Shown piece by piece: positions 1 through 64,000 of a stretch of 64,000 nucleotides of DNA. Under the pieces are notes generated by a model, which was given only the letters and a program-made list of their open reading frames with translations, made no database searches and had not been told where the DNA came from. The stretch's first letter is position 1. Each line of letters begins with the position of its first letter. The position numbers and the translations under genes were made by a program. The stretch is from Pseudomonas anuradhapurensis (GTDB lineage Bacteria > Pseudomonadota > Gammaproteobacteria > Pseudomonadales > Pseudomonadaceae): positions 1,432,001-1,496,000 of the forward strand of contig NZ_CP077097.1 in NCBI RefSeq assembly GCF_014269225.2. The letters are read 5' to 3'.

Positions 1-639
1 CGAGCGGTCGTTGTTCATGCCGTGGTCGGCGGTGACCAGTACCTGGTAACCCTCGGCGAGCCAGCCCGGCAGGTAGTCGGCCAGCAGGATATCGGCGCTG
101 CGCGCGGCGTTGCGGTACTGGCTGCTGTCCAGGCCGTGGTGGTGGCCGACATCGTCGATGCTCATCGGGTGTACCAGCAGGAAGTTGGGGGTATGGCGGC
201 GGCGCAGGTATTCGCCATCGGCCAGCAGGTGCGAATCGGGATAACGGTCGTCCCAGTAGAACAGCCCATGCTGGATCGGCAGCTTGGGGGCGTGGGTGTG
301 GCGGTCGCGCTGCGGGTCGAAGGGCGAGCGGTTGTACAGCTCGCTGATCCAGTGGTAGGCCGCCGCGGCAGTGCTCAGGTTGGCTTCGCGGGCGTAGTGG
401 AACACGCTGCGCTGGCTGGACAAGCGGTTGACCTTGTTGTGCACGATGCCGCTGTCGATCGGCGGCACACCGGTGAGAATGCACTCGTACAGCGGCCGGG
501 ACAGCGATGGCAGCTCGCATTCCACGCGGTACAGCGCGGCGCGGTCAGCCTCGACATAGGCATGCAGGTGGCCCATGGCATGGTGGGCGACCTGGTAGTT
601 GAGGCCGTCGAGCAGGACCAGGATGACGTTGTGTTGCAT
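1..639 (-). CDS. Alkaline phosphatase superfamily hydrolase (partial)
   Basis: The reading frame starts at an ATG at 639 and runs off the left edge after 213 codons, so the C-terminal part is missing. The N-terminus (NVILVLLDGLN) and the later TADHGMNND segment are the two metal-site signatures of the alkaline phosphatase/nucleotide pyrophosphatase superfamily. A further HP..IDDVGHHHG stretch also fits a metal site. The family hydrolyses phosphate or phosphonate esters with two metal ions. It lies next to, and in the same orientation as, an ABC substrate-binding protein, separated by a REP pair, which suggests a shared uptake and breakdown locus. The true substrate cannot be read from sequence. 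Confidence 0.75.
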   Translation of the reverse strand, partial: MQHNVILVLLDGLNYQVAHHAMGHLHAYVEADRAALYRVECELPSLSRPLYECILTGVPPIDSGIVHNKVNRLSSQRSVFHYAREANLSTAAAAYHWISELYNRSPFDPQRDRHTHAPKLPIQHGLFYWDDRYPDSHLLADGEYLRRRHTPNFLLVHPMSIDDVGHHHGLDSSQYRNAARSADILLADYLPGWLAEGYQVLVTADHGMNNDRS

Positions 640-665
640 GGTGGCTCCAGTCATATACGCGTTGG

Positions 666-758
666 CTTCTTCGCGGGCTCGCCCGCTCCCACAGGTACTG
701 CAGAAGCCTCAAACCTGTAGAGGTCCTGTGGGAGCGGGCGAGCCCGCGAAAAGGCCGG
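666..758. repeat. REP pair, inverted
   Basis: Two copies of a P. putida-type REP element (ttcGCGGGctcgCCCGCtcccacagg and its reverse complement) sit head to head at 666-695 and 725-758 in the gap between the hydrolase and the binding-protein gene. Confidence 0.9.
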
Positions 759-783
759 ATCAGGCACTGCAAAAGCTAGCCAT

Positions 784-1848
784 TTACTCCATCTCGATGA
801 TCACTTGCTCCTGCCACATCTGCGGCAGTGCCTTGGAGGTCTTCTCCCAGGCTTCGGCATTCTTGATCGGCTGCGCCGCCTGGTACTGCTCGTTGGGCAG
901 CAGCTTGGCCTGGACATCGTCCGGCAGCTTCAGGTGCTCGGCACGGATCGGCCGCGCATGCCCTTTGGCCAGGTTGATCTGCCCGGCATCGCTGAAGATG
1001 TACTCGCGCGTCAGCTTGGCCGCGTTCGGGTGCTTGGCATACTTGTTGATGATGGTGGTGTAGCCGGAGATTACCGAGCCGTCCGACGGGATCAGCACTT
1101 CGAAACGCTTGGGGTCGATCTGTTCGCGGTAGCTGAGGCCGTTGAAGTCCCATACCACGCCAACTTCCACCTCGCCCTTTTCCAGGGTCTGGATGGTCGG
1201 GTTGGCCAGCGACAGGCGCTTCTGCTGGGCCAGTTTGGTGAACAGCTGCAGGCCCGGCGCCACGTTGTTCTCGTCGCCATTGTAGGCGATGGCCGCTGCC
1301 AGCACGCCGTTGGCGGCCTGGGCGGCGGTACCGACATCGCCGATAGCGACCTTGTACTTGCCTTTTTCCAGGTCATGCCAGGTTTTCGGGCGCTCGCTTT
1401 CCTTGACCAGGTCCTTGTTGATGATGAAGGCGATGGTGCCGGTATAGGCCAGCGCCCAATGGCCGTCCTGGTCCTTGGCCCAGGCCGGTACCTGCTCCCA
1501 GGTGCTGGGCTTGTAGGGCTGGCTCACGCCCTTGGTCACGGCGATCGGGCCGAACGCGGCACCGACGTCGCCGATGTCGGCGCTGGCGTTGTCCTTCTCG
1601 GCTTCGAACTTGGCAATTTCCTGGGCCGAGCTCATGTCGGTGTCGCTGTGCTTGAGCCCGTACTTGCTGGCCAGGTCTTCCCAGGTGCCTTTCCAGTTGG
1701 CCCAGGCATCGGGCATGCCCACGCTGTTGACGTTACCTTCCTTGCGGGCCGCGTCTTCCAGGGCCTTGAGGTCGGTACCGGCGGCCATGGCCGTGGTGCA
1801 CAGGGCGATGGCCGAACCGAGCAGTGACGCCATGAAGAACTTTTTCAT
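784..1848 (-). CDS. ABC transporter periplasmic substrate-binding protein
   Basis: 354 aa with a clear signal peptide (KKFFMASLLGSAIALCTTAMA, cleavage after AMA). The body resembles family-1 binding proteins of the iron, polyamine and aminoethylphosphonate type (periplasmic-binding type 2 fold), including an INKDLV segment and a GEVEVGVVWDFNG segment. The start is supported by an AAGGAG ribosome site just upstream of ATG 1848. It would capture a small solute in the periplasm for an inner-membrane ABC permease, which must lie left of the window. The neighbouring phosphatase-type hydrolase and divergent UTRA regulator hint at a phosphorus- or amine-containing ligand, but that is inference. Confidence 0.85.
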   Translation of the reverse strand: MKKFFMASLLGSAIALCTTAMAAGTDLKALEDAARKEGNVNSVGMPDAWANWKGTWEDLASKYGLKHSDTDMSSAQEIAKFEAEKDNASADIGDVGAAFGPIAVTKGVSQPYKPSTWEQVPAWAKDQDGHWALAYTGTIAFIINKDLVKESERPKTWHDLEKGKYKVAIGDVGTAAQAANGVLAAAIAYNGDENNVAPGLQLFTKLAQQKRLSLANPTIQTLEKGEVEVGVVWDFNGLSYREQIDPKRFEVLIPSDGSVISGYTTIINKYAKHPNAAKLTREYIFSDAGQINLAKGHARPIRAEHLKLPDDVQAKLLPNEQYQAAQPIKNAEAWEKTSKALPQMWQEQVIIEME

Positions 1849-2176
1849 CCGAAGCTCCTTTGGGTGAGTGCCTTGCGAATCGTTGTTATGAGTAAAGCCG
1901 TTGCCTGAGACCCCTTGGTCTAGGTCAGCAAACCTTGAGCCAAGGTAGGCCGCTTGCGTGACAATTTGATGTAGGGCAAAGCCTGCGCCGGTGTAAGCGG
2001 GTTCCTGGCAGTACAGCGTAGACCATGGCCAGCCCCCGGTTTTGCGGGGCTGGCCCGATTCTGGCAGTGCGTCTGGTGCAGCTTTGTCACAGGATGTTCA
2101 TCAGCCCTGCCTAGGCTTGCACTATTCTCCAGATGCCCCGTTATGGGGCTGGACTAGTCCAGATAGGTAACCTTTG
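1849..2176. promoter_or_regulatory. Divergent control region with GntR-type sites
   Basis: This 328-base gap holds no gene. It contains TGGTCTAGGTCA (1916-1927), close to the TGGTCTAGACCA dyad typical of HutC-type GntR regulators. It also has a perfect 14-bp palindrome CTGGACTAGTCCAG (2149-2162) just before the regulator gene, and a 10-bp stem hairpin (2027-2055). The palindrome position suggests autoregulation and the first site suggests control of the binding-protein gene. No binding is proven. Confidence 0.45.
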
Positions 2177-2890
2177 ATGCAGTCGATGCCTCCGCGTGCG
2201 GTAACAGCCATCTGCCATGCCCTGCAGGAGCAGATCGAGCACGGCCTGTTGGCGCCGGGCGGCAAGCTGCCGGCGGAACGCAGGCTCAGCGAGGTGTTCG
2301 ACACCACCCGCATCACCTTGCGTGAAGCGTTGGTGCAGCTGGAAGCCCAGGGGCTGATCTACCGCGAAGAGCGGCGCGGCTGGTTCGTCGCGCCCGAGCG
2401 GCTGACCTACGACCTGATCCAGCGCAGCCACTTCCACGCCATGGTGCGTGACCAAGGGCGGGTGGCCAGTACCGAATTGCTCTCCGCGCGACTGCAGCCG
2501 GCCTCGGCCGCCATTTGTGCGCGCCTGCAGTTGCCGGCGTTGTCCAGCGTGGTGCGCATCTGCCGGTTGCGGCGGATCGACGGGCGGGCGGTGCTGTATG
2601 CCGAGCATTACCTCAACCCGCGGTATTTCCCGGCGATCCTCGAACAGGACCTGGCCCAGTCGCTGACCGAGATCTATGGGCGGGTGTATGGCATCCAGTA
2701 TGGGCAGGTGTGCTTCGAGATCTGGCCGACGGCGTTGCCGGTGGAGGCGGCCAGTGCGTTGAAAGTGTCGGCGGGCAGCCCCGGGTTGCATATCACCCGG
2801 GTCAACAGCGACCAGCATGGAAACCTGATCGACTGCGACCTGGAGTATTGGCGGCATGATGCCATCCGCATTCGTGCCCAGGTGGGTTGA
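2177..2890 (+). CDS. GntR family regulator with UTRA ligand domain
   Basis: 237 aa. Residues about 5-70 form the GntR winged helix (AICHALQEQIEHG..LPAERRLSEVFDTTRITLREAL), followed by a UTRA effector-binding domain of the HutC/FarR branch. The UTRA part shows the usual CRLRRIDG, E.HYLNPRYFP and HITRVNSD segments. ATG 2177 is preferred over the TTG one codon earlier because AGGTAA lies 6 bases upstream. It is divergent from the ABC binding-protein gene and probably represses it until a small ligand binds. PhnF-like phosphonate regulators share this architecture, but the ligand is unknown here. Confidence 0.85.
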   Translation: MQSMPPRAVTAICHALQEQIEHGLLAPGGKLPAERRLSEVFDTTRITLREALVQLEAQGLIYREERRGWFVAPERLTYDLIQRSHFHAMVRDQGRVASTELLSARLQPASAAICARLQLPALSSVVRICRLRRIDGRAVLYAEHYLNPRYFPAILEQDLAQSLTEIYGRVYGIQYGQVCFEIWPTALPVEAASALKVSAGSPGLHITRVNSDQHGNLIDCDLEYWRHDAIRIRAQVG

Positions 2891-2901
2891 TCATGGTTTT
2901 T

Positions 2902-2951
2902 GGGGCCGCTGTAGGAGCGGCCTTGTGTCGCGATGGGGCGCGAAGCGGCGC
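2902..2951. repeat. REP-like element, second family
   Basis: GGGGCCGCTGTAGGAGCGGCC followed by TTGTGTCGCGATGGGGCGCGAAGCGGC. It matches the second palindromic family seen at 8891-8998 and 16021-16135. It fills the whole gap between the regulator and the convergent channel gene. Confidence 0.75.
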
Positions 2952-5107
2952 TAGTTCGATACGGCGTTGCCATCCGCCATCGTGCCACCCGCCGCCGTCA
3001 CCACCTGTACCGACAACCGCGGCGTCGCCAGGTCCAGCCCCGCTTCATCCAGCTGCCGCTTCAACGCCAGGTTGAACGCCCGCGACACCTCCCACTGCTT
3101 GATCGGCGCGGTCTTGAACCGCGCCCGCAGGATCGCCGACCCCGACTCGAAGCTTTCCACGCCCTGCAGCTCCAGCGGCGACCAGATATTGCGGCGCATC
3201 AGCGGGTCGTTGCGCAGCTTCTGCCCCACCTCGCGAACCAGGCTGATCGCCTGGTCGATGTTCATGCTGTGCGGGATGGCCACGCGGAAGATCGCGTAGC
3301 CGAACTCGCGCGAGTAGTTCTTGATGCTCTTGATCTCGCTGAACGGGATGGTATGCACGATGCCGTCGATATCGCGCAGGCGCACGGTACGGATGGTCAG
3401 CCCTTCGACCGTGCCCAGGTGGCCGCCGACATCCACGTAGTCATCGATGGCCAGCGAGTCTTCGATAATGATGAACAGCCCGGTGATCAGGTCGGCCACC
3501 AGCGATTGCGCGCCAAAACCGATGGCCAGGCCGATCACCCCGGCACCGGCCAGCAGCGGGGTGACGTTCATGCCCATGTTGGCCAGGGCGACGATGACCG
3601 CGATGATGAAAATGACCACGAACATCACGTTGCGGATCAACGGCATCATGGTTTGCGCACGGGCGTTGGCCAGGCCTCGGCGTGAACGCACCAGGGCGTG
3701 GTGCACGGCGGTGTCGGCGAGAATCCACACCAGCCAGGCGACAATCAGCGTGCCGGCCAGGCCGAGCAGGCGCAGGCTTATGTCGTGGCCTTCGCCTTCG
3801 GCGAAGCTGATCATCGACAGGCCCCACACGCGCAGGCCCAGTTCGATGAACACCAGCCAGATGAACAGGTGCACCAGCAGGTAGGCAAAATTGCGCAGGC
3901 GTTCGGCGTACACCGCCTGGCGCTTGGTGGCCCGCTTGGGGTTGGCGGCATGGCGGCGCACCAGGCCGTTGAGCACCATGCACACCACCACCAGCACGGT
4001 GCACATCAGCGACTGGCGCAGGGCGGTGCTGGTGTCGCCGGCGGAAACGAAGGTCGCGAACAGCGAGATGGCCACCAGGATCAGCGCCGGCACGAACCAG
4101 AAGCTGCCGAGGATTTCGATGGTGTCGCTGAGGGTGCGCCGGGTCAGGCGCCGTGACAGCGGCTGGTTGCGGATCAGGTGGGCGATGGGCCGGCGAAAGC
4201 GCAGGATGAACAGCCCCGTGCACAGCGCCGCAATCACGTTGGCCAGGGTCGCCAGGGCATGCGCCAGGTGGGTGCCGAGGGCGACCGTCAGGCGTGGGTC
4301 GCTCATCGCCTCGCCGAACGCGGCGAAACTGCCGATCAGCCACAGCGGGCGGAATGCCTGGTGGCGCAGGATGTACAGGGCGCGGTGGCGGTGCGGGCCG
4401 TCGAGCAGCGAAAAGGCGATCACGCAGATCGCCGAGAAGCAGGTGCCCACCACCAACGCATAGGCCAGCACCATGGCCAGCGATTTGCCCAGCGACGGCG
4501 GCAGCACGAAGCTCAGGTATACGGTAAACACCAGCGCCACCAGCCATGGGCCGAGTTTGCGCAGGGCAAAGCGCACCAGGTCCCAGGTGCGGGGATGCTG
4601 CGGCAACTCCTCGCTCAAGCCAAAGCGCAGGCGTACCCGGTGGCCAACCCAGTTGAAGGCATAGGCCAGCACACTCCATACGGCGATGACTGCCGCGAAG
4701 CCGAACAGGATGGCCGGCCACTGGTGCACCGGCACCACCAGCTCGGCCAGTTCGGCCTGGGCCTGTTCGATTTCCGCAGCCCAACGGTGGAACGGGCTGG
4801 CATCGCCGCTGAACTGCTTTTCGAGATCATGCAGGGCGCCGCCGATCAGGCCGAGCACGCCTTGTTCGACGTTGGGTTGCGATTGTTGGGTGGCATCGCG
4901 CAGCTTTTTCAGGTCGGCCAGCAGCTTGGCCCGCTGCTGGTCGTTTTCCAGGTTTTTGATCACCTCGTCCAGCGACTTGCCCAGCGGTTCGCTGGCTTCC
5001 GCTTGCGCGGGCGCGCTACCGCCAAGCAGGCCAGGCAGGCCGGCGGCTTGTACCGGTGGGAGGAACAGCAACAGCAGCAGGAACAGGCAACGCAGGAAGG
5101 CGGGCAC
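2951..5107 (-). CDS. MscS-family mechanosensitive channel, large YbiO-like type
   Basis: 718 aa, far larger than E. coli MscS (286 aa) and close to YbiO. It has a signal-like N-terminus ending VQAAG, a charged periplasmic segment with coiled-coil character, and about ten membrane helices. The conserved MscS core follows near residues 505-590: GAGVIGLAIGFGAQSLV pore helix, then GLFIIIED and a beta domain (YVDVGGHLGTVEGLTIRTVRLRD, IPFSEI). The C-terminal alpha/beta domain carries NYSREF. The protein would open under membrane tension to release solutes during osmotic downshock. It is convergent with the GntR regulator gene. Confidence 0.9.
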   Translation of the reverse strand: MPAFLRCLFLLLLLFLPPVQAAGLPGLLGGSAPAQAEASEPLGKSLDEVIKNLENDQQRAKLLADLKKLRDATQQSQPNVEQGVLGLIGGALHDLEKQFSGDASPFHRWAAEIEQAQAELAELVVPVHQWPAILFGFAAVIAVWSVLAYAFNWVGHRVRLRFGLSEELPQHPRTWDLVRFALRKLGPWLVALVFTVYLSFVLPPSLGKSLAMVLAYALVVGTCFSAICVIAFSLLDGPHRHRALYILRHQAFRPLWLIGSFAAFGEAMSDPRLTVALGTHLAHALATLANVIAALCTGLFILRFRRPIAHLIRNQPLSRRLTRRTLSDTIEILGSFWFVPALILVAISLFATFVSAGDTSTALRQSLMCTVLVVVCMVLNGLVRRHAANPKRATKRQAVYAERLRNFAYLLVHLFIWLVFIELGLRVWGLSMISFAEGEGHDISLRLLGLAGTLIVAWLVWILADTAVHHALVRSRRGLANARAQTMMPLIRNVMFVVIFIIAVIVALANMGMNVTPLLAGAGVIGLAIGFGAQSLVADLITGLFIIIEDSLAIDDYVDVGGHLGTVEGLTIRTVRLRDIDGIVHTIPFSEIKSIKNYSREFGYAIFRVAIPHSMNIDQAISLVREVGQKLRNDPLMRRNIWSPLELQGVESFESGSAILRARFKTAPIKQWEVSRAFNLALKRQLDEAGLDLATPRLSVQVVTAAGGTMADGNAVSN

Positions 5108-5151
5108 GGGTAAAACTACCTCAGGTCAAACGATTGACCGAGTGTAGAGGT

Positions 5152-5319
5152 TTATGACGGCAGCTGCTCCAGGATCTTCCAGCAGGTGAGGCCAAAGATG
5201 CCCAGTGTGCCGACCCACATCATTACCACGCCGAGGTTGCGCTCGCGCAGGCTGAAGCCGACGGTCAGCAGCAACAGGAACAGGAACACCGGCACGAACA
5301 AGGAGAGGAACGGGGACAT
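5152..5319 (-). CDS. Small membrane protein (55 aa)
   Basis: ATG 5319 to TAA 5152 encodes 55 aa with two hydrophobic helices, residues 4-22 (FLSLFVPVFLFLLLLTVGF) and 32-48, joined by a SLRERN loop. It lies 44 bases upstream of the mechanosensitive channel gene in the same direction, so the two may be cotranscribed. I do not recognise a named family. The clean two-helix pattern and position upstream of the channel make it likely real. Its role is unknown. Confidence 0.6.
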   Translation of the reverse strand: MSPFLSLFVPVFLFLLLLTVGFSLRERNLGVVMMWVGTLGIFGLTCWKILEQLPS

Positions 5320-5532
5320 GGCAGTGGTCCTTCGGCGATGAGAGCGGTTGCGTTGAGTATAGTTCGCGCCGGGCTAAAGCGGGGTTGATCTGAATCACAG
5401 AAATTTTCAAGTAGGGTTTGTGGATTTTTCCTACATGTTTATCAGACCGACTTCCTACAAAGAATTTAGCGGTTCCGCCGATGGCTTGAGGGACACGTTG
5501 TATGTCTTTCACGGCATTTGGGGGAGCGCTTC

Positions 5533-5954
5533 ATGAAGCTACCAGTACTCGTTGTTTTTTCGATGGTAACGCTGACCTTCAGCGGATTTGCACAAGCACA
5601 GAACAACGTTGCAACGTGACCGTCGATAATCAGACGGATTCAACTGCCCAGTTTACGTTTGAACATCTGGTGGGGACTGCCAATCCAATGTTTTCGGCTG
5701 TGCAGAGAAAACAAGCCAGCACTGCAAAAGTGACCAGTTATTCGCCCTTGGTATCGGGCATGCGGTTCACCTACACGTCCGGGGCGAAGGCTTGTCGGTT
5801 TTCGGCTTCACATACCTCTGGCACAGGTAATACGCCTGTCTGGAACAAGGACGCTCGCTCCATTGGCTCATCCAGAGCGACGTGTTCGGTAGTTTTGCAG
5901 CGCGTGTCGGCGCAGCCACCTTACGATTACACCGTCAAGTTCACCATCCAGTAA
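5533..5954 (+). pseudogene. Frameshifted small secreted protein
   Basis: ATG 5533, preceded by a GGGGGAG ribosome site, opens a textbook signal peptide (MKLPVLVVFSMVTLTFSGFAQA) but meets TGA at 5617 after 28 codons. The neighbouring frame then continues from about 5606 with a secreted-looking domain (CNVTVDNQT, later KACRFSAS, ATCSVVLQ, YTVKFTIQ) ending at 5954. Three cysteines and beta-rich sequence suggest a compact periplasmic or exported protein. The shift equals loss of one base near 5603-5616. The downstream frame also has an ATG at 5502 with AGGGA upstream, giving 150 aa without a signal peptide, so an intact cytosolic product cannot be excluded. Confidence 0.55.
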
Positions 5955-6006
5955 TCCTGACGGATACTGCTTCAAATGCTCCCGCACATTCCTTCTGGAG
6001 AACAGA

Positions 6007-6789
6007 ATGAAAATTACCGGTATTCCTGCCAATATCTTGCCCGTGCGAACTTCCGTGGCGCTCGAGAAGACAGAGCCATTACCACGACCAGCCTCGACCA
6101 GTGTGAGACTGTCTGAAGAAGGGCGGGATCTGGCTGCGCATTCGAATGAGACGAGAGCCAGCTATCAGCGCATCTATGGCACTCCTACGCTGGATGACCG
6201 CGTGAATATAGAATACGACAGGGTCGGGTATGAGAATTATGTCAAACGGCATTTGCCAGAGAACTACTCTGCCGAGCGCACCGAGTTATTCTACAAATCC
6301 GTGCAGTATATGGTTGACGTTGCGGATGGGAAATATCCGAAAAACAACCCGTTTGCCGGTCTGGGCAGGGATACACTGGTCGCCATACAGGAAGACGAAG
6401 GCAATTTTACCGAGATGGAGCGTGCGGCAGCCGGGCGTGCCAAGTACGAACTTGATCAGGCTTACTTTGGCCGCATTTTTGCCTACACCGACAGTACCAG
6501 GGATCTACGGGTTTTATTCAGGGGATATCTCGAATACCTCGATAACCTTACGCCTGTAGAACGTCTTGCTTATCCGGATAACGAGCACGAACTCGTGGCT
6601 GAACGGTTGGCACATGCCCAGAAAGAAACTGGCAGCCTCCCCGAAGATTTCTCGCTGTGGAAATACATCAACTGGGACCCCAAAGGCCGCCTCAACCTGG
6701 AAGCCCTGCTTGATCCGTCGAAAACAGAGCCCGCCCCGGCACTCGAGGCGGGCCCTGCCGCGGATCACGGCAGCTCGCGGCTGCGGTAG
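6007..6789 (+). CDS. Hypothetical protein of AT-richer islet
   Basis: 260 aa, start ATG 6007 with CTGGAG ten bases upstream. I do not recognise the family. The first 35 residues are proline/serine-rich and include [13 protein letters not shown]. The rest is acidic, helical and soluble with many aromatic residues ([23 protein letters not shown]) and no membrane segment or signal peptide. Codon use is visibly less GC-rich than in flanking genes, suggesting acquisition. The last 25 bases overlap the end of apeB on the other strand, and the terminal Pro/Ala-rich tail is encoded by the apeB terminator hairpin, so the original C-terminus may have been shorter. Confidence 0.6.
6729..6753 (-). terminator. 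Intrinsic terminator of apeB
   Basis: GCCCGCC/GGCGGGC stem with an 11-base loop. Read leftward it is followed by TCTGTTTTC. It lies inside the 3' end of the convergent hypothetical gene. Confidence 0.65.
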
Positions 6790-8054
6790 AACGCCGTCAG
6801 TACCTTCACCAGGTGCGCCAGGTCATGGCTGCCGCACAGTTCGCGAATCGAGTGCATGGCAAAGGTCGGCAGGCCGATGTCGACCGTACGTACGCCCAGG
6901 TGGCTGGCGGTGATCGGGCCGATGGTCGAGCCGCAGCCCATGTCGCTGCGCACCACGAAGCTCTGCACCGGCACCTCTTCGGCCATGCACAGGTGCCGGA
7001 AGAACCCGGCGGTTTCGCTGTTGGTGGCGTAGCGCTGGTTGTTGTTGACCTTGATCACCGGCCCGGCATTGAGCTTGGGCCCGTGGTTGCCGTCATGCTT
7101 GTCGGCGTAGTTGGGGTGCACGCCGTGGGCGTTGTCGGCCGACACCATCAGCGAGCGCTGGATGGTGCGCACGTAGGCATCGCCATCCGGCAGCAGGCGC
7201 TGCAGGGTCTGCTCCAGCATCGGGCCGTCGGCGCCGCAGGCCGAGCAACTGCCGACTTCTTCGTGGTCGTTGCACACCAGCACGCAGGTTTCATCGCTGT
7301 CCGCGGTGAGCAGGGCCTGCAGGCCGGCGTAGCACGACAACAGGTTGTCCAGGCGCGCGCCAGCGATGAAGTCGCCGTTCAGGCCGACCAGCGCGGCATC
7401 CTGGGTGTCGTAGAAGCTCAGTTCGTAATCCAGCACCACGTCGGCGATCAGTTCATGCTCGCGGGCCAGCTGCTCGGTGAGCAGGGCGCGGAAGTCGATG
7501 CGCTCGTCACCAGCCACCTGGGCCAGGATCGGCGGCAGTTCGTTCTGCGGGTTGATCGCCCAGCCTTCGTTGGCGGTGCGGTTGAGGTGAATGGCCAGGT
7601 TGGGGATGATCGCGATCGGCAGCTTGAAGTCGATCAACTGGCTTTCGACCTTGCCGTCACGGCGGTAGGTGACCCGGCCAGCCAGCGACAGGTCGCGGTC
7701 GAACCATGGCGCCAGCAGCGCGCCGCCATACACTTCGACGCCCAGCTGCAGGAAGCCCTGGCGCTGCAGCTCGGGCTGCGGTTTGACCCGCAGGCACGGG
7801 CTGTCGGTGTGCGCGCCGACCATGCGGATGCCGTTCAGCAGCGGCGCTTGCTTGCCCAGCTTGATGGCGATGATCGACGAGTCGTTACGGGTGAGGTAGT
7901 AGCGGCCGCCAGGCACGGTGGCCCAGCTGTCGCGTTCGTCCAGGCGCTGGTAGCCGGCAGCTTCCAGGCGCTGGGCCAGGCTGGCGGTGGCGTGGAAAGG
8001 CGTAGGGGAGGCCTTGAGGAAGTCGATCAGGCCAGAATTCAGTGCGTCGCGCAT
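6765..8054 (-). CDS. apeB: M18 family aminopeptidase
   Basis: 429 aa, the usual length of bacterial ApeB. The metal-binding motifs of the M18 aspartyl-aminopeptidase fold are all visible: [13 protein letters not shown] (His and Asp ligands), NDHEEVGS (catalytic and ligand Glu), [12 protein letters not shown], and the C-terminal [14 protein letters not shown] with a His ligand. The enzyme removes N-terminal residues, preferring acidic ones, in the cytosol as a large tetrahedral oligomer. The gene is monocistronic with its own terminator. It is divergent from nothing close, and a REP pair lies upstream. Confidence 0.93.
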
Positions 8055-8111
8055 AGCTCACTCCAGACAGCAGTGGCGCGAGTTTAGCGTATTGGGTCGA
8101 CAATTTGTGTC

Positions 8112-8208
8112 TGCCTCTTCGCGGCTAAAGCCGCTCCCACAAGGACCGCACCGCTTTCAAGGGCCGTGCAGTACCTGTGGGAGCGGCTTTAGCCGCGAAG
8201 AGGCCGGT
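8112..8208. repeat. REP pair, inverted
   Basis: TGCCTCTTCGCGGCTAAAGC... at 8112-8144 and its reverse complement at 8174-8208, between apeB and the pseudouridine synthase gene. The inner dyad is CGGCTAAAGCCG. Confidence 0.9.
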
Positions 8209-8223
8209 AAAGGCGATACAAGA

Positions 8224-8859
8224 TCAGAACGGCGCCGGGCACTCGAACTTCATCCGCGCCCCGGAAACCGGGTGGGTAAAGCTCAGCATCGACGCATGCA
8301 GGCACAGCCGCTCATGGGCCGCCAGCGCCTCGGGGTTGGCATACAGGCGGTCACCCAGCAGCGGGTGCCCGATCGACAGCATGTGCACGCGCAGCTGGTG
8401 CGAGCGCCCGGTAATCGGCGTCAGCTCGACCCGGCAATGGTCGCCACAGCGCTCGATGATGCGCCAGAAGGTCAACGCATGCTTGCCCAGCTCGTGGTCC
8501 ACCACATGCCGTGGCTTGGTCGGCGGGTCGTAGCGCAGTGGCAGGTCGATGCTGCCGCTGTCCAGCGCCGGCTGGCCCCAGCACAGTGCGGTGTAGGCCT
8601 TTTCGGTTTCGCGGTCGTGGAACTGGCGCGACAGTTCACGGTGGCTATCGGCATCGCGGGCCAGCAGGATGATGCCGGAGGTTTCCCAGTCCAGGCGGTG
8701 CACGATCAGCGCATCGGGATAGCCGTTTTCCTGCAGGCGGGTGATCAGGCAGTCCTTGTTGTCCTCGGCACGGCCCGGTACCGACAGCAGCAGGGTCGGT
8801 TTGTTGATCACCAGGATGGCGGCGTCTTCGTGCAGGATCTGGATGTTGGACAGCGGCAT
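8224..8859 (-). CDS. rluA: RluA-family pseudouridine synthase
   Basis: 211 aa from ATG 8859. Codons upstream to 8997 only read through a REP element, so the longer frame is rejected. The catalytic motif HRLDWETSG (Asp57) and the later TGRSHQLRVHM segment define the RluA family, which isomerises uridine to pseudouridine in structured RNA. The lack of an S4 domain and the length match E. coli RluA (23S U746 and tRNA U32) better than RluC or RluD, so the symbol is a subfamily inference. Confidence 0.8.
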   Translation of the reverse strand: MPLSNIQILHEDAAILVINKPTLLLSVPGRAEDNKDCLITRLQENGYPDALIVHRLDWETSGIILLARDADSHRELSRQFHDRETEKAYTALCWGQPALDSGSIDLPLRYDPPTKPRHVVDHELGKHALTFWRIIERCGDHCRVELTPITGRSHQLRVHMLSIGHPLLGDRLYANPEALAAHERLCLHASMLSFTHPVSGARMKFECPAPF

Positions 8860-8890
8860 TGCAGGGTCTCTGTTGAAACGGGGGAAAGCC

Positions 8891-8998
8891 ATTGGGGCCG
8901 CTTTGCGGCCCATCGCGACGCAAGGCCGCTCCTGCACCGGGGTAGGCATTCCCGGCAGGGCGGCCTTGCGTCGCGATGGGCTGCACAGCAGCCCCAAT
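8891..8998. repeat. REP-like pair, second family
   Basis: ATTGGGGCCGCTTTGCGGCC and CATCGCGACGCAAGGCCGC at 8891-8936 are mirrored at 8956-8998. It separates minE from the pseudouridine synthase gene. Confidence 0.85.
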
Positions 8999-9013
8999 GG
9001 CTGATTGCGCGGA

Positions 9014-9268
9014 TCAGCGATCCGGCAACGTGATGTTCAGTTCCAGAATCGAGCAGCTGCCCTGGTTTTCCAGTTCGATATGCACGTCATCGTTGCCGAT
9101 GTTCACATACTTGCGGATCACTTCCAGCAGTTCCTTTTGCAGCGCTGGCAGGTAGTCCGGCTCGCTGCGTTGGCCGCGCTCGTGCGCCACGATGATCTGT
9201 AGACGCTCTTTCGCTACCGACGCGCTGGTCTGTTTCTGTCTGCCACGAAAGAAGTCAAAAAGGTTCAT
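9014..9268 (-). CDS. minE: Cell division topological specificity factor MinE
   Basis: 84 aa, normal length. The N-terminal membrane/MinD-contact helix ([10 protein letters not shown]...[16 protein letters not shown]) is followed by the beta-rich dimer domain ([26 protein letters not shown]). MinE stimulates MinD ATPase at the membrane and drives the pole-to-pole oscillation that keeps MinCD away from midcell. It starts 3 bases after the minD stop and is the last gene of the min cluster. Confidence 0.97.
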
Positions 9269-9271
9269 GGT

Positions 9272-10084
9272 TTACTTGCCTCCAAACAGGCGCGCGAAGA
9301 ATCCTTGCTTCGGCACTTCGATGAACCGCAGGGGCTTCTCTTTGCCCAGCAGACGGTCGACGGTATCGCTATAGGCCTGGCCGGCATCGCTCTGGTCGTC
9401 GAGGATGACCGGGATACCCTGGTTGGAAGCCTTCAGCACGGCCTGGGATTCCGGGATCACGCCCTTGAGCTTGATCGCCAGGATCTCTTCGACGTCGGCG
9501 ATGCTCAACATTTCGCCCTTTTCCACGCGCTCCGGGTGGTAGCGGGTGATCAGCAGGTGTTCCTTGATCGGCTCTTCGCCGTTCTCGGAGCGGCGCGACT
9601 TGCTCGACAGGATGCCCAGCATGCGGTCGGAGTCACGTACCGAGGAAACCTCGGGGTTGGTCACCACGATGGCTTCGTCGGCGAAGTACATGGCCAGGTG
9701 CGCACCTTTCTCGATGCCGGCTGGCGAATCGCAGATGACGAACTCGAAGTCTTTCTTCAGCTCCATCAGCACCTTTTCCACGCCTTCCTGGGTCAGCGCG
9801 TCCTTGTCACGGGTCTGGCTGGCCGCCAGCACGTACAGGTTCTCCAGGCGCTTGTCCTTGATCAGGGCCTGTTGCAGGTTGGCTTCGCCGTTGACCACGT
9901 TGACGAAGTCGTACACCACGCGGCGTTCGCAGCCCATGATCAGGTCGAGGTTACGCAGGCCTACGTCGAAGTCGACGATGACAGTCTTGTGGCCACGCAG
10001 TGCGAGGCCGGTACCAATGGCGGCGCTGGTGGTGGTCTTGCCCACACCCCCCTTGCCGGAAGTAACCACGAGAATCTTGGCCAA
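9272..10084 (-). CDS. minD: Septum site-determining ATPase MinD
   Basis: 270 aa. Deviant Walker A SGKGGVGKTTT (signature Lys11, P-loop Lys16), switch region CDSPAGIE and a C-terminal amphipathic membrane-targeting helix (KQGFFARLFGGK) are all present. ATP-bound MinD dimerises on the inner membrane and recruits MinC to block FtsZ assembly near the poles. It lies directly upstream of minE and 100 bases downstream of minC. Confidence 0.97.
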   Translation of the reverse strand: MAKILVVTSGKGGVGKTTTSAAIGTGLALRGHKTVIVDFDVGLRNLDLIMGCERRVVYDFVNVVNGEANLQQALIKDKRLENLYVLAASQTRDKDALTQEGVEKVLMELKKDFEFVICDSPAGIEKGAHLAMYFADEAIVVTNPEVSSVRDSDRMLGILSSKSRRSENGEEPIKEHLLITRYHPERVEKGEMLSIADVEEILAIKLKGVIPESQAVLKASNQGIPVILDDQSDAGQAYSDTVDRLLGKEKPLRFIEVPKQGFFARLFGGK

Positions 10085-10184
10085 GGTGTTTCACCCCTAA
10101 AATAATCGGGACGCAAGTCCCTGCAAAAATACAAATAATTGGCAACGACAAAAAAGTTGCACTAAAAATGCTGGCAAGTATCCG

Positions 10185-10943
10185 TTAAAGACGGGTGATG
10201 TTCAACACGTCGCCAGACAGGCTGACTTGCACCCCGGTGCCCCACAGCGGGTCGCGGCGCAGGTCTTCGCAAACCTTGTACTGGCCGGCGATGGAGACCA
10301 TTTCGGCGGTCATCTGCTGGCAGAAGATACGCGCCTTGGTATTGCCCTTGATGCCGGCCAGGGCGCGGCCGCGCATGGCGCCGTACACATGGATATTGCC
10401 ATCGGCCAGAAGTTCCGCCCCCGGGCTGACCGAGGCAGTCACCACCAGGTCGCCGCCCTGGGCGTAGATCTGCTGGCCGCCACGCACCGGCGCGGTGATG
10501 ATGCGGGTCGGGCGCACCTCGGGCTCGAGGATCGGCGGCGGCACCGGGGCCGGCTCGGGCTTCTTCACCTCGGGCTCGGGCTCCAGCGGCCGTTCGCGGG
10601 CACCGGACGGCGGCAGCACCGGCAGGTCGATGGCAATGGCGGCGGCAATGTCCTCGATACGGTTGGCGCGGATGGCCAGGGTGCGCAGGCCGTGGTGGCG
10701 GCAGATCCGCATCAAGCCAGGCAGGTCGATTGCGCCCACGTCGGCCGGCAGCTTGTCCAGCGCCAGCACCAGCGGCGTGTTGCTGAAGAAGTTCGGTGCC
10801 TGGGCGACTTTGGCCGCCAGCTGGCGGTCAAGGGCCTCAAGGTCATTGCGCGCCAGTTCCAGTACGGTAATGGCAAGCATGCTGCCCTTGAGCTGGAACA
10901 CGGAGGCGGAGTCGGGTGTGTGGTTTGGGCTCATGGTCTGCAT
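10185..10943 (-). CDS. minC: Septum site-determining inhibitor MinC
   Basis: 252 aa. The N-terminal FtsZ-antagonist domain ([23 protein letters not shown]) is followed by a Pro/Glu-rich linker near residues 120-145. The C-terminal beta-helix domain binds MinD and dimerises ([34 protein letters not shown]). Starts at 10943 and 10934 are both possible, with no strong ribosome site deciding. It begins the minC-minD-minE leftward cluster and is divergent from lpxL across 111 bases. Confidence 0.96.
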
Positions 10944-11054
10944 AGACGGCTTGTTGCGAAAAAAGTGCCCTGACTTATAACGATAAGACCGGTTGCCCGC
11001 AACATGCGCTGATCCGTTGTAGAATGCGCGGCCTTTGTCTTTCCGGAAGCTTCA

Positions 11055-11990
11055 ATGGAACGTCCGCGTTTTCGTCCCTATTTCCTTCACCCTCGTTTCT
11101 GGGGCCTGTGGCTGGGCCTGGGCCTGCTGTGGCTGGTGGTCCAGCTGCCGTACCGGGTGCTGTTGAAGGTCGGTGCCGCGCTGGGGGCGGTGATGTACCG
11201 CTTTGCCGGTGAGCGGCGGCGCATTGCCGCGCGCAACCTGGAGCTGTGTTTCCCGGAGCTGTCGGTCGACGAGCGGCAGCGTCTGCTCAAGGCCAATTTC
11301 GCTTCTACCGGCATCGCCTTCTTCGAAATGGCCATGAGCTGGTGGTGGCCCAAGGCACGCCTGGCGCGCCTGGCGCATGTCGAGGGGCTGGAGCACCTGC
11401 AGGCCGCCCAGCAGGCGGGGCAGGGCGCGATCCTGATGGCGGTGCACTTCACCACCCTGGAAATCGGCGCCGCGCTGCTCGGCCAGCAGCACACCATCGA
11501 CGGCATGTACCGCGAGCATGGCAACCCGTTGTTCGATTTCATCCAGCGCAGCGGCCGCGAGCGGCATAACCTCGACTCGCTGGCAGTGGAGCGCGAGGAT
11601 GTGCGCGGCATGCTCAAGCTGCTGCGTTCGGGCCGGGCGATCTGGTACGCACCGGACCAGGACTACGGTGCCAAGCAGAGCATCTTCGTACCGTTGTTCG
11701 GCATCCCGGCAGCGACGGTGACCGCCACCACCAAGTTCGCCCGCCTGGGCAAGGCGCAGGTGATTCCGTTCACCCAGAAGCGCCTGGAGGATGGCAGCGG
11801 CTATCGTCTGGTGATACACCCGCCGCTGGCCGACTTCCCCGGCGAAAGCGAGGAGGCCGACTGCCTGCGCATCAACCAGTGGGTCGAGCGCGTGTTGCGT
11901 GAATGCCCCGAGCAGTACCTGTGGGCGCACCGGCGCTTCAAGTCGCGGCCCGAAGGGGCACCGCGGCTGTATGACAAGAAAAACCGCTGA
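11055..11990 (+). CDS. lpxL: Lipid A acyltransferase (LpxL/HtrB family)
   Basis: 311 aa. The HX4E catalytic motif of the LPLAT family is HFTTLE (His131, Glu136). A single hydrophobic anchor occupies residues about 15-32. Later YAPDQDYG and FVPLFG segments are typical of HtrB. The enzyme transfers a secondary acyl chain to Kdo2-lipid IVA at the inner membrane. A TAGAAT -10-like box at 11020-11025 precedes the gene. The min genes lie divergently upstream, as I recall for P. putida. Confidence 0.92.
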   Translation: MERPRFRPYFLHPRFWGLWLGLGLLWLVVQLPYRVLLKVGAALGAVMYRFAGERRRIAARNLELCFPELSVDERQRLLKANFASTGIAFFEMAMSWWWPKARLARLAHVEGLEHLQAAQQAGQGAILMAVHFTTLEIGAALLGQQHTIDGMYREHGNPLFDFIQRSGRERHNLDSLAVEREDVRGMLKLLRSGRAIWYAPDQDYGAKQSIFVPLFGIPAATVTATTKFARLGKAQVIPFTQKRLEDGSGYRLVIHPPLADFPGESEEADCLRINQWVERVLRECPEQYLWAHRRFKSRPEGAPRLYDKKNR

Positions 11991-12005
11991 GCCTGCTTTG
12001 CCTGT

Positions 12006-12106
12006 GCCGGCCTATTCGCGGGTAAACCCGCTCCCACAGGTTCTGCACAGGCCTTGAAAGCTGTGCAATACCTGTGGGAGCGGGTTTACCCGCGAATAGG
12101 CCGGCA
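12006..12106. repeat. REP pair, inverted
   Basis: GCCGGCCTATTCGCGGGTAA... (12006-12040) and its complement (12071-12106), each with the GCGGGTAAACCCGC core, between lpxL and the patatin gene. Confidence 0.92.
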
Positions 12107-12138
12107 CTGACAGCACATCAACTCCAGGAAGGACTCGT

Positions 12139-13287
12139 ATGGCCCCACCCCCGGTAACCGGTCTTATCCTTTCTGGCGGCGGCGCCCGTGCCGCCTACCA
12201 GGTCGGCGTGCTGGCCGGCATCGCCGAGCTGTTGCCTGCCGGCGCACATAACCCGTTCCCGGTCATCGTCGGCACCTCTGCCGGCGCCATCAACGCGGTG
12301 ACCCTGGCCAGTGGCGCGACGCACTTCCATGACACGGTGCAAAAGCTCACGGCGTTCTGGCAGAACTTCCGCAGCCACCTGGTCATCCGCAGCGACTGGC
12401 CTGGCGTGGTCCGCCAGGCCAGTCGCTTCGTTGCCCACAACCTGCTGGGCCTGGGCCGCCCGGGGCCGGTGGCGTTGCTCGACAGCAGCCCACTGCGCAA
12501 CCTTCTGCAGTCGCACCTGAACCTGGACGGGATCGCGCATTCCCTGGCTGCCGAACAATTGCGGGCCGTCGCGGTGACCGCATTCGGCTATGAGTCCGGC
12601 CAGGCAGTGACTTTCTACCAGGGCCGCGGCACCATCGAAGCCTGGTTGCGCCACCGCCGCATTGGCATGCCGGCGCCTTTGACCATCGACCACCTGTTGG
12701 CCAGCGCGGCCATCCCGTTGCTGTTCGCTCCGGTACAGCTCGGCGATGAGTATTACGGTGATGGCGCAGTACGCCAGTCGGCGCCGATCAGCCCGGCCCT
12801 GCACCTGGGCGCCAGCCGCGTTCTGGTGGTCGGGGTCAGCGGCAACCCGCAGCGGCCAGCGCCGCCCTTGCCGGCCCAGCGCATATTCAGCGGGCAGCAG
12901 CCGAGCCTGGCGCAGATTGGTGGGCACATGCTCAACAGTACGTTCATCGACAGCCTGGAAGACGACATCGAACTGCTGCAGCGCCTCAACCACCTCAGCC
13001 GCCTGTTGCCGGCGCACCTCGATGCCCGGCGCCTGGGGCTGGCACCCATCGACGTGCTGGTGGTGGCGCCCAGCCAACCGCTGGACGAGATCGCCGCACG
13101 CCACCGGCGCGAGCTGCCGGCGGCGTTGCGCGTGTTCCTGCGCGGGCCGGGGGCGACCCGGACCAGCGGCGCGGGGGTGTTGAGTTACCTGCTGTTCGAG
13201 GCCAGCTATTGCAGCGAGCTGATCGAACTGGGGCGCAGGGATGCCTTGGCCAAGAAGCGGGAGTTGTGCCAGTTCCTCGGTATCTGA
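12139..13287 (+). CDS. Patatin-like phospholipase family protein
   Basis: 382 aa. The oxyanion-hole loop LSGGGARAAYQVG (12-23), nucleophile elbow GTSAG (Ser47) and the dyad aspartate in YGDGAVRQ (Asp208) are all intact, so it should be a working lipid acyl hydrolase. No signal peptide or membrane helix is seen, indicating a cytosolic or membrane-associated enzyme rather than a secreted one. GAAGGA lies a few bases before ATG 12139. It is convergent with mlaA, another envelope-lipid gene. Confidence 0.88.
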   Translation: MAPPPVTGLILSGGGARAAYQVGVLAGIAELLPAGAHNPFPVIVGTSAGAINAVTLASGATHFHDTVQKLTAFWQNFRSHLVIRSDWPGVVRQASRFVAHNLLGLGRPGPVALLDSSPLRNLLQSHLNLDGIAHSLAAEQLRAVAVTAFGYESGQAVTFYQGRGTIEAWLRHRRIGMPAPLTIDHLLASAAIPLLFAPVQLGDEYYGDGAVRQSAPISPALHLGASRVLVVGVSGNPQRPAPPLPAQRIFSGQQPSLAQIGGHMLNSTFIDSLEDDIELLQRLNHLSRLLPAHLDARRLGLAPIDVLVVAPSQPLDEIAARHRRELPAALRVFLRGPGATRTSGAGVLSYLLFEASYCSELIELGRRDALAKKRELCQFLGI

Positions 13288-13302
13288 TGCTGCCTGTTCA
13301 GG

Positions 13303-13330
13303 CCCTGTCGCCGGCAAGCTGGCGACAGGG
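13303..13330. terminator. Hairpin between convergent genes
   Basis: 10-bp perfect stem CCCTGTCGCC/GGCGACAGGG with an 8-base loop, between the patatin and mlaA stop codons. There is no U tract on either strand, so it may protect 3' ends rather than terminate on its own. Confidence 0.5.
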
Positions 13331-13342
13331 GCGAGAGCGCTG

Positions 13343-14167
13343 TTATTCGGCTATCTGCAGCTTGCGCGCCTGGGTATACACATAGCGCACCTTTTCATAC
13401 TCGAACGGCGAGTTGAGCTGGCCGTAGCGGAAGTTGGTGGTATAGCGCTTGTCCACCACGCGCAGGGCAAAGATTTCCGGGTGGTCACTGCTGGCTTCGG
13501 CCACGTTCAGGTAGTTGATCGCCTGCTCGCCGGCATAGTCCACCACCAGCCCGGTGGTGTCGCGCAGGTTCGACGGCCCCAACACCGGCAGCATCAGGTA
13601 CGGGCCGTCCGGCACGCCGTAGAAGCCCAGGGTCTGGCCAAAGTCCTCGCTCTGGCGCGGCAGGCCCATCTTGGTCGCCGGGTCCCACAGCCCACCGACG
13701 CCGATGATGGTGTTGAACATCAGCCGTGCAGTGATCTCCGCCGAACGCTTGGCCTTGAGCTGCAACACGCTGTTGAACAGGTTCGGCACATCGCCCAGGT
13801 TATTGAAGAAGTTGCTCACGCCGGTCCGCACGAAGCGCGGCGTGACGTATTGGTAACCGCTGACCAGTGGCAGCAGGACCCATTGGTCGAGGCGGTAGTT
13901 GAAGTGATAGATGCGCCGGTTGATCGACTCCAGCGGGTCGTACACGTTCAGCGCTTCCAGGGTGGAGCGCTCGAATTCTCGCTGGTCCAGCCCCGGGTTG
14001 AATTTCAGTTCGCGCAGCGGGTCGGTAAAACCATCGGCTTCCGGCGCCAGCGGCGCGGCGGTCACCTGCGGGTCGGCCTCGATCACGCTGGCCCGCGGGG
14101 CGGTCTCGGCAGCCAGGGCATGGCCGGCGGCTAACAGGGCAGTGGCGAGGAGGAGTTTGTTAACCAC
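13343..14167 (-). CDS. mlaA: MlaA/VacJ family outer-membrane lipid-asymmetry protein
   Basis: 274 aa from GTG 14167, chosen because CTGGAG lies 7 bases upstream. The frame extends further but only into the coding sequence of the preceding gene. Family hallmarks are YDPLESINRRIYHFN, FVRTGVSNFFNNLGDV, GGLWDPATKMGL and PLLGPS-like PVLGPSNLRD. MlaA removes misplaced phospholipid from the outer leaflet with porins and passes it to MlaC. The N-terminus has a signal peptide ending HALA-AE but no lipobox cysteine, unlike the E. coli lipoprotein. It overlaps the upstream hydrolase gene by 8 bases. Confidence 0.9.
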   Translation of the reverse strand: MVNKLLLATALLAAGHALAAETAPRASVIEADPQVTAAPLAPEADGFTDPLRELKFNPGLDQREFERSTLEALNVYDPLESINRRIYHFNYRLDQWVLLPLVSGYQYVTPRFVRTGVSNFFNNLGDVPNLFNSVLQLKAKRSAEITARLMFNTIIGVGGLWDPATKMGLPRQSEDFGQTLGFYGVPDGPYLMLPVLGPSNLRDTTGLVVDYAGEQAINYLNVAEASSDHPEIFALRVVDKRYTTNFRYGQLNSPFEYEKVRYVYTQARKLQIAE

Positions 14168-15458
14168 GGAAGAACTCCAGCATGGCGTCACTGTTGACGC
14201 GGTAATTGAGGTTGCCGCAATGGCCGCCGTGCGGGTAAAGGGTCAGGCGGTCGCCGAACACCTTGCGCAGGAAACCGATGTCGCCCGGGCCGAGGATGAC
14301 ATCGTCGGCGTTGTGCATCACGGCGATCTTGTCGCTGCTGCGCAGGTAGTCTTCCAGGGCATACAGGCTGACCTGGTTGACCAGCTGCAGGATGCTGTTG
14401 CCGTCGGTGCGGGCGCGCCACATGGGGATCACCTGCTCGGTCATGTAGCAGTCGAAGTCGCACTGCAACGCGCGCTTGAAGAACGGCGTGAGGCTGCTGC
14501 CCTCGGTAATCGGGAACTTCGGCGGAATGATCAGGCCGCGGCGGTTGATCAGGTCGGAGGTGAAGGCGATGTCGGCTGCGGAGAAGCGGAACGACGTGCC
14601 GATCAGCATGGCCATCTGTTCGTTGGACAGGTGCTGGCGCGACTGCTGGAAGTCGTACAGCAGGGCTTCATTGAGGTCGATGTAGCCTTTTTCCTGGAAG
14701 TAGCGGGTCAGCTTGGCCAGCATCAACTCGTAGAAGGTGGTGCTGCGGTCGATGCCCTTGACCTGGGTTTGCACCAGTTTGTCGAGGTTGTTGATCGAGG
14801 TGTACAGGTTGACCGGTGGGTTCAGCAGCAGCACGCGCTTGAAATTGAAGCTGCGGCGGGTTTCATCCAGGTGGCTGACAAAGGCGGCATCCAGTGCCCC
14901 CAGGCTGTAGCCGGTGAGATAGAACTCGCTGACCGGCAGGCGCGGGTGCTGGGCACGCACGGCCTGCATCACCCGGTACATGTCTTCGGCGTCTTCCTGG
15001 CTGACGCCAGGGGTGGCGAAGCGTGAAGCGGCGCTCATGAAGTCGTAACTGGTGGGTGAGGACAGTTGCACCACGTGGAAGCCGGCCTGGTAGAACAGCT
15101 TCTTCAGGTATTCGTTGATGCTGCTGGTGTAGGGCGCGCCAGTGCCGGCAATGATGAAGATCAGCGGTGCTTCACGGTCCTGGCGGGCCAGGCGGTACTT
15201 GAGCTTCTTCACCGCCCAGAAGTTGTCGGGCAGGCTGAACTCGCGGTCCGGGCGCAGGTTGAGGCTGTAGTCGGACTGGCTGATTTCGTCGTCGCCAGGC
15301 AGGCTGGGGCGCTGGTCCGGCGGCGTGGTGGCGATGGTCGCCTCGAACGGGTTGGTCAAGGGGTAGCCATAGCTCGCGGCGTCGATATCCCGCGCCGAAG
15401 CGGCCACAGCCAGGAGCAGGCCGCCAAGCAAGGCAGCGAGGCGCAAAGATCGAAGCAT
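14160..15458 (-). CDS. Secreted alpha/beta serine hydrolase
   Basis: 432 aa from ATG 15458, which has GGGGG at a good distance. The signal peptide MLRSLRLAALLGGLLLAVAASA is followed by an alpha/beta-hydrolase body. FIIAGTGAPY provides the oxyanion region, GYSLG holds nucleophile Ser185, ADDVILGPGDIGFL the acid, and HGGHCGN near residue 412 the histidine. Location should be periplasm or outer membrane. Its stop codon overlaps the mlaA start, so the two are translationally coupled, suggesting a role in envelope lipid or ester metabolism. The natural substrate is unknown. Confidence 0.8.
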   Translation of the reverse strand: MLRSLRLAALLGGLLLAVAASARDIDAASYGYPLTNPFEATIATTPPDQRPSLPGDDEISQSDYSLNLRPDREFSLPDNFWAVKKLKYRLARQDREAPLIFIIAGTGAPYTSSINEYLKKLFYQAGFHVVQLSSPTSYDFMSAASRFATPGVSQEDAEDMYRVMQAVRAQHPRLPVSEFYLTGYSLGALDAAFVSHLDETRRSFNFKRVLLLNPPVNLYTSINNLDKLVQTQVKGIDRSTTFYELMLAKLTRYFQEKGYIDLNEALLYDFQQSRQHLSNEQMAMLIGTSFRFSAADIAFTSDLINRRGLIIPPKFPITEGSSLTPFFKRALQCDFDCYMTEQVIPMWRARTDGNSILQLVNQVSLYALEDYLRSSDKIAVMHNADDVILGPGDIGFLRKVFGDRLTLYPHGGHCGNLNYRVNSDAMLEFFRG

Positions 15459-15648
15459 GTAATCCCCCAAAAGAACGCAAGGTCGAGCAGTGTGCAGGCT
15501 AGGACCACAGCGGGCCGGGCAAAGTTGCCAGGCGTGGTGGCCTTTTGTGTGCTTGTTATCTGCAACATAGCTGCAGGGTTGTGATTTTGCCTTACAACAA
15601 GCCATAAGCGATCATGGATGCTTTCGATTACCGCTATTGGAGAACTGG

Positions 15649-16026
15649 ATGTCTCGGTCGCTGCCGCTTGCGCTGCTTGTGCTGTTTCTGGGGCTTTGGC
15701 TTGCTGCCAGTTATGGCGTGCGCTATGGGCTGATGGAGGATGGCCAGTGGGTGGGGTTGTGCACGGCGCCGGCGGCTTACTGGCAATGTGAGGTGCGGTC
15801 GTTGCTGGGGTTGGGCATCCATCATCAGGTGCTGGCCTGGGGCGGGCTCGGGCTGGCGCTGCTGGCGCAGGTAGTTGGCGGCCGCGGCGGCTGGTGGCTG
15901 GCGCTGGTGGCGCTGGTGTTCGCAGTGCCGGCACTGGTGCTGTATACCGCCAGCATTGCCGTGTTCGCGCTGGTGCTGGCGGGGCTGCGCTTGGTGCGAG
16001 ACGCTGGGGCCACGCCGTCCCTGTAG
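15649..16026 (+). CDS. Small inner-membrane protein
   Basis: 125 aa from ATG 15649 with TTGGAG six bases before; an earlier TTG in frame would only add MENW. Three to four hydrophobic helices (residues about 5-24, 60-80, 85-118) and a short periplasmic loop with two cysteines (LCTAPAAYWQCEVR) are visible. The family is not recognised. It lies divergently from the hydrolase-mlaA pair, and its stop overlaps a REP element, so its 3' end may have been shaped by the repeat. Confidence 0.6.
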   Translation: MSRSLPLALLVLFLGLWLAASYGVRYGLMEDGQWVGLCTAPAAYWQCEVRSLLGLGIHHQVLAWGGLGLALLAQVVGGRGGWWLALVALVFAVPALVLYTASIAVFALVLAGLRLVRDAGATPSL

Positions 16027-16135
16027 GAGCGGCCTTGTGTCGCGATGGGCTGCGCAGCAGCCCCGGCAATCTTGAGTCGTAGTCGAGATCCCGGGGGCCG
16101 CTTTGCGGCCCATCGCGACACAAGGCCGCTCCTAC
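16021..16135. repeat. REP-like pair, second family
   Basis: CTGTAGGAGCGGCCTTGTGT (16021 onward) with its mirror at 16091-16135. The outer arms flank a 26-base spacer. It lies between convergent genes. Confidence 0.88.
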
Positions 16136-16149
16136 GGCGATAGTTGTTT

Positions 16150-17718
16150 TCAGGCCTTGCGCGTAATCCGCAAGCTGCGCCACAACGCCGCCGTCATCAG
16201 CACACTGACCAGCGCCCACAGCCAGGCCTGCTGGTTCTCCAGCCCTTCCACGAACAACTGCGGCGCCACCCCGGCACCCACGATGAACGCCAGCAACGCC
16301 ACTTCCGCCCGCCGCGCCGCTACCGGCCACAGCGCAAACACCAGCGCCGGCAAGGCCAGCGCTGCGCTGGGGAAGCTGCGATAGCGTGGGTCGAATACCA
16401 TTGCCAGCATGCTCACCGCCGCGGCAAAGCCCGCCGCCAGCAGCAGCCAGCCCGCGCGTGCCTGCAGCCAGGCGAACAGCCGCTCGCGCCAGCCGGCGCG
16501 CCGTGCCAGGGCCAGCACGGCATGGGCCAGCACCAGCAGGTTCAGCCCCGCCAGCAACAGCGCCCACAGCCATTCCCCGGCAAACCGCGCATGGGTGCGC
16601 ATCAACTCGCCCCACAGCCCCAGGCAACCTGCGCCAAACGCCGCCAGCAGCGGTAGCAGCAGGGCGGTTGCCGGTGTAGCAGGGCGCCCGGCAAACACCA
16701 GCATGGCCGCCGCCAGCAGCGCACTGGCCAGCAACCACTGCGGCCAGTGCGGCAAGTTGCTCACTGGCCCTTCGAGTACGCCCTTGTCCTGCCGGTCGGC
16801 ATCGTAAAGCCCCCAGTAACCGCCGACCGCCCCTTCGTTGGCGCGCTTCCATGGCTGGTCGAACGCCTCGATCAGGTTGTAGTGCCAGCCGTTGCTTTCC
16901 GCCATGGCGACGAAGCCGCGGATGAAGCGCGCCTCGTTGACCCGGCTCGGTACCGCGGTGTCGCGCTGGCGGCCTTCGCTGGGCCAGCCGGTTTCGCCGA
17001 TCAATATGTCCTTGGGCGCGAAGCGCGTGCCGAATACCCGGCGCACATCGGCGACGTGGGCCAAGGCTTGATCGATGCCACGCGGGTCATCCTCCCAGTA
17101 CGGCAGCAGGTGGATGGTGAGGAAGTCCACTGCCGGCGCCACTTGCGGGTGCTGCAGCCAGAACTCCCACACATCGGCGTAGGTCACCGGCACCTTTACC
17201 TGGCTTTTCACCCGGGCGATCAGCGTGGCCAGTTGTGTACCGGTGACTTCCTTGCGCAGCAGCGTCTCGTTGCCGACGATCACCGCGCTGACCACGTCGG
17301 GGTTGGCGTTGGCGGCGGCGATCAGCAGCTCGATTTCCTTCTCGGTGTCGGCCGCGTGGGCGTTGACCCAGGCGCCGAGCATCACCTTCAGCCCATGTTT
17401 GCGGGCCAGCGCCGGAATTGCCTCAAGGCCGCTCATCGAATAGGTGCGGATGCACTGAAAACGCTCGGCGAGCAATGCCAGGTCGGCGTCCATGCGTGCC
17501 GGGCGCAGGCGGAACGGCCGGTCGTAGGGCGACTGGTCCTTGTCGAACGGTGTGTACGAGGCGCATTGCAGCTTGTGCGTCGGGCTGGCGGCATCGGGCA
17601 GCTGCACCGGCTTGCCGAGCCCGTACCAGAGCCCTCCCAGGCCCAGCAGGGCAAGCACGCAGGCAAACAGGTACAACGGCAACAGCAGGCGGGCAGAGCG
17701 GGGCATCGGGCGGTCCAT
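16150..17718 (-). CDS. GH17 family membrane glucan hydrolase/transferase
   Basis: 522 aa if started at ATG 17718. An N-terminal signal anchor (LLLPLYLFACVLALLGLGG) precedes a glycoside hydrolase 17 barrel. VGNETLLRKE holds the acid/base Glu and GETGWPSEG the nucleophile Glu. From about residue 330 there are roughly eight transmembrane helices. This barrel-plus-membrane architecture is that of Pseudomonas proteins annotated as beta-1,6/beta-1,3-glucan synthase or glucosyltransferase linked to cyclic or periplasmic glucans. The start is uncertain (17790, 17718 or 17706) because no strong ribosome site is present. Confidence 0.82.
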   Translation of the reverse strand: MDRPMPRSARLLLPLYLFACVLALLGLGGLWYGLGKPVQLPDAASPTHKLQCASYTPFDKDQSPYDRPFRLRPARMDADLALLAERFQCIRTYSMSGLEAIPALARKHGLKVMLGAWVNAHAADTEKEIELLIAAANANPDVVSAVIVGNETLLRKEVTGTQLATLIARVKSQVKVPVTYADVWEFWLQHPQVAPAVDFLTIHLLPYWEDDPRGIDQALAHVADVRRVFGTRFAPKDILIGETGWPSEGRQRDTAVPSRVNEARFIRGFVAMAESNGWHYNLIEAFDQPWKRANEGAVGGYWGLYDADRQDKGVLEGPVSNLPHWPQWLLASALLAAAMLVFAGRPATPATALLLPLLAAFGAGCLGLWGELMRTHARFAGEWLWALLLAGLNLLVLAHAVLALARRAGWRERLFAWLQARAGWLLLAAGFAAAVSMLAMVFDPRYRSFPSAALALPALVFALWPVAARRAEVALLAFIVGAGVAPQLFVEGLENQQAWLWALVSVLMTAALWRSLRITRKA

Positions 17719-17914
17719 CGTCAGGTGCAAAAGGCTAGATAGTAGCCTGACGCCAAACCTTTGGCATGCAAGGATCGCGCAGGTCGGCACTGGCGGATGG
17801 CGCTAATGGCATAGTGCTGTCGCATATGGGCGGGTACAGGTCGCACGTGGAGCAGGTCGCCCGGTGTGGCAGGAAGATGATGCAATCTCCTAGACCTGAC
17901 GAGGGGATGCTTTG

Positions 17915-18775
17915 ATGGCTGCTTTGAGAAAAATGCGACGTTTCCTGGGTGTGGGCACCGCCCTGGTAATGGCCATGGGCGCTGCACAGGCAATGGCTAA
18001 AGAAGTAAGCATTGGTTACGTGGATGGTTGGGCCGACAGCGTGGCAACCACCAACGTGGCCGCCGAAGTGATCAAGCAGAAGCTCGGCTACGACGTCAAG
18101 CTGCAGGCTGTGGCCACCGGGATCATGTGGCAGGGCGTGGCCACCGGCAAGCTCGATGCCATGTTGTCGGCTTGGTTGCCGGTGACCCATGGCGAATACT
18201 GGGCCAAGAACAAGGACAACGTGGTCGACTACGGCCCGAACTTCAAGGACGCCAAGATCGGCCTGATCGTCCCCGAGTACGTCAAGGCGGTGAGCATCGC
18301 CGACCTCAAGACCGACGACAGCTTCAAGCAGAAGATCGTCGGCATCGACGCCGGCTCTGGCGTCATGCTCAAGACCGAGCAGGCCATCAAGGATTACGAC
18401 CTGACCGGCTACAAGCTGCAGGCCAGCTCCGGCGCGGCGATGACGGCAGAACTGGGCCGTGCCTACAACAAGCAGCAGTCGATCGCGGTGACCGGCTGGG
18501 TACCGCACTGGATGTTCGCCAAGTGGAAGCTGAAGTTCCTCGAAGACCCGAAAGGCGTGTACGGCGCTGCGGAAACCGTGAACAGCATCGGCAGCAAGGA
18601 ACTGGCGAGCAAGGCGCCGGAAGTGGCGGAGTTCCTGAAGAAGTTCAGCTGGCAGTCGAAGGACGAGATTGGCGAGGTAATGCTGGCGATCCAGGAAGGG
18701 GCCAAGCCTGAAGCGGCGGCCAAGGACTGGGTGGCCAAGCACCCTGATCGGGTGAAGGAGTGGACCGGCAAGTAA
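17915..18775 (+). CDS. Glycine betaine/choline ABC substrate-binding protein
   Basis: 286 aa from ATG 17915 with GAGG ten bases upstream. The signal peptide ends QAMA-KE. The mature domain is OpuAC type: IGYVDGWADSVATTNVAAEVI near the start, then GIMWQGVATGKLDAMLSAWLPVTH with the tryptophans that box quaternary ammonium groups, and VTGWVPHWMF later. No ATPase or permease gene is adjacent, so it must feed a transporter encoded elsewhere. The osmoprotection theme returns at the NAGGN operon 5 kb away. Confidence 0.88.
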   Translation: MAALRKMRRFLGVGTALVMAMGAAQAMAKEVSIGYVDGWADSVATTNVAAEVIKQKLGYDVKLQAVATGIMWQGVATGKLDAMLSAWLPVTHGEYWAKNKDNVVDYGPNFKDAKIGLIVPEYVKAVSIADLKTDDSFKQKIVGIDAGSGVMLKTEQAIKDYDLTGYKLQASSGAAMTAELGRAYNKQQSIAVTGWVPHWMFAKWKLKFLEDPKGVYGAAETVNSIGSKELASKAPEVAEFLKKFSWQSKDEIGEVMLAIQEGAKPEAAAKDWVAKHPDRVKEWTGK

Positions 18776-18798
18776 CAACCCGTCAGGGCCAGTTTTGC

Positions 18799-18888
18799 TG
18801 CTTCGCGGGCACGCCCGCTCCCACAGGAACTGCACCGACTTCAAGGGCAGCGAAAATCCTGTGGGAGCGGGCGTGCCCGCGAATGGCC
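18799..18888. repeat. REP pair, inverted
   Basis: GCTTCGCGGGCACGCCCGCTCCCACAGG at 18799-18827 and its complement at 18858-18888. They follow the betaine-binding gene and precede the actP operon promoter region. Confidence 0.92.
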
Positions 18889-19017
18889 CTTCACTTTGTT
18901 ACGCAACTGGTAAAACACCGTTGCATCTAAGACTAAGGTCGTCTGGTTGGCGTCCGACAGCCGCATAAAGTAGGGGTCGTGGGTACCACCCCTATCTGTG
19001 CTGCTAGGACAAAAACA

Positions 19018-19329
19018 ATGAACGACAGCATTTACCTCTCGATACAAAACAGCCCCCGTTTCAAGGAGCTGGTCACCAAGCGCGAACGGTTCGCCTGGAT
19101 TCTCTCGGCGATCATGCTCGGCCTGTATTGCGCCTTCATCCTCCTGATTGCCTACGGTCCGCAGATCCTCGGCACCAAGCTCAGCCCGGACTCCTCGATT
19201 ACCTGGGGCATTCCCCTGGGCGTCGGCCTGATCGTCTCGGCATTCGTGCTGACCGCCATCTACGTGCGCCGCGCCAATGGCGAGTTCGATGAGCTGAACA
19301 AGGCCATCCTGAAGGAGGCGCAACAATGA
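19018..19329 (+). CDS. DUF485 domain inner-membrane protein
   Basis: 103 aa, the length of E. coli YjcH. ATG 19018 has AGGA nine bases upstream; the frame extends left but without a ribosome site. The signature [17 protein letters not shown] is followed by two membrane helices ([20 protein letters not shown] and [16 protein letters not shown]). It is always paired with acetate symporters. Its TGA overlaps the actP ATG (ATGA), so the two are translationally coupled. Confidence 0.93.
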
Positions 19330-20990
19330 TTCGTCATGCCAAAACCCTGGCCGTACTGGCCTGCGGCGTCTTCGCACCCGCCGTGTGGGCTGCCGATGCC
19401 CTGACCGGCGAGGTGCAGAAACAACCGCTGAACGTTTCCGCCATCGCCATGTTCGTGGCCTTCGTCGCCTTCACCCTGGGCATTACCTACTGGGCCTCCA
19501 AGCGCAACAAGTCGGCCTCTGACTACTACGCCGCCGGTGGCAAGATCACGGGCTTCCAGAACGGCCTGGCGATTGCCGGTGACTACATGTCGGCGGCCTC
19601 GTTCCTGGGTATTTCCGCGCTGGTGTTCACCTCGGGCTACGATGGCCTGATCTACTCGATCGGCTTCCTGGTCGGCTGGCCGATCATCCTCTTCCTGATC
19701 GCCGAACGCCTGCGCAACCTGGGCAAGTACACCTTTGCCGACGTGGCCTCGTACCGCCTCGGGCAGAAGGAAATCCGCACCCTGTCGGCGTCCGGTTCGC
19801 TGGTGGTGGTAGCGTTCTACCTGATTGCGCAGATGGTCGGTGCCGGCAAGCTGATCGAGCTGCTGTTCGGCCTGGACTACCACGTGGCGGTGATCCTGGT
19901 GGGTATCCTGATGTGCCTGTACGTGCTGTTCGGCGGCATGCTGGCCACCACCTGGGTACAGATCATCAAGGCGGTGCTGCTGCTGTCCGGGGCCAGCTTC
20001 ATGGCGCTGATGGTGATGAAGCACGTGGGCTTCGACTTCAACACGCTGTTCTCCGAAGCGATCAAGGTGCATGCCAAGGGCGAAGCGATCATGAGCCCGG
20101 GCGGCCTGGTCAAGGACCCGATCTCGGCCTTCTCGCTGGGCCTGGCGCTGATGTTCGGTACCGCCGGCCTGCCGCATATCCTGATGCGCTTCTTCACCGT
20201 CAGTGACGCCAAGGAAGCGCGCAAGAGCGTGCTGTATGCCACCGGTTTCATCGGCTACTTCTACATCCTGACCTTCATCATCGGCTTTGGCGCCATCCTG
20301 CTGGTCAGCACCAACCCGGCCTTCAAGGACGCCGCCGGCGCCCTGCTCGGTGGCAACAACATGGCCGCGGTGCACCTGGCCAATGCCGTAGGCGGCAGCG
20401 TGTTCCTCGGCTTCATCTCGGCGGTGGCCTTCGCCACCATCCTGGCGGTGGTCGCTGGCCTGACCCTGGCCGGTGCCTCGGCGGTGTCCCACGACCTGTA
20501 CGCCAGCGTATGGCGCAAGGGCAAGGCCAACGACAAGGACGAGATCCGTGTGTCGAAGATCACCACCGTCGCCCTGGGCGTACTGGCGATCGGCCTGGGC
20601 ATCCTGTTCGAGAAGCAGAATATCGCCTTCATGGTCGGGCTGGCGTTCTCCATCGCCGCCAGCTGCAACTTCCCGGTACTGCTGCTCTCGATGTACTGGA
20701 AGAAACTGACCACCCGCGGTGCCATGATCGGCGGCTGGCTGGGCCTGGTGAGTGCAGTGACGCTGATGGTCCTCGGCCCGACCATCTGGGTACAGATCCT
20801 CGGCCACGAAAAGCCGATCTACCCGTACGAGTATCCGGCACTGTTCTCGATGCTGATCGCCTTCATCGGTATCTGGTTCTTCTCGATCACCGACAAGTCC
20901 AAGGCTGCCGAAGACGAACGTGCGCTGTTCTTCCCGCAGTTCGTGCGTTCGCAGACTGGCCTGGGGGCATCGGGCGCTGTTTCGCACTGA
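19326..20990 (+). CDS. actP: Cation/acetate symporter ActP
   Basis: 554 aa, family-typical length. An N-terminal cleavable-looking segment ends VWAAD, followed by about 13 helices of the sodium:solute symporter (SSS) family. Typical segments are [36 protein letters not shown] and [15 protein letters not shown]. It imports acetate and similar short monocarboxylates with a cation across the inner membrane for acetyl-CoA synthetase. It is coupled to the DUF485 gene and followed by a strong terminator. Confidence 0.95.
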
Positions 20991-21004
20991 TCCTCACGGC
21001 AATG

Positions 21005-21032
21005 AAAAAACCGCGCTTCGGCGCGGTTTTTT
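21005..21032. terminator. Bidirectional intrinsic terminator
   Basis: AAAAAACCGCGC-TTCG-GCGCGGTTTTTT: perfect stem with tetraloop, A tract before and T tract after. It serves actP rightward and the DUF3309 gene leftward. Confidence 0.95.
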
Positions 21033-21045
21033 CATGTCTGCGGCG

Positions 21046-21198
21046 CTAGATCATGCCTAGCAGCAACAACACCAGCAGGATCACCAGCACCACGCCGATG
21101 ATGCCGGACGGGCCGTAGCCCCAGCTGCGTGAATGTGGGAAGACCGGTAAGCCACCAATCAACAGCAGAATCAGGATGATGATCAGAATCGTGGTCAT
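21046..21198 (-). CDS. DUF3309 family small membrane peptide
   Basis: 50 aa from ATG 21198 with AAGGA ribosome site. It has two very hydrophobic helices (TTILIIILILLLIGGLPVF and GIIGVVLVILLVLLLLGMI) separated by the family motif PHSRSWGYGPSG. Such peptides are widespread in proteobacteria and of unknown function, often stress-linked. It ends just before the shared terminator with actP. Confidence 0.85.
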   Translation of the reverse strand: MTTILIIILILLLIGGLPVFPHSRSWGYGPSGIIGVVLVILLVLLLLGMI

Positions 21199-21411
21199 GA
21201 CGGAGTCCTTGCGTGGTTGGGGGTCAAGGGCCTCGGACTGCTGGCCTCTTGTAAATTGGGACCGACGCCGCTTGGGAAAGATTCCATTGGTGTACGGACA
21301 GTGCTGGCCACGGACGCATGCTGCCCCATTCACTACCCTGATGAACCCTGCCGTTACCCAGGCCCTTGTTTAGACTCCAGGTCACTCTTCATGCAAACAA
21401 GGCCAGCCACC

Positions 21412-22221
21412 ATGCAAAACCGCATCATGATCACCGGCGCCGGGTCCGGCCTCGGTCGCGAGATCGCCCTGCGCTGGGCGCGCGAGGGCTGGCGCCTGGC
21501 GTTGGCCGACGTCAACGAAGGCGGCCTGCGCGATACCCTGGAAGGCGTGCGCAAGGCCGGCGGCGACGGCTTCGTCCAGCGCTGCGACGTGCGTGACTAC
21601 AGCCAGCTCACCGCCCTGGCCCAAGCCTGCAGCGAGCAGTTCGGCGGCATCGATGTGATCGTCAACAATGCCGGTGTCGCTTCGGGCGGGTTCTTCGCCG
21701 AACTGTCGCTGGAAGACTGGGACTGGCAGATCGCGGTCAACCTGATGGGCGTGGTCAAGGGCTGCAAGGCTTTCCTGCCGCTGCTGGAGCGCAGCAAGGG
21801 GCGCATCATCAACATCGCCTCGATGGCCGCGCTGATGCAGGGGCCGGGCATGAGCAACTACAACGTGGCCAAGGCCGGCGTGCTGGCCTTGTCGGAGAGC
21901 CTGCTGGTGGAATTGCGCCAGCTCGAGGTTGCGGTGCATGTGGTGTGCCCGTCGTTCTTCCAGACCAACCTGCTGGATTCGTTCCGCGGGCCGAACCCGG
22001 CGATGAAGGCGCAGGTGGGCAAACTGCTGGAAGGCTCGCCGATCAATGCGGCGGACATTGCCGACTACATCCATCAGCAGGTCAGCGCCGGCGAGTTCCT
22101 CATCCTGCCCCACGAGGCCGGGCGCCAGGCTTGGCAACTGAAGCGCCAGGCGCCCGAGCGGCTGTATGACGAGATGGCCGACATGGCGGTGAAAATGCGC
22201 GCCAAAGCCCATTCCCGCTGA
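21412..22221 (+). CDS. SDR family oxidoreductase
   Basis: 269 aa from ATG 21412 (AAGG nine bases before); an in-frame ATG at 21391 is a weaker choice. The Rossmann motif TGAGSGLG (8-15), NNAG and the catalytic Ser137, Tyr150 and Lys154 (YNVAK) show an active classical short-chain dehydrogenase. The LADVNEG segment after beta-2 (Asp33) would favour NAD, but that is a weak inference. The substrate is not evident. It stands alone between DUF3309 and rsmI. Confidence 0.88.
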   Translation: MQNRIMITGAGSGLGREIALRWAREGWRLALADVNEGGLRDTLEGVRKAGGDGFVQRCDVRDYSQLTALAQACSEQFGGIDVIVNNAGVASGGFFAELSLEDWDWQIAVNLMGVVKGCKAFLPLLERSKGRIINIASMAALMQGPGMSNYNVAKAGVLALSESLLVELRQLEVAVHVVCPSFFQTNLLDSFRGPNPAMKAQVGKLLEGSPINAADIADYIHQQVSAGEFLILPHEAGRQAWQLKRQAPERLYDEMADMAVKMRAKAHSR

Positions 22222-22341
22222 TTGATCTGTAAGGAAAATTACCTAGAAATGTAGGGCGCTTCTGATTATCAGCGGAACTATTGAGTAGCCAAATGCCAGC
22301 AAGGCAGGCTCCGGTTTTCCCTTTCGCTGGAGGACTGGAGC

Positions 22342-22521
22342 ATGTTGGTAATTGGACGCGAAGTGGGGCAGGTCATCGTGATCGGCGATGACATTCGGCT
22401 CATGGTGGTGGAAACGCGGGACGGAATGGTCCGCTTTGGCGTGGATGCACCGCGCGAAGTGGCGGTGCATCGGGCCGAAGTGTACAGGCGCATCAAGGAG
22501 GCCAAGCCAGGCAAAGCCTGA
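22342..22521 (+). CDS. rsmI: CsrA/RsmA-family regulator RsmI
   Basis: 59 aa, ATG 22342. CsrA fold with VAVHRAEVY (Arg44 kept), but the N-terminal RNA-contact strand reads MLVIGREVG, with Ile4 in place of Leu4 and Glu7 in place of Arg7. That divergence is a feature I recall for P. putida RsmI. It binds GGA motifs in mRNA leaders to change translation or stability. Its own leader carries three GGA triplets in eleven bases (22329-22339) including the ribosome site, so self-control is plausible. The symbol rests on divergence and gene neighbourhood. Confidence 0.82.
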
Positions 22522-22540
22522 TGGCGCCGGCCCAGGCCTG

Positions 22541-22768
22541 CTAGTCGAGCAACTCGCGCGGCACATCATGCCTGGCCAGCAGCTGGCACTGCTGGCTTTC
22601 CGGGTCGAACAGGATGAACGCCTGGCCCTTGGCCAAGGCCTGGCGCACCCGCAGCACACGGGTTTCCAGCGGGGTATCGTCGCCGTTGTCGGTGCCGTCG
22701 CGGGTGACGAAGTCTTCGATCAGGCGGGTCAGGGTTTCGGCTTGCAGTTGGTCGTAAGGGATCAGCAT
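22541..22768 (-). CDS. YheU family (UPF0270) protein
   Basis: 75 aa, standard length. MLIPYDQLQAETLTRLIEDF and the ..REGTD-type DGTDNG motif are the signature of this small acidic cytosolic family, also called DUF3806-unrelated UPF0270, whose role is unknown. It is convergent with rsmI, with 19 bases between stops. Confidence 0.88.
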   Translation of the reverse strand: MLIPYDQLQAETLTRLIEDFVTRDGTDNGDDTPLETRVLRVRQALAKGQAFILFDPESQQCQLLARHDVPRELLD

Positions 22769-22823
22769 GGTGGGCGGAGCCTAGGGAATTGATGGGCGCA
22801 TGCTACGCGAAACACCTGGCCTT

Positions 22824-22935
22824 TTGGGGCCGCGTTGCGGCCCGATCGCCGGCTGGGCGGAGCCCACAGGCCTCGGGCATCCCGCTGTTCCGTGGGCGCT
22901 GGCTTGCCGGCGATCGGGCTGCAACGCAGCCCTTG
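22824..22935. repeat. REP-like inverted repeat, variant
   Basis: TGGGGCCGCGTTGCGGCCCG plus ATCGCCGG (22824-22852), mirrored as CCGGCGATCGGGCTGCAACGC (22898-22935). The pair flanks a 45-base spacer just downstream of the M42 peptidase gene. Confidence 0.7.
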
Positions 22936-22938
22936 GCC

Positions 22939-24123
22939 TCAAGCCTTGTGACCGACCAGGCTATCCACCGCCGGCACCCGGGTATCACTTTCCATCTGCG
23001 CATCATGCTCCAACTGGTGGCTGAAGCGCTCCAACGAGGTATTGGCCGGTTGCGAGTCGCTGGCAAACACTGGCGGGCTGAGCAGGTACGCCGACAGCAA
23101 CCGGCTCAGCGCCGCCAGGCTGTCGATGTGCGTACGTTCGTAGCCATGGGTGGCATCGCAGCCAAACGCCACCAGCGCGGTACGAATATCGTGCCCGGCG
23201 GTCACCGCCGAATGGGCATCGCTGAAGTAATAGCGGAACAGGTCGCGGCGCACCGGCAGGTCGTGGTCGCCGGCCAGTTTCAGCAAGTGCCGCGACAGAT
23301 GGTAGTCGTAAGGCCCCGACGAGTCCTGCATGGCCACGCTCACGGCATGTTCGCTGGAAGCCTGGCCGGGCGCTACCGGGGCGATGTCGATACCGACGAA
23401 CTCGCTGACGTCCCAGGGCAGCGCCCCGGCCGCACCCGAGCCGGTCTCTTCGGTAATGGTGAACAGCGGGTGGCAGTCGATCAGCGGCTGGCGGCCGCTT
23501 TCCACCACCGCTTTCAGCGCTGCCAGCAGCGCGGCGACACCGGCCTTGTCGTCCAGGTGGCGGGCGCTGATGTGGCCGCTTTCGGTGAATTCGGGCAGCG
23601 GGTCGAAGGCGACGAAGTCACCGATGCTCAGGCCCAGCGCCTCGCAATCGGCGCGCGTGGCGCAGTAGGCGTCCAGGCGCACTTCCACATGCTCCCAGCT
23701 GATCGGCATCTGGTCGATGGCGGTGTTGAAGGCGTGCCCGCTGGCCATCAGTGGCAGCACGCTGCCACGGAACACGCCGGTGTCGGTGAACACGCTGACC
23801 CGGCTGCCCTCGGCGAAGCGGCTCGACCAGCAGCCGACCGGCGCCAGGGCCAGGCGACCGTTGTCGAGCAACTGGCGGACGCTGGCGCCAATGGTGTCGA
23901 GGTGGGCGGACACGGCGCGGTCCGGCGAGTTTTGCCGGCCCTTGAGCGTAGCGCGGATGGTGCCGCGGCGGGTCAGCTCGAAGGGAATGCCCAGCTCCTC
24001 CAGGCGTTCGGCCACGTAGCGCACGATGGTGTCGGTGAAACCGGTGGGGCTGGGGATGGCGAGCATCTCCAGCAGCACGCGTTTGAGGTAGTCGAGATCG
24101 GGTTCGGGGAGTCGTTCGGACAT
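22939..24123 (-). CDS. M42-like peptidase of the osmoprotectant NAGGN locus
   Basis: 394 aa from ATG 24123, preceded by AAGGAG. The upstream extension only covers a REP element. Metal-binding motifs are SAHLDTIG (His74, Asp76), ARHLDDKAG, TITEETGSG (Glu-Glu) and a late C-terminal DATHGYERTH histidine. The family resembles deblocking aminopeptidases. In Pseudomonas it sits with asnO and ngg, and probably recycles or trims the NAGGN dipeptide or its precursors. The last step is inference. Confidence 0.88.
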   Translation of the reverse strand: MSERLPEPDLDYLKRVLLEMLAIPSPTGFTDTIVRYVAERLEELGIPFELTRRGTIRATLKGRQNSPDRAVSAHLDTIGASVRQLLDNGRLALAPVGCWSSRFAEGSRVSVFTDTGVFRGSVLPLMASGHAFNTAIDQMPISWEHVEVRLDAYCATRADCEALGLSIGDFVAFDPLPEFTESGHISARHLDDKAGVAALLAALKAVVESGRQPLIDCHPLFTITEETGSGAAGALPWDVSEFVGIDIAPVAPGQASSEHAVSVAMQDSSGPYDYHLSRHLLKLAGDHDLPVRRDLFRYYFSDAHSAVTAGHDIRTALVAFGCDATHGYERTHIDSLAALSRLLSAYLLSPPVFASDSQPANTSLERFSHQLEHDAQMESDTRVPAVDSLVGHKA

Positions 24124-24149
24124 GAGTACTCCTTGGAAGTTGCATTGAT

Positions 24150-24239
24150 TCTTCGCGGGCACGCCCGCTCCCACAGAGCCCCCACAAGTCTCAACAATTG
24201 CGCTGCCCCTGTGGGAGCGGGCGTGCCCGCGAAGAGGCC
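24150..24239. repeat. REP pair, inverted
   Basis: TTCTTCGCGGGCACGCCCGCTCCCACAG (24150-24177) and its complement (24208-24239), inside the NAGGN operon between ngg and the peptidase gene. An in-operon REP pair may act as an mRNA 3' stabiliser. Confidence 0.92.
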
Positions 24240-24247
24240 ATCAGTCG

Positions 24248-25993
24248 TTACGCCAAAGGCCGGCTATGCGGGAACAGCAGGTCGATGAAACGCTCGGCGG
24301 TCGGTTGCGGTTCGTGGTTGGCCAACCCGGCCCGCTCGTTGGCCTCGATGATCACGTACTCCGGCTGCTCGGCATCGCGCACCATGAAGTCCAACCCCAC
24401 CACCGGGATCTCCAGTGCCCGCGCTGCCCGCACGGCGGCCTCGGCCAGTGCCGGGTGCAAGCGTTCGGTCACGTCTTCGAGGGTGCCGCCGGTGTGCAGG
24501 TTGGCGGTGCGCCGCACGGCCAGGCGCTGGCCCGCAGGCAGGACATCGTCGTAGCCATGGCCCGCGGTGCCCAGGGTGCGTTCGGTCTCTTCGTCCACGG
24601 GGATCCTGCTCTCGCCCCCGGTGGCCGCCTGGCGCCGTCGGCTCTGGGCGTCGATCAGCTGGCGAATGCTGTGCTTGCCATCGCCCACCACCTGCGCCGG
24701 GTGGCGAATGGCGGCCGCCACTACTTCATAACCGATGACCACGATGCGCAGGTCATGCCCGGCATGGAAGCTTTCCAGCAACACGCGGCTGTCGAACTGG
24801 CGTGCCTGTTCGACGGCGCGGGTGATGTCCTCGATGCTGGTGAGGTTGACGGCAACCCCTTGGCCCTGCTCGCCATCGACCGGTTTGACCACCACCGCCG
24901 CGTGCTCTTCGAGAAACGCCAGGTTGTCGTCGGCATTGCCGGCCAGCTGCTGTGCCGGCACCTTGAGCCCGGCGTTGTGCAGGGCTTGCCGGGTCAGGCG
25001 CTTGTCCTGGCACAGGGTCATGGTCACGGCGCTGGTCAGGTCGCTGAGCGATTCCCGGCAGCGGATGCGGCGCCCGCCCAGGCTGAGGGTGAACAGCCCG
25101 GCAGCGGCATCATCGACCTGCACCTCGATACCCCGGCGCAGGGCCTCGTCGACGATGATGCGCGCATACGGGTTGAGGTCGGCCTGCGGCCCGGGGCCGA
25201 GGAACAGCTGCTCGTTGATGCCGTTCTTGCGCTTGACCGCGAAGGTCGGCAGGTTGCGAAACCCCAGCTTCTGGTACAGGCGCTTGGCCTGGCGGTTGTC
25301 GTGCAGCACCGACAGGTCCAGGTAGGCCAGGCCGCGGCTCATGAAGTGCTCGATCAGGTGGCGCACCAGCACTTCGCCGACGCCGGGGCGGGTACATTGC
25401 GGGTCCACCGCCAGGCACCAGAGGCTGCTGCCGTGCTCGGGGTCGTCGAACGCCTTGGCATGGTTCAGGCCCATGACGCTGCCGATGACCGCACCGCTGT
25501 CTTCGTCTTCGGCCAGCCAGTAGACGGGGCCGCCCTGGTCAAGCGGGGTGAGCAGCTCGGGGACGACCGGCAACATGCCGCGCGCCTGGTACAGGGTGTT
25601 GATCGCCTGCCAGTCACCGGGGTTCTGTGCCCGGCGCACGCGGAAACCACGGAACACCCGCTGTGCCGGGCGATAGTCGGGGAACCACAGGCGCAGGGTG
25701 TCGGACGGGTCGAGGAACAGTTGTTGTGGTGCATGGGCCAGCACCTGTTGGGGCGCGGCCACGTACAACGCGATGTCACGTTCGCCCGGGCACTCGCCCA
25801 GCAGGTCCTCGGCCAGCCTGGCCGGGTCGGCGTAGGTATGGCCGATCAGCAGCCGGCCCCAGCCGCAATGCACGGCGCGTGGCTGGTCGTGGGGCTGGCT
25901 GCCATCACCGGCCAGGCGCGCCTGCAGGCGTTCGTAGGAGGGCGCCTGGCCGCGCAGCAGGCGCTGGCCGTAGGCAGTTTCGTGGGCTTTCAT
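24248..25993 (-). CDS. ngg: N-acetylglutaminylglutamine synthetase
   Basis: 581 aa with two domains. The first is a GNAT acetyltransferase; LWCLAVDPQCTRPGVGEVLV is its acetyl-CoA loop near residue 195. The second, from about residue 290, is an ATP-grasp ligase (VVKPVDGEQGQGV, VLLESFHAGHDLRIVVIG, GLDFMVRDAE). The enzyme acetylates and joins glutamine residues to make N-acetylglutaminylglutamine, the precursor of the osmolyte NAGGN. It starts 3 bases after the asnO stop, so the two are certainly cotranscribed. Confidence 0.94.
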   Translation of the reverse strand: MKAHETAYGQRLLRGQAPSYERLQARLAGDGSQPHDQPRAVHCGWGRLLIGHTYADPARLAEDLLGECPGERDIALYVAAPQQVLAHAPQQLFLDPSDTLRLWFPDYRPAQRVFRGFRVRRAQNPGDWQAINTLYQARGMLPVVPELLTPLDQGGPVYWLAEDEDSGAVIGSVMGLNHAKAFDDPEHGSSLWCLAVDPQCTRPGVGEVLVRHLIEHFMSRGLAYLDLSVLHDNRQAKRLYQKLGFRNLPTFAVKRKNGINEQLFLGPGPQADLNPYARIIVDEALRRGIEVQVDDAAAGLFTLSLGGRRIRCRESLSDLTSAVTMTLCQDKRLTRQALHNAGLKVPAQQLAGNADDNLAFLEEHAAVVVKPVDGEQGQGVAVNLTSIEDITRAVEQARQFDSRVLLESFHAGHDLRIVVIGYEVVAAAIRHPAQVVGDGKHSIRQLIDAQSRRRQAATGGESRIPVDEETERTLGTAGHGYDDVLPAGQRLAVRRTANLHTGGTLEDVTERLHPALAEAAVRAARALEIPVVGLDFMVRDAEQPEYVIIEANERAGLANHEPQPTAERFIDLLFPHSRPLA

Positions 25994-25996
25994 CGC

Positions 25997-27784
25997 TCAG
26001 AGTCCTTGTTCGGTCAGCCACAGGTTCAGTGCCGCCAGCTGCCACAGCTTGGAGCCGCGCAGCGGGGTCAACTGGCCGTGCGGGTTGTTCAGCAGGCGGT
26101 CGAGCATGGCCGGGTTGAACAACCCGCGGTCCTGGCTGGGGTCGGTCAGCAGTTCCCGCACCCAGCCAAGGGTGGCGCCATCCAGGTGCTTCAGGCCCGG
26201 TACCGGGAAGTAGCCCTTCTTGCGGTCGATCACCTCGTGCGGGATCACCCGTCGTGCAGCTTGCTTGAGTACCTGCTTGCCGCCGTCGGGCAGCTTGAAG
26301 CGTGCGGGAATGCGCGCCGACAGTTCCACCAGGCGGTAATCGAGGAACGGTGTGCGTGCCTCCAGGCCCCAGGCCATGGTCATGTTGTCCACCCGTTTGA
26401 CCGGGTCGTCGACCAGCATCACCGTGCTGTCCAGGCGCAGCGCCTTGTCGACCGCATCGGGGGCACCGGGGCGGGCGAAATGTTCGCGCACGAACTCGCC
26501 CGCGGCATCGGTTTCCAGCAGCCAGGGCGTTTGCACGGTGTCGCGGTATTCGGCGTGGCTACGGTCGAAAAAGGCTTCGCGGTAGGCGCTGAAGGGGTCC
26601 TCGGCGCCGTCCACCTGCGGGTACCAGTGGTAGCCGGCGAACAGTTCATCGGCGCCCTGGCCGCTTTGCACGCCCTTGCAGTGCTTCGCCACTTCCCGCG
26701 ACAGCAGGTAGAAGGCGATGCAGTCGTGGCTGACCATCGGTTCGCTCATGGCGCGGAACGCCGCCGGCAGTTGCTCGATGACCTCATGCTCGGCAATACG
26801 CAACTGGTGGTGACGGGTGCCGTAATGCCGGGCGATCAGGTCGGAGTACTGGAACTCGTCGCCGCGTTCGCCGCCGGCATCCTCGAAACCGATGGAGAAG
26901 GTCGACAGGTCGTCCACGCCCGCTTCGCGCAGCAGGCCGACCAGCAGGCTGGAGTCGACCCCGCCGGACAGCAGCACGCCCACGTCCACCGCGGCACGTT
27001 GGCGGATGGCCACGGCCTCGCGGGTGGCGTCGAGCACCCGGGTGGTCCAGCCTTCGAGGTCCAGCTCGCGCTCGTCGGGCGTGGCGCCGTAATGCAGCTG
27101 CCACCAGGTCTGGCGTTCCACTTCGCCATGGCGGTCGATGCGCATCCAGGTGCCGGGTTCGAGCTTCTGCACATTGGCCAGCAGGGTGCGTGGCGCTGGT
27201 ACCACCGCGTGGAAGTTCAGGTAGTGGTTGAGCGCTACCGGGTCGAGCATCGGGTCGATGTCACCGCCCTTGAGCAGCGCCGGCAGGGTCGAGGCGAACC
27301 GCAGGCGCTCGCCGTTGCGCGACAGGTACAAGGGCTTGACGCCCAGGCGGTCGCGGGCGAGGAACAAGCGCTGGTTGTCACGCTCCCAGATGGCCAGGGC
27401 GAACATGCCGTTGAGCTTGGGCAGCAAGGCGGCGCCCCAGGCGTGGTAGCCCTTGAGCAGCACCTCGGTGTCGCCGTCGGACCAGAAGGTGTAGCCCAGC
27501 GCCTGCAGCTCCTGGCGCAGTTCGGGGAAGTTGTAGATGGCGCCGTTGAACGCCAGTGACAGGCCCAGGGTGTTGTCGACCATCGGCTGCGCCGAGCCGT
27601 CGGACAAGTCCATGATTTTCAGGCGCCGGTGGCCCAGGGCGATCGGGCCCTGGCTATGGAAGCCCCAGGCATCCGGGCCGCGCGGCGCCAGGTGATGGGT
27701 GATGCGCTCTACCGCAGCCAGGTCGGCTGGGCGAGGGGCTTGGTCGATCGGGGTGAAACGCAACTCTCCTGCTAATCCGCACAT
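25997..27784 (-). CDS. asnO: N-acetylglutaminylglutamine amidotransferase (AsnB-like)
   Basis: 595 aa. Met is followed by Cys2, the glutaminase nucleophile (MCGLAGELRF), which fixes the start. The PP-loop LSGGVDSSLL near residue 270 marks the asparagine-synthetase domain. It amidates the dipeptide made by Ngg to yield N-acetylglutaminylglutamine amide, a compatible solute made under osmotic stress. It heads the asnO-ngg-M42 operon, yet its start codon lies only 36 bases from the prophage integrase stop. Its native promoter is therefore displaced or replaced by the prophage end. Confidence 0.94.
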   Translation of the reverse strand: MCGLAGELRFTPIDQAPRPADLAAVERITHHLAPRGPDAWGFHSQGPIALGHRRLKIMDLSDGSAQPMVDNTLGLSLAFNGAIYNFPELRQELQALGYTFWSDGDTEVLLKGYHAWGAALLPKLNGMFALAIWERDNQRLFLARDRLGVKPLYLSRNGERLRFASTLPALLKGGDIDPMLDPVALNHYLNFHAVVPAPRTLLANVQKLEPGTWMRIDRHGEVERQTWWQLHYGATPDERELDLEGWTTRVLDATREAVAIRQRAAVDVGVLLSGGVDSSLLVGLLREAGVDDLSTFSIGFEDAGGERGDEFQYSDLIARHYGTRHHQLRIAEHEVIEQLPAAFRAMSEPMVSHDCIAFYLLSREVAKHCKGVQSGQGADELFAGYHWYPQVDGAEDPFSAYREAFFDRSHAEYRDTVQTPWLLETDAAGEFVREHFARPGAPDAVDKALRLDSTVMLVDDPVKRVDNMTMAWGLEARTPFLDYRLVELSARIPARFKLPDGGKQVLKQAARRVIPHEVIDRKKGYFPVPGLKHLDGATLGWVRELLTDPSQDRGLFNPAMLDRLLNNPHGQLTPLRGSKLWQLAALNLWLTEQGL

Positions 27785-27820
27785 GTAACGTAAACCCTTT
27801 GAGTTTCGGCACTCTTGGCG
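27785..27820. other. Probable left prophage attachment region
   Basis: These 36 bases lie between the asnO start codon and the integrase stop. By position attL should fall here or within the first codons of asnO. No tRNA gene is present, and the core cannot be fixed without the right junction. Confidence 0.45.
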
Positions 27821-29011
27821 TTACTGGCTCTTAGCTCGTACCACTTTTGTACCACTTTCCAGCGCTTTCAGCTTATCAAGCTCGGCCCAGTCGTTAGGCG
27901 AGTTGATCCACTTGGCATACGTGGAAAGCAAAACCTGCACACTGTGCCCTAGTTGCGCGGCAATAAATGCCGGGTTCATGCCGGCCATCAGGCACATAGT
28001 CGCATAAGTGTGGCGCGTGTCGTACATCCTGCGGCGCCTGATTCCAAGCTTCCGCAGCGCTGCCAGCCAGTAGCGTTTTTGACTCGTCTCGGAGCGAATG
28101 AACATCTCCGAGCGGTCACCCAACCCACTGGGCGCGAACAAGTAATCTGAACGAGCCTCGGTGAGCGGTCTGGCTTTTTCGAGCGCATGCAGGGCGCGAT
28201 CGTTCAATAAAACTTTCCGGGTGCGCTTCGTTTTGGTGCGATCCTGGATTACTCCACGGATCTGAATGCGGCGCACGTTAGCAGTCTTTCCGCGGCTGTC
28301 GATCTCGCTCCAGCGCAGAGCCATCACCTCTCCAGGCCGCATACCGGTGTAGAAACAGAACTCGAAATAGGCCGCGTAAATTGCCGTCATGCCGCTCGTC
28401 GTCTCGTACAGATGAGCAATGATCGAATCCGCTTCATCCTTGGTGAAGGGGTCGACCTCGCGCTTCGGAACCTTCGCGCCAGGGATAGACAGGGCGGGGT
28501 TTCGGACGATTAGCTCATCAATGACCGCCTGCTGGAAGATTGATACCAACAGCCCGACCACTCCTTTTCGACGGATCGGGGAAGTCCATTTGATGTCGTT
28601 CATGATCTTGCGCAGCCGCACCGACGTGATGGTATCGATAGGTAGCTCGGCCAGGTACGGTATCCAATACACCTGTAACGCGGATCTGTAGTTTTTGCGG
28701 GTACCCTCAACGATCTGCAGGCTGTTGAGCCAGTCCTGAGCATAATCGAAGAAGACCGGCATGGTTTGTTCCTGAATCACCACGCTGCGGGTATTCGGGA
28801 ACAGCTCGGCGTATTTCTCTGCTGTCAGAGCGCCGAGCTTGTCCAGGCCCTTTACTTGAGCACGTAAACTCGCTGCTGCTGCGATTCCTTTCGCGGTCTG
28901 AGGGAAGGGGAGCGTCTCGCAGCACCGCTTCTTGTTCCAGGTGAAGCGAATTCGGATTGAGCGCCCAACAAGCTCGACTCCGGCCGGCAGGTCCACAGGC
29001 TTTCGATCCAT
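27821..29011 (-). CDS. int: Phage tyrosine recombinase integrase
   Basis: 396 aa. The catalytic set is readable: Arg225 (TGMRPGE), Lys264 or Lys266 region, Arg333-His334 (YDTRHTYAT), His356 (LGHS) and nucleophile Tyr365 (STYAKW). An N-terminal SAM-like core-binding domain spans about 80-175. It reads toward the host junction, as in lambda, and would catalyse integration and, with Xis, excision. Its 5' end overlaps the excisionase frame by 160 bases. Confidence 0.95.
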   Translation of the reverse strand: MDRKPVDLPAGVELVGRSIRIRFTWNKKRCCETLPFPQTAKGIAAAASLRAQVKGLDKLGALTAEKYAELFPNTRSVVIQEQTMPVFFDYAQDWLNSLQIVEGTRKNYRSALQVYWIPYLAELPIDTITSVRLRKIMNDIKWTSPIRRKGVVGLLVSIFQQAVIDELIVRNPALSIPGAKVPKREVDPFTKDEADSIIAHLYETTSGMTAIYAAYFEFCFYTGMRPGEVMALRWSEIDSRGKTANVRRIQIRGVIQDRTKTKRTRKVLLNDRALHALEKARPLTEARSDYLFAPSGLGDRSEMFIRSETSQKRYWLAALRKLGIRRRRMYDTRHTYATMCLMAGMNPAFIAAQLGHSVQVLLSTYAKWINSPNDWAELDKLKALESGTKVVRAKSQ

Positions 29012-29196
29012 TCGTCATATCTCCTTTTGCTGTATATGATTCTGCCGTTGATCTTCATCCACACCCAGCTGGGGATGATTCCTTTCTCACGCTTGCGCTG
29101 AAGCGCCTTCGCTGTACATCCCACCAGCTCGCCCATTCGTTTTTCGGTAACCTTGTCATGCACTAGGTCTTCAGCCAAATTCTCTGCTGCCGCCAT
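28852..29196 (-). CDS. xis: Putative excisionase (DUF1233-like)
   Basis: 114 aa from ATG 29196, set by a strong AGGAGG site. LVHDKVTEKRMGELVGCTAKALQRKR and WVWMKINGRIIYSKRRYDEWIESLW match the putative excisionase family of Rac-like prophages: a small winged-helix DNA-bending protein. The C-terminal third overlaps the int start out of frame, as xis and int overlap in lambda. That tail (PSLRPRK) is basic, supporting its reality. Confidence 0.8.
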   Translation of the reverse strand: MAAAENLAEDLVHDKVTEKRMGELVGCTAKALQRKREKGIIPSWVWMKINGRIIYSKRRYDEWIESLWTCRPESSLLGAQSEFASPGTRSGAARRSPSLRPRKESQQQRVYVLK

Positions 29197-29221
29197 TGCC
29201 TTTCCTCCTGACGCGCCAGGT

Positions 29222-29305
29222 TTAGGTTGTCGAGTTGATCTGCCCAAAGGTTTCTCCTTGGTTCTGAAGGGCATCCCGCAATAGGAGTAGGGCGGTCTGA
29301 CTCAT
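29222..29305 (-). CDS. Possible 27-aa leader or small protein
   Basis: ATG 29305 overlaps the stop of the Arc-like gene (ATGA). The frame encodes 27 aa ([13 protein letters not shown]...) ending at 29222, just before the xis ribosome site. Stop-start overlap argues for translation by coupling. Length and lack of known homology keep this tentative. Confidence 0.35.
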   Translation of the reverse strand: MSQTALLLLRDALQNQGETFGQINSTT

Positions 29306-29520
29306 GGCTGCTGCTCCTTTGCTTTATTGGCCATGACCAACGCACTGAGCAGCACCTGCTGGCGCTGCTGCATGTTCAGGTATTCCCGGATCGCTTTCAC
29401 GATCAGCGAGTTCATTGAGCGGTCATCTGCGTCCGCAGCGCTGGCTACTTGGTCACGCATGCCGTCAGGCAGGCGAACAACGAATTTGTCAGCGGAGCGG
29501 GAGCCGTATTCAAAGGCCAT
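29302..29520 (-). CDS. Arc-family ribbon-helix-helix DNA-binding protein
   Basis: 72 aa from ATG 29520. [17 protein letters not shown] forms the N-terminal strand and first helix of an Arc/MetJ fold, and [19 protein letters not shown] the second helix. Proteins of this type bind operators as dimers of dimers (P22 Arc, Mnt). It overlaps the csrA stop by 11 bases and is followed immediately by a 27-codon frame, so the genes are coupled within the pL operon. Its target is unknown, and may be one of the phage promoters. Confidence 0.85.
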
Positions 29521-29701
29521 GGCTGACCTCCTGTGCCTTTTGCGCTTGGATGCGCTCGTAGATTTCTTGGCGGTGCACGGCCACACCTTCAGGCGCTTCG
29601 ATACCCAGGCGAACCTGCATTCCGTTTACATCCAGCACCGTCACGCTGATGTCATCGTTGATGCGGATGGTTTCGCCTACCCGGCGAGTGAGGATCAACA
29701 T
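29510..29701 (-). CDS. csrA: Prophage-encoded CsrA/RsmA RNA-binding regulator
   Basis: 63 aa from ATG 29701 with AAGGA nine bases upstream. It keeps all canonical RNA-contact residues: Leu4, Arg6 and Arg7 in [10 protein letters not shown] and Val42-His43-Arg44 in VAVHRQEIY. It should therefore bind GGA-loop RNAs like RsmA or RsmE, unlike the divergent host RsmI at 22342. It lies in the leftward pL operon, so it would be expressed at induction or at low level in lysogeny and could alter host secondary metabolism, biofilm or motility control. Confidence 0.9.
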
Positions 29702-29791
29702 GGTCAATGTCCTTTTTGAAGCAAGCCGATGGCCTGCCGCAGTTGTTGGCTTTCGCAAAAATCAGGGTTGGGTCAGGTCAGGCGCGCAGCG

Positions 29792-30202
29792 TCACGCCAC
29801 CGCCAAGGCGCACTCGGCGCGCCGGGTTGCTACACGGGTTTCGATCTGTCGCTCTCCGCCACTACCGCCACGGCGGATTCGCATTGCCTGGTCGTCGCCG
29901 ATCATTCCGTGGATAGCCATTATTAACGCCATGGCGGTAGCGGCAGGGCTGATGATCTGACGCTTAAACGCTTCGAGCACCAGGCCGCGAATTGTCTTGG
30001 CGCCGAGCTTTAGACGAGCCGCCTCCAGGCGTTTCTCGACAGTTTTCGGAGCAATCCCCATTACTTGGGCGACCTGCTTCACAGTCAGGTCAGCAGCAGC
30101 AAGCAGCGTGGCTTCCAATTCGCGTGGAGCCAGGCCCATGCCGAGGTGTCCGGTCCAGCCGCTGGTGGTGATGGTGTTGATGGTGTTGATGGTGGTTGTC
30201 AT
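29792..30202 (-). CDS. Stand-alone LuxR-type HTH protein
   Basis: 136 aa from ATG 30202 with GGAG six bases before. Residues about 25-85 are a GerE/LuxR helix-turn-helix (LAPRELEATLLAAADLTVKQVAQVMGIAPKTVEKRL..KLGA). No receiver or ligand domain is present. The N-terminus is a TTTINTINTITT low-complexity stretch encoded by a short direct repeat, and the tail is Arg-rich. It is the first gene after pL, the place of lambda N. It could be an early regulator, but N-like antitermination cannot be inferred from an HTH. Confidence 0.75.
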   Translation of the reverse strand: MTTTINTINTITTSGWTGHLGMGLAPRELEATLLAAADLTVKQVAQVMGIAPKTVEKRLEAARLKLGAKTIRGLVLEAFKRQIISPAATAMALIMAIHGMIGDDQAMRIRRGGSGGERQIETRVATRRAECALAVA

Positions 30203-30234
30203 TGGAAGCTCCATGCTCGGTTGCGATGGAGGCG

Positions 30235-30275
30235 AGATTACAAATCAAATTTGTACTTTGCAAATGATAATTGTA
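30235..30275 (-). promoter_or_regulatory. pL promoter with two CI/Cro-type operators
   Basis: Leftward promoter TTGCAA (30263-30258), 17-base spacer, TAATCT (30240-30235). A perfect 17-bp dyad TACAAATCAAATTTGTA spans 30239-30255, and a second dyad TGCAAATGATAATTGTA spans 30259-30275. They overlap the -10/spacer and -35 respectively, so a bound repressor would block RNA polymerase. Half-sites recur at 31096-31138. Confidence 0.75.
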
Positions 30276-30282
30276 GTTCGGG

Positions 30283-30309
30283 GCAAAAAAAACCAGGCGT
30301 GGCCTGGTT
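30283..30309 (-). terminator. Intrinsic terminator of the repressor gene
   Basis: AACCAGGC/GCCTGGTT stem with a 3-base loop. In the leftward direction it is followed by eight T residues. It sits between the cI stop and pL. Confidence 0.9.
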
Positions 30310-30320
30310 TGTCGGTTCTC

Positions 30321-31085
30321 TCACCACAGCACAGAGGACCAGAAGACCCTTCCGATTATGGTGATTTCTTTCTCTTCCATGTCGTCGAGGGTGTATTCCT
30401 CGTCTGGGTACTCTTCTCGATTGAAGCTGCGCAAGCGTATGCCCCCGTCCGGTAGGCGATGCAGCATCTTGATTCGAAGATGTCCATTGTGATTGACGGC
30501 ATAAATTTTGCCGTCACGCACAACAGTGGAACCGGTGTCGACGCCTACCGTGCTCCCATCAGGAAGCGCTGGTGCCATGCTGTCACCGTGAACCGTTACA
30601 CATACAGCTTGATCAAATTGCACCCCTTGATTGCGCAGGGTTAGCTTGCCAAACCGGATTTTCCTTCTAGACGACAGCTCTACAACAGTTCTGCCGGAGC
30701 CAGCTGAAAGCTCCACTTCACGCAAAAATGGTACTTCCACCTCATCATCCTCAAGAGGGGTATCGTCATTCCAAGGCGACAGTTTTTCAGCCATGCTCGC
30801 TTCATGCTTTGGGCGAGGCTTTTCAAGCATCTCCCGAATCAGGTTAAGGGTGTTGCCGCCATTCCCTGGCCCGCCTCGAGCCTCAAGGGTGGCCCCAATG
30901 AGGAGCTCAGGTGCAACGCCAATTGCCTGGGCGATATCCCCTAGCATGCTTGCTCTCGGTACCGAGCGGCCCGACTCCCATGCCTGGACGGATTGCGGGG
31001 TGATGCCAAGTCGGCGCGCCAGCTCAGACTGGTTGATGCCGGCAGCTTTTCTCCCCGTCGAGATGAGTTCAGCGACTGTTTTCAT
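30321..31085 (-). CDS. CI-like repressor, S24/LexA autoproteolytic type
   Basis: 254 aa from ATG 31085. HTH_3 DNA-binding domain at residues 4-60 (GINQSELARRLGITPQSVQAWESGR), then a linker and a peptidase domain. The latter has the cleavage pair Ala128-Gly129 (LSAGSG), Ser169 in HGDSMAP and Lys206 in HLRIKML. RecA-stimulated self-cleavage would induce the prophage on DNA damage. The gene lies between pL and pR with its own terminator. It lacks a ribosome site; a TATTCT box 7 bases before the ATG suggests a nearly leaderless mRNA, as for lambda cI from pRM. Confidence 0.93.
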   Translation of the reverse strand: MKTVAELISTGRKAAGINQSELARRLGITPQSVQAWESGRSVPRASMLGDIAQAIGVAPELLIGATLEARGGPGNGGNTLNLIREMLEKPRPKHEASMAEKLSPWNDDTPLEDDEVEVPFLREVELSAGSGRTVVELSSRRKIRFGKLTLRNQGVQFDQAVCVTVHGDSMAPALPDGSTVGVDTGSTVVRDGKIYAVNHNGHLRIKMLHRLPDGGIRLRSFNREEYPDEEYTLDDMEEKEITIIGRVFWSSVLW

Positions 31086-31095
31086 GGGGCAAGAA

Positions 31096-31162
31096 TACAA
31101 CCTTATGTTGTAGGGGTTCACTGCAAATATCGTTTGTAATTTTAAAATTACGACTGTAGTCT
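31096..31162 (+). promoter_or_regulatory. pR promoter/operator region (OR)
   Basis: Perfect-arm dyad TACAAC-CTTAT-GTTGTA (31096-31112) and imperfect dyad TGCAAATATCGTTTGTA (31122-31138), both 17 bp. The rightward promoter TTGTAA (31134-31139), 17-base spacer, TAGTCT (31157-31162) overlaps the second dyad at its -35. A 16-bp palindrome GTAATTTTAAAATTAC (31136-31151) fills the spacer and may be a third site. Confidence 0.72.
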
Positions 31163-31195
31163 CTCGGGCAACGTCATAAGTCCGTGAGAGACACC

Positions 31196-31486
31196 ATGAG
31201 CATTCAGGTCATGGCTTCGGTAATCAAAGCAGTCGGCAGTCAAACTGCTCTCGCAAAGATTCTGAAGTGCACCCCGCAAAACGTTCAGCGCATGTGCGCC
31301 ACCGGCCGCGTGCCTCCAAAGCATGTTTTGCGTATTGAATCGGCATCGGGGGTATCTCGCGGTCTTATTCGTCCTGATTTGTACCCGGAAGCTGCCCTCA
31401 CCTTGGACGGAAGCTTACCCGCAGGAGAGGTAAGTGGTCAGCCGTACAAACCCTCTGTGAATCTATCCAGTGCTGGAGGTGTGTAG
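31196..31486 (+). CDS. YdaS/Cro-like HTH protein
   Basis: 96 aa from ATG 31196 (GAGAG before it). The sequence VIKAVGSQTALAKILKCTPQNVQRMCATGRVPPKHVLRIE is the YdaS antitoxin-like Cro/CI HTH type found first in the rightward operon of many lambdoid prophages. It then shows IRPDLYPEAAL, also typical. It probably acts as a Cro-like repressor of cI transcription. Its stop overlaps the start of the next gene, itself a Cro homologue. Confidence 0.82.
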   Translation: MSIQVMASVIKAVGSQTALAKILKCTPQNVQRMCATGRVPPKHVLRIESASGVSRGLIRPDLYPEAALTLDGSLPAGEVSGQPYKPSVNLSSAGGV

Positions 31487-31713
31487 TGAAGAAGCGCGCC
31501 GATCCACTCAGGGCCTTTTTTGACGGAAAGGATATCGCTTTGGCGGATTTCGTCAGAGCCCAAGGGCGCAGTAATGCGGCGAAAGCTCTAGGTTGCACGC
31601 CGCCTGCTATTTCAAAAGCGATTGGGGCATCAAGAGAAATCTACGTTGTGGTTCAGGAGGGCGGTACCGCTCAAGCATTTGAAATCAGCCGCTTTCCGGG
31701 CCGGGGCACCTAG
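31486..31713 (+). CDS. Lambda Cro-type protein
   Basis: 75 aa from GTG 31486, with GGAGG seven bases upstream. ALADFVRAQGRSNAAKALGCTPPAISKAIGASREIYVVVQ lines up with lambda Cro ([38 protein letters not shown]), and the C-terminal strand ends in PFPG-like RFPGRG. Cro would bind the 17-bp operators and favour lytic growth. GTG 31486 overlaps the YdaS-like stop (TAGTG), implying coupling. Confidence 0.8.
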   Translation: MKKRADPLRAFFDGKDIALADFVRAQGRSNAAKALGCTPPAISKAIGASREIYVVVQEGGTAQAFEISRFPGRGT

Positions 31714-31905
31714 AACTATCGCATTTTTTGCAATGACCCCGTTCATCATCTACGGCGAAACCAGAGGTATTCTTTCGCCGCTGGTAGCAACTAGGAATCA
31801 ACACATGCATCCAGCAGCTGCGTCACCTAAAGGATTTACCAATCCGCCCTAAGCGGGAGCGGACCCGCCAATTTCTGCATCTGGCTTAGCCCAGAAAGCA
31901 GAAAA

Positions 31906-31930
31906 CCCGGCTTCGCAGGCCGGGCTTCTT
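31906..31930 (+). terminator. Early intrinsic terminator (tR1-like)
   Basis: CCCGGC-TTCGCAG-GCCGGG followed by CTTCTT, 193 bases after the Cro-like gene. It would limit pR transcription into replication genes. No other gene is seen in 31714-31985. Confidence 0.65.
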
Positions 31931-31985
31931 AACCAGCTCCTTGCAGGGAGCCTTTTGTGAATCTTCGTCTGTGGAGGACGATATC

Positions 31986-32303
31986 GTGCACCCAAAAAAT
32001 ACCACCACGCCATCACCGGCGCAACTGCCGAACCTCAAGAAGATGGAGTTCGGCGACCCTGATCTCCAGGGGGGGCGCTTGTTTGTTATCCAGGAAGGCG
32101 TCGACCTAGTCGAGGGTTTGCGCTTCGCAGCGGACCTCGGTGACGGGGTTCACCAACTTGCTAATCGACTGGCTGCCTCCATCAACGATGGTGAGCTGGC
32201 ATACCTCAGTGAGGTACGCGCGCTGGCGTTCCTTGGGGAGGTCGCAAGTACGCTGACCCGTGCCAGTCAGTACGCGCTGCAAAAAATGGGAGAGCAGCCA
32301 TGA
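31986..32303 (+). CDS. Early phage hypothetical, possible DUF3077-like
   Basis: 105 aa from GTG 31986, chosen because GGAGG sits 8 bases upstream. The body FVIQEGVDLVEGLRFAADLGDGVHQLA..ASINDGELAYLSEVRALAFLGEVASTL is helical. It recalls small Pseudomonas proteins annotated DUF3077/DUF6124, but I am not sure. There is no membrane segment or Cys. It starts a run of genes with overlapping stops and starts that reaches Q. Function unknown. Confidence 0.6.
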   Translation: MHPKNTTTPSPAQLPNLKKMEFGDPDLQGGRLFVIQEGVDLVEGLRFAADLGDGVHQLANRLAASINDGELAYLSEVRALAFLGEVASTLTRASQYALQKMGEQP

Positions 32304-32614
32304 GCACTTTACCCATGACGCGCGCCCATGAGTTCAACACTCAGGGCTTGCACTCAGTATTCGAGGCCGTTGGCGGCATCCCAATTTACGAGTCGCTCGA
32401 CGCTGCCACTGATCGCCTTGAGGCAGTCGTGGCCGGCCTTCGGGAGCTGATGCAAGAGCCAGCCGTCACGCAACACGCCACGCTCGTCTTCTATGCAGCG
32501 GAATCAGCGCTGGCGCTTGTGTATGCAGCTCACGCCGGAGTCGATCCTCAGCAGGATGGCGCGCCACAAAATGCAGAATCTCCAGTTCGTGGCGCGAGAG
32601 GTGCAGCATGCTGA
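32300..32614 (+). CDS. Early phage hypothetical (104 aa)
   Basis: ATG 32300 overlaps the previous stop (ATGA). A helical middle (LDAATDRLEAVVAGLRELMQEP) and a hydrophobic helix (TLVFYAAESALALVYAAHAG) are visible. It shares the general layout of the preceding gene (a helical stretch followed by an Ala-rich helix), suggesting distant duplication. The last seven bases overlap the next gene. No function recognised. Confidence 0.6.
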   Translation: MSTLPMTRAHEFNTQGLHSVFEAVGGIPIYESLDAATDRLEAVVAGLRELMQEPAVTQHATLVFYAAESALALVYAAHAGVDPQQDGAPQNAESPVRGARGAAC

Positions 32615-32904
32615 CCGTACGAACTGAACTGATGCCAGCGCTGGCTGCTGGGGTGATCGTCCAGGATGTAACCCTTTCCGCAGAAGAGATCGCCAAGTTC
32701 AACGAGGCCCGGGAGGCGTTCCGAGCAATCAAAGCCTTGTATTGGGCGCATGTCGTGCCTTCGCTCGGCGGATTCGGCAATCCTGTAACCGGGGAGCTTG
32801 AACGCCTGTTTGAGCGGGTCGTTTTCGACACGCGCAATTTCCTTTACCCGCACCGCGACGCGGCTGCCTTCCACGAAGCAAAGGATGTGGGAGGTGGGGT
32901 ATGA
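32608..32904 (+). CDS. Early phage hypothetical (98 aa)
   Basis: ATG 32608 with GAGAGG seven bases upstream. Acidic helical protein (LSAEEIAKFNEAREAFRAIKALYWAHV) with no known motif. It overlaps neighbours on both sides by a few bases, consistent with a real, coupled gene in the pR operon. Confidence 0.6.
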   Translation: MLTVRTELMPALAAGVIVQDVTLSAEEIAKFNEAREAFRAIKALYWAHVVPSLGGFGNPVTGELERLFERVVFDTRNFLYPHRDAAAFHEAKDVGGGV

Positions 32905-33680
32905 GCCTAGTCACCATCCACAACACTCAGCTGCCCGTCGTCGAGTTTCGCGGTCAGCGTGTCGTCACTCTGGCGATGATCGATCAGGTACATGGCCGTC
33001 CCGAAGGTACTGCCAAACGCAACTTCACGGAGAACCGCCGGCGGTTTGTTGATGGGCGCCATTGCTTCGAAGTAGGTCGGGACGAAATTCGTACCGACCT
33101 TCCTGAAGCAACCTTCAGCCCATACGCGCCGAAGGGCGTCCTGATGACTGAGCGTGGTTACCTGATGCTGGTGAAGGCCTTCACCGACGACCTGGCATGG
33201 GAGGTTCAGGAGCAGCTGGTGGATCGTTATTTCCGGCCTACTCCTGAGCAGGCTCCCGCGCTGCCTACCGACTACATCACGGCTCTGGAACACCTGCTGG
33301 CCTCGAAGCGCTCCGAGCAGTTGGCGCTCGAGCAGCGGGATCAGGCGATCGCCACCAAGGCCGAGATCGGCAGCCGGCGCGAAGCCACGGCGATGGCCAC
33401 CGCTTCCGCAGCGGTCCGCAAGGTCATGCACCTGGAGAACGAGCTGGGTCGTGGTTGCCAGCACGCCACTGTGACGGCGGTTGAAAAGGCCGCCCATCGG
33501 AGCTTCGGCAGTCAGGGTTTCCGCCCGCTCAAGAACTGGTGCGACAGCCACGGCGTGGCCGCCCCAAAAGTCCATGACCCTCGATTCGGCTGGGTTCGCT
33601 CCTGGCCGGCTGCCGCCTGGGCAGCCGTTTACCAAATTGACCTGGCCGATCTGTTCGGCGCCGTGGGAGAACCCGCATGA
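32901..33680 (+). CDS. ORF6N-domain antirepressor-like protein
   Basis: 259 aa. The N-terminal ORF6N domain (residues about 10-95) shows LPVVEFRGQRVVTLAMIDQVHGRPEGTAKRNF, FVDGRHCFEV and GVLMTERGYLMLVKAF. A helical linker with a coiled-coil patch (ITALEHLLASKRSEQLALEQRDQ) follows, then a C-terminal domain of its own. KilA-N/ORF6N proteins bind DNA, and several act as antirepressors that inactivate CI-type repressors. Here it lies in the early operon, fitting that role, though it could act on replication. Confidence 0.78.
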   Translation: MSLVTIHNTQLPVVEFRGQRVVTLAMIDQVHGRPEGTAKRNFTENRRRFVDGRHCFEVGRDEIRTDLPEATFSPYAPKGVLMTERGYLMLVKAFTDDLAWEVQEQLVDRYFRPTPEQAPALPTDYITALEHLLASKRSEQLALEQRDQAIATKAEIGSRREATAMATASAAVRKVMHLENELGRGCQHATVTAVEKAAHRSFGSQGFRPLKNWCDSHGVAAPKVHDPRFGWVRSWPAAAWAAVYQIDLADLFGAVGEPA

Positions 33681-34282
33681 CCAACGTATTGAATTTCCCA
33701 GCGCCAGCCGAAGTGGAAGTGATCAGCGAAGAGGTCTTTCGGAAGTACACCGACGCGGCGCTACTGCTGAAGTGCTTTGAGGTAGTGCAGGGCGCGCTCG
33801 ATGTGATCAACGAGCCCGAGTACTCCATCGAGAAAGAAGACGATACCCACATAGATCTCATCAAGGCCTTCTACGCAATCAAGGTGCTGTTCGCGCGCAA
33901 GACCGGTCATGACGCGGTCGACGTGACCCAAGAGCATTGGGAGGCCATGCGTCGGCATTTGCTGGAGGGCGCGCCTTACCCGGACCAACTCATCCCGATC
34001 GCGCGCGCATTCATCAGCCCAACCCCTCCGGAAGAGTACCGCCACCTGAGCAATCTGGAACTGGCCTGCGCGGCGTACAACGCTAGCGACAAGGTGAGGC
34101 TTGGCTCCAACGCCACTCTGTCAGCTGACAACGCGCAAATAAAAGCGACTGTGGCCGTCGAGGCAATTAACGCAACCACCGCCCTTGGCATCCTGGTGCG
34201 CCGGCTGTCAGGTGGCACGCTGACGGATATGGCGCAGATCGTGGGTGGAATCACGGGTCTCTCATCGGGGACCCTCCAATGA
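33677..34282 (+). CDS. Early phage hypothetical (201 aa)
   Basis: ATG 33677 overlaps the previous TGA. Helical, mixed-charge cytosolic protein without recognisable motifs; FRKYTDAALLLKCFEVVQGALDVINEPEY and EHWEAMRRHLLEG are typical stretches. The C-terminal part is Ala/Gly-rich (VAVEAINATTALGILVRRLSGGTL). Position between the antirepressor-like gene and the replication genes suggests an early accessory role. I do not recognise it. Confidence 0.6.
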   Translation: MTNVLNFPAPAEVEVISEEVFRKYTDAALLLKCFEVVQGALDVINEPEYSIEKEDDTHIDLIKAFYAIKVLFARKTGHDAVDVTQEHWEAMRRHLLEGAPYPDQLIPIARAFISPTPPEEYRHLSNLELACAAYNASDKVRLGSNATLSADNAQIKATVAVEAINATTALGILVRRLSGGTLTDMAQIVGGITGLSSGTLQ

Positions 34283-34509
34283 CTACGACCACGAACCCCT
34301 CCCAGGCGCTACCGCAGCGCGCAGGCGCAACGATCATCAATGGACCCTGGCCAACCTACAGCCAGTTCAAGGGCCTGCCTGAGCGCGAGCGCTGGACTAT
34401 CTACGAACTCGCCAAGGCTGGTCGACGCGCCCTGGAAGGCAACGGCTTTGAAATGGCCGAGAGCTACGACGCATTTGTGCGCCGCGTGACAGAGGAGCTT
34501 GAGCTGTGA
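34279..34509 (+). CDS. Early phage hypothetical (76 aa)
   Basis: ATG 34279 overlaps the preceding stop; its own TGA overlaps the GTG of the O-like gene. FKGLPERERWTIYELAKAGRRALEGNGFEMAESYDAFVRRV is a compact amphipathic helical domain. No family recognised. Confidence 0.6.
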   Translation: MTTTTNPSQALPQRAGATIINGPWPTYSQFKGLPERERWTIYELAKAGRRALEGNGFEMAESYDAFVRRVTEELEL

Positions 34510-35261
34510 GCACACAAAGAAAGTTCCAGGGCGTGTGGATTCCAGCCTCTCTGTGGCTGGATCACTCTCTAACTACAAATGAGAAAGTGATGCTAGTGGA
34601 GATCAGCAGCCTCGAGGATGACGTGCGCGGCTGTTTTGCCACTAACGCCCACTTCGCTGATTTCTTCGGCCTTTCGGTATCACGGGTATCCGAGATCATC
34701 AGCGGGCTGGCAGAGCGCGGCTTGATCACGATCGACCAGATCCGGGAAGGCAAGCGAGTTGTCGAGCGCCGGGTTCGGCTTTCTAACCCCTTCGATAAAC
34801 CGAAGACCCCTTCGGAAAACGCTGCGAACCCCTTCGGAAAAGGCGGCGAACCCCCTTCGGAAAAGGCGAAGGGGAGTAATACACCTATGAGTAATACAAA
34901 GAGGGTTAAAGACCTACCCGCATCGGGCGCAGAAGCGGCCGCTGGATTCGAGCAATTCTGGAAGCTGTATCCCAAGAAGAAGAGCCGCAAGGATGCCCTG
35001 AAGGCCTGGGTCAAGCTCAGCCCTGACGCTGACCTGCAGGCAGCCATGATCACAGCTCTCGCCAACCACTGCGCATCCCGTGACTGGACCAAGGATGGCG
35101 GGCAGTACATCCCGAACCCGGCCACCTGGCTGAACGGCGAGCGCTGGCAGGACGTTCTGCAGCCCGCCGGCGCGACTGCTCAAGGTGGCGCCTTCAACAA
35201 CCTCCCGCACCACACCGATGACATGTACCAGGAGAGCCACGATGGCCGTTCGAATTTCTGA
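34506..35261 (+). CDS. Phage replication initiator, lambda O-like
   Basis: 251 aa from GTG 34506. The N-terminal winged-helix domain (residues about 5-95) has HSLTTNEKVMLVEISSLE, CFATNAHFADFFGLSVSRVSEIISGLAERGLI and RRVRL, as in primosomal DnaT/O-type initiators. A Pro/Ser-rich linker (95-130) is itself encoded by the iteron block. The C-terminal module FEQFWKLYPKKKSRKDALKAW..WLNGERW is the common phage loader-contact region. It should bind the origin inside its gene and recruit the DnaC-like loader encoded next. Confidence 0.85.
   Translation: MSTQRKFQGVWIPASLWLDHSLTTNEKVMLVEISSLEDDVRGCFATNAHFADFFGLSVSRVSEIISGLAERGLITIDQIREGKRVVERRVRLSNPFDKPKTPSENAANPFGKGGEPPSEKAKGSNTPMSNTKRVKDLPASGAEAAAGFEQFWKLYPKKKSRKDALKAWVKLSPDADLQAAMITALANHCASRDWTKDGGQYIPNPATWLNGERWQDVLQPAGATAQGGAFNNLPHHTDDMYQESHDGRSNF
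34785..34898 (+). other. Probable prophage replication origin (iterons)
   Basis: Four direct repeats of ACCCCTTCGgAAAA occur inside the O-like gene, with TTCG starting at 34791, 34811, 34833 and 34856, that is every 20-23 bp (two helix turns). They are followed by an AT-richer stretch with a second direct repeat GAGTAATACA at 34874-34883 and 34889-34898. Lambda ori has the same design: four iterons within O next to an AT-rich unwinding region. Confidence 0.72.
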
Positions 35262-36042
35262 TCTGTTCCACCGTCGCCCCTTCATGCGCATTTTCTCCGG
35301 CGACTGCGCCGTGCATGGCCAGGTCGACATGAGCGAAGTCGAGCAGCTGGACGGGTCGATGCTGGCGCGTGGCTGCAAGCGCTGCGCCTGGGAGGCCCTG
35401 CACACCACGCCCCGCGAATCGGCAGAGCGCGCCCTGGCCACCGCCCAACGCAAGGCTGAGGACTCCATGGCCGCGCTTATTGGAGCTGGAATCACCCCAC
35501 GCTTTGCTACCGCGACCTTCGACAGCTACCGGGCTGAAACTGACCCTCAGCGCAAGGCTCTGGCCAAATGCCGTGCCTACGCAGAACAGTTCCCGGCCAA
35601 CTTCCGGGCCGGCCGGTCGCTGCTGCTGACCGGCAACGTCGGCTGCGGCAAGACGCACCTGGCCAGCGCGATTATCCGCACCATTGTGGCCGACCGGTGC
35701 CGAGCGCTGATCATCCCGGCCGGAGATATCGTGAGTATCGCCCGCGCGTCGATGGTGCCCGGTTCGGGCTACACCGACCGCGATGTGACGGTCCACCTTG
35801 GCGCCCTGGATCTGCTGGTGATTGATGAGGTCGGCGCACAGAAGGGCAGCGAGTATGAACTGGGGCTGCTGCACAGCATCATTGACCGTCGGTACCAGGC
35901 GGTGTTGCCGACCGTGATGATCAGCAACTTGAGCGCCGATGGCCTCAAGTCTTACATCGGCGACCGCGCCCTTGACCGCTTGCGGCAGAACGGCGGGCAG
36001 CAGGTTGGCTTCACTTGGTCCTCGATGAGGGCGTTGGCATGA
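35242..36042 (+). CDS. DnaC-like helicase loader ATPase
   Basis: 266 aa from ATG 35242, preceded by AGGAGAG; overlaps the O-like gene by 20 bases. Walker A GNVGCGKT (131-138), Walker B LLVIDE (191-196), and SNLS plus RLRQNGG sensor/arginine regions place it in the DnaC/IstB AAA+ family. An N-terminal C-x2-H ... C-x2-C set (Cys22, His25, Cys45, Cys48) could bind zinc. It would load the replicative helicase at the phage origin. Confidence 0.9.
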   Translation: MAVRISDLFHRRPFMRIFSGDCAVHGQVDMSEVEQLDGSMLARGCKRCAWEALHTTPRESAERALATAQRKAEDSMAALIGAGITPRFATATFDSYRAETDPQRKALAKCRAYAEQFPANFRAGRSLLLTGNVGCGKTHLASAIIRTIVADRCRALIIPAGDIVSIARASMVPGSGYTDRDVTVHLGALDLLVIDEVGAQKGSEYELGLLHSIIDRRYQAVLPTVMISNLSADGLKSYIGDRALDRLRQNGGQQVGFTWSSMRALA

Positions 36043-37421
36043 GAGCGCTCTACAGCGACGAGGCCGAGCACGGTGTGCTTGGCGCGGTCATTCACGCTTC
36101 GCTTCAGCAGGATGTAGGCCTGGTTGAGGACATGCTCGGCCAGATGACCTCGGCCGACTTCTATCATGCCGACAATGCGGCCCTGTTCGAAGCCATGGTT
36201 GAGTGCCGGGGCCGAAGCATGCCTATCGATCCAGTCACAGTCGGAACCGTTCGACGCACCCTACCCAGCGGCGACGCCACCATCGCATATGCAGCAGAGC
36301 TGGCCAACAAAGTCCCCTCATTTGCCAATTGGAAGGCCTACGCCAAGCATGTCAAAGAGTGGGGGGTAATCCGCCGCATCATCGAAATCGGTGGCCAAGC
36401 TCAAGGAATGGTCCACGAGGGAGCTCCTACAGCCGAGGTAATCGCTGCCGCCCAACAGGCCATGGCTGACCTGCGTGATCTTCACAGCGGGGGCGGGAGC
36501 TACAAGCGCATGAGCGATGTTCTGCCCGCGGTACTTGAAGGGATGCAGGACGTACTGGACGACAAGACGCCGCCCAAGAAGTCCACAGGCCTTGCTGATC
36601 TGGACAAGCTGGTCGACTACCTCCCACCCAAGTCCATGATTGTGATTGGGGGGCGGCCGGCTTCTGGCAAAACCATGCTGGGGTTGCAGATCCTGCAGCA
36701 CATCGCCACTCGAGGCCAGGGCGTGGGACTGGCTGTCAGCTTGGAAATGCCCAATGAACAACTGACCCTGCGCTCCATTGCCTCTCTCGGTGGTGTGGAC
36801 TTGAAACGTCTTCGGGAAGTGAAGTCACTGGACCAGGATGAATGGAGGCGAGTCGAATCCGCCGCAGGAAAGATCAAGCAGGCCGAGCTCTACCTTATCG
36901 ACCAGCCAGGAATGACCATGCCGGAGATCAGGGCTGAGGCCAGGTCCCTGATGCGCGAAAAGGGTCTCGACGTTCTGCTGATCGACTACCTGCAAATCAT
37001 TGGTTTCGACAGCCGCGTGCCTAGCCGGACAGAGGCGGTGGCTCGCAACTCAACAGCCATCATGAACCTCAGTCGGGAGCTGGGAATTCCGATCATCGCT
37101 CTCGCCCAGGTCAATCGTGGTCCGTCGAGCAGGCCCAACAAGAAGCCCCAGGCGAGCGACCTGAAGGACAGTGGCCAGATCGAGCAGGACGCCGACATGG
37201 TCATTCTGGTGCACCACGACCCCGAGTCGGAAGCCGGTCAGAACGGTGTCACAGAGCTGATTGTGGACAAGAACCGGCACGGCTCTTCTGGCTCTTGCTT
37301 GGTCCACCGGCAAGGTCAGTATGGGCGGTTCGCCAACTTCGCCGGCACGTTACCAAGCGACGATGAGATTGAAGCGGGCCGCAACAGCTATGCCCAGCGC
37401 TATAAGGGGAGCAACCAATGA
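36039..37421 (+). CDS. DnaB-like replicative helicase
   Basis: 460 aa from ATG 36039 (overlaps preceding TGA). The N-terminal DnaB domain covers residues 5-100, and the RecA-like motor has GGRPASGKT (204-212), VSLEMPNEQL, LLIDYLQII and the H3/H4 region ALAQVNRG..KKPQASDLKDSGQIEQDADMVILVHH. It is a hexameric 5'-3' helicase. Having its own helicase next to its own loader makes phage replication largely independent of host DnaB and DnaC functions. Confidence 0.94.
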   Translation: MRALYSDEAEHGVLGAVIHASLQQDVGLVEDMLGQMTSADFYHADNAALFEAMVECRGRSMPIDPVTVGTVRRTLPSGDATIAYAAELANKVPSFANWKAYAKHVKEWGVIRRIIEIGGQAQGMVHEGAPTAEVIAAAQQAMADLRDLHSGGGSYKRMSDVLPAVLEGMQDVLDDKTPPKKSTGLADLDKLVDYLPPKSMIVIGGRPASGKTMLGLQILQHIATRGQGVGLAVSLEMPNEQLTLRSIASLGGVDLKRLREVKSLDQDEWRRVESAAGKIKQAELYLIDQPGMTMPEIRAEARSLMREKGLDVLLIDYLQIIGFDSRVPSRTEAVARNSTAIMNLSRELGIPIIALAQVNRGPSSRPNKKPQASDLKDSGQIEQDADMVILVHHDPESEAGQNGVTELIVDKNRHGSSGSCLVHRQGQYGRFANFAGTLPSDDEIEAGRNSYAQRYKGSNQ

Positions 37422-37705
37422 GTAATGTCACCTCGGCACTGCCGCGCAAAAGCCTTACCGCCGTTGAGTGCAAGTTCCTCAAGGTGGGCAACCGCATGCT
37501 GCTGGAGCAGAACAACGGCCGCATCGCATCAGCAGCCCTGATGGACATCGTGGCTGATTGGCACGCCGCGCGCGCCAACGTGGGATTCGAGCAGTTCGCC
37601 AAGGGCTGGATCACCGAAGGCAACGCCAAGAACAAACACGCTGACAAGCTACTACGCGAGCTGTTCGGCCTGGCCAACGACCCAACGCCCCGGAGAGCTG
37701 CATGA
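37418..37705 (+). CDS. Early phage hypothetical (95 aa)
   Basis: ATG 37418 overlaps the helicase stop. Basic, helical protein (LTAVECKFLKVGNRMLLEQNNGRIASAALMDIVADWHAAR) with no recognised motif. It is coupled to the antiterminator gene (ATGA at 37702). Similar small genes often precede Q in Pseudomonas phages, but I cannot name it. Confidence 0.6.
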   Translation: MSNVTSALPRKSLTAVECKFLKVGNRMLLEQNNGRIASAALMDIVADWHAARANVGFEQFAKGWITEGNAKNKHADKLLRELFGLANDPTPRRAA

Positions 37706-38070
37706 AGAAACGGACCTACGTGGATAAGCCTTTGGGCGATACCGAGTACCTGCTGGAGCAGTGGGGATGGTGGCGGATGGACGGGATGGGAGTGCCTGGG
37801 TACGTCTCGCAGATGGCTGCAGTAATGAGCCAGCGCAACCCCATATCAACAACCAGAAGCTACAACATCAAGGATGAGGTAGCTGAACTGGTGGACGGTG
37901 TCCTGGCTAAGCTGATCAAGCGAGACCCGCAAATGGGAGACTTCGTGTGGTTTTACTTCGGCGCAAAGTGGCCTGCCAACCGGATCGGGCGAGAAAATGG
38001 GATGTCCGAGCGGAAGGCCTGGGAGCTCATCAAGGCAGGTGTGGCGTGGATAGACGGAGCTTTGAGCTAG
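37702..38070 (+). CDS. Antitermination protein Q-like
   Basis: 122 aa. TEYLLEQWGWWRMDGMGVPGYVSQ is the N-terminal signature of the phage-82/Phage_antitermQ type. The C-terminal region WPANRIGRENGMSERKAWELIKAGVAWIDGAL resembles a sigma-like HTH. Q loads on RNA polymerase paused at the late promoter and lets it read through terminators. This fits its place as last early gene and the many terminators downstream. Confidence 0.8.
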   Translation: MKKRTYVDKPLGDTEYLLEQWGWWRMDGMGVPGYVSQMAAVMSQRNPISTTRSYNIKDEVAELVDGVLAKLIKRDPQMGDFVWFYFGAKWPANRIGRENGMSERKAWELIKAGVAWIDGALS

Positions 38071-38109
38071 TGAAAGGGTAGACTGTCAAGAGACTATCTA
38101 TGTTTCATG

Positions 38110-38138
38110 GTGACACTGGCGTAGTGTCTTGGTATGCT
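38110..38138 (+). promoter_or_regulatory. Sigma70 promoter after Q (pR'-like)
   Basis: GTGACA (38110-38115), 17-base spacer, TATGCT (38133-38138), in the 98-base gap after Q. This is where lambda has the late promoter pR', so it may be either the late promoter or a private promoter of the following gene. Confidence 0.6.
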
Positions 38139-38168
38139 GCGTCAGTGTCGTAACTTGGAGCATAGGTA

Positions 38169-38780
38169 ATGGTATCCAGAACTGATGATGTGAGCAGCAC
38201 AAGGTGCGTTGTAGTTTTCACTAACAGAGGCTTGCAACGCATGTACAGGGAGGGTGGTAGTCAAGCATGGAGGATGGATGCGGCGAGAGCGTCAAAGTGC
38301 AAGTACGTAATTTGCGTCCAGAACCGTAACGCCACGTGGGGGCAGCCTACAGCGAACCACAAGGAAGCATTCTTGATCGCCGAAATTGCTCGAATAGAGT
38401 CGTCGACCGAGAGCCCTGACCGACAGATGATTAAATTCAGGTCAGTGGCAGAGATATCAGTGCCTAACATGTGGGACGGGAACAGGAATCCAGTCTCTTA
38501 CATGACGCTGGGGGACTTCGGGATTCAGACCTATGAAGATCTGTGCAACCTCAAATTCAATAAGCTCTTTAACTTTCCAGGTCCTGAGGTAAGCACCGTC
38601 TCACCAGGGGATGATTACGTTGCAGCAGAGGTTGAGGCAGAGAGTGCCCAGCATGCCGTTGGGTCTTGTTCAGATGGAGAGGAAGCGCCTCAGGCGTTGA
38701 CCATAGAGCAAGCAAAAAAGGGATTGGCTTTGAAATTCGGGCTGCGGGTTGAGCAGATTGAAATTTTGATACGAGCTTAA
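38169..38780 (+). CDS. Unknown 203-aa protein after Q, probable moron
   Basis: ATG 38169 with GGAG eight bases before. Not recognised as a named family. The N-terminal 110 residues look like one small beta-rich domain (RCVVVFTNRGLQRMY, KYVICVQNRNA, AFLIAEIARI, MIKFRSVAEISVP, NPVSYMTLGDFGI), possibly EVE/PUA-like, which is speculation. An acidic linker then leads to a short C-terminal module, LTIEQAKKGLALKFGLRVEQIEILIRA. I recall that module at the ends of unrelated phage and defence proteins. Codon use is more AT-rich than the phage core. A promoter-like site lies 30 bases upstream. An exclusion or host-modifying role is inference. Confidence 0.65.
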   Translation: MVSRTDDVSSTRCVVVFTNRGLQRMYREGGSQAWRMDAARASKCKYVICVQNRNATWGQPTANHKEAFLIAEIARIESSTESPDRQMIKFRSVAEISVPNMWDGNRNPVSYMTLGDFGIQTYEDLCNLKFNKLFNFPGPEVSTVSPGDDYVAAEVEAESAQHAVGSCSDGEEAPQALTIEQAKKGLALKFGLRVEQIEILIRA

Positions 38781-38946
38781 AAAAAAAGCTTTCCGTACGG
38801 ATAAACACCTGTTTTCATAGCAGCGTGTCCAGCTTGCAAGCAACGCGACACAGTGAAACCTAGGCCATTTCAACCGGGGTTTTCCGTATTACGCAGCTGC
38901 TGTAACCTCGACGCTGCCACTTGGCATTACTAGCAGAGGGACCAGC

Positions 38947-39228
38947 ATGCAACGCAATAGTGAATTGGCAAAAGAAATTCTGGAAAGCATCATCATAGAA
39001 GACCATGGCGGCGGGGGGCTCTACCGTGAAGAGATCCATGCCGTGTTTGAGGAGCGATATCCGGACCGTGAACCTGGTCGCTTCGATCGTCTCGAATATC
39101 ACCTGTCGCTTTTGGTATCGGGTGGTTTTTTGACTTTTACCCCGGACGACAAAGGTAATCGTAAGAATGACAATTTCGAGATGACATGGGCCGGGCACGA
39201 CTTTGTCCAATTCGGCTTGGCAAATTGA
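38947..39228 (+). CDS. DUF2513-like winged-helix protein
   Basis: 93 aa, GAGGGA ribosome site before ATG 38947. Pattern LAKEILESIIIED...LYREEIHAVFEE...RLEYHLSLLVSGGFL...MTWAGHDFVQF matches the DUF2513 family of phage-borne winged-helix proteins of unknown role, at slightly short length. A terminator follows immediately. It lies in the region between Q and the holin where accessory genes collect. Confidence 0.7.
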   Translation: MQRNSELAKEILESIIIEDHGGGGLYREEIHAVFEERYPDREPGRFDRLEYHLSLLVSGGFLTFTPDDKGNRKNDNFEMTWAGHDFVQFGLAN

Positions 39229-39235
39229 CGCCATA

Positions 39236-39261
39236 AGCTCAGCCATAGTGCTGGGCTTTTT
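39236..39261 (+). terminator. Intrinsic terminator
   Basis: AGCTCAGC/GCTGGGCT stem (one G-T pair) with a 6-base loop, then TTTTT. It follows the DUF2513-like gene. Confidence 0.75.
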
Positions 39262-39314
39262 GTTGATTTGGCCATTCTAGCCAGATAGTTTTCGTGCCTC
39301 ATTAAGGAGTACGT

Positions 39315-39566
39315 ATGGGTAATATTTCTGCTGTCCAGCATTCGCTGGGCAAAGCCAAGGCCTTGGCCGGTCACTTCGCGACGGCGATTGAGATCGGGCC
39401 AGATGAGCCTGATTTGGTTTGGGTCGTGTTTTCTGGCGAAAAGGTTGTAGGCGTTTTTAAGGACTGGGAATCAGCCAGTGCGAAGGTCGGAGAAATATTG
39501 CAGGTTCAGTTGAAGCACTGGCTTGAAGCTAGGAAAGCTAACGAGAGCTCACTGTCACTCGGGTGA
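39315..39566 (+). CDS. Small accessory hypothetical (83 aa)
   Basis: ATG 39315 with AAGGAG. It has a compact alpha/beta pattern: VQHSLGKAKALAGHFATAIEIG, LVWVVFSGEKVVGVF, then helix DWESASAKVGEILQVQLKHWLEARKA. No family recognised. It is bracketed by terminators at 39236 and 39615, an arrangement typical of an independently acquired moron gene. Confidence 0.6.
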   Translation: MGNISAVQHSLGKAKALAGHFATAIEIGPDEPDLVWVVFSGEKVVGVFKDWESASAKVGEILQVQLKHWLEARKANESSLSLG

Positions 39567-39614
39567 AAATCATCCGGGTGTCTTGAAAATCAAAGCCCGA
39601 TCATCAGATAGAAG

Positions 39615-39640
39615 GCCCTGGCATTTGCCGGGGCTTTTTC
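39615..39640 (+). terminator. Intrinsic terminator
   Basis: GCCCTGGCA-TT-TGCCGGGGC stem then TTTTTCG, before the holin gene. Confidence 0.8.
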
Positions 39641-39727
39641 GTTTTCGGCCCCACCACACCCATCGCCCCGAGCTGGGAGTGCTGTTGGGGCCGAATCTAT
39701 TCCGCTCCCCAAAAGGGAGGAACCGAG

Positions 39728-40051
39728 ATGCCAAGCATGCCCGAGAAGGATCCTGGCCTGTGGGCCGCTGTGCTCACCTGGGTGATTGCCCACCAACCCC
39801 AGCTTGGCGCCGCTGGCCTGTCCGTCGCGATTGCCGTCCTCCGGGTGGTGTATGGCGGCGGCACTCGGCGGCAGATGTTCTTGGAGGGCGCCTTGTGTGG
39901 CCTCATCACGCTGGCCTTGGTGCCGCTGCTCGAATGGATGGGATTGCCGCAGGGCATGGCCACCTTCGCCGGCGGAATGGTTGGCTTCATGGGTGTGGAG
40001 AAGCTTCGCGGCTACTCCGACCTGTTCCTGTCCCGCAAGGCTCAAGGTTGA
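39728..40051 (+). CDS. Lambda-family phage holin
   Basis: 107 aa, GGGAGG site before ATG 39728. It shows PGLWAAVLTWVIAHQPQLGAAGLSVAIAVLRVVYGG followed by RRQMFLEGALCGLITLALVPLLEWMG and TFAGGMVGFMGVE. That is three membrane helices and the pattern of the phage_holin_3 (lambda-type) family. It would permeabilise the inner membrane at lysis. It starts the late block but lies about 23 kb before the other lysis genes. Confidence 0.85.
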   Translation: MPSMPEKDPGLWAAVLTWVIAHQPQLGAAGLSVAIAVLRVVYGGGTRRQMFLEGALCGLITLALVPLLEWMGLPQGMATFAGGMVGFMGVEKLRGYSDLFLSRKAQG

Positions 40052-40251
40052 TGAGCTGCATCGGATGCGCCGCTCGGCGCGAATGGATCAACAAGTGGAC
40101 AAAGGTGGCGTATGAGCGGGCCAAATCACTCTTCGACGGTAACCCTAGCCGAGTTCAAGGTGAAGCCGGAACAGATGCCGATGATCCAGGAGAACGAGCA
40201 GGCCTTCCTGTCGATCTTCAAACAGATCCTGGCCGAGCAGGCCAAGACTAA
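40051..40251 (+). CDS. Small phage protein with CxxC and HTH-like helix
   Basis: ATG 40051 overlaps the holin stop. 66 aa: MSCIGCAARREWINKWTKVAYERAKSL has a CIGC pair and a basic helix seen in small proteins that follow holins in Pseudomonas phages. The second half, out of frame over the next gene for 140 bases, is low in structure. The N-terminal half is probably real. The exact end is less sure. Confidence 0.5.
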   Translation: MSCIGCAARREWINKWTKVAYERAKSLFDGNPSRVQGEAGTDADDPGERAGLPVDLQTDPGRAGQD

Positions 40252-40360
40252 CGAACTGCTGGCCGGCTTCCTCCAGGCGCTGGCAGAAGACCAGGGCCTG
40301 GAACCCGACGCTGCGCCTAGAGCCTACCTGAGCGGCGCGCCCGTTCACGGTGGCCGCTGA
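40112..40360 (+). CDS. Small coiled-coil phage protein (82 aa)
   Basis: ATG 40112 with AAGGTGG upstream. After a short polar start the sequence is one long helix, EQAFLSIFKQILAEQAKTNELLAGFLQALAEDQG, of coiled-coil character. It overlaps the preceding small frame and ends at the HNH gene start (TGATG). No family recognised; it may be a lysis or packaging accessory. Confidence 0.55.
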   Translation: MSGPNHSSTVTLAEFKVKPEQMPMIQENEQAFLSIFKQILAEQAKTNELLAGFLQALAEDQGLEPDAAPRAYLSGAPVHGGR

Positions 40361-40698
40361 TGGCCAGGCTCACCTCCCTCAAGCCAGCCGTGCAAGCCCA
40401 GCCATCAAGGCTGGCAACGGTCAACCCGGAGTCATGGCGAACGGCGAAGGGGACAGCTGCCCAGCGTGGCTATGGGTACAAGTGGCAAGTGGCGCGGGCC
40501 GAATGGCTCCAAGCCAACCCACTGTGCGTGTACTGCCAGCGTGACGGGCGGGTGACTGTAGGCAATGTCGTCGACCACATCGTCCCGCACAGGGGCGACA
40601 TGAAGCTGTTCTGGAACCGAGGCAACTGGCAGACCCTGTGCCGGCATTGTCACGACGTGGTGAAGTCAGCCGAGGAGGCCGCCGGCCAGATCGGCTGA
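40360..40698 (+). CDS. HNH endonuclease (packaging-associated)
   Basis: 112 aa. Zinc cysteines Cys56, Cys59, Cys94 and Cys97 frame the HNH core VDHIVPHRGD (Asp72, His73), the NRGNWQTLCRHCH asparagine and final His. HNH nucleases next to terminase genes in HK97-like phages assist the terminase in cutting DNA at cos or pac sites. That fits this place, 149 bases before the small terminase gene. Confidence 0.9.
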   Translation: MARLTSLKPAVQAQPSRLATVNPESWRTAKGTAAQRGYGYKWQVARAEWLQANPLCVYCQRDGRVTVGNVVDHIVPHRGDMKLFWNRGNWQTLCRHCHDVVKSAEEAAGQIG

Positions 40699-40846
40699 TG
40701 CACGTCAGCGTCGTGCTACAGACGAATGAGGCACGTCACTTCCCCGATTACGAGGGGAGGGGTGGGTCGAGAGTTCATGGCTTTTCGCTTCCAGACCACC
40801 CGTCCCCACACGCGCAGATTTTATTTCCCTATTGAGATTTTTGTTA

Positions 40847-41353
40847 ATGGCTTTAACACCCAAAAAACGCGACTTCATCGCCGCGGTGAGGGGAGGTGCG
40901 TCCAATCGCGACGCGGCCATTGCGGCTGGATGCCCCGAAAAGACTGCCTCTGCGGCTGGTTCCCGGCTCGCAAAAGACCCGGATGTGATTGCCGAACTGC
41001 TCAAACTGAACGCCCTGCATCCTGTTAAAGGGGTTGTTAAAGGTGTTAAAGGCGAAACGGATGACTCGGGCCTGGCGGAAGCGGTCGGCGAGGTCGAGCC
41101 TGTCGGTTTTGAGCTTGGGACGGCCTTGATGCATCGGGATCCCAAGTCATTCCTCTTGGCGGTTATGAATGACCTGGGCACAGAGCCGAAATTGCGCGTC
41201 GACGCGGCCAAAGCGCTCATGCCTTTTGTGCATCAGCGCAAAGGTGAGGGCGGTAAAAAGGAAGAGCGCCAGAAAGCCGCCGAGCAGGCTGCGAGCAAGT
41301 TCGGCCGCCAGGCGCCACCAAAGCTGGTCGCTGAAAACGGCAAGAAGGTGTAG
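40847..41353 (+). CDS. Terminase small subunit
   Basis: 168 aa from ATG 40847. N-terminal HTH MALTPKKRDFIAAVRGGASNRDAAIAAGCPEKTASAAGSRL is typical of Terminase_2-type small subunits that recognise the packaging site. The middle has a short repeat VKGVVKGVKG encoded by tandem gttaaagg units. The C-terminus is basic and Lys/Glu-rich (GKKEERQKAAEQAA). It lies 2 bases before the large subunit. Confidence 0.82.
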   Translation: MALTPKKRDFIAAVRGGASNRDAAIAAGCPEKTASAAGSRLAKDPDVIAELLKLNALHPVKGVVKGVKGETDDSGLAEAVGEVEPVGFELGTALMHRDPKSFLLAVMNDLGTEPKLRVDAAKALMPFVHQRKGEGGKKEERQKAAEQAASKFGRQAPPKLVAENGKKV

Positions 41354-41355
41354 CG

Positions 41356-43047
41356 ATGGAATGGACCACCGCCTGCATCGATTGGGAAGAGCGTTTGATT
41401 TCAAGGCGTTCGATCATTCCGCCGCCGATTTTCCCTGAAGAAGCCGAACGAGCCCTGCAGATTTTCAAGGAGCTCAAGGTTCCCGATCTGCCTGGCAAGC
41501 CGCGCATGGCGGATTGCTGCGACGAATGGGTTTTCGATTTTGTCAGAGCCATTTTTGGTGGGTACGACAGCGAAACCGGTAAGCAGCTGATCCGTGAGTT
41601 TGGCCTGCTGATCAGCAAGAAGAACACCAAGTCCACTATCGCCGCGGGCATCATGCTGACAGCATTGATACTCTGCTGGCGTGAGGAAGAGGAACACCTG
41701 ATCCTGGCGCCGACGCGGGAGGTTGCAGACAACGCCTTCAAGCCGGCCGCCGCGATGGTTAGGGCGGATGAAGAGCTATCCGCGATGTTCCACGTCCAGG
41801 ACCACATTCGGACGATCACCGACCGCACCACCAAAAATAGCCTTAAGGTAGTGGCAGCCGATACCGACACGGTATCCGGCAAGAAGGCCGGCAAGGTTCT
41901 GGTGGATGAGCTGTGGGTTTTCGGCAAGAAGGCCGGCGCCGAGGCCATGTTCATGGAGGCCCTCGGCGGCCAAGTGTCGCGCGATGAGGGTTGGGTCATC
42001 TACCTGACCACGCAGAGCGACGAGCCGCCAGCCGGCGTGTTTAAAGAGCGGCTGAAATATTGGCGTGATGTTCGGGACGGGATTGTCGAAGACCTCAAAA
42101 CGCTGGGTATTTTGTACGAATTCCCGGCCTGCATGGTCAGCGACAAGGCTTACCTGAAACCCGAGAACTTCTACATCACCAACCCGAACCTGGGGCTTTC
42201 CGTCAGTGCCGAGTGGCTTGAAGATCAGCTCAAAAAAAGGCTGGCGACCAGCGACGGCTCGCTGCAGAAGTTTCTGGCGAAGCACCTCAATATTGAGATC
42301 GGACTCAACCTGCGCACCGACCGGTGGGCGGGCGCCGATCATTGGGAGTCGGCTGCCGAGACTGGAATGACTCTCGAAAGCCTGCTTGAGCGGTCAGAGG
42401 TGGTCACCGTAGGTATTGACGGTGGTGGTCTGGATGACCTGCTTGGGCTCACCGTACTTGGGCGCGAGATGGGTTCTCGGCGCTGGCTGCATTGGTCGCA
42501 CGGCTGGGCGCACAAGATCGTATTTGAGCGCCGGAAGGACATAGCCCCCGCACTGCTGGATTTCCAGAAGGATGGAGACCTTTCGGTGGTTGATCGTCCT
42601 GGTGATGACGTGATTGATGTCGCGGACATCATCTGCGACATCAGGGATCGCGGCCTGCTGCCGGAGAAGCTGGCAATCGGTGTGGACTCGGCCGGTATCG
42701 GCGACATCGTCGACGAGCTGACCACCCAAGAGCGCGGGATCACCATGGAGCAGATCGTGGCCATCTCGCAGGGCTGGAAGCTCAACGGCGCGATCAAGAC
42801 GACCGAGCGCAAAGTGGCCGGGGGCGAACTGCTCCACTGCGGCAGCGCGCTGATGAACTGGTGTGTCGGTAATGCCCGTATCGTCCCGCAAGGCAATGCC
42901 ATCACGGTTACCAAGCAGGCCAGCGGCTCGGCGAAGATAGACCCGCTCATGTCGACATTCGATGCTGTTTCGCTGATGGCGCTGAACCCGGAAGGCTCTG
43001 GTGATCTCCAGGGCTTCTTTGATAACCCGATCATGGTAGGAATCTGA
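41356..43047 (+). CDS. Terminase large subunit
   Basis: 563 aa. ATPase half: deviant Walker A SKKNTKST (87-94), Walker B VLVDE (181-185) and a coupling motif YLTTQSDEP. Nuclease half: VGIDGGGLDDLLGLTVLG and VDSAGIGDIVDEL acidic residues, RNase H-like. HK97-type Terminase_1 family. It translocates DNA into the prohead and cuts at termini. Overlaps the portal start (TGATGG at 43046). Confidence 0.95.
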   Translation: MEWTTACIDWEERLISRRSIIPPPIFPEEAERALQIFKELKVPDLPGKPRMADCCDEWVFDFVRAIFGGYDSETGKQLIREFGLLISKKNTKSTIAAGIMLTALILCWREEEEHLILAPTREVADNAFKPAAAMVRADEELSAMFHVQDHIRTITDRTTKNSLKVVAADTDTVSGKKAGKVLVDELWVFGKKAGAEAMFMEALGGQVSRDEGWVIYLTTQSDEPPAGVFKERLKYWRDVRDGIVEDLKTLGILYEFPACMVSDKAYLKPENFYITNPNLGLSVSAEWLEDQLKKRLATSDGSLQKFLAKHLNIEIGLNLRTDRWAGADHWESAAETGMTLESLLERSEVVTVGIDGGGLDDLLGLTVLGREMGSRRWLHWSHGWAHKIVFERRKDIAPALLDFQKDGDLSVVDRPGDDVIDVADIICDIRDRGLLPEKLAIGVDSAGIGDIVDELTTQERGITMEQIVAISQGWKLNGAIKTTERKVAGGELLHCGSALMNWCVGNARIVPQGNAITVTKQASGSAKIDPLMSTFDAVSLMALNPEGSGDLQGFFDNPIMVGI

Positions 43048-44444
43048 TGGCCGACAAGAAACCGGGCCGGGTGAAGGCTGCGCTGCAAAACTGGCTTGGG
43101 GTGCCGATCGGCCTGAAGGACGGCGCATTTTGGCAAGAGTGGTTCGGCAGCTCTGCATCTGGAAAGCACGTATCGGTCGACAAAGCCATGCAGCTGTCCA
43201 CTGTGTGGGCGTGTGTGAGGCTGCTGTCCGAGTCCGTTTCCACGCTTCCGCTCAAGCTGTACCGGCGCCTCCCTGACGGATCTCGCGAGGTTGCCAAAGA
43301 CCATCCGCTGTACCGCGTATTGTGCCGCATCCCGAACGCAGAGATGACCCCGCAGCGATTCATGCTGCTGGTGGTGGCGAGCATTTGCCTGCGAGGCAAT
43401 GCATTCGTCGAGAAGAAGATGATCGGCAGCAGGATTATTGCCTTGATACCGCTTCTTCCCCAGTGCATGAGGGTGAAGCGTCAGGACAACGGTCGCCTGA
43501 AGTACACGTACAGCGAGAATGGCGTGGATCGCGACATTCCCGAGAAGAACCTAATGCACATCCGCGGCTTTGGCCTGGACGGGGTGTGCGGGATGCTTCC
43601 GGTAACCACCGGGCGGGAGATCTTCGGCTCGGCGATGGCGATAGAGGAGGCCGCGGCGAAAGTGTTCGCACAGGGCATGCAGGCGTCCGGCATCCTGAGC
43701 AGCGACGCCAAGATCACGCCGCAGCAGCGCGAGCAGCTTCGGGCCAGCATGCAGGCGTTCATGGGATCGAAGAACGCCGGCAAGATCATGGTGGCGGAGG
43801 CCGGCTTCAAGTACCAGGGCATTACGATGAACCCTGAGGCGGCCCAGATGCTGGAGTCCAGGTCTTTCGGAATCGAGGAGATGTGCCGCTGGTTCCGCGT
43901 GCCACCGTTCATGGTTGGGCACATGGACAAGCAGTCGAGCTGGGCTGCCTCGGTTGAGGCGCAGAACCTGCACTTCCTCACCAACAGCCTACGACCGTTG
44001 CTGGTCAATATCGAGCAGGAGATCACTCGCTGCCTGATCGGTGAAGCCGATGCTGAAGACTACTTCGCTGAGTTTGCGGTGGAAGGCCTGCTGCGTGCGG
44101 ACAGCGCCGGCCGCGGGGCCTGGTACAACACGGCTCTGCAAAATGGCTGGATGTCTCGAAACGAGGTGCGCCGGCTGGAGAATCTGCCGCCTATCCCGGG
44201 CGGTGACACCTACACGGTCCAGTCTGCGCTGGTGCCTCTTGATCAACTCGGGAAGCCGAGCGCAGGCGTATCGCCGGCTGCTTCTGCATTCATGCTTCGG
44301 CTGGTCTCGGCGCGCAACAACGACGACCGAGAGGCCATCAACAAGGCGGTCGAGCTGGCGTCCCAGGCTCTGGAAGCCGGAAACCCGGACGGCCCAATGA
44401 TGGCCCACGCGCTGATATCGATGCCGCTGCTCAAAGCGGCCTGA
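43047..44444 (+). CDS. HK97-family portal protein
   Basis: 465 aa, usual size. VDKAMQLSTVWACVRLLSESVSTLPLKLYRR, LRGNAFVEK, MHIRGFGLDGVCGMLPV and EEMCRWFRVPPFMVGH are the conserved blocks of HK97-type portals. The dodecameric ring forms the DNA entry vertex and binds the terminase and head-tail connector. Confidence 0.95.
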   Translation: MADKKPGRVKAALQNWLGVPIGLKDGAFWQEWFGSSASGKHVSVDKAMQLSTVWACVRLLSESVSTLPLKLYRRLPDGSREVAKDHPLYRVLCRIPNAEMTPQRFMLLVVASICLRGNAFVEKKMIGSRIIALIPLLPQCMRVKRQDNGRLKYTYSENGVDRDIPEKNLMHIRGFGLDGVCGMLPVTTGREIFGSAMAIEEAAAKVFAQGMQASGILSSDAKITPQQREQLRASMQAFMGSKNAGKIMVAEAGFKYQGITMNPEAAQMLESRSFGIEEMCRWFRVPPFMVGHMDKQSSWAASVEAQNLHFLTNSLRPLLVNIEQEITRCLIGEADAEDYFAEFAVEGLLRADSAGRGAWYNTALQNGWMSRNEVRRLENLPPIPGGDTYTVQSALVPLDQLGKPSAGVSPAASAFMLRLVSARNNDDREAINKAVELASQALEAGNPDGPMMAHALISMPLLKAA

Positions 44445-44457
44445 CCTGGAGTAACCC

Positions 44458-45333
44458 ATGACTCTCAAGACACTACCGGCAGCGCCGGCGGTGCGGCCGC
44501 ACGCGCGCGTCGAATCCGACCTACTGCCCAAGGCCATGGAGCGCTGGAATCCAGCGATCAAGGCGGCAGCCGGTGACGGCTCCACCACCATCACCATGTA
44601 CGACCCGATCGGCATGGACTGGTGGACGGGCGAAGGCGTCACCGCCAAGCGCGTCAGTGCCGCACTTCGCAGCATCGGCGACAAAGACATCACCGTGAAG
44701 ATCAACAGCCCAGGCGGCGATGTTTTCGAAGGCTTGGCGATCTACAACCTGCTGCGCGAGCACAAGGGCAAGGTAACCGTCCAGGTGCTTGGCCTGGCTG
44801 CCTCGGCTGCATCGTTCATCGCCATGGCCGGCGATGAGATCCAGATCGCCCGCGCCGGCTTCATGATGATCCACAACGCCTGGACCATCGCCGCCGGCGA
44901 CCGAAACGACTTCACCGAGGTCGCCGATTTCCTCGACCAGATCGACGCAACCCTTGCCGACATCTACTCGGTCAGGACGGGCGATGACGCCGCAGCGATG
45001 CGCACCCTGATGGACGTTGAGACCTGGATGGGGGGCAGCGCGGCCGTCGAGGCCGGCTTCGCTGACGGGCTTCTTCCGTCGGATGCGGCCCAGGAAGACC
45101 CGAAAGCCAGTGCGCCTCAGCAGGTCGCGGCGCGACGCCTGGACACGATCCTGGCCAAACAGGGCATGCCTCGCTCCGAGCGCCGATCCCTGATTCAAGA
45201 ACTCAAGGGGGGTACGCCTGGCGCTGCCCCCTCCGGTACGCGAAGCGCTGCCGAACCCCCGGCCGATCTGGCCAACCACTTTGCCGATCTACAGGCCGCC
45301 ATGTCGCGGTTTTCGGCAGCAGCCCTCAAATAA
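44458..45333 (+). CDS. ClpP-like prohead maturation protease
   Basis: 291 aa. S14-type serine protease core: INSPGGDVFEGLAIYNLL, GLAASAASFIAMAG (nucleophile Ser116) and MMIHNAW (His139). It cleaves the scaffold/delta region of the capsid protein during maturation. The C-terminal 90 residues are an Ala/Pro-rich low-complexity extension that may act as a scaffold. It precedes the capsid gene by 14 bases. Confidence 0.92.
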   Translation: MTLKTLPAAPAVRPHARVESDLLPKAMERWNPAIKAAAGDGSTTITMYDPIGMDWWTGEGVTAKRVSAALRSIGDKDITVKINSPGGDVFEGLAIYNLLREHKGKVTVQVLGLAASAASFIAMAGDEIQIARAGFMMIHNAWTIAAGDRNDFTEVADFLDQIDATLADIYSVRTGDDAAAMRTLMDVETWMGGSAAVEAGFADGLLPSDAAQEDPKASAPQQVAARRLDTILAKQGMPRSERRSLIQELKGGTPGAAPSGTRSAAEPPADLANHFADLQAAMSRFSAAALK

Positions 45334-45347
45334 CCGGAGAAGATCCC

Positions 45348-46562
45348 ATGGCAGACAACACCGCTGACCTGCTGAAGCAGGTTTCCGCCGAGCTCAAGCA
45401 GGCGACCAGCGATTTCAGCAAACAGGCCGAAAACGCCCTGGCCGAGGCCAAGAAGGCCGGCAGCCTGTCCGAAGAAACCAAGGCCGCCGTCGATGAGATG
45501 GCCACCAAGTTCAACAGCCTGACCGAGGCTGAGAAGCAGCTGAAAGCCCAGCTGGGCGAACTCGAACAGGAGTTCGCGCGCCTGCCTTCGGCTGGCACCC
45601 CGCAGACCCAGGACAGCCTGGGTGGCGTCGTGATCAAAAGCGAAGCCCTGAAGCAGTTCGCGGCCAGCATCGAGGGCGGCAAGCGCGTCAGCATTCCGGT
45701 CAGCGCCGCCTTGCTGTCCACCGACGTTCCGGCTGGCATCGTCGAGCCTCAGCGGCTGCCCGGCATTGACACCGCGCCGAAGCAGCGCCTGTTCATCCGC
45801 GACCTGATCGCCCCGGGCCGAACCACTGCGCCGGCCATCTTCTGGGTGCAGCAGACCGGTTTTACCAACGCCGCCAAGGTCGTGGCCGAAGGCACTGCCA
45901 AACCGTACTCGAGCATCGAATTCGCGTCGAAGCTCACCGCAGTGTCGACCATCGCCCACATGTTCAAGGCCTCCAAGCAGATCTTGGACGACTTCGCCCA
46001 GCTGGGTTCGACCATCGACGTCGAAATGCGCTACGGCCTCAAGTACGTCGAGGAGCAGGAGATCCTGTTCGGTGACGGCACTGGCGTGCACTTGCACGGC
46101 ATCGTCCCTCAGGCCTCGAAGTATGTCCCGGCCTTCGAGGTGGAGAATCGGTCAGGCATCGATGATCTCCGCCTGGCGATGTTGCAAGCCCAGCTGGCGC
46201 GCTTGCCGGCTTCCGGTCACGTCCTGCACTTCATGGACTGGGCCAAGATCGAGCTGACCAAAGACACGCTGGGCCGCTACATCCTCGCCAACCCGCTGGG
46301 CCTGGCTGGCCCGGTGCTGTGGGGGCTGCCTGTCGTGGCAACCGAGGTTGCTGCCTTCCTGGGCAAGTTCCTGACCGGCGCATTCCAGACCGGCGCCCAG
46401 TTGTTCGACCGTGAAGACGCCAACGTGGTCATCTCGACCGAGAACGCCGACGACTTCGAGAAGAACCTGATCTCGATCCGCTGTGAAGAGCGTGCGGCCT
46501 TGGCGGTGAAGCGGCCGGAAGCGTTCATCTTCGGCGAGTTCGCCGCCCCGGTCACCCCGTAA
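45348..46562 (+). CDS. HK97-type major capsid protein
   Basis: 404 aa. Residues 1-85 are a charged coiled coil (delta domain) that serves as scaffold and is removed by the protease. The HK97 fold follows from about 105: RLPGIDTAPKQRLFIRDLIAPGRT, E-loop region, FASKLTAVSTIAHMFKASKQILDDF, LLFGDGTG-like ILFGDGTG, and PVVATEVAAFLGKFLTGAF. It assembles the icosahedral head. Confidence 0.96.
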   Translation: MADNTADLLKQVSAELKQATSDFSKQAENALAEAKKAGSLSEETKAAVDEMATKFNSLTEAEKQLKAQLGELEQEFARLPSAGTPQTQDSLGGVVIKSEALKQFAASIEGGKRVSIPVSAALLSTDVPAGIVEPQRLPGIDTAPKQRLFIRDLIAPGRTTAPAIFWVQQTGFTNAAKVVAEGTAKPYSSIEFASKLTAVSTIAHMFKASKQILDDFAQLGSTIDVEMRYGLKYVEEQEILFGDGTGVHLHGIVPQASKYVPAFEVENRSGIDDLRLAMLQAQLARLPASGHVLHFMDWAKIELTKDTLGRYILANPLGLAGPVLWGLPVVATEVAAFLGKFLTGAFQTGAQLFDREDANVVISTENADDFEKNLISIRCEERAALAVKRPEAFIFGEFAAPVTP

Positions 46563-46605
46563 CCCTGAGTGAGGGCCGCCCGGGCGGCGGCCCCTGGAGG
46601 CATTC

Positions 46606-46995
46606 ATGAAACTGAAAACCCTGAAACCTCTGTACCTGGGCGGCCAAACGCTGGTGGAGGGTACGCCTTTCGAGACCATCGAACAGCACGGGCGCCAGTT
46701 GATCCAGAAGGGCTATGCCGACCTGGACGACTCGGAGGGCGAGGTGGTGGTGACCATTTCGCAGGAAGATGCAGCCGGCGCGGGCGTGCTGACCACCAGC
46801 AGCCTGGGGGCGGTAGCCTTGCCGATTGCTCCGCCAGTCGCCGCCTTCAAGGCTAAGCACAAAGGCGCTGGCAAGTACATCGTGGTGGACGCTGAAGGCA
46901 ACCAGGTTGGCGAGTTCTCCGGTAACCAGGAAGAAGCCAATGCGGAAGCTGAGAGACTGATCGCCGGTGGCGAGCCGGCGCAGGCCGAGGAGTAA
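46606..46995 (+). CDS. Head-region accessory protein (129 aa)
   Basis: ATG 46606 with CTGGAGG. The N-terminal 45 residues (KTLKPLYLGGQTLVEGTPFETIEQHGRQLIQKGYAD) form a small beta domain found after the capsid gene in many siphophages. The C-terminal KYIVVDAEGNQVGEFSGNQEEANAEAERLI looks like a separate small domain. It could be a head decoration or fibre protein; not certain. A GC-rich hairpin (46576-46596) lies just upstream. Confidence 0.65.
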   Translation: MKLKTLKPLYLGGQTLVEGTPFETIEQHGRQLIQKGYADLDDSEGEVVVTISQEDAAGAGVLTTSSLGAVALPIAPPVAAFKAKHKGAGKYIVVDAEGNQVGEFSGNQEEANAEAERLIAGGEPAQAEE

Positions 46996-46998
46996 CCC

Positions 46999-47475
46999 AT
47001 GCCAGTTATCGCCATCGATCTGGCCATGCATCACCTGCTGGCCGAGGCAGAAGACCAAGTGCTGGTCGAGGCGCAGCTTGGCGCAGCGGAAGACGCGGCG
47101 ATGAGTTTCCTCAACCGGCGCTTCTACCTGGATCAGGTGGCCCTCGACCAGGCCCGCGCCGGCGTGTCGGCATCCATACAGCAAGCCAGGGAGGTGAACG
47201 CGGCGGCGGTTGCTGCTGCGGAAGCCGAGCAGGATCACACCCTGCGTTGCCGCCTGCTCGAGCACGCCCGCCAGGCTCTGGCCGACGCCTACGATCAGGC
47301 TGACTCCATCGCGTATGGCATGGTGCTCAACCCTGCGATCCAGGCTGCTTGCCTGCTCAAGTTGGGCCATCTGTTCGCCAACCGCGAGGAGGTAGTCACC
47401 GGGTCGACCGCTGTCGAGCTGCCGCTGGCATCCCAGCACCTGCTGATGCCTTACCGCATCCGGATGGGTGTGTGA
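46999..47475 (+). CDS. Head-tail connector, gp6-like
   Basis: 158 aa. DAAMSFLNRRFY near the start and LNPAIQAACLLKLGHLFANREEVV near the end are the gp6/gp15 adaptor pattern of HK97-like phages. An inserted Ala/Glu-rich helix (residues 45-100) makes it longer than the usual 100-110 aa. It forms the ring below the portal. Stop overlaps the next start. Confidence 0.82.
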   Translation: MPVIAIDLAMHHLLAEAEDQVLVEAQLGAAEDAAMSFLNRRFYLDQVALDQARAGVSASIQQAREVNAAAVAAAEAEQDHTLRCRLLEHARQALADAYDQADSIAYGMVLNPAIQAACLLKLGHLFANREEVVTGSTAVELPLASQHLLMPYRIRMGV

Positions 47476-47819
47476 TGCAGGCCGGCAAGCTCCGGCACAG
47501 GATCGATATCGAGGAGAAAACCACTCCCCGAGATCCGGTGACTGGTGACTATGGAGAACCGCAGTGGGTAGTGCGCTGGCCAAAATGTCCGGCTCAGGTG
47601 GTGCCCATGTCTGCCAGGGACCGGGTCGATGCCCAGGCCCAGCAGTCAGAGGCCACGGGGCGCATGGTCATCCGATACCGTCCAGGCATCGACTCAACCA
47701 TGCGTATCATCTACCGCGGTGAGATCTACAGCATTGAAGGCCCTCCACTGGAGGACCCCAAGTCCGGCCTGGAGTACTTGACGCTTTTGGTTTCCAAGGG
47801 GATGAAGGATGGCCAATGA
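47475..47819 (+). CDS. Head closure protein (SPP1 gp16/HK97 gp7-like)
   Basis: 114 aa from ATG 47475 (TGATG overlap). MQAGKLRHRIDIEEKTTPRDPVTGDYGEPQW, then ATGRMVIRYRPGIDSTMRIIYRGEIYSIEGP, is the classic head-tail adaptor beta-barrel. It closes the connector channel after packaging. Overlaps the next gene by 11 bases. Confidence 0.9.
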   Translation: MQAGKLRHRIDIEEKTTPRDPVTGDYGEPQWVVRWPKCPAQVVPMSARDRVDAQAQQSEATGRMVIRYRPGIDSTMRIIYRGEIYSIEGPPLEDPKSGLEYLTLLVSKGMKDGQ

Positions 47820-48273
47820 GATCTCTGTGCGTCTGCAAGGGCTGAAGGCCGCCACCGATAAGATGGTCGGTCTGGCCCCCAAGCTGCGCCGAAGCGGCCT
47901 GCGTAAGGCAGCCCGCCAAGCCATGAACATCGTCAGGGACGACGCCAGGGATAGGGCCAGGGCTCTGGATGACCCCGACACCACCGAGAAAATCTGGAAA
48001 AACATCATCACCCAGGACTCAGCCCGACAGGGCCGGCGCGAGGGTGGCGTAGTGATGAAGGTTGGTATTCGCGGTGGTGCCAGTTCGAACCAGTACAGCC
48101 AGGACGCCAGCGGCAACCCCGGCGGCGACACCCGGCACTGGCGATACCTGGAGTTCGGCACCAAGCACAACCCGCCGGCACCATTCATGCGACCGGCGTT
48201 CTCGACAAACGTCAACGCCGTGACTGAGCGCTTCGTGCAGGTGTTCAATCAAGAAATCGACGCAGCACTGTGA
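47809..48273 (+). CDS. HK97 gp10-family tail completion protein
   Basis: 154 aa. KAATDKMVGLAPKLRRSGLRKAARQAMNIVRDDARDRA and a C-terminal YLEFGTKHNPPAPFMRPAF are diagnostic for the HK97 gp10 family, which helps join head and tail. Confidence 0.92.
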   Translation: MANEISVRLQGLKAATDKMVGLAPKLRRSGLRKAARQAMNIVRDDARDRARALDDPDTTEKIWKNIITQDSARQGRREGGVVMKVGIRGGASSNQYSQDASGNPGGDTRHWRYLEFGTKHNPPAPFMRPAFSTNVNAVTERFVQVFNQEIDAAL

Positions 48274-48280
48274 GGAACCC

Positions 48281-48649
48281 ATGGAGGCGCCAATTTTCGC
48301 CGTTTGTTCGGCAAACCCGGGGGTGGCTGCGCTGCTGGGCGCCGGCATTGATTGCCGGCTTTTTTCCTTTGGGGAAGCCCCGGAGAACCCGGTCAAGCCG
48401 TATGTTGTCTGGAGCGTTATTTCCGGCAATCCAGAGAACTACTTGGCCAGTCGTCCTGACGCCGACGGCTTCACCCTGCAACTGGACGTGTATGCCGCAA
48501 CTGGCGCGCCGGTGCTAGCCGTCACCAAGGCGCTGTGTGCAGCGATCGAGCCGCGCGCCTACGTCGTCCGCTGGGGAGCTACGGACCGCGACCCGGATAC
48601 CAAGGACTACCACCGCAGTTTCGACGTGGACTGGATAGTCCCCCGCTGA
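48281..48649 (+). CDS. DUF3168 tail terminator protein
   Basis: 122 aa, GAGGAACCC before ATG 48281. [49 protein letters not shown] matches the DUF3168/tail completion family (lambda U-like). It caps the tail tube at its head-proximal end. A terminator follows. Confidence 0.88.
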
Positions 48650-48657
48650 ACCTACCG

Positions 48658-48682
48658 AGCCCGCCCAGTGCGGGTTTTCTTT
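48658..48682 (+). terminator. Intrinsic terminator inside late operon
   Basis: AGCCCGC/GCGGGT stem, 5-base loop, then TTTCTTTT, just before the tail tube ribosome site. Confidence 0.65.
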
Positions 48683-48701
48683 TGCCCGACAGGAGACCAC
48701 C

Positions 48702-49217
48702 ATGTCGATTTTGACCCAAGGCACCCAGGTCTTTGCCCTGGTGCCGCCTGCCACTGGCACCGGCCCGATGACCGTGATGGAGGTGGAGTGCGCCACCGCC
48801 TTCAACCCTGGCGGCTCCCCCAAGGAGCAGATTGAGGATACCTGCCTCAGCTCCGACGAGCGTACCTACAAGCCTGGCCTTCGTACTCCGGGCCAGGCTT
48901 CGCTGACCATCAACGCCGACCCGAAAAGCCCGAGCCACGTCCGGCTGCATCAGCTCTCCGAGGCAAATGGTGACACCACTATGAAATGGGCAGTGGGTTG
49001 GTCCGACGGCCCGCGGGATGCTGAAGGTAAGCCGACCGCGCTGCCGACAGTGAACGCAGACGGTGATGACTTCGAGTTGCCAGCTAGTCGAACCTGGTTC
49101 TTGTTCCAGGGGTATGTCGCTGACTTCCCGTTCGACTTCGCCGCCAACGCCGTGGTCAGCACCGCGGTTTCCATTCAGCGCTCGGGCGGTTCCGCCTGGG
49201 TACCAAAAACCGCCTAA
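48702..49217 (+). CDS. Major tail tube protein (lambda V-like)
   Basis: 171 aa, ATG 48702 with [55 protein letters not shown] and [26 protein letters not shown] are typical of siphophage tube proteins. They stack as hexamers around the tape measure. The preceding terminator would lower its expression unless antiterminated. Confidence 0.9.
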
Positions 49218-49226
49218 GGGGTAACC

Positions 49227-49565
49227 ATGGATCTCGCGCAACTGAAGAAGAAAGGGGGCGTCATCGCTGACGCCCTGGTGCCGAAGGAAGTCGAGTGGAA
49301 GCACGCCGACAAGAACGGCAAGCCCATCACCGACAAATTCACCGTGCACGTCCGCCGGCACGCCTTCGGCGTCATGGAGGCCATGTTCGCCGGCGGTGAG
49401 GCCGAGCGCTTTAAGAACGCCCGCTACCTGGCCGCTTCGATTATGCTGGGCAAGGACGGCACCGAAGAACTGCCGTTCGACGATGCCGTTAACCTCGACT
49501 CGGCCCTGGGCATCGTCTTGCTCAATGCCGTCAATGAGGTGAACAACCCTCCAGCAAAGAGCTGA
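49227..49565 (+). CDS. Tail assembly chaperone (lambda G-like)
   Basis: 112 aa. KKKGGVIADALVPKEVEWKHADKNGKPITDKFTVHVRRHAFGVMEAMF is typical of the first tail chaperone between tube and tape measure. Near its end the -1 frame opens (49538) and continues to 49849, as for G/GT fusions. The chaperone coats the tape measure protein before tube polymerisation. Confidence 0.88.
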   Translation: MDLAQLKKKGGVIADALVPKEVEWKHADKNGKPITDKFTVHVRRHAFGVMEAMFAGGEAERFKNARYLAASIMLGKDGTEELPFDDAVNLDSALGIVLLNAVNEVNNPPAKS

Positions 49566-49849
49566 CCCCGGCTGACGAGCTGTGGCATGAGCTGGTGCTG
49601 AACGGGATAGGCGGGACTACGATCGCAGAGGCCAAGGCCGCGCTGTCCTATGCGGAAGTGCTGGCCTGGGTCGCCTACCGGGACAAGCATGGATCACTCA
49701 ATCTCGGACGCCGAATTGAGCTCACCGGCGCCTTGATTGCGCTGCAGGTCAACCGCGGCTCAGGCGGCAAGGCGGATCTGTACGACTTCATGCCACACCA
49801 TGTCCGGCCGGGGACGGGTCTTGAGCAGGCGATGAGGGAATGGTCATGA
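49538..49849 (+). CDS. Tail chaperone T-part, probably via -1 frameshift
   Basis: The -1 frame relative to the G-like gene is open from 49538, 28 bases before the G stop, to the TGA at 49849. It encodes ELTPADELWHELVLNGIG..AKAALSYAEVLAWVAYRDKHGSLNLGRRIE, a typical second-chaperone domain. There is no ribosome site and no ATG; only a GTG at 49595. A fusion made by slippage near GCAAAGA (49554-49560) is the likely product. The heptamer is not a classic XXXYYYZ, so the slip site is unproven. Confidence 0.7.
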   Translation, partial: GEQPSSKELTPADELWHELVLNGIGGTTIAEAKAALSYAEVLAWVAYRDKHGSLNLGRRIELTGALIALQVNRGSGGKADLYDFMPHHVRPGTGLEQAMREWS

Positions 49850-49884
49850 TCTGGTAGAGTTTCACTTTTTACGGGAGGGATCCC

Positions 49885-50265
49885 ATGCAGATTGCCATCC
49901 TTGTGGTGCTTACACTTATCTTGATCGTTCTGGCGCCCTGGCTCCTTGCTGTCGTTGCTGCCGCGGCGGTTGCCTACGGCTTGTGGGTAGTGGTCACTGG
50001 AGTGGTGTTCTTCCTGCTGTTAGTCGGCGTGACGTGGTACCACAGTGTTCAGTCGCGCAGGCCCGTAATCTCAAGTAAAACTGAGATGGCAATTCAGCGC
50101 GCGAACGAGGAGTTCAGGCGCAAGCAGGCCCAGCAGGCTGCTGAAGATGTGTTAGATGAGCCCGCTCAGGAAAAGCCGAAAAGGCTGATCGCCTGTCGAT
50201 CTTGTTCGGCCAACATCGAAAAGTTCAGCATGTTCTGTCCAGCCTGCGGCAAAAAACCCATATAG
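49885..50265 (+). CDS. Membrane protein with C-terminal zinc ribbon, probable moron
   Basis: 126 aa, ATG 49885 with GGGAGGGA. The first 54 residues form two tight hydrophobic helices (ILVVLTLILIVLAPWLLAVVAAAAVAYGLW and VVFFLLLVGVTWY). A charged coil follows (REN-rich 65-90), then a zinc ribbon CRSCSANIEKFSMFCPACG with four cysteines. It interrupts the invariant chaperone-tape measure pair and ends at a perfect terminator, so it is an inserted unit not needed for the tail. It may act at the lysogen's inner membrane, for example in superinfection exclusion. Family unknown. Confidence 0.72.
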   Translation: MQIAILVVLTLILIVLAPWLLAVVAAAAVAYGLWVVVTGVVFFLLLVGVTWYHSVQSRRPVISSKTEMAIQRANEEFRRKQAQQAAEDVLDEPAQEKPKRLIACRSCSANIEKFSMFCPACGKKPI

Positions 50266-50280
50266 GCGAGCAACACACGA

Positions 50281-50303
50281 AACCCGCGAAAGCGGGTTTT
50301 TTT
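50281..50303 (+). terminator. Intrinsic terminator of the moron gene
   Basis: AACCCGC-GAAA-GCGGGTT then TTTTT: ideal hairpin, placed between the zinc-ribbon gene and the tape measure ribosome site. Confidence 0.92.
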
Positions 50304-50320
50304 ATGCCCGGAGAAAATCT

Positions 50321-53300
50321 ATGGCAAGCAGATCGCTTGGCACTCTCACCCTCGATCTGATAGCCAGGATTGGCGGGTTTCAGCAAGGGATGGATCAGGC
50401 TGCTCGCTCCACGCAGAGAAGCATGGGTCAGGTTGCCAGGCATGCCGAGTCGGCCTCGGCGAGTGTTGCAGGGTCTTTCAAGACCATTGCCGGTGCGGCA
50501 GCCGCGTTTTTCAGTGCTCAGCAGGTCGTTGAGTACTCGCAGACGTGGGTTGGTGTACAGAACCGCATCAAGCAGGTATCCGAGACGTTTGACGAGTTCT
50601 CCAAGCAGTCGTCTTCGGTGTTCTCGATTGCGCAGAATTCGCAGTCCTCCCTGGAGGCAACGGCCGAGCTCTACCAGCGGATCGCAGCTTCATCGGGACA
50701 GCTTGGCGCAACCCAAGAGAAGGTCGCCCAAGTCACGCAGAACATCAGCAAGGCTATGTCTGCCAGCGGGGTGTCCGCTGAGTCAGCCCAGGCTGCTCTG
50801 GTTCAGCTCGGTCAGGCTTTTGCGTCGGGTGTGCTTCGCGGGGAAGAGCTCAACTCTGTGCTCGAGCAAGCTCCTGGACTGGCTCAAGCTATTGCTGACG
50901 GATTGGGAGTAGCCCGCGAGTCACTTCGCTCAATGGGCGAAGCAGGAAAGCTGACCTCCAAAGAGGTCTTCGCCGCCATCCTGAGCCAGACTAGGTCGAT
51001 CGATGATGCTTTCGCAAGGTCGCAGACAACGGTGTCCGGCGCCTTCCAGGTGATGGAAAATAGCGCTGCCAAATTCTTTGGCACGCTGGACGAAACGCTT
51101 GGGATCACCAAGAGCTTCGTCCAAACCGCGCTCTCGGTCTCTGCAGCATGGGATGCGTCTGGGGTCGAGACGTTCACCCAGGTGATGAAAACCGGTCTGT
51201 ACGTTGCTCTTGCGCGCGTCGCAGCTGGATTCGTTAGCGCTACTGGTGCCAAGTATCTCGACATCAAGGCTACGCAGGAGCAGTTGTATGCCAATTCCCT
51301 TGCAGCAGCGGGCGAGCTCAGAAGGGCGGAAGCCGTAAAAGCTGGTGCAGTAGCAGATGTCGAGTCTGCGGCCAGGGCGGTGGCCAATGCCAAGGCCAAG
51401 GTAACCGCCGATCGGCAGGTGATCACCTCTGAGGTTGCCCGGCTCGAATCTGTGCAGGCAGCGCTGGCATCGGAGAAGCTGCTCGAAGCGCAGCGCCTGC
51501 AGGCACAGATATCAGATGTTGGTCGGCAGCAATCCATTGCACGCATGGCAGAGTTGCGCCTTGCTGAGGTGGCGATCACCAACCAGTTGACGGCTGCCGA
51601 AGCAAAGCTGGCGACAACCACGCTGGCGACGTCTGCCCAAGTGACCGCGGCCATCAACCAGCAGACTGTCGCAAAAGAAGCGTTGGCCGTCGCCAACACT
51701 CAAGTAAACGCCACACAGATTGCAGCCACGGTATCCATGGGAGCATGGTTCTCCGCGAGCACCGCCATGGGGGCCTCAATGCTCGCGCTGCGCAATGCGG
51801 CAAGCGGTGTTCTGCGAATGGCGGCTGGGTGGCCAGGCTTGATCCTGACCGTCGGCGCGCTGGCGCTGTCCTTCATCGACTTCGGCGACAAGGCTGAGGA
51901 GGGTGCCGGCAAAGCAGCGAACGCCTTCGAAGACGCCTCGACACGCATCCGCCAGGCTTCCCGGTCCATGCTCCCGGAGAATCTGAGCACCCAGTCCTAC
52001 GATCAGTTGCAGGATCGATTGAAGGGGCTGCAGGCCGAGCTCAAGGAAGCCGAGAAGCTGCAGGAGCGGTTCCAGAAGGGGGTCGACGACAAGAGCGACG
52101 TGCCTTTTGAAACATCGCTCGACGCCTCGAAAGAGAAGGCAGACGCGCTCAGGCTGGCCATCCAGTCGGTGCAGAAGGAACTGAATAGCTCCCGCTTGGC
52201 GTCGGATAAGGAGGGCAGCACCTACCTCAAGAACCTCGAAAAGCAGGCCGTGGTTGCGGGCAAGCTCACCGAAGTGGAGAAGTTGCGAGCCCAGATCGCC
52301 GCTGGCGCAGTCAAGTTCTCGCCAGTTGACGAGAAGAAGGCCCTGGCCGCCGCAGAGGCAATCGACAAGGCGAACAAGGCTCTGAAGGAGTCGAAGGCTG
52401 GTGACAAGGACAGCAAAGCGCTCGGTCGGCGTTTTGAGGAAATGGAGGAGGGTTATCAGCGGCAGATCGAGCTGATCAACACATCGACCGACAAGCGCAA
52501 GAATGCGACCGAGGCCGAGAAGTTGGCCTTCGAGGTCTCCACCGGCAAGCTGGAGGGCGTCAATGCTCAGCAGCGTAAGCGCCTGGAAGGCCTTGCGGCT
52601 GAACTCGACGCACTGAAGAAGCTGAAGCAGGCCGAGGAGGATGCTAGGAAGTTGGCCTCCTTCCGGTCCAGCGTGAACGAGGATTACCTGACAGCCAAGA
52701 ATGGTTTCGATCAGGAGCTTGCTGGCGCCGGGCGCGGCGACAAGTACAAGGAGCGGCTGAAAGAGCGCCTGGCGATCGAGGAAGACTTCAACCGCCAGCA
52801 GCGTGAATTGGTGCTGCAGCGCAATAGCGGCGATATCAGCCAGGAGCTGTACGACCAGGAAACGCAAGTCCTGAGTGACGCCCTGGCCCAGCGGTTGGAG
52901 CTGCAGAACGACTACTACAGCCGGCTCGATGAGGCGCAAGCCAACTGGATGGACGGCGTCACCAGCGCCTGGGAGAACTTCGCCGACGCCGCAACCAACT
53001 ACTCAGCCATGGCCGCCGACGCCTCCACGTCGGTGCTGGGCAGTGCGAAGAGTGAGCTAAGCACGTTCCTCTCCGATGTGGCCACCGGCTCCGCAGATGC
53101 CGGTGATGCGCTGATGGACATGATCACCGGCTTCGGCAAGGCCTTCGTCGGCGCGCTTGCAGACATGGCTGCTCAATGGCTGGTGTACCAGGCCGTGCAG
53201 CTGCTGGTGGGCAAGACAACGCAATCGAGCGCGGGCATTGCCATGGTGGCCAATGCGCAGGCAACGGCGTTCCAGGCCAGCCTTGCCGCCTTCGCGTCGA

Positions 53301-53722
53301 CTGCAGCCATCCCGATAGTCGGCCCGGCAGCAGCGCCTGCAGCAGCTGCAGCGGCGGCCGCAGCGACAGCGCCTATGGTGGCCGGCGTGGCTTCCGCCGC
53401 ACTGACAGGGATGGCCCACGACGGTATCGACAGCATCCCCCGTGAGGGTACCTGGTTGCTCGATGGCGGCGAGCGGGTGCTGAACCCGAACCAGAACCGC
53501 GACCTGACCCAGTACTTGCGCAACGCGAACGATGCTGGCGCGGGCGCTGGGCTTGGCGGCGGCATCACCATCAACGCACCGGTTACCGTCCAGGCCCAGC
53601 CGGGCATGAGCGATGAAGCGGCGCGGCGACAAGGAGAGATGATGGGGCAGGCGTTCAGGCAAACCATCCGTGAGGTCGTTAACGAAGAGTTCGCCCAGGG
53701 CGGCTCGATGTGGAGGCGGTAA
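50321..53722 (+). CDS. Tail tape measure protein
   Basis: 1133 aa, the longest head-tail interval gene besides J. The N-terminal block (GTLTLDLIARIGGFQQGMDQAARSTQ, QVVEYSQTWVGVQNRIKQVS, LVQLGQAFASGVLRGEELNSVLEQAPGLAQAIADGLG) is the TMP/prophage tail-length family domain. The middle is Ala/Glu/Lys-rich coiled coil with one hydrophobic patch (GWPGLILTVGALALSFIDFG). The C-terminus is Gly/Ala-rich and ends LLDGGERVLNPNQNRDLTQYL. Its length sets tail length, predicting a tail somewhat longer than that of lambda (H is 853 aa). Confidence 0.95.
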   Translation: MASRSLGTLTLDLIARIGGFQQGMDQAARSTQRSMGQVARHAESASASVAGSFKTIAGAAAAFFSAQQVVEYSQTWVGVQNRIKQVSETFDEFSKQSSSVFSIAQNSQSSLEATAELYQRIAASSGQLGATQEKVAQVTQNISKAMSASGVSAESAQAALVQLGQAFASGVLRGEELNSVLEQAPGLAQAIADGLGVARESLRSMGEAGKLTSKEVFAAILSQTRSIDDAFARSQTTVSGAFQVMENSAAKFFGTLDETLGITKSFVQTALSVSAAWDASGVETFTQVMKTGLYVALARVAAGFVSATGAKYLDIKATQEQLYANSLAAAGELRRAEAVKAGAVADVESAARAVANAKAKVTADRQVITSEVARLESVQAALASEKLLEAQRLQAQISDVGRQQSIARMAELRLAEVAITNQLTAAEAKLATTTLATSAQVTAAINQQTVAKEALAVANTQVNATQIAATVSMGAWFSASTAMGASMLALRNAASGVLRMAAGWPGLILTVGALALSFIDFGDKAEEGAGKAANAFEDASTRIRQASRSMLPENLSTQSYDQLQDRLKGLQAELKEAEKLQERFQKGVDDKSDVPFETSLDASKEKADALRLAIQSVQKELNSSRLASDKEGSTYLKNLEKQAVVAGKLTEVEKLRAQIAAGAVKFSPVDEKKALAAAEAIDKANKALKESKAGDKDSKALGRRFEEMEEGYQRQIELINTSTDKRKNATEAEKLAFEVSTGKLEGVNAQQRKRLEGLAAELDALKKLKQAEEDARKLASFRSSVNEDYLTAKNGFDQELAGAGRGDKYKERLKERLAIEEDFNRQQRELVLQRNSGDISQELYDQETQVLSDALAQRLELQNDYYSRLDEAQANWMDGVTSAWENFADAATNYSAMAADASTSVLGSAKSELSTFLSDVATGSADAGDALMDMITGFGKAFVGALADMAAQWLVYQAVQLLVGKTTQSSAGIAMVANAQATAFQASLAAFASTAAIPIVGPAAAPAAAAAAAAATAPMVAGVASAALTGMAHDGIDSIPREGTWLLDGGERVLNPNQNRDLTQYLRNANDAGAGAGLGGGITINAPVTVQAQPGMSDEAARRQGEMMGQAFRQTIREVVNEEFAQGGSMWRR

Positions 53723-54069
53723 TGCCCGATACATTCAGCTTCTGTACCAGAGTCGGCGCCTCTGGCGAGATCAAGCACCGGGTCTGGGAGAACGAGTTTG
53801 GGGACGGCTACGTCCAGTCAGGCGGTACCGGCATCAACGGAAAATCGCAGGAATGGTCGCACCAGGCCACTGGAGGCTTGGAGGATGGCCAGGAGCTGCG
53901 GCAGATGCGCGATTTCCTCGACCGCCACGAAGGCTACAAGTCGTTCCTTTGGACGCCGCCTGGCGGTACCCAGGGCCGGTACAAGGTCAAGGACTACAAA
54001 CTCGACCCTCAAGGCGCCGGCCTGTTCAGGATCAGCTTCACGATGAAGCAGGTCTTCACCCCTTACTGA
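53722..54069 (+). CDS. Minor tail protein M-like
   Basis: 115 aa from ATG 53722 (overlaps TAA of the tape measure gene). FCTRVGASGEIKHRVWENEFGDGYVQSGGTGIN and FLWTPPGGTQGRYKVKDYKL match Phage_min_tail (lambda M). It joins the tail tip complex. Confidence 0.9.
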   Translation: MPDTFSFCTRVGASGEIKHRVWENEFGDGYVQSGGTGINGKSQEWSHQATGGLEDGQELRQMRDFLDRHEGYKSFLWTPPGGTQGRYKVKDYKLDPQGAGLFRISFTMKQVFTPY

Positions 54070-54096
54070 CCCCGCCCGCGCGGGGTTTCTTTTTTC
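54070..54096 (+). terminator. Intrinsic terminator inside late operon
   Basis: CCCCGC-CCGC-GCGGGG stem followed by TTTCTTTTTT, between M and L genes. Confidence 0.8.
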
Positions 54097-54106
54097 TGAG
54101 GCCTCC

Positions 54107-54808
54107 ATGACTTTTGAGACCGATATCCAGAAGCTCGAGCCTGGCAACCAGATTCGGCTGTACGAGGTGGACGCCACCCGCCTTGGCGGCAACATCATGC
54201 GCTTCCATGGCCACGCCCAAGAGGGCGACATCATCTGGCAAGGTCAGTTGTACGAGCCGATCCAGATCGAGGCCAAGGGCTTCGACATCCGTGGCGACGG
54301 CAGGCCGGCCACACCAACCCTGCAGCTGGTGAACGAGATCGGCGGTGTGCGCGGTGCGGTATCGGCGCTGTGCCTGGCCCTCAAGGATCTGGCCGGCGCC
54401 CGAGTGAAAGTCATCGAGACCTTTCGGCACTTTCTGGACGCGGCCAATTTCCAGGATGGCAACCCCAACGCCGCTAACCAGTCCCGGGAAAACCTCTGGT
54501 TCATTGAGCAGAAGACCGAGGAAGACCGCGAGCAAGTGACGTTCCAGCTGTCGAGTCCACTTGACCTGGGCGGCGTGCAGCTGCCCAGCCAGCAAATCAC
54601 CAAGCTTTGCCGCTGGGCCACGCGCGGCGGGTACCGGGGTGAGGCCTGCGCCTATGCTGGCGCGGCGATGTTCACCAAGCAGAACGAACCCACCGATAAC
54701 CCCGCGCTAGACCGCTGCGCCGGCCGCTGGAACAGCTGCAAGCTGCGCGGCAACACCCGTCGTTTCGGCGGCTCAATGGGCGCAAGCCTGATCGCCAGTT
54801 CGAGGTAA
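54107..54808 (+). CDS. Minor tail protein L-like
   Basis: 233 aa. N-terminal barrel (LYEVDATRLGGNIMRFHGHAQEGDIIWQGQLYEPI), then a C-terminal domain with four cysteines, Cys168, Cys181, Cys204 and Cys211. In lambda L, cysteines at equivalent places ligate an iron-sulphur cluster in the tail tip. Follows a terminator with its own CTGAGG site. Confidence 0.92.
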   Translation: MTFETDIQKLEPGNQIRLYEVDATRLGGNIMRFHGHAQEGDIIWQGQLYEPIQIEAKGFDIRGDGRPATPTLQLVNEIGGVRGAVSALCLALKDLAGARVKVIETFRHFLDAANFQDGNPNAANQSRENLWFIEQKTEEDREQVTFQLSSPLDLGGVQLPSQQITKLCRWATRGGYRGEACAYAGAAMFTKQNEPTDNPALDRCAGRWNSCKLRGNTRRFGGSMGASLIASSR

Positions 54809-54810
54809 CC

Positions 54811-55593
54811 ATGCGCATCAACCAACAGCTGCAGGCCGCGATTCGCGAGCATGCGGAACGCGAACACCCGGCCGAGGCGTGTGGCGTACTGATCAAGACC
54901 GAAGCCGGCCGTGAGTACGTGCCGTGTCGCAACCTGGCCAGGACGCCGCGCGACCAGTTCACCCTGCACCATGAAGACCTGGCGGCAGCCGAAGACCGCG
55001 GCGAGTTGCTGGCGATCATCCACAGCCACCCGGATGCCAGCCCACGCCCGAGCATGGCTGATCGCGTCAGCTGCGAGTTGCATGAACTGCCGTGGGGCAT
55101 CGTGGCCTGGCCCGGGGGCGACATGGAATGGTTTAAACCTTCCGGCTACACCGCGCCACTACTGGGCCGAGAGTTCTCGCATGGGCTGCTTGATTGCTGG
55201 AGCGCCTGCCGCGATTGGTATGCCCGGGAGGCCGGGCTGCAGCTGCCGAACTTCGAGCGCAAGGATCTGTGGTGGGAGCAGGCCGACGGCCCGAGCCTGT
55301 ACGAGGACAACTTCAAGGGTGCCGGCTTCTACCAGGTCAACGAGCCCCGCCGAGGCGACATGCTCGTCTTCATGGTGCCGTCACCGGGGCGACCGTGCTA
55401 CCACCCGAACCACGCGGCAATCTACCTCGGCAATGAGCCCGCCCTGGCCAGCGAGGACGCTCCGGCGCTGGGCGGATCTGGCCCGTTCATCTACCACCAC
55501 ATGGCCGGCCGGGCCTCTACTCGCGATATCTACGGCTGGTCGATGGCCAACCGTTGCCGGCTGATACTCCGGCACAAGGACTACCAGCCATGA
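54811..55593 (+). CDS. Tail assembly protein K-like, JAMM plus NlpC/P60
   Basis: 260 aa with two enzymatic domains. Residues 1-110 are a JAB/MPN metalloprotease with Glu22 and HSHP..S..D (His71, His73, Ser81, Asp84). Residues 120-260 are an NlpC/P60 cysteine peptidase (LLDCWSACRDWY Cys129, HPNHAAIYLG His201). Both active sites appear intact. In lambda-like phages K is needed for tail tip assembly and may cut peptidoglycan at entry. Confidence 0.93.
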   Translation: MRINQQLQAAIREHAEREHPAEACGVLIKTEAGREYVPCRNLARTPRDQFTLHHEDLAAAEDRGELLAIIHSHPDASPRPSMADRVSCELHELPWGIVAWPGGDMEWFKPSGYTAPLLGREFSHGLLDCWSACRDWYAREAGLQLPNFERKDLWWEQADGPSLYEDNFKGAGFYQVNEPRRGDMLVFMVPSPGRPCYHPNHAAIYLGNEPALASEDAPALGGSGPFIYHHMAGRASTRDIYGWSMANRCRLILRHKDYQP

Positions 55594-56174
55594 AGCGAAC
55601 GGTAAAACTCTACGGCGTGCTCCGCAAACACTTCGGGCGGGAGTATCTGCTGGATGTCCAGAGCCCGCGCGACGCCGTGCAGGCGCTGTGCAGCCTGGTG
55701 CCAGGCTTTGAAAAGTTCCTGGCCACGGGCGAGGAGCGTGGCCTGGTGTTCACCGTGTTCTCGGGGCGGCGCAACCTGGGAGTTGAGGAGTTGGACCTGC
55801 AGGGAAGCGATGCAGAGGAAATCCGCATTGCGCCGATCATCCAGGGCAGCAAGCAGGGCGGCCTGTTCCAGGTGGTGCTTGGCGCTGTGCTGGTGGTCGC
55901 CGGGGTGTTCACCGGCGGCCTGTCGTCAGGTGTGGGCATCGCGATGATGGCCGGTGGTGCTGCCCTTGCCCTGGGCGGGGTGGTGCAGATGCTCTCGCCA
56001 ACGGCCAAGACCGGCAGCCTTGATCGCAACGAGGACGGCAACAACCCCAGTTACGGCTTCGGCTCGGCGGTGACAACCATCGCCCAGGGCAACCCCTATC
56101 CGGTGCTCTACGGCGAACGGGAGATCGGCGGGGCTATCGAGTCCGGCGGGGTGTACCCACAAGACAAGCTGTAG
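55590..56174 (+). CDS. Tail assembly protein I-like
   Basis: 194 aa from ATG 55590 (ATGA overlap with K). An N-terminal ubiquitin-like fold (KRTVKLYGVLRKHFGREYLLDVQSPRDAVQALCSLVPGFEKFL) is followed by a Gly/Ala-rich hydrophobic stretch (FQVVLGAVLVVAGVFTGGLSSGVGIAMMAGGAALALGG). The tail ends NPYPVLYGEREIGGAIESGGVYPQDKL. This is the lambda I pattern. It pairs with J in tail tip assembly. Confidence 0.92.
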   Translation: MKRTVKLYGVLRKHFGREYLLDVQSPRDAVQALCSLVPGFEKFLATGEERGLVFTVFSGRRNLGVEELDLQGSDAEEIRIAPIIQGSKQGGLFQVVLGAVLVVAGVFTGGLSSGVGIAMMAGGAALALGGVVQMLSPTAKTGSLDRNEDGNNPSYGFGSAVTTIAQGNPYPVLYGEREIGGAIESGGVYPQDKL

Positions 56175-56192
56175 CCACGGCTCGATTCCCTG

Positions 56193-56214
56193 ACCTGCTT
56201 CGGCAGGTTTTTTT
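56193..56214 (+). terminator. Intrinsic terminator inside late operon
   Basis: ACCTGC-TTCG-GCAGGT then TTTTTTG, between I and J genes. Confidence 0.9.
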
Positions 56215-56229
56215 GTTTCTGGAGGAAGA

Positions 56230-59200
56230 ATGGGCGCAGAAGTGAAGCGCAAGACCCCGGCCCCGCGTGCGCAACGCCGCCAGATCAGCGGGCACAAGGG
56301 CGGCAGCAAGAAGCCGAAGCAGCCCAGCATCGCTTCGAACAGCGTGCCGTCGATCTCTACGGCACGCCTGGTCTACCTGTGGAGCTGGGGGCCGATCGTT
56401 GGCCCGGTGAACGGGCTTCGCTCGGTCAAGCTCGACGGGACGCCGCTCGTGGCCGAAGACGGCACGGTCAACTATCCGGGCGTGAAGTGGCAGTTTCGCT
56501 CGGGCGAACTGCATCAGGAGCGTCTGGATGGCGTGACGGAGTCCAGCAACGAGATCCAGGTCGGCCAGGAGCTGCGCACCACCGCACCCTGGGTCCACTC
56601 GATCAACAACCCCGTGATTGATGCCGTTCGAGTTCGGTTCTCCTGGCCTGTGCTGCAGGCCCAAGACAGCGGCGGCAACATCAACGGCGTACGCATCGAC
56701 TATGCAGTCGACGTAGCTACCGATGGCGGCTCATATCAGCAAGTGCTGGCGTCGAGCGTGAGCCGCAAGAATGTCACCAAGTACGAGCGGTCGCACCGCA
56801 TCGAGCTGCCAGAGGGTACCAGCTGGACAATCCGCGCACGCCGCTTGACGCCTGAGGCCAACAGCTCGCTGGTGCAAGATGCCATGGTCGTCGAGGCGAT
56901 CGCTGAGGTGGTCGATAGCGATCAGGAATACCCGCTCACGGCGGTTGGTTGCGTGGAATACGACGCCCAGCAGTTCGGTGGAGACTTCCCGAAAATCGCT
57001 GTCCTGATGCGTGGCCGGATAATCCGCGTGCCGATGAACTACGACCCTGAGACCCGAACCTATGCCACCTCGGGTGCGGGCACCACAAATGGCGTTTGGG
57101 ACGGATCTTTCAAGGAGGCCTACACCAACAACCCGGCCTGGGTGTTCTACGACCTGGTGCTGCATCCTTACTATGGCCTGGGCGACCGTATTGATGCGTC
57201 AATGATTAACCGCTGGTCACTGTACCGTATCGCCCAATGGTGCGATCAGCTGGTGCCGGACGGGAAAGGGCAGGGTGGTATGGAGCCGCGCTTCACCTGC
57301 AACCTCTACCTGCAGAAGCAGGCAGACGCCTGGGCAGTGCTGCAGGACCTGGCCGCGATCTTCCATGGTTTGGCCTATTGGGATGGCAGCCAGATCGCGG
57401 TGAATGCCGACATGCCTCAAGACCCGGTGTACACCTACAGCCCCTCCCAGATCCTGGGCGACGGCGTGGTCAAGTACACCGGCAGCAAATGGCGTGACCG
57501 CCACAGCCTCGCCCTGGTCTCGTTCGATGATCCGAACCAGGGCTTTGAGACGGATAAGGAGCCGGTGTTCGATGAGGATGCCATGGCTGAGTACGGTGTG
57601 CGTGATGTGTCCGTCGAGGCCGTGGGATGCACCAGCCGTGGCCAGGCCCAACGCGCGGGCAAGTGGGCGCTACTGACCGAGCAATTACAGATCCGCGGCG
57701 CAACGATCAACGTGGGCCTCGATGGCTACATCCCGAAGCCCGGCACGGTGATCGCGCTGTCCGACCCGATGCTGGCCGGCAGGGCCAACGGCGGCCGGAT
57801 CGCCGCTGTCGCTGGGCGTGTCGTGACACTCGACCGTGACGTTGAGGTGCCGACCGGTGCCCGTTTGCTGGTGAACCTGCCAAGCGGCAAGGCTGAAACG
57901 CGACAGATCCGCTCGGCGGCGGGCCGCCAGATCACCGTAATGGCCGACTTCAGCGAGCCACCGCAGCCGGAGTGTGCCTGGGCGATCGATTACGACGACC
58001 TGAAGCTAATGCAGTTCTACGTCCGCAACGTGACCCGGCCGGAATGGACCCGTTTCCAGCTGGAGCTGATCCAGCACGAACCGAGCAAGTTCGACGCCAT
58101 TGACCACGGCACCATGATCGACGACAGGCCGATCAGTGTGTTGCCACCTGGGGTGCAGGATGCTCCCGCCCGAGTGCTGATCAGCAGCCACTCTGCTGTG
58201 GACCAGGGCATCGCAGTAACCACCATGACCATTGGATGGGACGCCGCACCAGGTGCCGTTGCATATGACGTGGAATGGCGCTGGGGTTCCCGTGACTGGA
58301 TCAAGGTATCGCGCACTGGCGAGCTGGCGGTGGATGTTCGCGGGGTATATGCCGGCCAGTACCTGGCCCGCGTTCGTGCAGTCAACGCCATGGACGTTTC
58401 TTCTATCCCGACTTCCTCCGTGCTGACAGATGTTGCAGGCAAGACTACGCCGCCGCCTGCAGTGACGTACCTCACTGCCAGTTCGCTGATCTTCGGGATA
58501 TCGCTTAAATGGGGCATCCCACCAGGTGCCGAGGATACCCAGCGGACAGAGATCTGGTACGGGCCAACGAACAGCCTGGAGGCAGCAACGAAGTTGGCCG
58601 ACCTGGCCTACCCGCAGGCCGAGTACGTGATGCAAGGCCTGAAGGCCGGCGTCTCGTTCTTCTTCTGGGCGCGCCTTGTGGACCGGACCGGCAATGTCGG
58701 CCCATGGTATCCCGTCGATGGTGGCGTGCTTGGCCAGTCTGGGGCGGATGCCAGCCCGGTATTGGAACTGATCAGCGGCCAGATCACCGAGAGTGAACTG
58801 GGGCAGGACCTGCTGAAGGAGATCGAGAAAATCTCCGGCGACTTCCCCGGCTCTGTCAATGATCGGATCAACGAAGCGAAGCAGGAACTGGAGGGCTTGA
58901 TCACTGAGTTGACCGACCCGCTCGAGTACGTGGCGACCAACGCCTATGCCAAGAACGATGCGGTGCGCAGCGGCCACCGCCTGTACATGGCGATCGCGCC
59001 GGTGCCGGCAGCAGCTGACGGCAGCAATGCTCCGCCGAACCCGACTTACTGGGTCGACATCGGTAGCATTGCCGAGACGGCAAATGGCCTGGCACAGGCG
59101 GTGGCGAAAAACACCACGGACATCGCGACGGTAGACGGGAAGGTGACGGTGACTGCGGCCATGCTGCAGGCCGTGCAGTCGGCGTACCGTGACGAAAATC

Positions 59201-60363
59201 CGGAAGGTGCGCTCACCGATGCGCTACGGGGCTGGGATACGCTTGCCAAGGTGTCCGAAGAGTCGCGCACCAGGGCGACCCAGAACGAGGCTATGGCCAG
59301 CCGGATGACAACGGTCGAGGCCAGTGTCGGCGAGAGCAAGGGCAGCATCCGCAGCCTCGAGCAGACCGTTGTCACGAATGAGCAGGCCACAGCCAGCCGA
59401 TTCCTGGATGTAAACACCAAGGTCGGAAACAACTCGGCCAGCCTCTCGGCGCTGGAGAAGACGGTCACCGACAATGAGTCGTCGACGGCCTCTCGGCTTG
59501 AGACGGTCAACTCCAGAGTAGACGCTACAAATACCGCGCTCGATCAGGAGAAGGCCGACCGTGCGGATGGGATTGCCGGGGAGAGGGCGCTTCGTGAGGC
59601 ATCCATTAGTGAGGAGGCTGCCACCCGCGCGGATGCCGACCAGGCGCTGGGCGTCCGCATTGGTTACATGGAGGCCTCTTTCACGATACCGCAGGCCGAG
59701 CGAGATGACAGCAGCGAAGGCGCACTGAACGGGGCACTGAAAGGCTGGGAAAACACCGCCAAGATTGCCGAGGAGGCCAAGGTCCGGGCATCCGAGATCG
59801 AGGTCCAGGCGAAGAAAACCGATACGCTGGAGGTATCGTTCAACTCGGCACTGGATAAAGCCAACGGTGAAATCCAGAAAACCAGCGCCTCGGTTCAGGT
59901 CACCAGTCAGGCCTTGGCCGCGCTCGATAACAAGGCCAGCACCATGTGGTCGGTCAAGATGCAGGTCAACGCCCAGGGCCAGTACGTCGCCGCGGGTATT
60001 GGCCTCGGCATCGAGAACGGTCCGGCCGGGCTGCAGAGCAAGTTCCTTGTATCGGCAGACCTCTTCGCGGTGGTCAATGGCATCAACGGCACGCTTTCCT
60101 CGCCGTTCGCGGTGCAGGGCGGCCAGGTGTTTATGAATGAAGCCTTCATCCAAGACGGCACCATCACCAACGCCAAGATCGGCAGTTACATCAGCTCGAC
60201 CAACTACGTTGCAGGCCAGCAGGGCTGGATCTTGAACAAGAGCGGCACGTTCGAGATCAACGGCACGGTGGCAGGGCAGGGCCGCTTGCTGATCAACAAC
60301 CAGCGCCTGCGCATCTACCACGCCAACGGCAACCTGGCGATCGATCTGGGATTGAACGTATGA
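56230..60363 (+). CDS. Tail tip / host specificity protein J-like
   Basis: 1377 aa, ATG 56230 with TGGAGG. The N-terminal 600 residues are J-type (LVYLWSWGPIVGPVNGLRSVKLDGTPLV, NNPAWVFYDLVLHPYYGLGDRI, YDDLKLMQFYVRNVTRPEW). Two fibronectin-III-like domains come next (about 640-830). A long Ala/Glu/Thr helical region with repeated TVxxxE..ASR units (950-1190) leads to a beta-rich tip (WSVKMQVNAQGQYVAAGIGLGIENG, DGTITNAKIGSYISS). The C-terminal portion contacts the receptor and is the most variable part in relatives. Confidence 0.95.
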   Translation: MGAEVKRKTPAPRAQRRQISGHKGGSKKPKQPSIASNSVPSISTARLVYLWSWGPIVGPVNGLRSVKLDGTPLVAEDGTVNYPGVKWQFRSGELHQERLDGVTESSNEIQVGQELRTTAPWVHSINNPVIDAVRVRFSWPVLQAQDSGGNINGVRIDYAVDVATDGGSYQQVLASSVSRKNVTKYERSHRIELPEGTSWTIRARRLTPEANSSLVQDAMVVEAIAEVVDSDQEYPLTAVGCVEYDAQQFGGDFPKIAVLMRGRIIRVPMNYDPETRTYATSGAGTTNGVWDGSFKEAYTNNPAWVFYDLVLHPYYGLGDRIDASMINRWSLYRIAQWCDQLVPDGKGQGGMEPRFTCNLYLQKQADAWAVLQDLAAIFHGLAYWDGSQIAVNADMPQDPVYTYSPSQILGDGVVKYTGSKWRDRHSLALVSFDDPNQGFETDKEPVFDEDAMAEYGVRDVSVEAVGCTSRGQAQRAGKWALLTEQLQIRGATINVGLDGYIPKPGTVIALSDPMLAGRANGGRIAAVAGRVVTLDRDVEVPTGARLLVNLPSGKAETRQIRSAAGRQITVMADFSEPPQPECAWAIDYDDLKLMQFYVRNVTRPEWTRFQLELIQHEPSKFDAIDHGTMIDDRPISVLPPGVQDAPARVLISSHSAVDQGIAVTTMTIGWDAAPGAVAYDVEWRWGSRDWIKVSRTGELAVDVRGVYAGQYLARVRAVNAMDVSSIPTSSVLTDVAGKTTPPPAVTYLTASSLIFGISLKWGIPPGAEDTQRTEIWYGPTNSLEAATKLADLAYPQAEYVMQGLKAGVSFFFWARLVDRTGNVGPWYPVDGGVLGQSGADASPVLELISGQITESELGQDLLKEIEKISGDFPGSVNDRINEAKQELEGLITELTDPLEYVATNAYAKNDAVRSGHRLYMAIAPVPAAADGSNAPPNPTYWVDIGSIAETANGLAQAVAKNTTDIATVDGKVTVTAAMLQAVQSAYRDENPEGALTDALRGWDTLAKVSEESRTRATQNEAMASRMTTVEASVGESKGSIRSLEQTVVTNEQATASRFLDVNTKVGNNSASLSALEKTVTDNESSTASRLETVNSRVDATNTALDQEKADRADGIAGERALREASISEEAATRADADQALGVRIGYMEASFTIPQAERDDSSEGALNGALKGWENTAKIAEEAKVRASEIEVQAKKTDTLEVSFNSALDKANGEIQKTSASVQVTSQALAALDNKASTMWSVKMQVNAQGQYVAAGIGLGIENGPAGLQSKFLVSADLFAVVNGINGTLSSPFAVQGGQVFMNEAFIQDGTITNAKIGSYISSTNYVAGQQGWILNKSGTFEINGTVAGQGRLLINNQRLRIYHANGNLAIDLGLNV

Positions 60364-60674
60364 CGACAGGCCTGAAGGTCTACGACCCGAGCGGCCTGGC
60401 GCTGCTGGATATGACCAGCTCGATCAGCCAGATGATGGGTTATGTGGACACGGGAGCGGCCAATGGGTCGCTCTCGATTCCCCTTGCCCCCGCTGGAAAG
60501 ACGCTGTTCTACGCCATTACCGAGCTTTCGGCCCAGAACAAGTACCTCGGGAAGCGGCCCGGGGTCACTCTGACGGTGGGAGCCTCCGCTGCAACCTTGT
60601 CCTGGCAGTACTCCTATCCGAGCGGCTGGGGGTTCTATTCGCTCAACTGCAGAATTCACTACGGATACTACTGA
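60360..60674 (+). CDS. Tail tip accessory protein (104 aa)
   Basis: ATG 60360 overlaps the J stop. It begins TGLKVYDPSGLALLDMTSSISQMMGYVDTG, a module repeated at the start of the next protein. The remainder is beta-rich (LFYAITELSAQNKYLG, VTLTVGASAATLSWQYSYPSGWGFYSL). Small proteins of this sort follow J in Pseudomonas siphophages. Function not known; probably a tail tip or fibre-base component. Confidence 0.7.
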   Translation: MTTGLKVYDPSGLALLDMTSSISQMMGYVDTGAANGSLSIPLAPAGKTLFYAITELSAQNKYLGKRPGVTLTVGASAATLSWQYSYPSGWGFYSLNCRIHYGYY

Positions 60675-61546
60675 TGTCAGCAGGCCTGAAGGTTTACAAG
60701 GAGGACGGAAGTCTCCTGTTCGACACCGAGAAAATCACCTACGGATTGCTCAAGAGCGGCTATCTCTCCTACATGCTCAATTGGCCCCGGCTTGAGTACA
60801 GGTCGGCCAACTTGCCACCCAATGAAGGGAGCAGCTATGCAGAGTCCTCATTTTCCGACGCCATCCATGGGTTCAGCGTTACCGGCGCGGTGGCGCCGAT
60901 CGTCTTCATAAGTGGTACGGGAATTTCGTGCGGCTCGTCCAAGTCGGGCGACACCACCACGTTCTACTTCATCGGGGCCAGCCCAAACACGAAGTTTTAC
61001 TACTTCGACACCATGCGCAACACTATGAACGGCGCGGGTCTGAAGTGCTACGACGAGGCCGGCACACTTACTTTCAATTCGCTGCAGTACCCGCTGAATA
61101 TCGTCGACACGATCAGTGCGCCGGCGCCGCCTACTCCGACAGTTGTTGGGGGCATTGCCCAGTACACCGTGCCGTTTGCCGGCGCTACCAAACAGGCCGT
61201 GCGGTTCATCAATAGCGGGGTGTATTACTGCGTGGCGCGTATTTTCATCGCCGTAGGATCGGGTGAATACGCAGCAAGCACCACGTTCTCCCGGTCTCTT
61301 GGGCAGGGGATTATGGACGGCATGTCCGCGCCAGGCACGCCGTTCCCGGCTTATGGAAACCAGCAGGCGCATATGGATGGCGCCTACGGCGCAACAGGCG
61401 GCATCTACTTCATGGCCTGCGACGCTGCGCGCACCACGATGATCTACAGCACCGCAGCGCCAAATCGGTACTTTGACATCCCCACCAATCGATACCCGCA
61501 GGCGCTCGTCATCAAGACGGACAACCTGCCATTCCCCTTCAACTAA
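60674..61546 (+). CDS. Tail tip accessory protein (290 aa), repeat-containing
   Basis: ATG 60674. Opens with AGLKVYKEDGSLLFDTEKITYGLLKSGYL, related to the preceding small protein. It carries another copy in the middle, GAGLKCYDEAGTLTFNSLQYPLNIVD. The rest is beta-rich without membrane segments. The later half (QAVRFINSGVYYCVARIFIAVGSG) has few charged residues, as in surface-exposed phage fibres. Its GC content is lower than that of J. Likely a virion side fibre or tip protein. Confidence 0.68.
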   Translation: MSAGLKVYKEDGSLLFDTEKITYGLLKSGYLSYMLNWPRLEYRSANLPPNEGSSYAESSFSDAIHGFSVTGAVAPIVFISGTGISCGSSKSGDTTTFYFIGASPNTKFYYFDTMRNTMNGAGLKCYDEAGTLTFNSLQYPLNIVDTISAPAPPTPTVVGGIAQYTVPFAGATKQAVRFINSGVYYCVARIFIAVGSGEYAASTTFSRSLGQGIMDGMSAPGTPFPAYGNQQAHMDGAYGATGGIYFMACDAARTTMIYSTAAPNRYFDIPTNRYPQALVIKTDNLPFPFN

Positions 61547-61558
61547 TCGGAGCATCCT

Positions 61559-62353
61559 ATGCCCTGGTACAGGACAGGTACGGTCGTGATCACGGCTGGC
61601 CAAACAACGGTGACCGGTACCGGCACCAATTTTTCAGCTAACGGCAGGGTTGGCGATGCGTTCCTCGGCCCGGATGGGCGCTGGTATGAGGTGACCAACA
61701 TTGCCAGCGGCACGGTGCTGAGCATCCTGCCAGCCTATCAAGGTGCGACGGTGAGCGGCGGCAGTTACGCCATCACGCCGGTGCAGGGCTATACCAAGAC
61801 ATTGGCCGATAAGTTCAACGACATCGCGAACACGTGGGGGTCAACGCTGGCTGGGCTAGGAGCGGTCTCGACCGAGAACGTCTTGCCGGTGGCCAAAGGC
61901 GGAACTGGGGGCACTACGGCGACCTTGGCCCGCAGCGGGCTCGGCTTGAAATCGGCAGCCGTTGCTGACATCGCAGGTACGGTGAGCCAGAGCGGTGGTA
62001 CTCCAACAGGCGCGATTATCGAGCGTGGCAGCAATGCCAACGGTGAGTACATTAAATTAGCCGACGGAACGATGCACTGCTGGATGACCATCAGCGTCAC
62101 CGATCAAGCGATCGATACTGCGTACGCTGGCGGCGTTTATCAAGGGACGCGCACTTGGTCTTTCCCTGCAGCATTTGCGGGTACGCCAGTTGTGATACCG
62201 GGCACATTCCGCTGGGGATCCGCCGCAAACTGGTCGGCACTTGCTGGCACCCCTAGCGGGTCGAGCGCCACATTGCGTGGGTTCGATATGGTGTCCAGGG
62301 CGTCCGGAACCGCAGTTCAAATTTCTGCACATGCGATTGGTAGGTGGTTCTGA
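61559..62353 (+). CDS. Tail fibre protein
   Basis: 264 aa, CGGAG before ATG 61559. The N-terminal attachment domain (PWYRTGTVVITAGQTTVTGTGTNFSANGRVGDAFLGPDGRWYEV) is common to Pseudomonas tail fibres. A linker LPVAKGGTGGTTATLARSGLGL precedes a C-terminal knob (GSNANGEYIKLADGTMHCWMTI, FPAAFAGTPVVIPGTF, AIGRWF). It should bind the bacterial surface receptor. Its stop overlaps the start of the assembly gene. Confidence 0.88.
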   Translation: MPWYRTGTVVITAGQTTVTGTGTNFSANGRVGDAFLGPDGRWYEVTNIASGTVLSILPAYQGATVSGGSYAITPVQGYTKTLADKFNDIANTWGSTLAGLGAVSTENVLPVAKGGTGGTTATLARSGLGLKSAAVADIAGTVSQSGGTPTGAIIERGSNANGEYIKLADGTMHCWMTISVTDQAIDTAYAGGVYQGTRTWSFPAAFAGTPVVIPGTFRWGSAANWSALAGTPSGSSATLRGFDMVSRASGTAVQISAHAIGRWF

Positions 62354-62946
62354 TGATTATTAAGCTCTCTCCAGTCCGGTCTGACCTGCAACTTGCAGTG
62401 TTCAAGACTGGCGAAGTTCTGGAAATCAACGGCGTTGGGCTGGATTTCTCCCGCTTGGCCGATGGTGAGACCTTGCCTGCTGAAGCAATCGGGTGTGAAT
62501 TCGTGATCGCGCCGGTTGAACGCTTCAACGGTGACCTGGTGCTTACCCTGATGCTGCCGCATGCAGCCGACGCACCGCAGGCTGCCCGGTTCCCGGTCAA
62601 TCTCTACCCCGCCGATGGGCCGGTGCAGCTTCCGGGCCTGGACTTCGGCGAGCGCCTGACCGCTATTGCCGGTGTGATTGATTGGTCGCAGGTTGTCACT
62701 GCCGAGGCGAAGGCGCAGGCTGCTGCCGAGCAGCTGCTTGCCGTCGTGACCGCCGATCTCGCCCAGCGCCGCGCCGCCGCCGATGCCGCCATCGCTCCGC
62801 TGCAGGATGCCTTCGATATTGGCGAAGCAACGCCTGACGATGAAGCGTGTCTCAAGCTCTGGAAAAAGTACCGCGTCGCGCTGAGCCGCCTGACTGAGCA
62901 GGAAGGCTACCCCAACGAGATTGACTGGCCAGCGCCTCCAGCTTGA
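62353..62946 (+). CDS. Tail fibre assembly-like protein
   Basis: 197 aa from ATG 62353 (TGATG overlap with the fibre gene). The C-terminal part LKLWKKYRVALSRLTEQEGYPNEIDWPAPP is the recognisable end of phage tail fibre assembly proteins. The N-terminal half is beta-rich and fibre-specific. It would chaperone trimerisation of the fibre. Confidence 0.8.
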   Translation: MIIKLSPVRSDLQLAVFKTGEVLEINGVGLDFSRLADGETLPAEAIGCEFVIAPVERFNGDLVLTLMLPHAADAPQAARFPVNLYPADGPVQLPGLDFGERLTAIAGVIDWSQVVTAEAKAQAAAEQLLAVVTADLAQRRAAADAAIAPLQDAFDIGEATPDDEACLKLWKKYRVALSRLTEQEGYPNEIDWPAPPA

Positions 62947-62964
62947 CCCGAACAGAACACACCG

Positions 62965-62988
62965 ACCGCCGCCTGGCGGTATTTTTTT
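62965..62988 (+). terminator. Intrinsic terminator before lysis genes
   Basis: ACCGCC-GCCT-GGCGGT then ATTTTTTT, 17 bases after the assembly-protein gene stop and before the endolysin ribosome site. Confidence 0.9.
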
Positions 62989-63002
62989 GCCTGGAGAAAC
63001 CC

Positions 63003-63446
63003 ATGACGCAATCCCAGCCCCGGGGCGTACGCAACCGCAACCCCGGAAACATCGATTTCAATCCCCGCAACGACTGGCAGGGCCAGATAGGCAAGGAACC
63101 TGGTGGCCGCTTCGCCATTTTCGACACCCCCGAAAACGGCATTCGTGCCTTGGGCAAGCTGCTGATCAACTACCGCGGCAAGGACGGCATGCCCGGCGTG
63201 GGCGGGAAGGGTATCGACACCGTACTTGAAACCATCAGCCGCTGGGCACCGAGCAGCGAGAACGACACCCAGGCCTATGCAGCAGCAGTTGCCAAGCGTC
63301 TGGGTGTGCGCCCAACCGACCCGATCAGCATCAAGGACCCGTCCACGCTGCGCGGCATGGTGGTCGGCATTATCGTGCACGAGAACGGCGGCAACCCGTA
63401 CCCGGACCAGGTGATTGACGAAGGCGTGCGGATGGCCTTGGTATGA
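63003..63446 (+). CDS. Probable endolysin / P5-like structural muramidase
   Basis: 147 aa, CTGGAG before ATG 63003. RGVRNRNPGNIDFNPRNDWQGQIG, GRFAIFDTPENGIRALGKLLINYR and INRWAPSSENDTQAYAAAVAKRLG match a family of phage proteins annotated as structural protein P5 or lysozyme-like. No signal peptide or membrane anchor is seen, so export would need the holin at 39728. Position directly before the spanin genes favours an endolysin role. The catalytic residue is not clear. Confidence 0.7.
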   Translation: MTQSQPRGVRNRNPGNIDFNPRNDWQGQIGKEPGGRFAIFDTPENGIRALGKLLINYRGKDGMPGVGGKGIDTVLETISRWAPSSENDTQAYAAAVAKRLGVRPTDPISIKDPSTLRGMVVGIIVHENGGNPYPDQVIDEGVRMALV

Positions 63447-63952
63447 AATCGTGGGCAATCAGATCTTTGATTCTGCTGGCCCTGCTTGCGTCCTACTGGG
63501 GCGTATACCAGCACGGCAGGACAGTGGAGCGGGCTGAAGCTGCTCGGGCTTCAGCCGAACGTGACAGCGGGGACCGCCTAGCCGAGGTGATAGGCGAGCG
63601 GGGCGCTCGAAAGGAAGAACAACGACGCGCCCAGGCGCAGGAGGAGGCAAGAGTCCATGCTCAAGAAGAACGAGCGATTGCTGAAGCTGGCGCTGCTGGC
63701 GCCGATGCTGCTGGCCAGCGGCTGCAGCACCAAGGCGCCAAGCTCGCCGCCACCGTCAGTTGTCCCGGCACGGATACCGCCGCTATCGCCCGAGGCCAGG
63801 CAGCCACCCGCGCCGCCATGGTGCTCTCCGACCTGCTCGCACGGGCTGACGAACGAGCGGGAGAACTGGCGAAAGCTTATGACCGAGCCCGAATAGCGGG
63901 TCAACAATGTGAACGAGCGTATGATGCGTTAAGCAACAGGGCGAGACTGTAG
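63443..63952 (+). CDS. Inner-membrane spanin Rz-like (DUF2514 type)
   Basis: 169 aa from ATG 63443 (overlaps preceding TGA). An N-terminal membrane anchor (residues 4-24, WAIRSLILLALLASYWGVYQ) is followed by a long Ala/Glu/Arg periplasmic coiled coil, the i-spanin design. It should link to the lipoprotein encoded within it and fuse inner and outer membranes in the last step of lysis. Confidence 0.88.
   Translation: MKSWAIRSLILLALLASYWGVYQHGRTVERAEAARASAERDSGDRLAEVIGERGARKEEQRRAQAQEEARVHAQEERAIAEAGAAGADAAGQRLQHQGAKLAATVSCPGTDTAAIARGQAATRAAMVLSDLLARADERAGELAKAYDRARIAGQQCERAYDALSNRARL
63657..63896 (+). CDS. Outer-membrane spanin lipoprotein Rz1-like, nested in Rz
   Basis: 79 aa from ATG 63657 in the +1 frame, entirely inside the Rz-like gene. 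Signal peptide LLKLALLAPMLLASGC with lipobox LASGC (Cys23), then a proline-rich mature part (PSSPPPSVVPARIPPLSPEARQPPAPP), the classic Rz1 signature. Nested overlap is the same as in lambda Rz/Rz1. Confidence 0.9.
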   Translation: MLKKNERLLKLALLAPMLLASGCSTKAPSSPPPSVVPARIPPLSPEARQPPAPPWCSPTCSHGLTNERENWRKLMTEPE

Positions 63953-64000
63953 TGGTTAGTCAATATGCGCTTTCAATAAATCAGTTAGTACTGGGTCTTC

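Follow-up and report, generated by a model that had tools for sequence, protein, structure and literature searches.

Putative lambda-type operators and an unusual double Cro at a Pseudomonas prophage control region, with dyads that accompany one type of CI recognition helix

The operators of phage lambda are spaced by 24 and 23 bp, and its pRM transcript is leaderless, starting at or near the ATG. In the E. coli prophages CP-933P (PaaR2-YdaS-YdaT) and Rac (RacR-YdaS-YdaT), the two published accounts describe footprints of the repressor and of YdaS that overlap over pRM/pR, and a further control region at pL (PMC8630535, PMC5917428). For CP-933P, where the overlapping footprints are those of PaaR2 and YdaS, the same account gives four 18-bp inverted repeats with the consensus GTTTAGTAA, plus three pseudosymmetric operators (PMC8630535). 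On contextual grounds, Jobling has made the case for YdaS being a Cro rather than a toxin (PMC5917428). The title of entry 5w8y presents the Cro proteins of Xfaso 1 and Pfl 6 as Cros with different folds, and the description of the Pseudomonas aeruginosa phage YA3 includes CI and a Cro of the P22-Cro type in a lambda-like region (PMC7326022).

The locus considered here lies in a stretch of 64,000 nucleotides of Pseudomonas anuradhapurensis, referred to as the window, and has the following features, with coordinates counted from the first letter of the window.

27821-29011, integrase, with the lambda-type control region to its right
29302..29523, minus strand, Arc-type DNA-binding protein of the leftward operon
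29510..29704, minus strand, CsrA/RsmA-type translational regulator of the leftward operon
29792..30202, minus strand, first pL gene, a GerE/sigma-region-4-type HTH protein
30235..30240, minus strand, predicted pL -10, TAATCT, 17-nt spacer
30239..30255, no strand, OL1, 17-bp dyad TACAAATCAAATTTGTA, seen in the sequence, right arm (in the pL sense) entering the pL -10
30258..30263, minus strand, predicted pL -35, TTGCAA, at a fixed place in the OL2 arm
30259..30275, no strand, OL2, dyad TGCAAATGATAATTGTA, seen in the sequence, with the pL -35 inside its right arm (in the pL sense)
30290..30310, minus strand, terminator-like hairpin after cI and before OL
30321..31085, minus strand, CI-like repressor with HTH_3 (2e-13) and Peptidase_S24 (5e-23) domains
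31092..31097, minus strand, putative pRM -10-like TATTCT
31096..31112, no strand, OR3, dyad TACAACCTTATGTTGTA, seen in the sequence, adjoining the cI start
31122..31138, no strand, OR2, dyad TGCAAATATCGTTTGTA, seen in the sequence and in relatives, with the pR -35 inside its right arm
31134..31139, plus strand, predicted pR -35, TTGTAA, with TTG here in 44/46 loci
31142..31158, no strand, putative degenerate OR1-like site TTAAAATTACGACTGTA, at the OL1-OL2 distance (20 bp) from OR2
31157..31162, plus strand, predicted pR -10, TAGTCT, 17-nt spacer
31196..31486, plus strand, Cro1, a YdaS/Xfaso 1-type Cro, helix TPQNVQRM, close to that of CI
31486..31713, plus strand, Cro2, the second pR gene, of the lambda-Cro family PF09048, helix CTPPAISKAI

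We consider it highly probable (about 0.88) that the dyads serve as OL and OR in a lambda-type lysogeny switch, with CI and Cro1 as the predicted binders, and the locus as a whole is a well-supported candidate for a lambdoid switch with an unusual double Cro. Several traits of a lambda-type region are found: the same type of dyad lies on both sides of cI, the first gene divergent from it is a Cro (of the YdaS/Xfaso 1 type), and the repressor combines an HTH with a LexA-type autocleavage domain. In the CI-like protein the helix TPQSVQAW begins at residue 29 and is followed by LSAGSG at 126, GDSM at 167 and LRIKM at 203; we take Ala-Gly 128-129, Ser169 in GDSM and Lys206 to be the LexA-type autocleavage residues. 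To the left, the open reading frame of the first pL gene opens at 30214, but, going by the sequence, a better ribosome site precedes the ATG at 30202. The presence of a prophage CsrA/RsmA beside Arc-type and GerE/sigma-like genes makes control of host CsrA targets possible, and in the rightward operon an ORF6N antirepressor-type protein (32901-33680, PHROG matches) may counter CI. There was no CII-type match among the five rightward proteins scanned; CI itself matches one PHROG named CII-like, through its HTH.

The four 17-mers listed by the initial annotation are present letter for letter at 30239, 30259, 31096 and 31122, two on each side of the CI-like gene, and have the common form TRCAA-N7-TTGYA. 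Scored against the half-site TRCAAM that it proposed as common to them, the 64-kb window contains six sites with at least 11/12 matches, four of them these dyads, where about 1.15 such sites per 64 kb are expected in random sequence of the window's dinucleotide make-up. In 5000 trials with random sequence modelled on two short AT-rich gaps, one site arose 67 times, two sites once and never more, against the observed four. Over the whole genome (5.39 Mb, a single contig), TRCAAN7TTGYA occurs at 17 places and a reversed-pattern control at nine; four of the 17 fall inside these 900 bp, and the other 13 are near background. Where the description of the locus has to be changed is in the spacing, which was said to be that of lambda: the centre-to-centre distances in the window are 26 bp (OR3-OR2) and 20 bp (OL1-OL2) versus 24 and 23 bp in lambda. 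OL has two sites, a third not being among the best 40 sites listed for the window. The lambda-type OL/OR set around the CI-like gene stands insofar as 17-bp operator-type sites lie on both sides and overlap likely leftward and rightward promoters, but not in its spacings.

The relationship between repressor and operator was examined in 159 loci with a CI relative, which reduce to 76 non-redundant loci (upstream regions <85% identical). Left out of the 159 were hits starting after residue 20, ending before residue 55 or lacking 100 nt upstream, together with L001 and L155, which are two copies of the window. The recognition helix is xPQx[V/I]Q, or its Ala variant SAQAVQ, in 47 of the non-redundant loci, and of another kind in 29. 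A perfect dyad is present upstream of cI, within 110 bp, in 46 of the 47 loci of the helix class, and 42 of them have at least two sites that score at least 9/10; upstream of the CIs with other helices, 0/29 have a site of at least 9/10, and the reversed motif occurs in 0/47 helix-class loci. The Fisher value for this link is 3.6e-20, which overstates independence because the loci are related. Whole-protein similarity does not explain the link because 23 of the 29 CIs with other helices are 46-57% identical to the window CI in the aligned part and are still without dyads; six CIs that are just 26-36% identical in the aligned part but bear the helix have them. Five of the 47 helix-class loci, including phage vB_PaeP_Tr60_Ab31 (Ab31), have fewer than two sites at 9/10, and L009 has no perfect site; L018, with another helix, has a single 11/12 site 864 nt downstream of cI. 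A YdaS-type match is present in all 47 helix-class loci and in 4/29 of the others, those with the helix TPM.VS. Among the related loci compared, the dyads precede cI only where its product carries the xPQx[V/I]Q helix.

The rule is borne out by a search of DNA alone, in which two dyads 25 bp apart were sought, with no protein information, in 398 genomes of the genus of the window. This two-site pattern is strict and the window itself, with 26 bp, is not matched by it. It was found at five places, versus none for the reversed pattern, each of them immediately upstream of a CI-type gene whose helix reads PQAVQ or PQSVQ (PQ[AS]VQ). L190 and L193 were already in the locus set, and L189, L191 and L192 were outside it; L191 repeats the sites of L150, so that the truly new places are L189 and L192. 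In L192 the operator pair and a CI with PQAVQ occur without a recognisable YdaS gene on the other side, which counts against the dyads and YdaS always travelling together; a long unrelated open reading frame opens there on the opposite strand, ∼230 nt away. In 293 genomes of the wider order, eight of them of the same genus, the two-site pattern was not found.

The arrangement of the sites is also retained in relatives. In the loci of the CI relatives L031-L034 (89, 81, 65, and 57% identical), the cores of all four dyads are kept and other letters vary, the one exception among the cores being a single arm base changed at one L034 site. The centres of OR3 and OR2 are separated by 25 bp in 45 of the 47 non-redundant loci; the two loci with 26 bp are the window, which has one extra G, and L037, which has a poor OR3. 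On the downstream side of cI, for which 45 loci offer at least 600 nt, a perfect site is present in 32 and a pair in 23, with a distance of 20 bp in 21 of these pairs, so that OL is less regular than OR across loci. In L110, L120 and L143, dyads downstream of cI lie 13 bp apart, overlapping each other, in addition to a 20-bp pair. Nucleotide similarity to named phages was limited to partial matches, none reaching 80% of the query; the nucleotide-matched phage records are all from Pseudomonas (62/62), as are the genome loci of relatives (11/11). An Rfam scan gave three matches in all, every one far under the gathering score.

The promoters proposed for the locus are not of the ordinary consensus type, a possibility that was rejected when a sigma-70 consensus scan (9/12) of 29500-32500 found none, versus 1.5 in shuffles, and their hexamers, TTGTAA-17-TAGTCT for pR and TTGCAA-17-TAATCT for pL, are weak. 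Since no consensus promoter was found, the claim rests on conserved geometry, and here the proposed 17-base spacing holds: a -10-like TA...T lies exactly 17 nt from the TTG of the OR2 arm in 39/46 loci, and other spacings from 10 to 29 occur in 0-5/46. The number of loci for this count, and for the co-variation count below, is 46 and not 47 because the helix of L150, RPQSVQ, is outside the pattern used. Aligned without gaps, the pL and pR cassettes are identical at 31/49 positions, a value reached by none of 20,000 base shuffles. No Shine-Dalgarno sequence was seen before the cI ATG, and the cI mRNA from pRM is likely to be leaderless, with its start at or near the ATG.

When pL is overlaid on pR, OL1 falls on 31142-31158, and the site at this position is probably a real but degenerate OR1, which would make the set of operators probably five, in place of the four clear dyads initially annotated. 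That each side has just two functional operators, and that the OR1-like site is the conserved -10 region read as a half-site, is a substantial possibility that falls somewhat short of an even chance. The right arm of this site overlaps the -10, and so only the left arm is informative. In favour of such a misreading, the left arm scores 4/6 in the window, 2/6 in L144 and 0/6 in L145; against it, the left arm scores 4-5/6 in six of the seven nearest relatives, the seventh, L107, having 3/6. The core similarly matches at 7/10 positions in the window, and at 5/10 and 4/10 in L144 and L145, but at 10/10 in L125, at 9/10 in L034, L103, L002 and L150, and at 8/10 in L031 and L033, and the offset from OR2 is 20 bp, equal to that between OL1 and OL2. 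In many other loci the third site lies 33 bp on, in place of 20.

Two Cro-like proteins of different families are encoded to the right of the CI-like gene, and only the first has a recognition helix like that of CI (TPQNVQ in Cro1, TPQSVQ in CI). Cro1 belongs to PF15943 (YdaS; E 6e-12, above the cut-off), its likeness to P22 Cro being below the cut-off, so that, as in RacR and PaaR2 systems, a YdaS-family protein faces the repressor. A profile built from 39 sequences of the Cro1 family finds Xfaso 1 Cro (3bd1) at E 7e-13 and CP-933P YdaS at E 7e-4, its matches including 8c7k and 8co2. The predicted model of Cro1 (mean pLDDT 77) is all-helical, with five helices and an unordered tail, and is nearest to Xfaso 1 Cro, with a TM of 0.87 by target length but a Foldseek E of only 0.03. 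The helices of CI and Cro1 also co-vary in 46 loci: where CI has Lys or Asn after the motif, loci with Lys in Cro1 outnumber those without it by 11 to 1, and otherwise the numbers are 5 versus 29. The four loci whose YdaS-type protein has the helix TPM.VS (L019, L020, L022 and L024) also have a different CI helix, and they lack the dyads. The first pR gene is likely to be the partner Cro of the dyads, and its product a predicted binder.

The Cro2 gene overlaps that of Cro1 by one base, after GGAGG, and its product is a member of the lambda Cro family (PF09048, 59.3 bits with a cut-off of 32.7) that matches lambda Cro chains (E 3e-6) and Pfl 6 Cro (E 4e-4). Its place, 365 nt from cI, is second and not first as for lambda Cro, and it stands where RacR and PaaR2 systems have ydaT. 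Of 36 lambda-Cro-family hits in the loci, a count to which 17 further listed places without a locus of their own did not contribute, 28 are in first place, 44-157 nt from a divergent long open reading frame. For L165, L181 and L182 no such divergent open reading frame was found, with a CI match ∼155-170 nt away in L165 and L182. In L181, which is outside the clade of Cro2, the lambda-Cro-like domain ends a 156-residue open reading frame that follows a YdaS-like gene at ∼1.5 kb. The remaining five hits represent four loci (the window, L034, L156, and L157, the same as L013) and are in second place, 365-411 nt away. In a FastTree tree of 40 short sequences, weak elsewhere, these four loci and four proteins from a large protein search form one clade with a support of 0.93, the gene position being available for one of those four proteins. 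The relatives of Cro2 among 5.8 billion proteins number four, one being the window's own; none was confirmed in viral contigs, in a scan that missed L034, which entered by its CI.

Cro2 is preceded in the window and in L034 by a YdaS-type gene with PQNVQ, in L157 by a gene that looks YdaS-like by eye and has SQPTVS, and in L156 by a lambda-type Cro. Across 13 loci inspected, the position behind the YdaS-type gene is occupied twice by Cro2, twice by a KilA-N-like gene (identified by eye), and otherwise by different genes or by no clear open reading frame; the KilA-N-like gene of L031 and L063 marks Cro2's slot as a variable position of the pR operon. Cro2 thus persists through changes of the specificity cassette, an argument against its reading these operators. 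It is improbable, although Cro2 is the sole protein here in Pfam's lambda Cro family, that the dyads are operators for which Cro2 is the functional Cro, the YdaS-type first gene having some other function, for example a CII-like or toxic one: the relatives other than L034 have the dyads with a YdaS-type gene and without a Cro2 match, the Cro2 helix TPPAIS is unlike the TPQSVQ of CI to which the TPQNVQ of Cro1 is close, and the Cro2-clade genes of L156 and L157 follow first Cros with other helices, the CI of L157, also with another helix, being without dyads. Cro1 remains the preferred partner of CI at the dyads, and Cro2 is predicted to act elsewhere than at the CI operators. A further proposal, which we put forward as tentative and somewhat doubtful, is a split by fold in which the all-helical Cro1 would be exchanged as a cassette with the CI head and the operators, and the lambda-fold Cro2 would keep its second place through these exchanges and control a separate site, Cro function being divided between a changeable and a constant part.

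A dyad, RGATAC-N5-GTATCY, lies just after Cro2 in L034, L156 and L157; it was defined post hoc and no claim is made for it as the Cro2 operator. The window matches it at 9/12 positions at 31756. L034 and L156 look related at this dyad, which can equally form a hairpin with a 5-nt loop, at the place of a nut-type boxB; a nut-type RNA element and a Cro2 site are both candidates for the element. The dyad/hairpin is at 3335-3375 of L034, 1708-1748 of L156 and 1427-1465 of L157, and is weak and larger in the window (31740-31796). Further downstream of Cro2, at 31890-31951 and in the place of lambda tR1, the stretch CCCAGAAAGCAGAAAACCCG is common to the four Cro2 loci; in the window it is followed by terminator-like hairpins.

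Although prophage promoters under host control are known, the dyads are very unlikely to belong to a host regulator (LexA-like or other) in place of CI, a candidate that was rejected because the sites follow the CI helix, coming and going with it between prophages of one host genus, and the rest of the window's own genome has dyads at close to the control level.

In the lambda-type switch favoured here, CI dimers in the lysogen would occupy OR2, the putative degenerate OR1 (31142-31158) and OL1-OL2, and would cover the weak pR and pL, whose predicted -35 elements sit within an arm of the first site and whose -10 elements abut the second. CI at OR2 may help the transcription of its own gene from pRM, which appears weak and probably leaderless, and the terminator after cI would keep this transcript out of OL. 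RecA-type cleavage of CI, by way of its S24 domain, would open pR, after which Cro1 would fill OR3 beside the cI start and shut off pRM. Cro2, with its lambda fold and its different helix, would act elsewhere.

The distinct immunity specificity initially attributed to the locus is borne out to the extent that its half-site differs from that of lambda, but the same layout and half-site recur in many Pseudomonas prophages and in phages PS-1 and Ab31; in addition to the window, 45 non-redundant loci, among them PS-1 and Ab31, have such dyads together with such CI helices. The dyads are likely to be the on/off switch of a whole Pseudomonas phage immunity class and not of a single phage, and phages of this class are predicted to be mutually immune, provided that the inner bases play no part. 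As a prediction, the operator set is sound but ordinary; what goes beyond it is the helix-operator rule and the tandem of two Cro families. A literature search at the title and abstract level, with most subscription journals outside its scope, found nothing on this operator motif or on tandem Cros. With the helix-operator link, sequence is enough to predict the immunity groups of Pseudomonas prophages, and cross-immunity can be tested directly even for phages that look very different. Through the double Cro, relatives of both Cro folds, a model of protein fold change, are adjacent to each other in one operon, where the tandem of Cro1 and Cro2 lets the division of labour between two folds be measured.

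Compared with lambda, the locus is similar in having 17-bp dyads on both sides of cI, a -35 carried by the arm of the upstream site with the -10 beside the next one, a CI with HTH and S24 domains, and a probably leaderless pRM transcript. It differs in its half-site (TRCAA) and its spacings, in having at OR two clear sites and one degenerate and at OL two visible sites (lambda has OR1-3 and OL1-3), in the YdaS type of its first Cro, and in the terminator-like hairpin between cI and OL. PS-1 and Ab31 have a YdaS-type Cro, the same type of CI helix and the same class of dyad, with two perfect dyads in PS-1 and one in Ab31, but their third site is 33 bp from OR2 (9/10 and 8/10, respectively) and not 20 bp as in the window, and neither has a match to Cro2. 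F116 and LESphi2 share with the window a lambda-fold Cro beside the CI gene, and LESphi2 also a sigma-like gene to the left of cI, but in both phages the gene for this Cro comes first from pR and is not preceded by one of the YdaS type. CP-933P and Rac are similar in that a CI-type repressor faces a YdaS-type Cro, but their second gene is the CII-like YdaT, whereas that of the window is a lambda-fold Cro. Finally, Xfaso 1 Cro (3bd1) corresponds to the Cro1 family, and the Cros of lambda and Pfl 6 (2pij) to Cro2; the window holds relatives of both Xfaso 1 and Pfl 6 Cro in adjacent genes of one operon.
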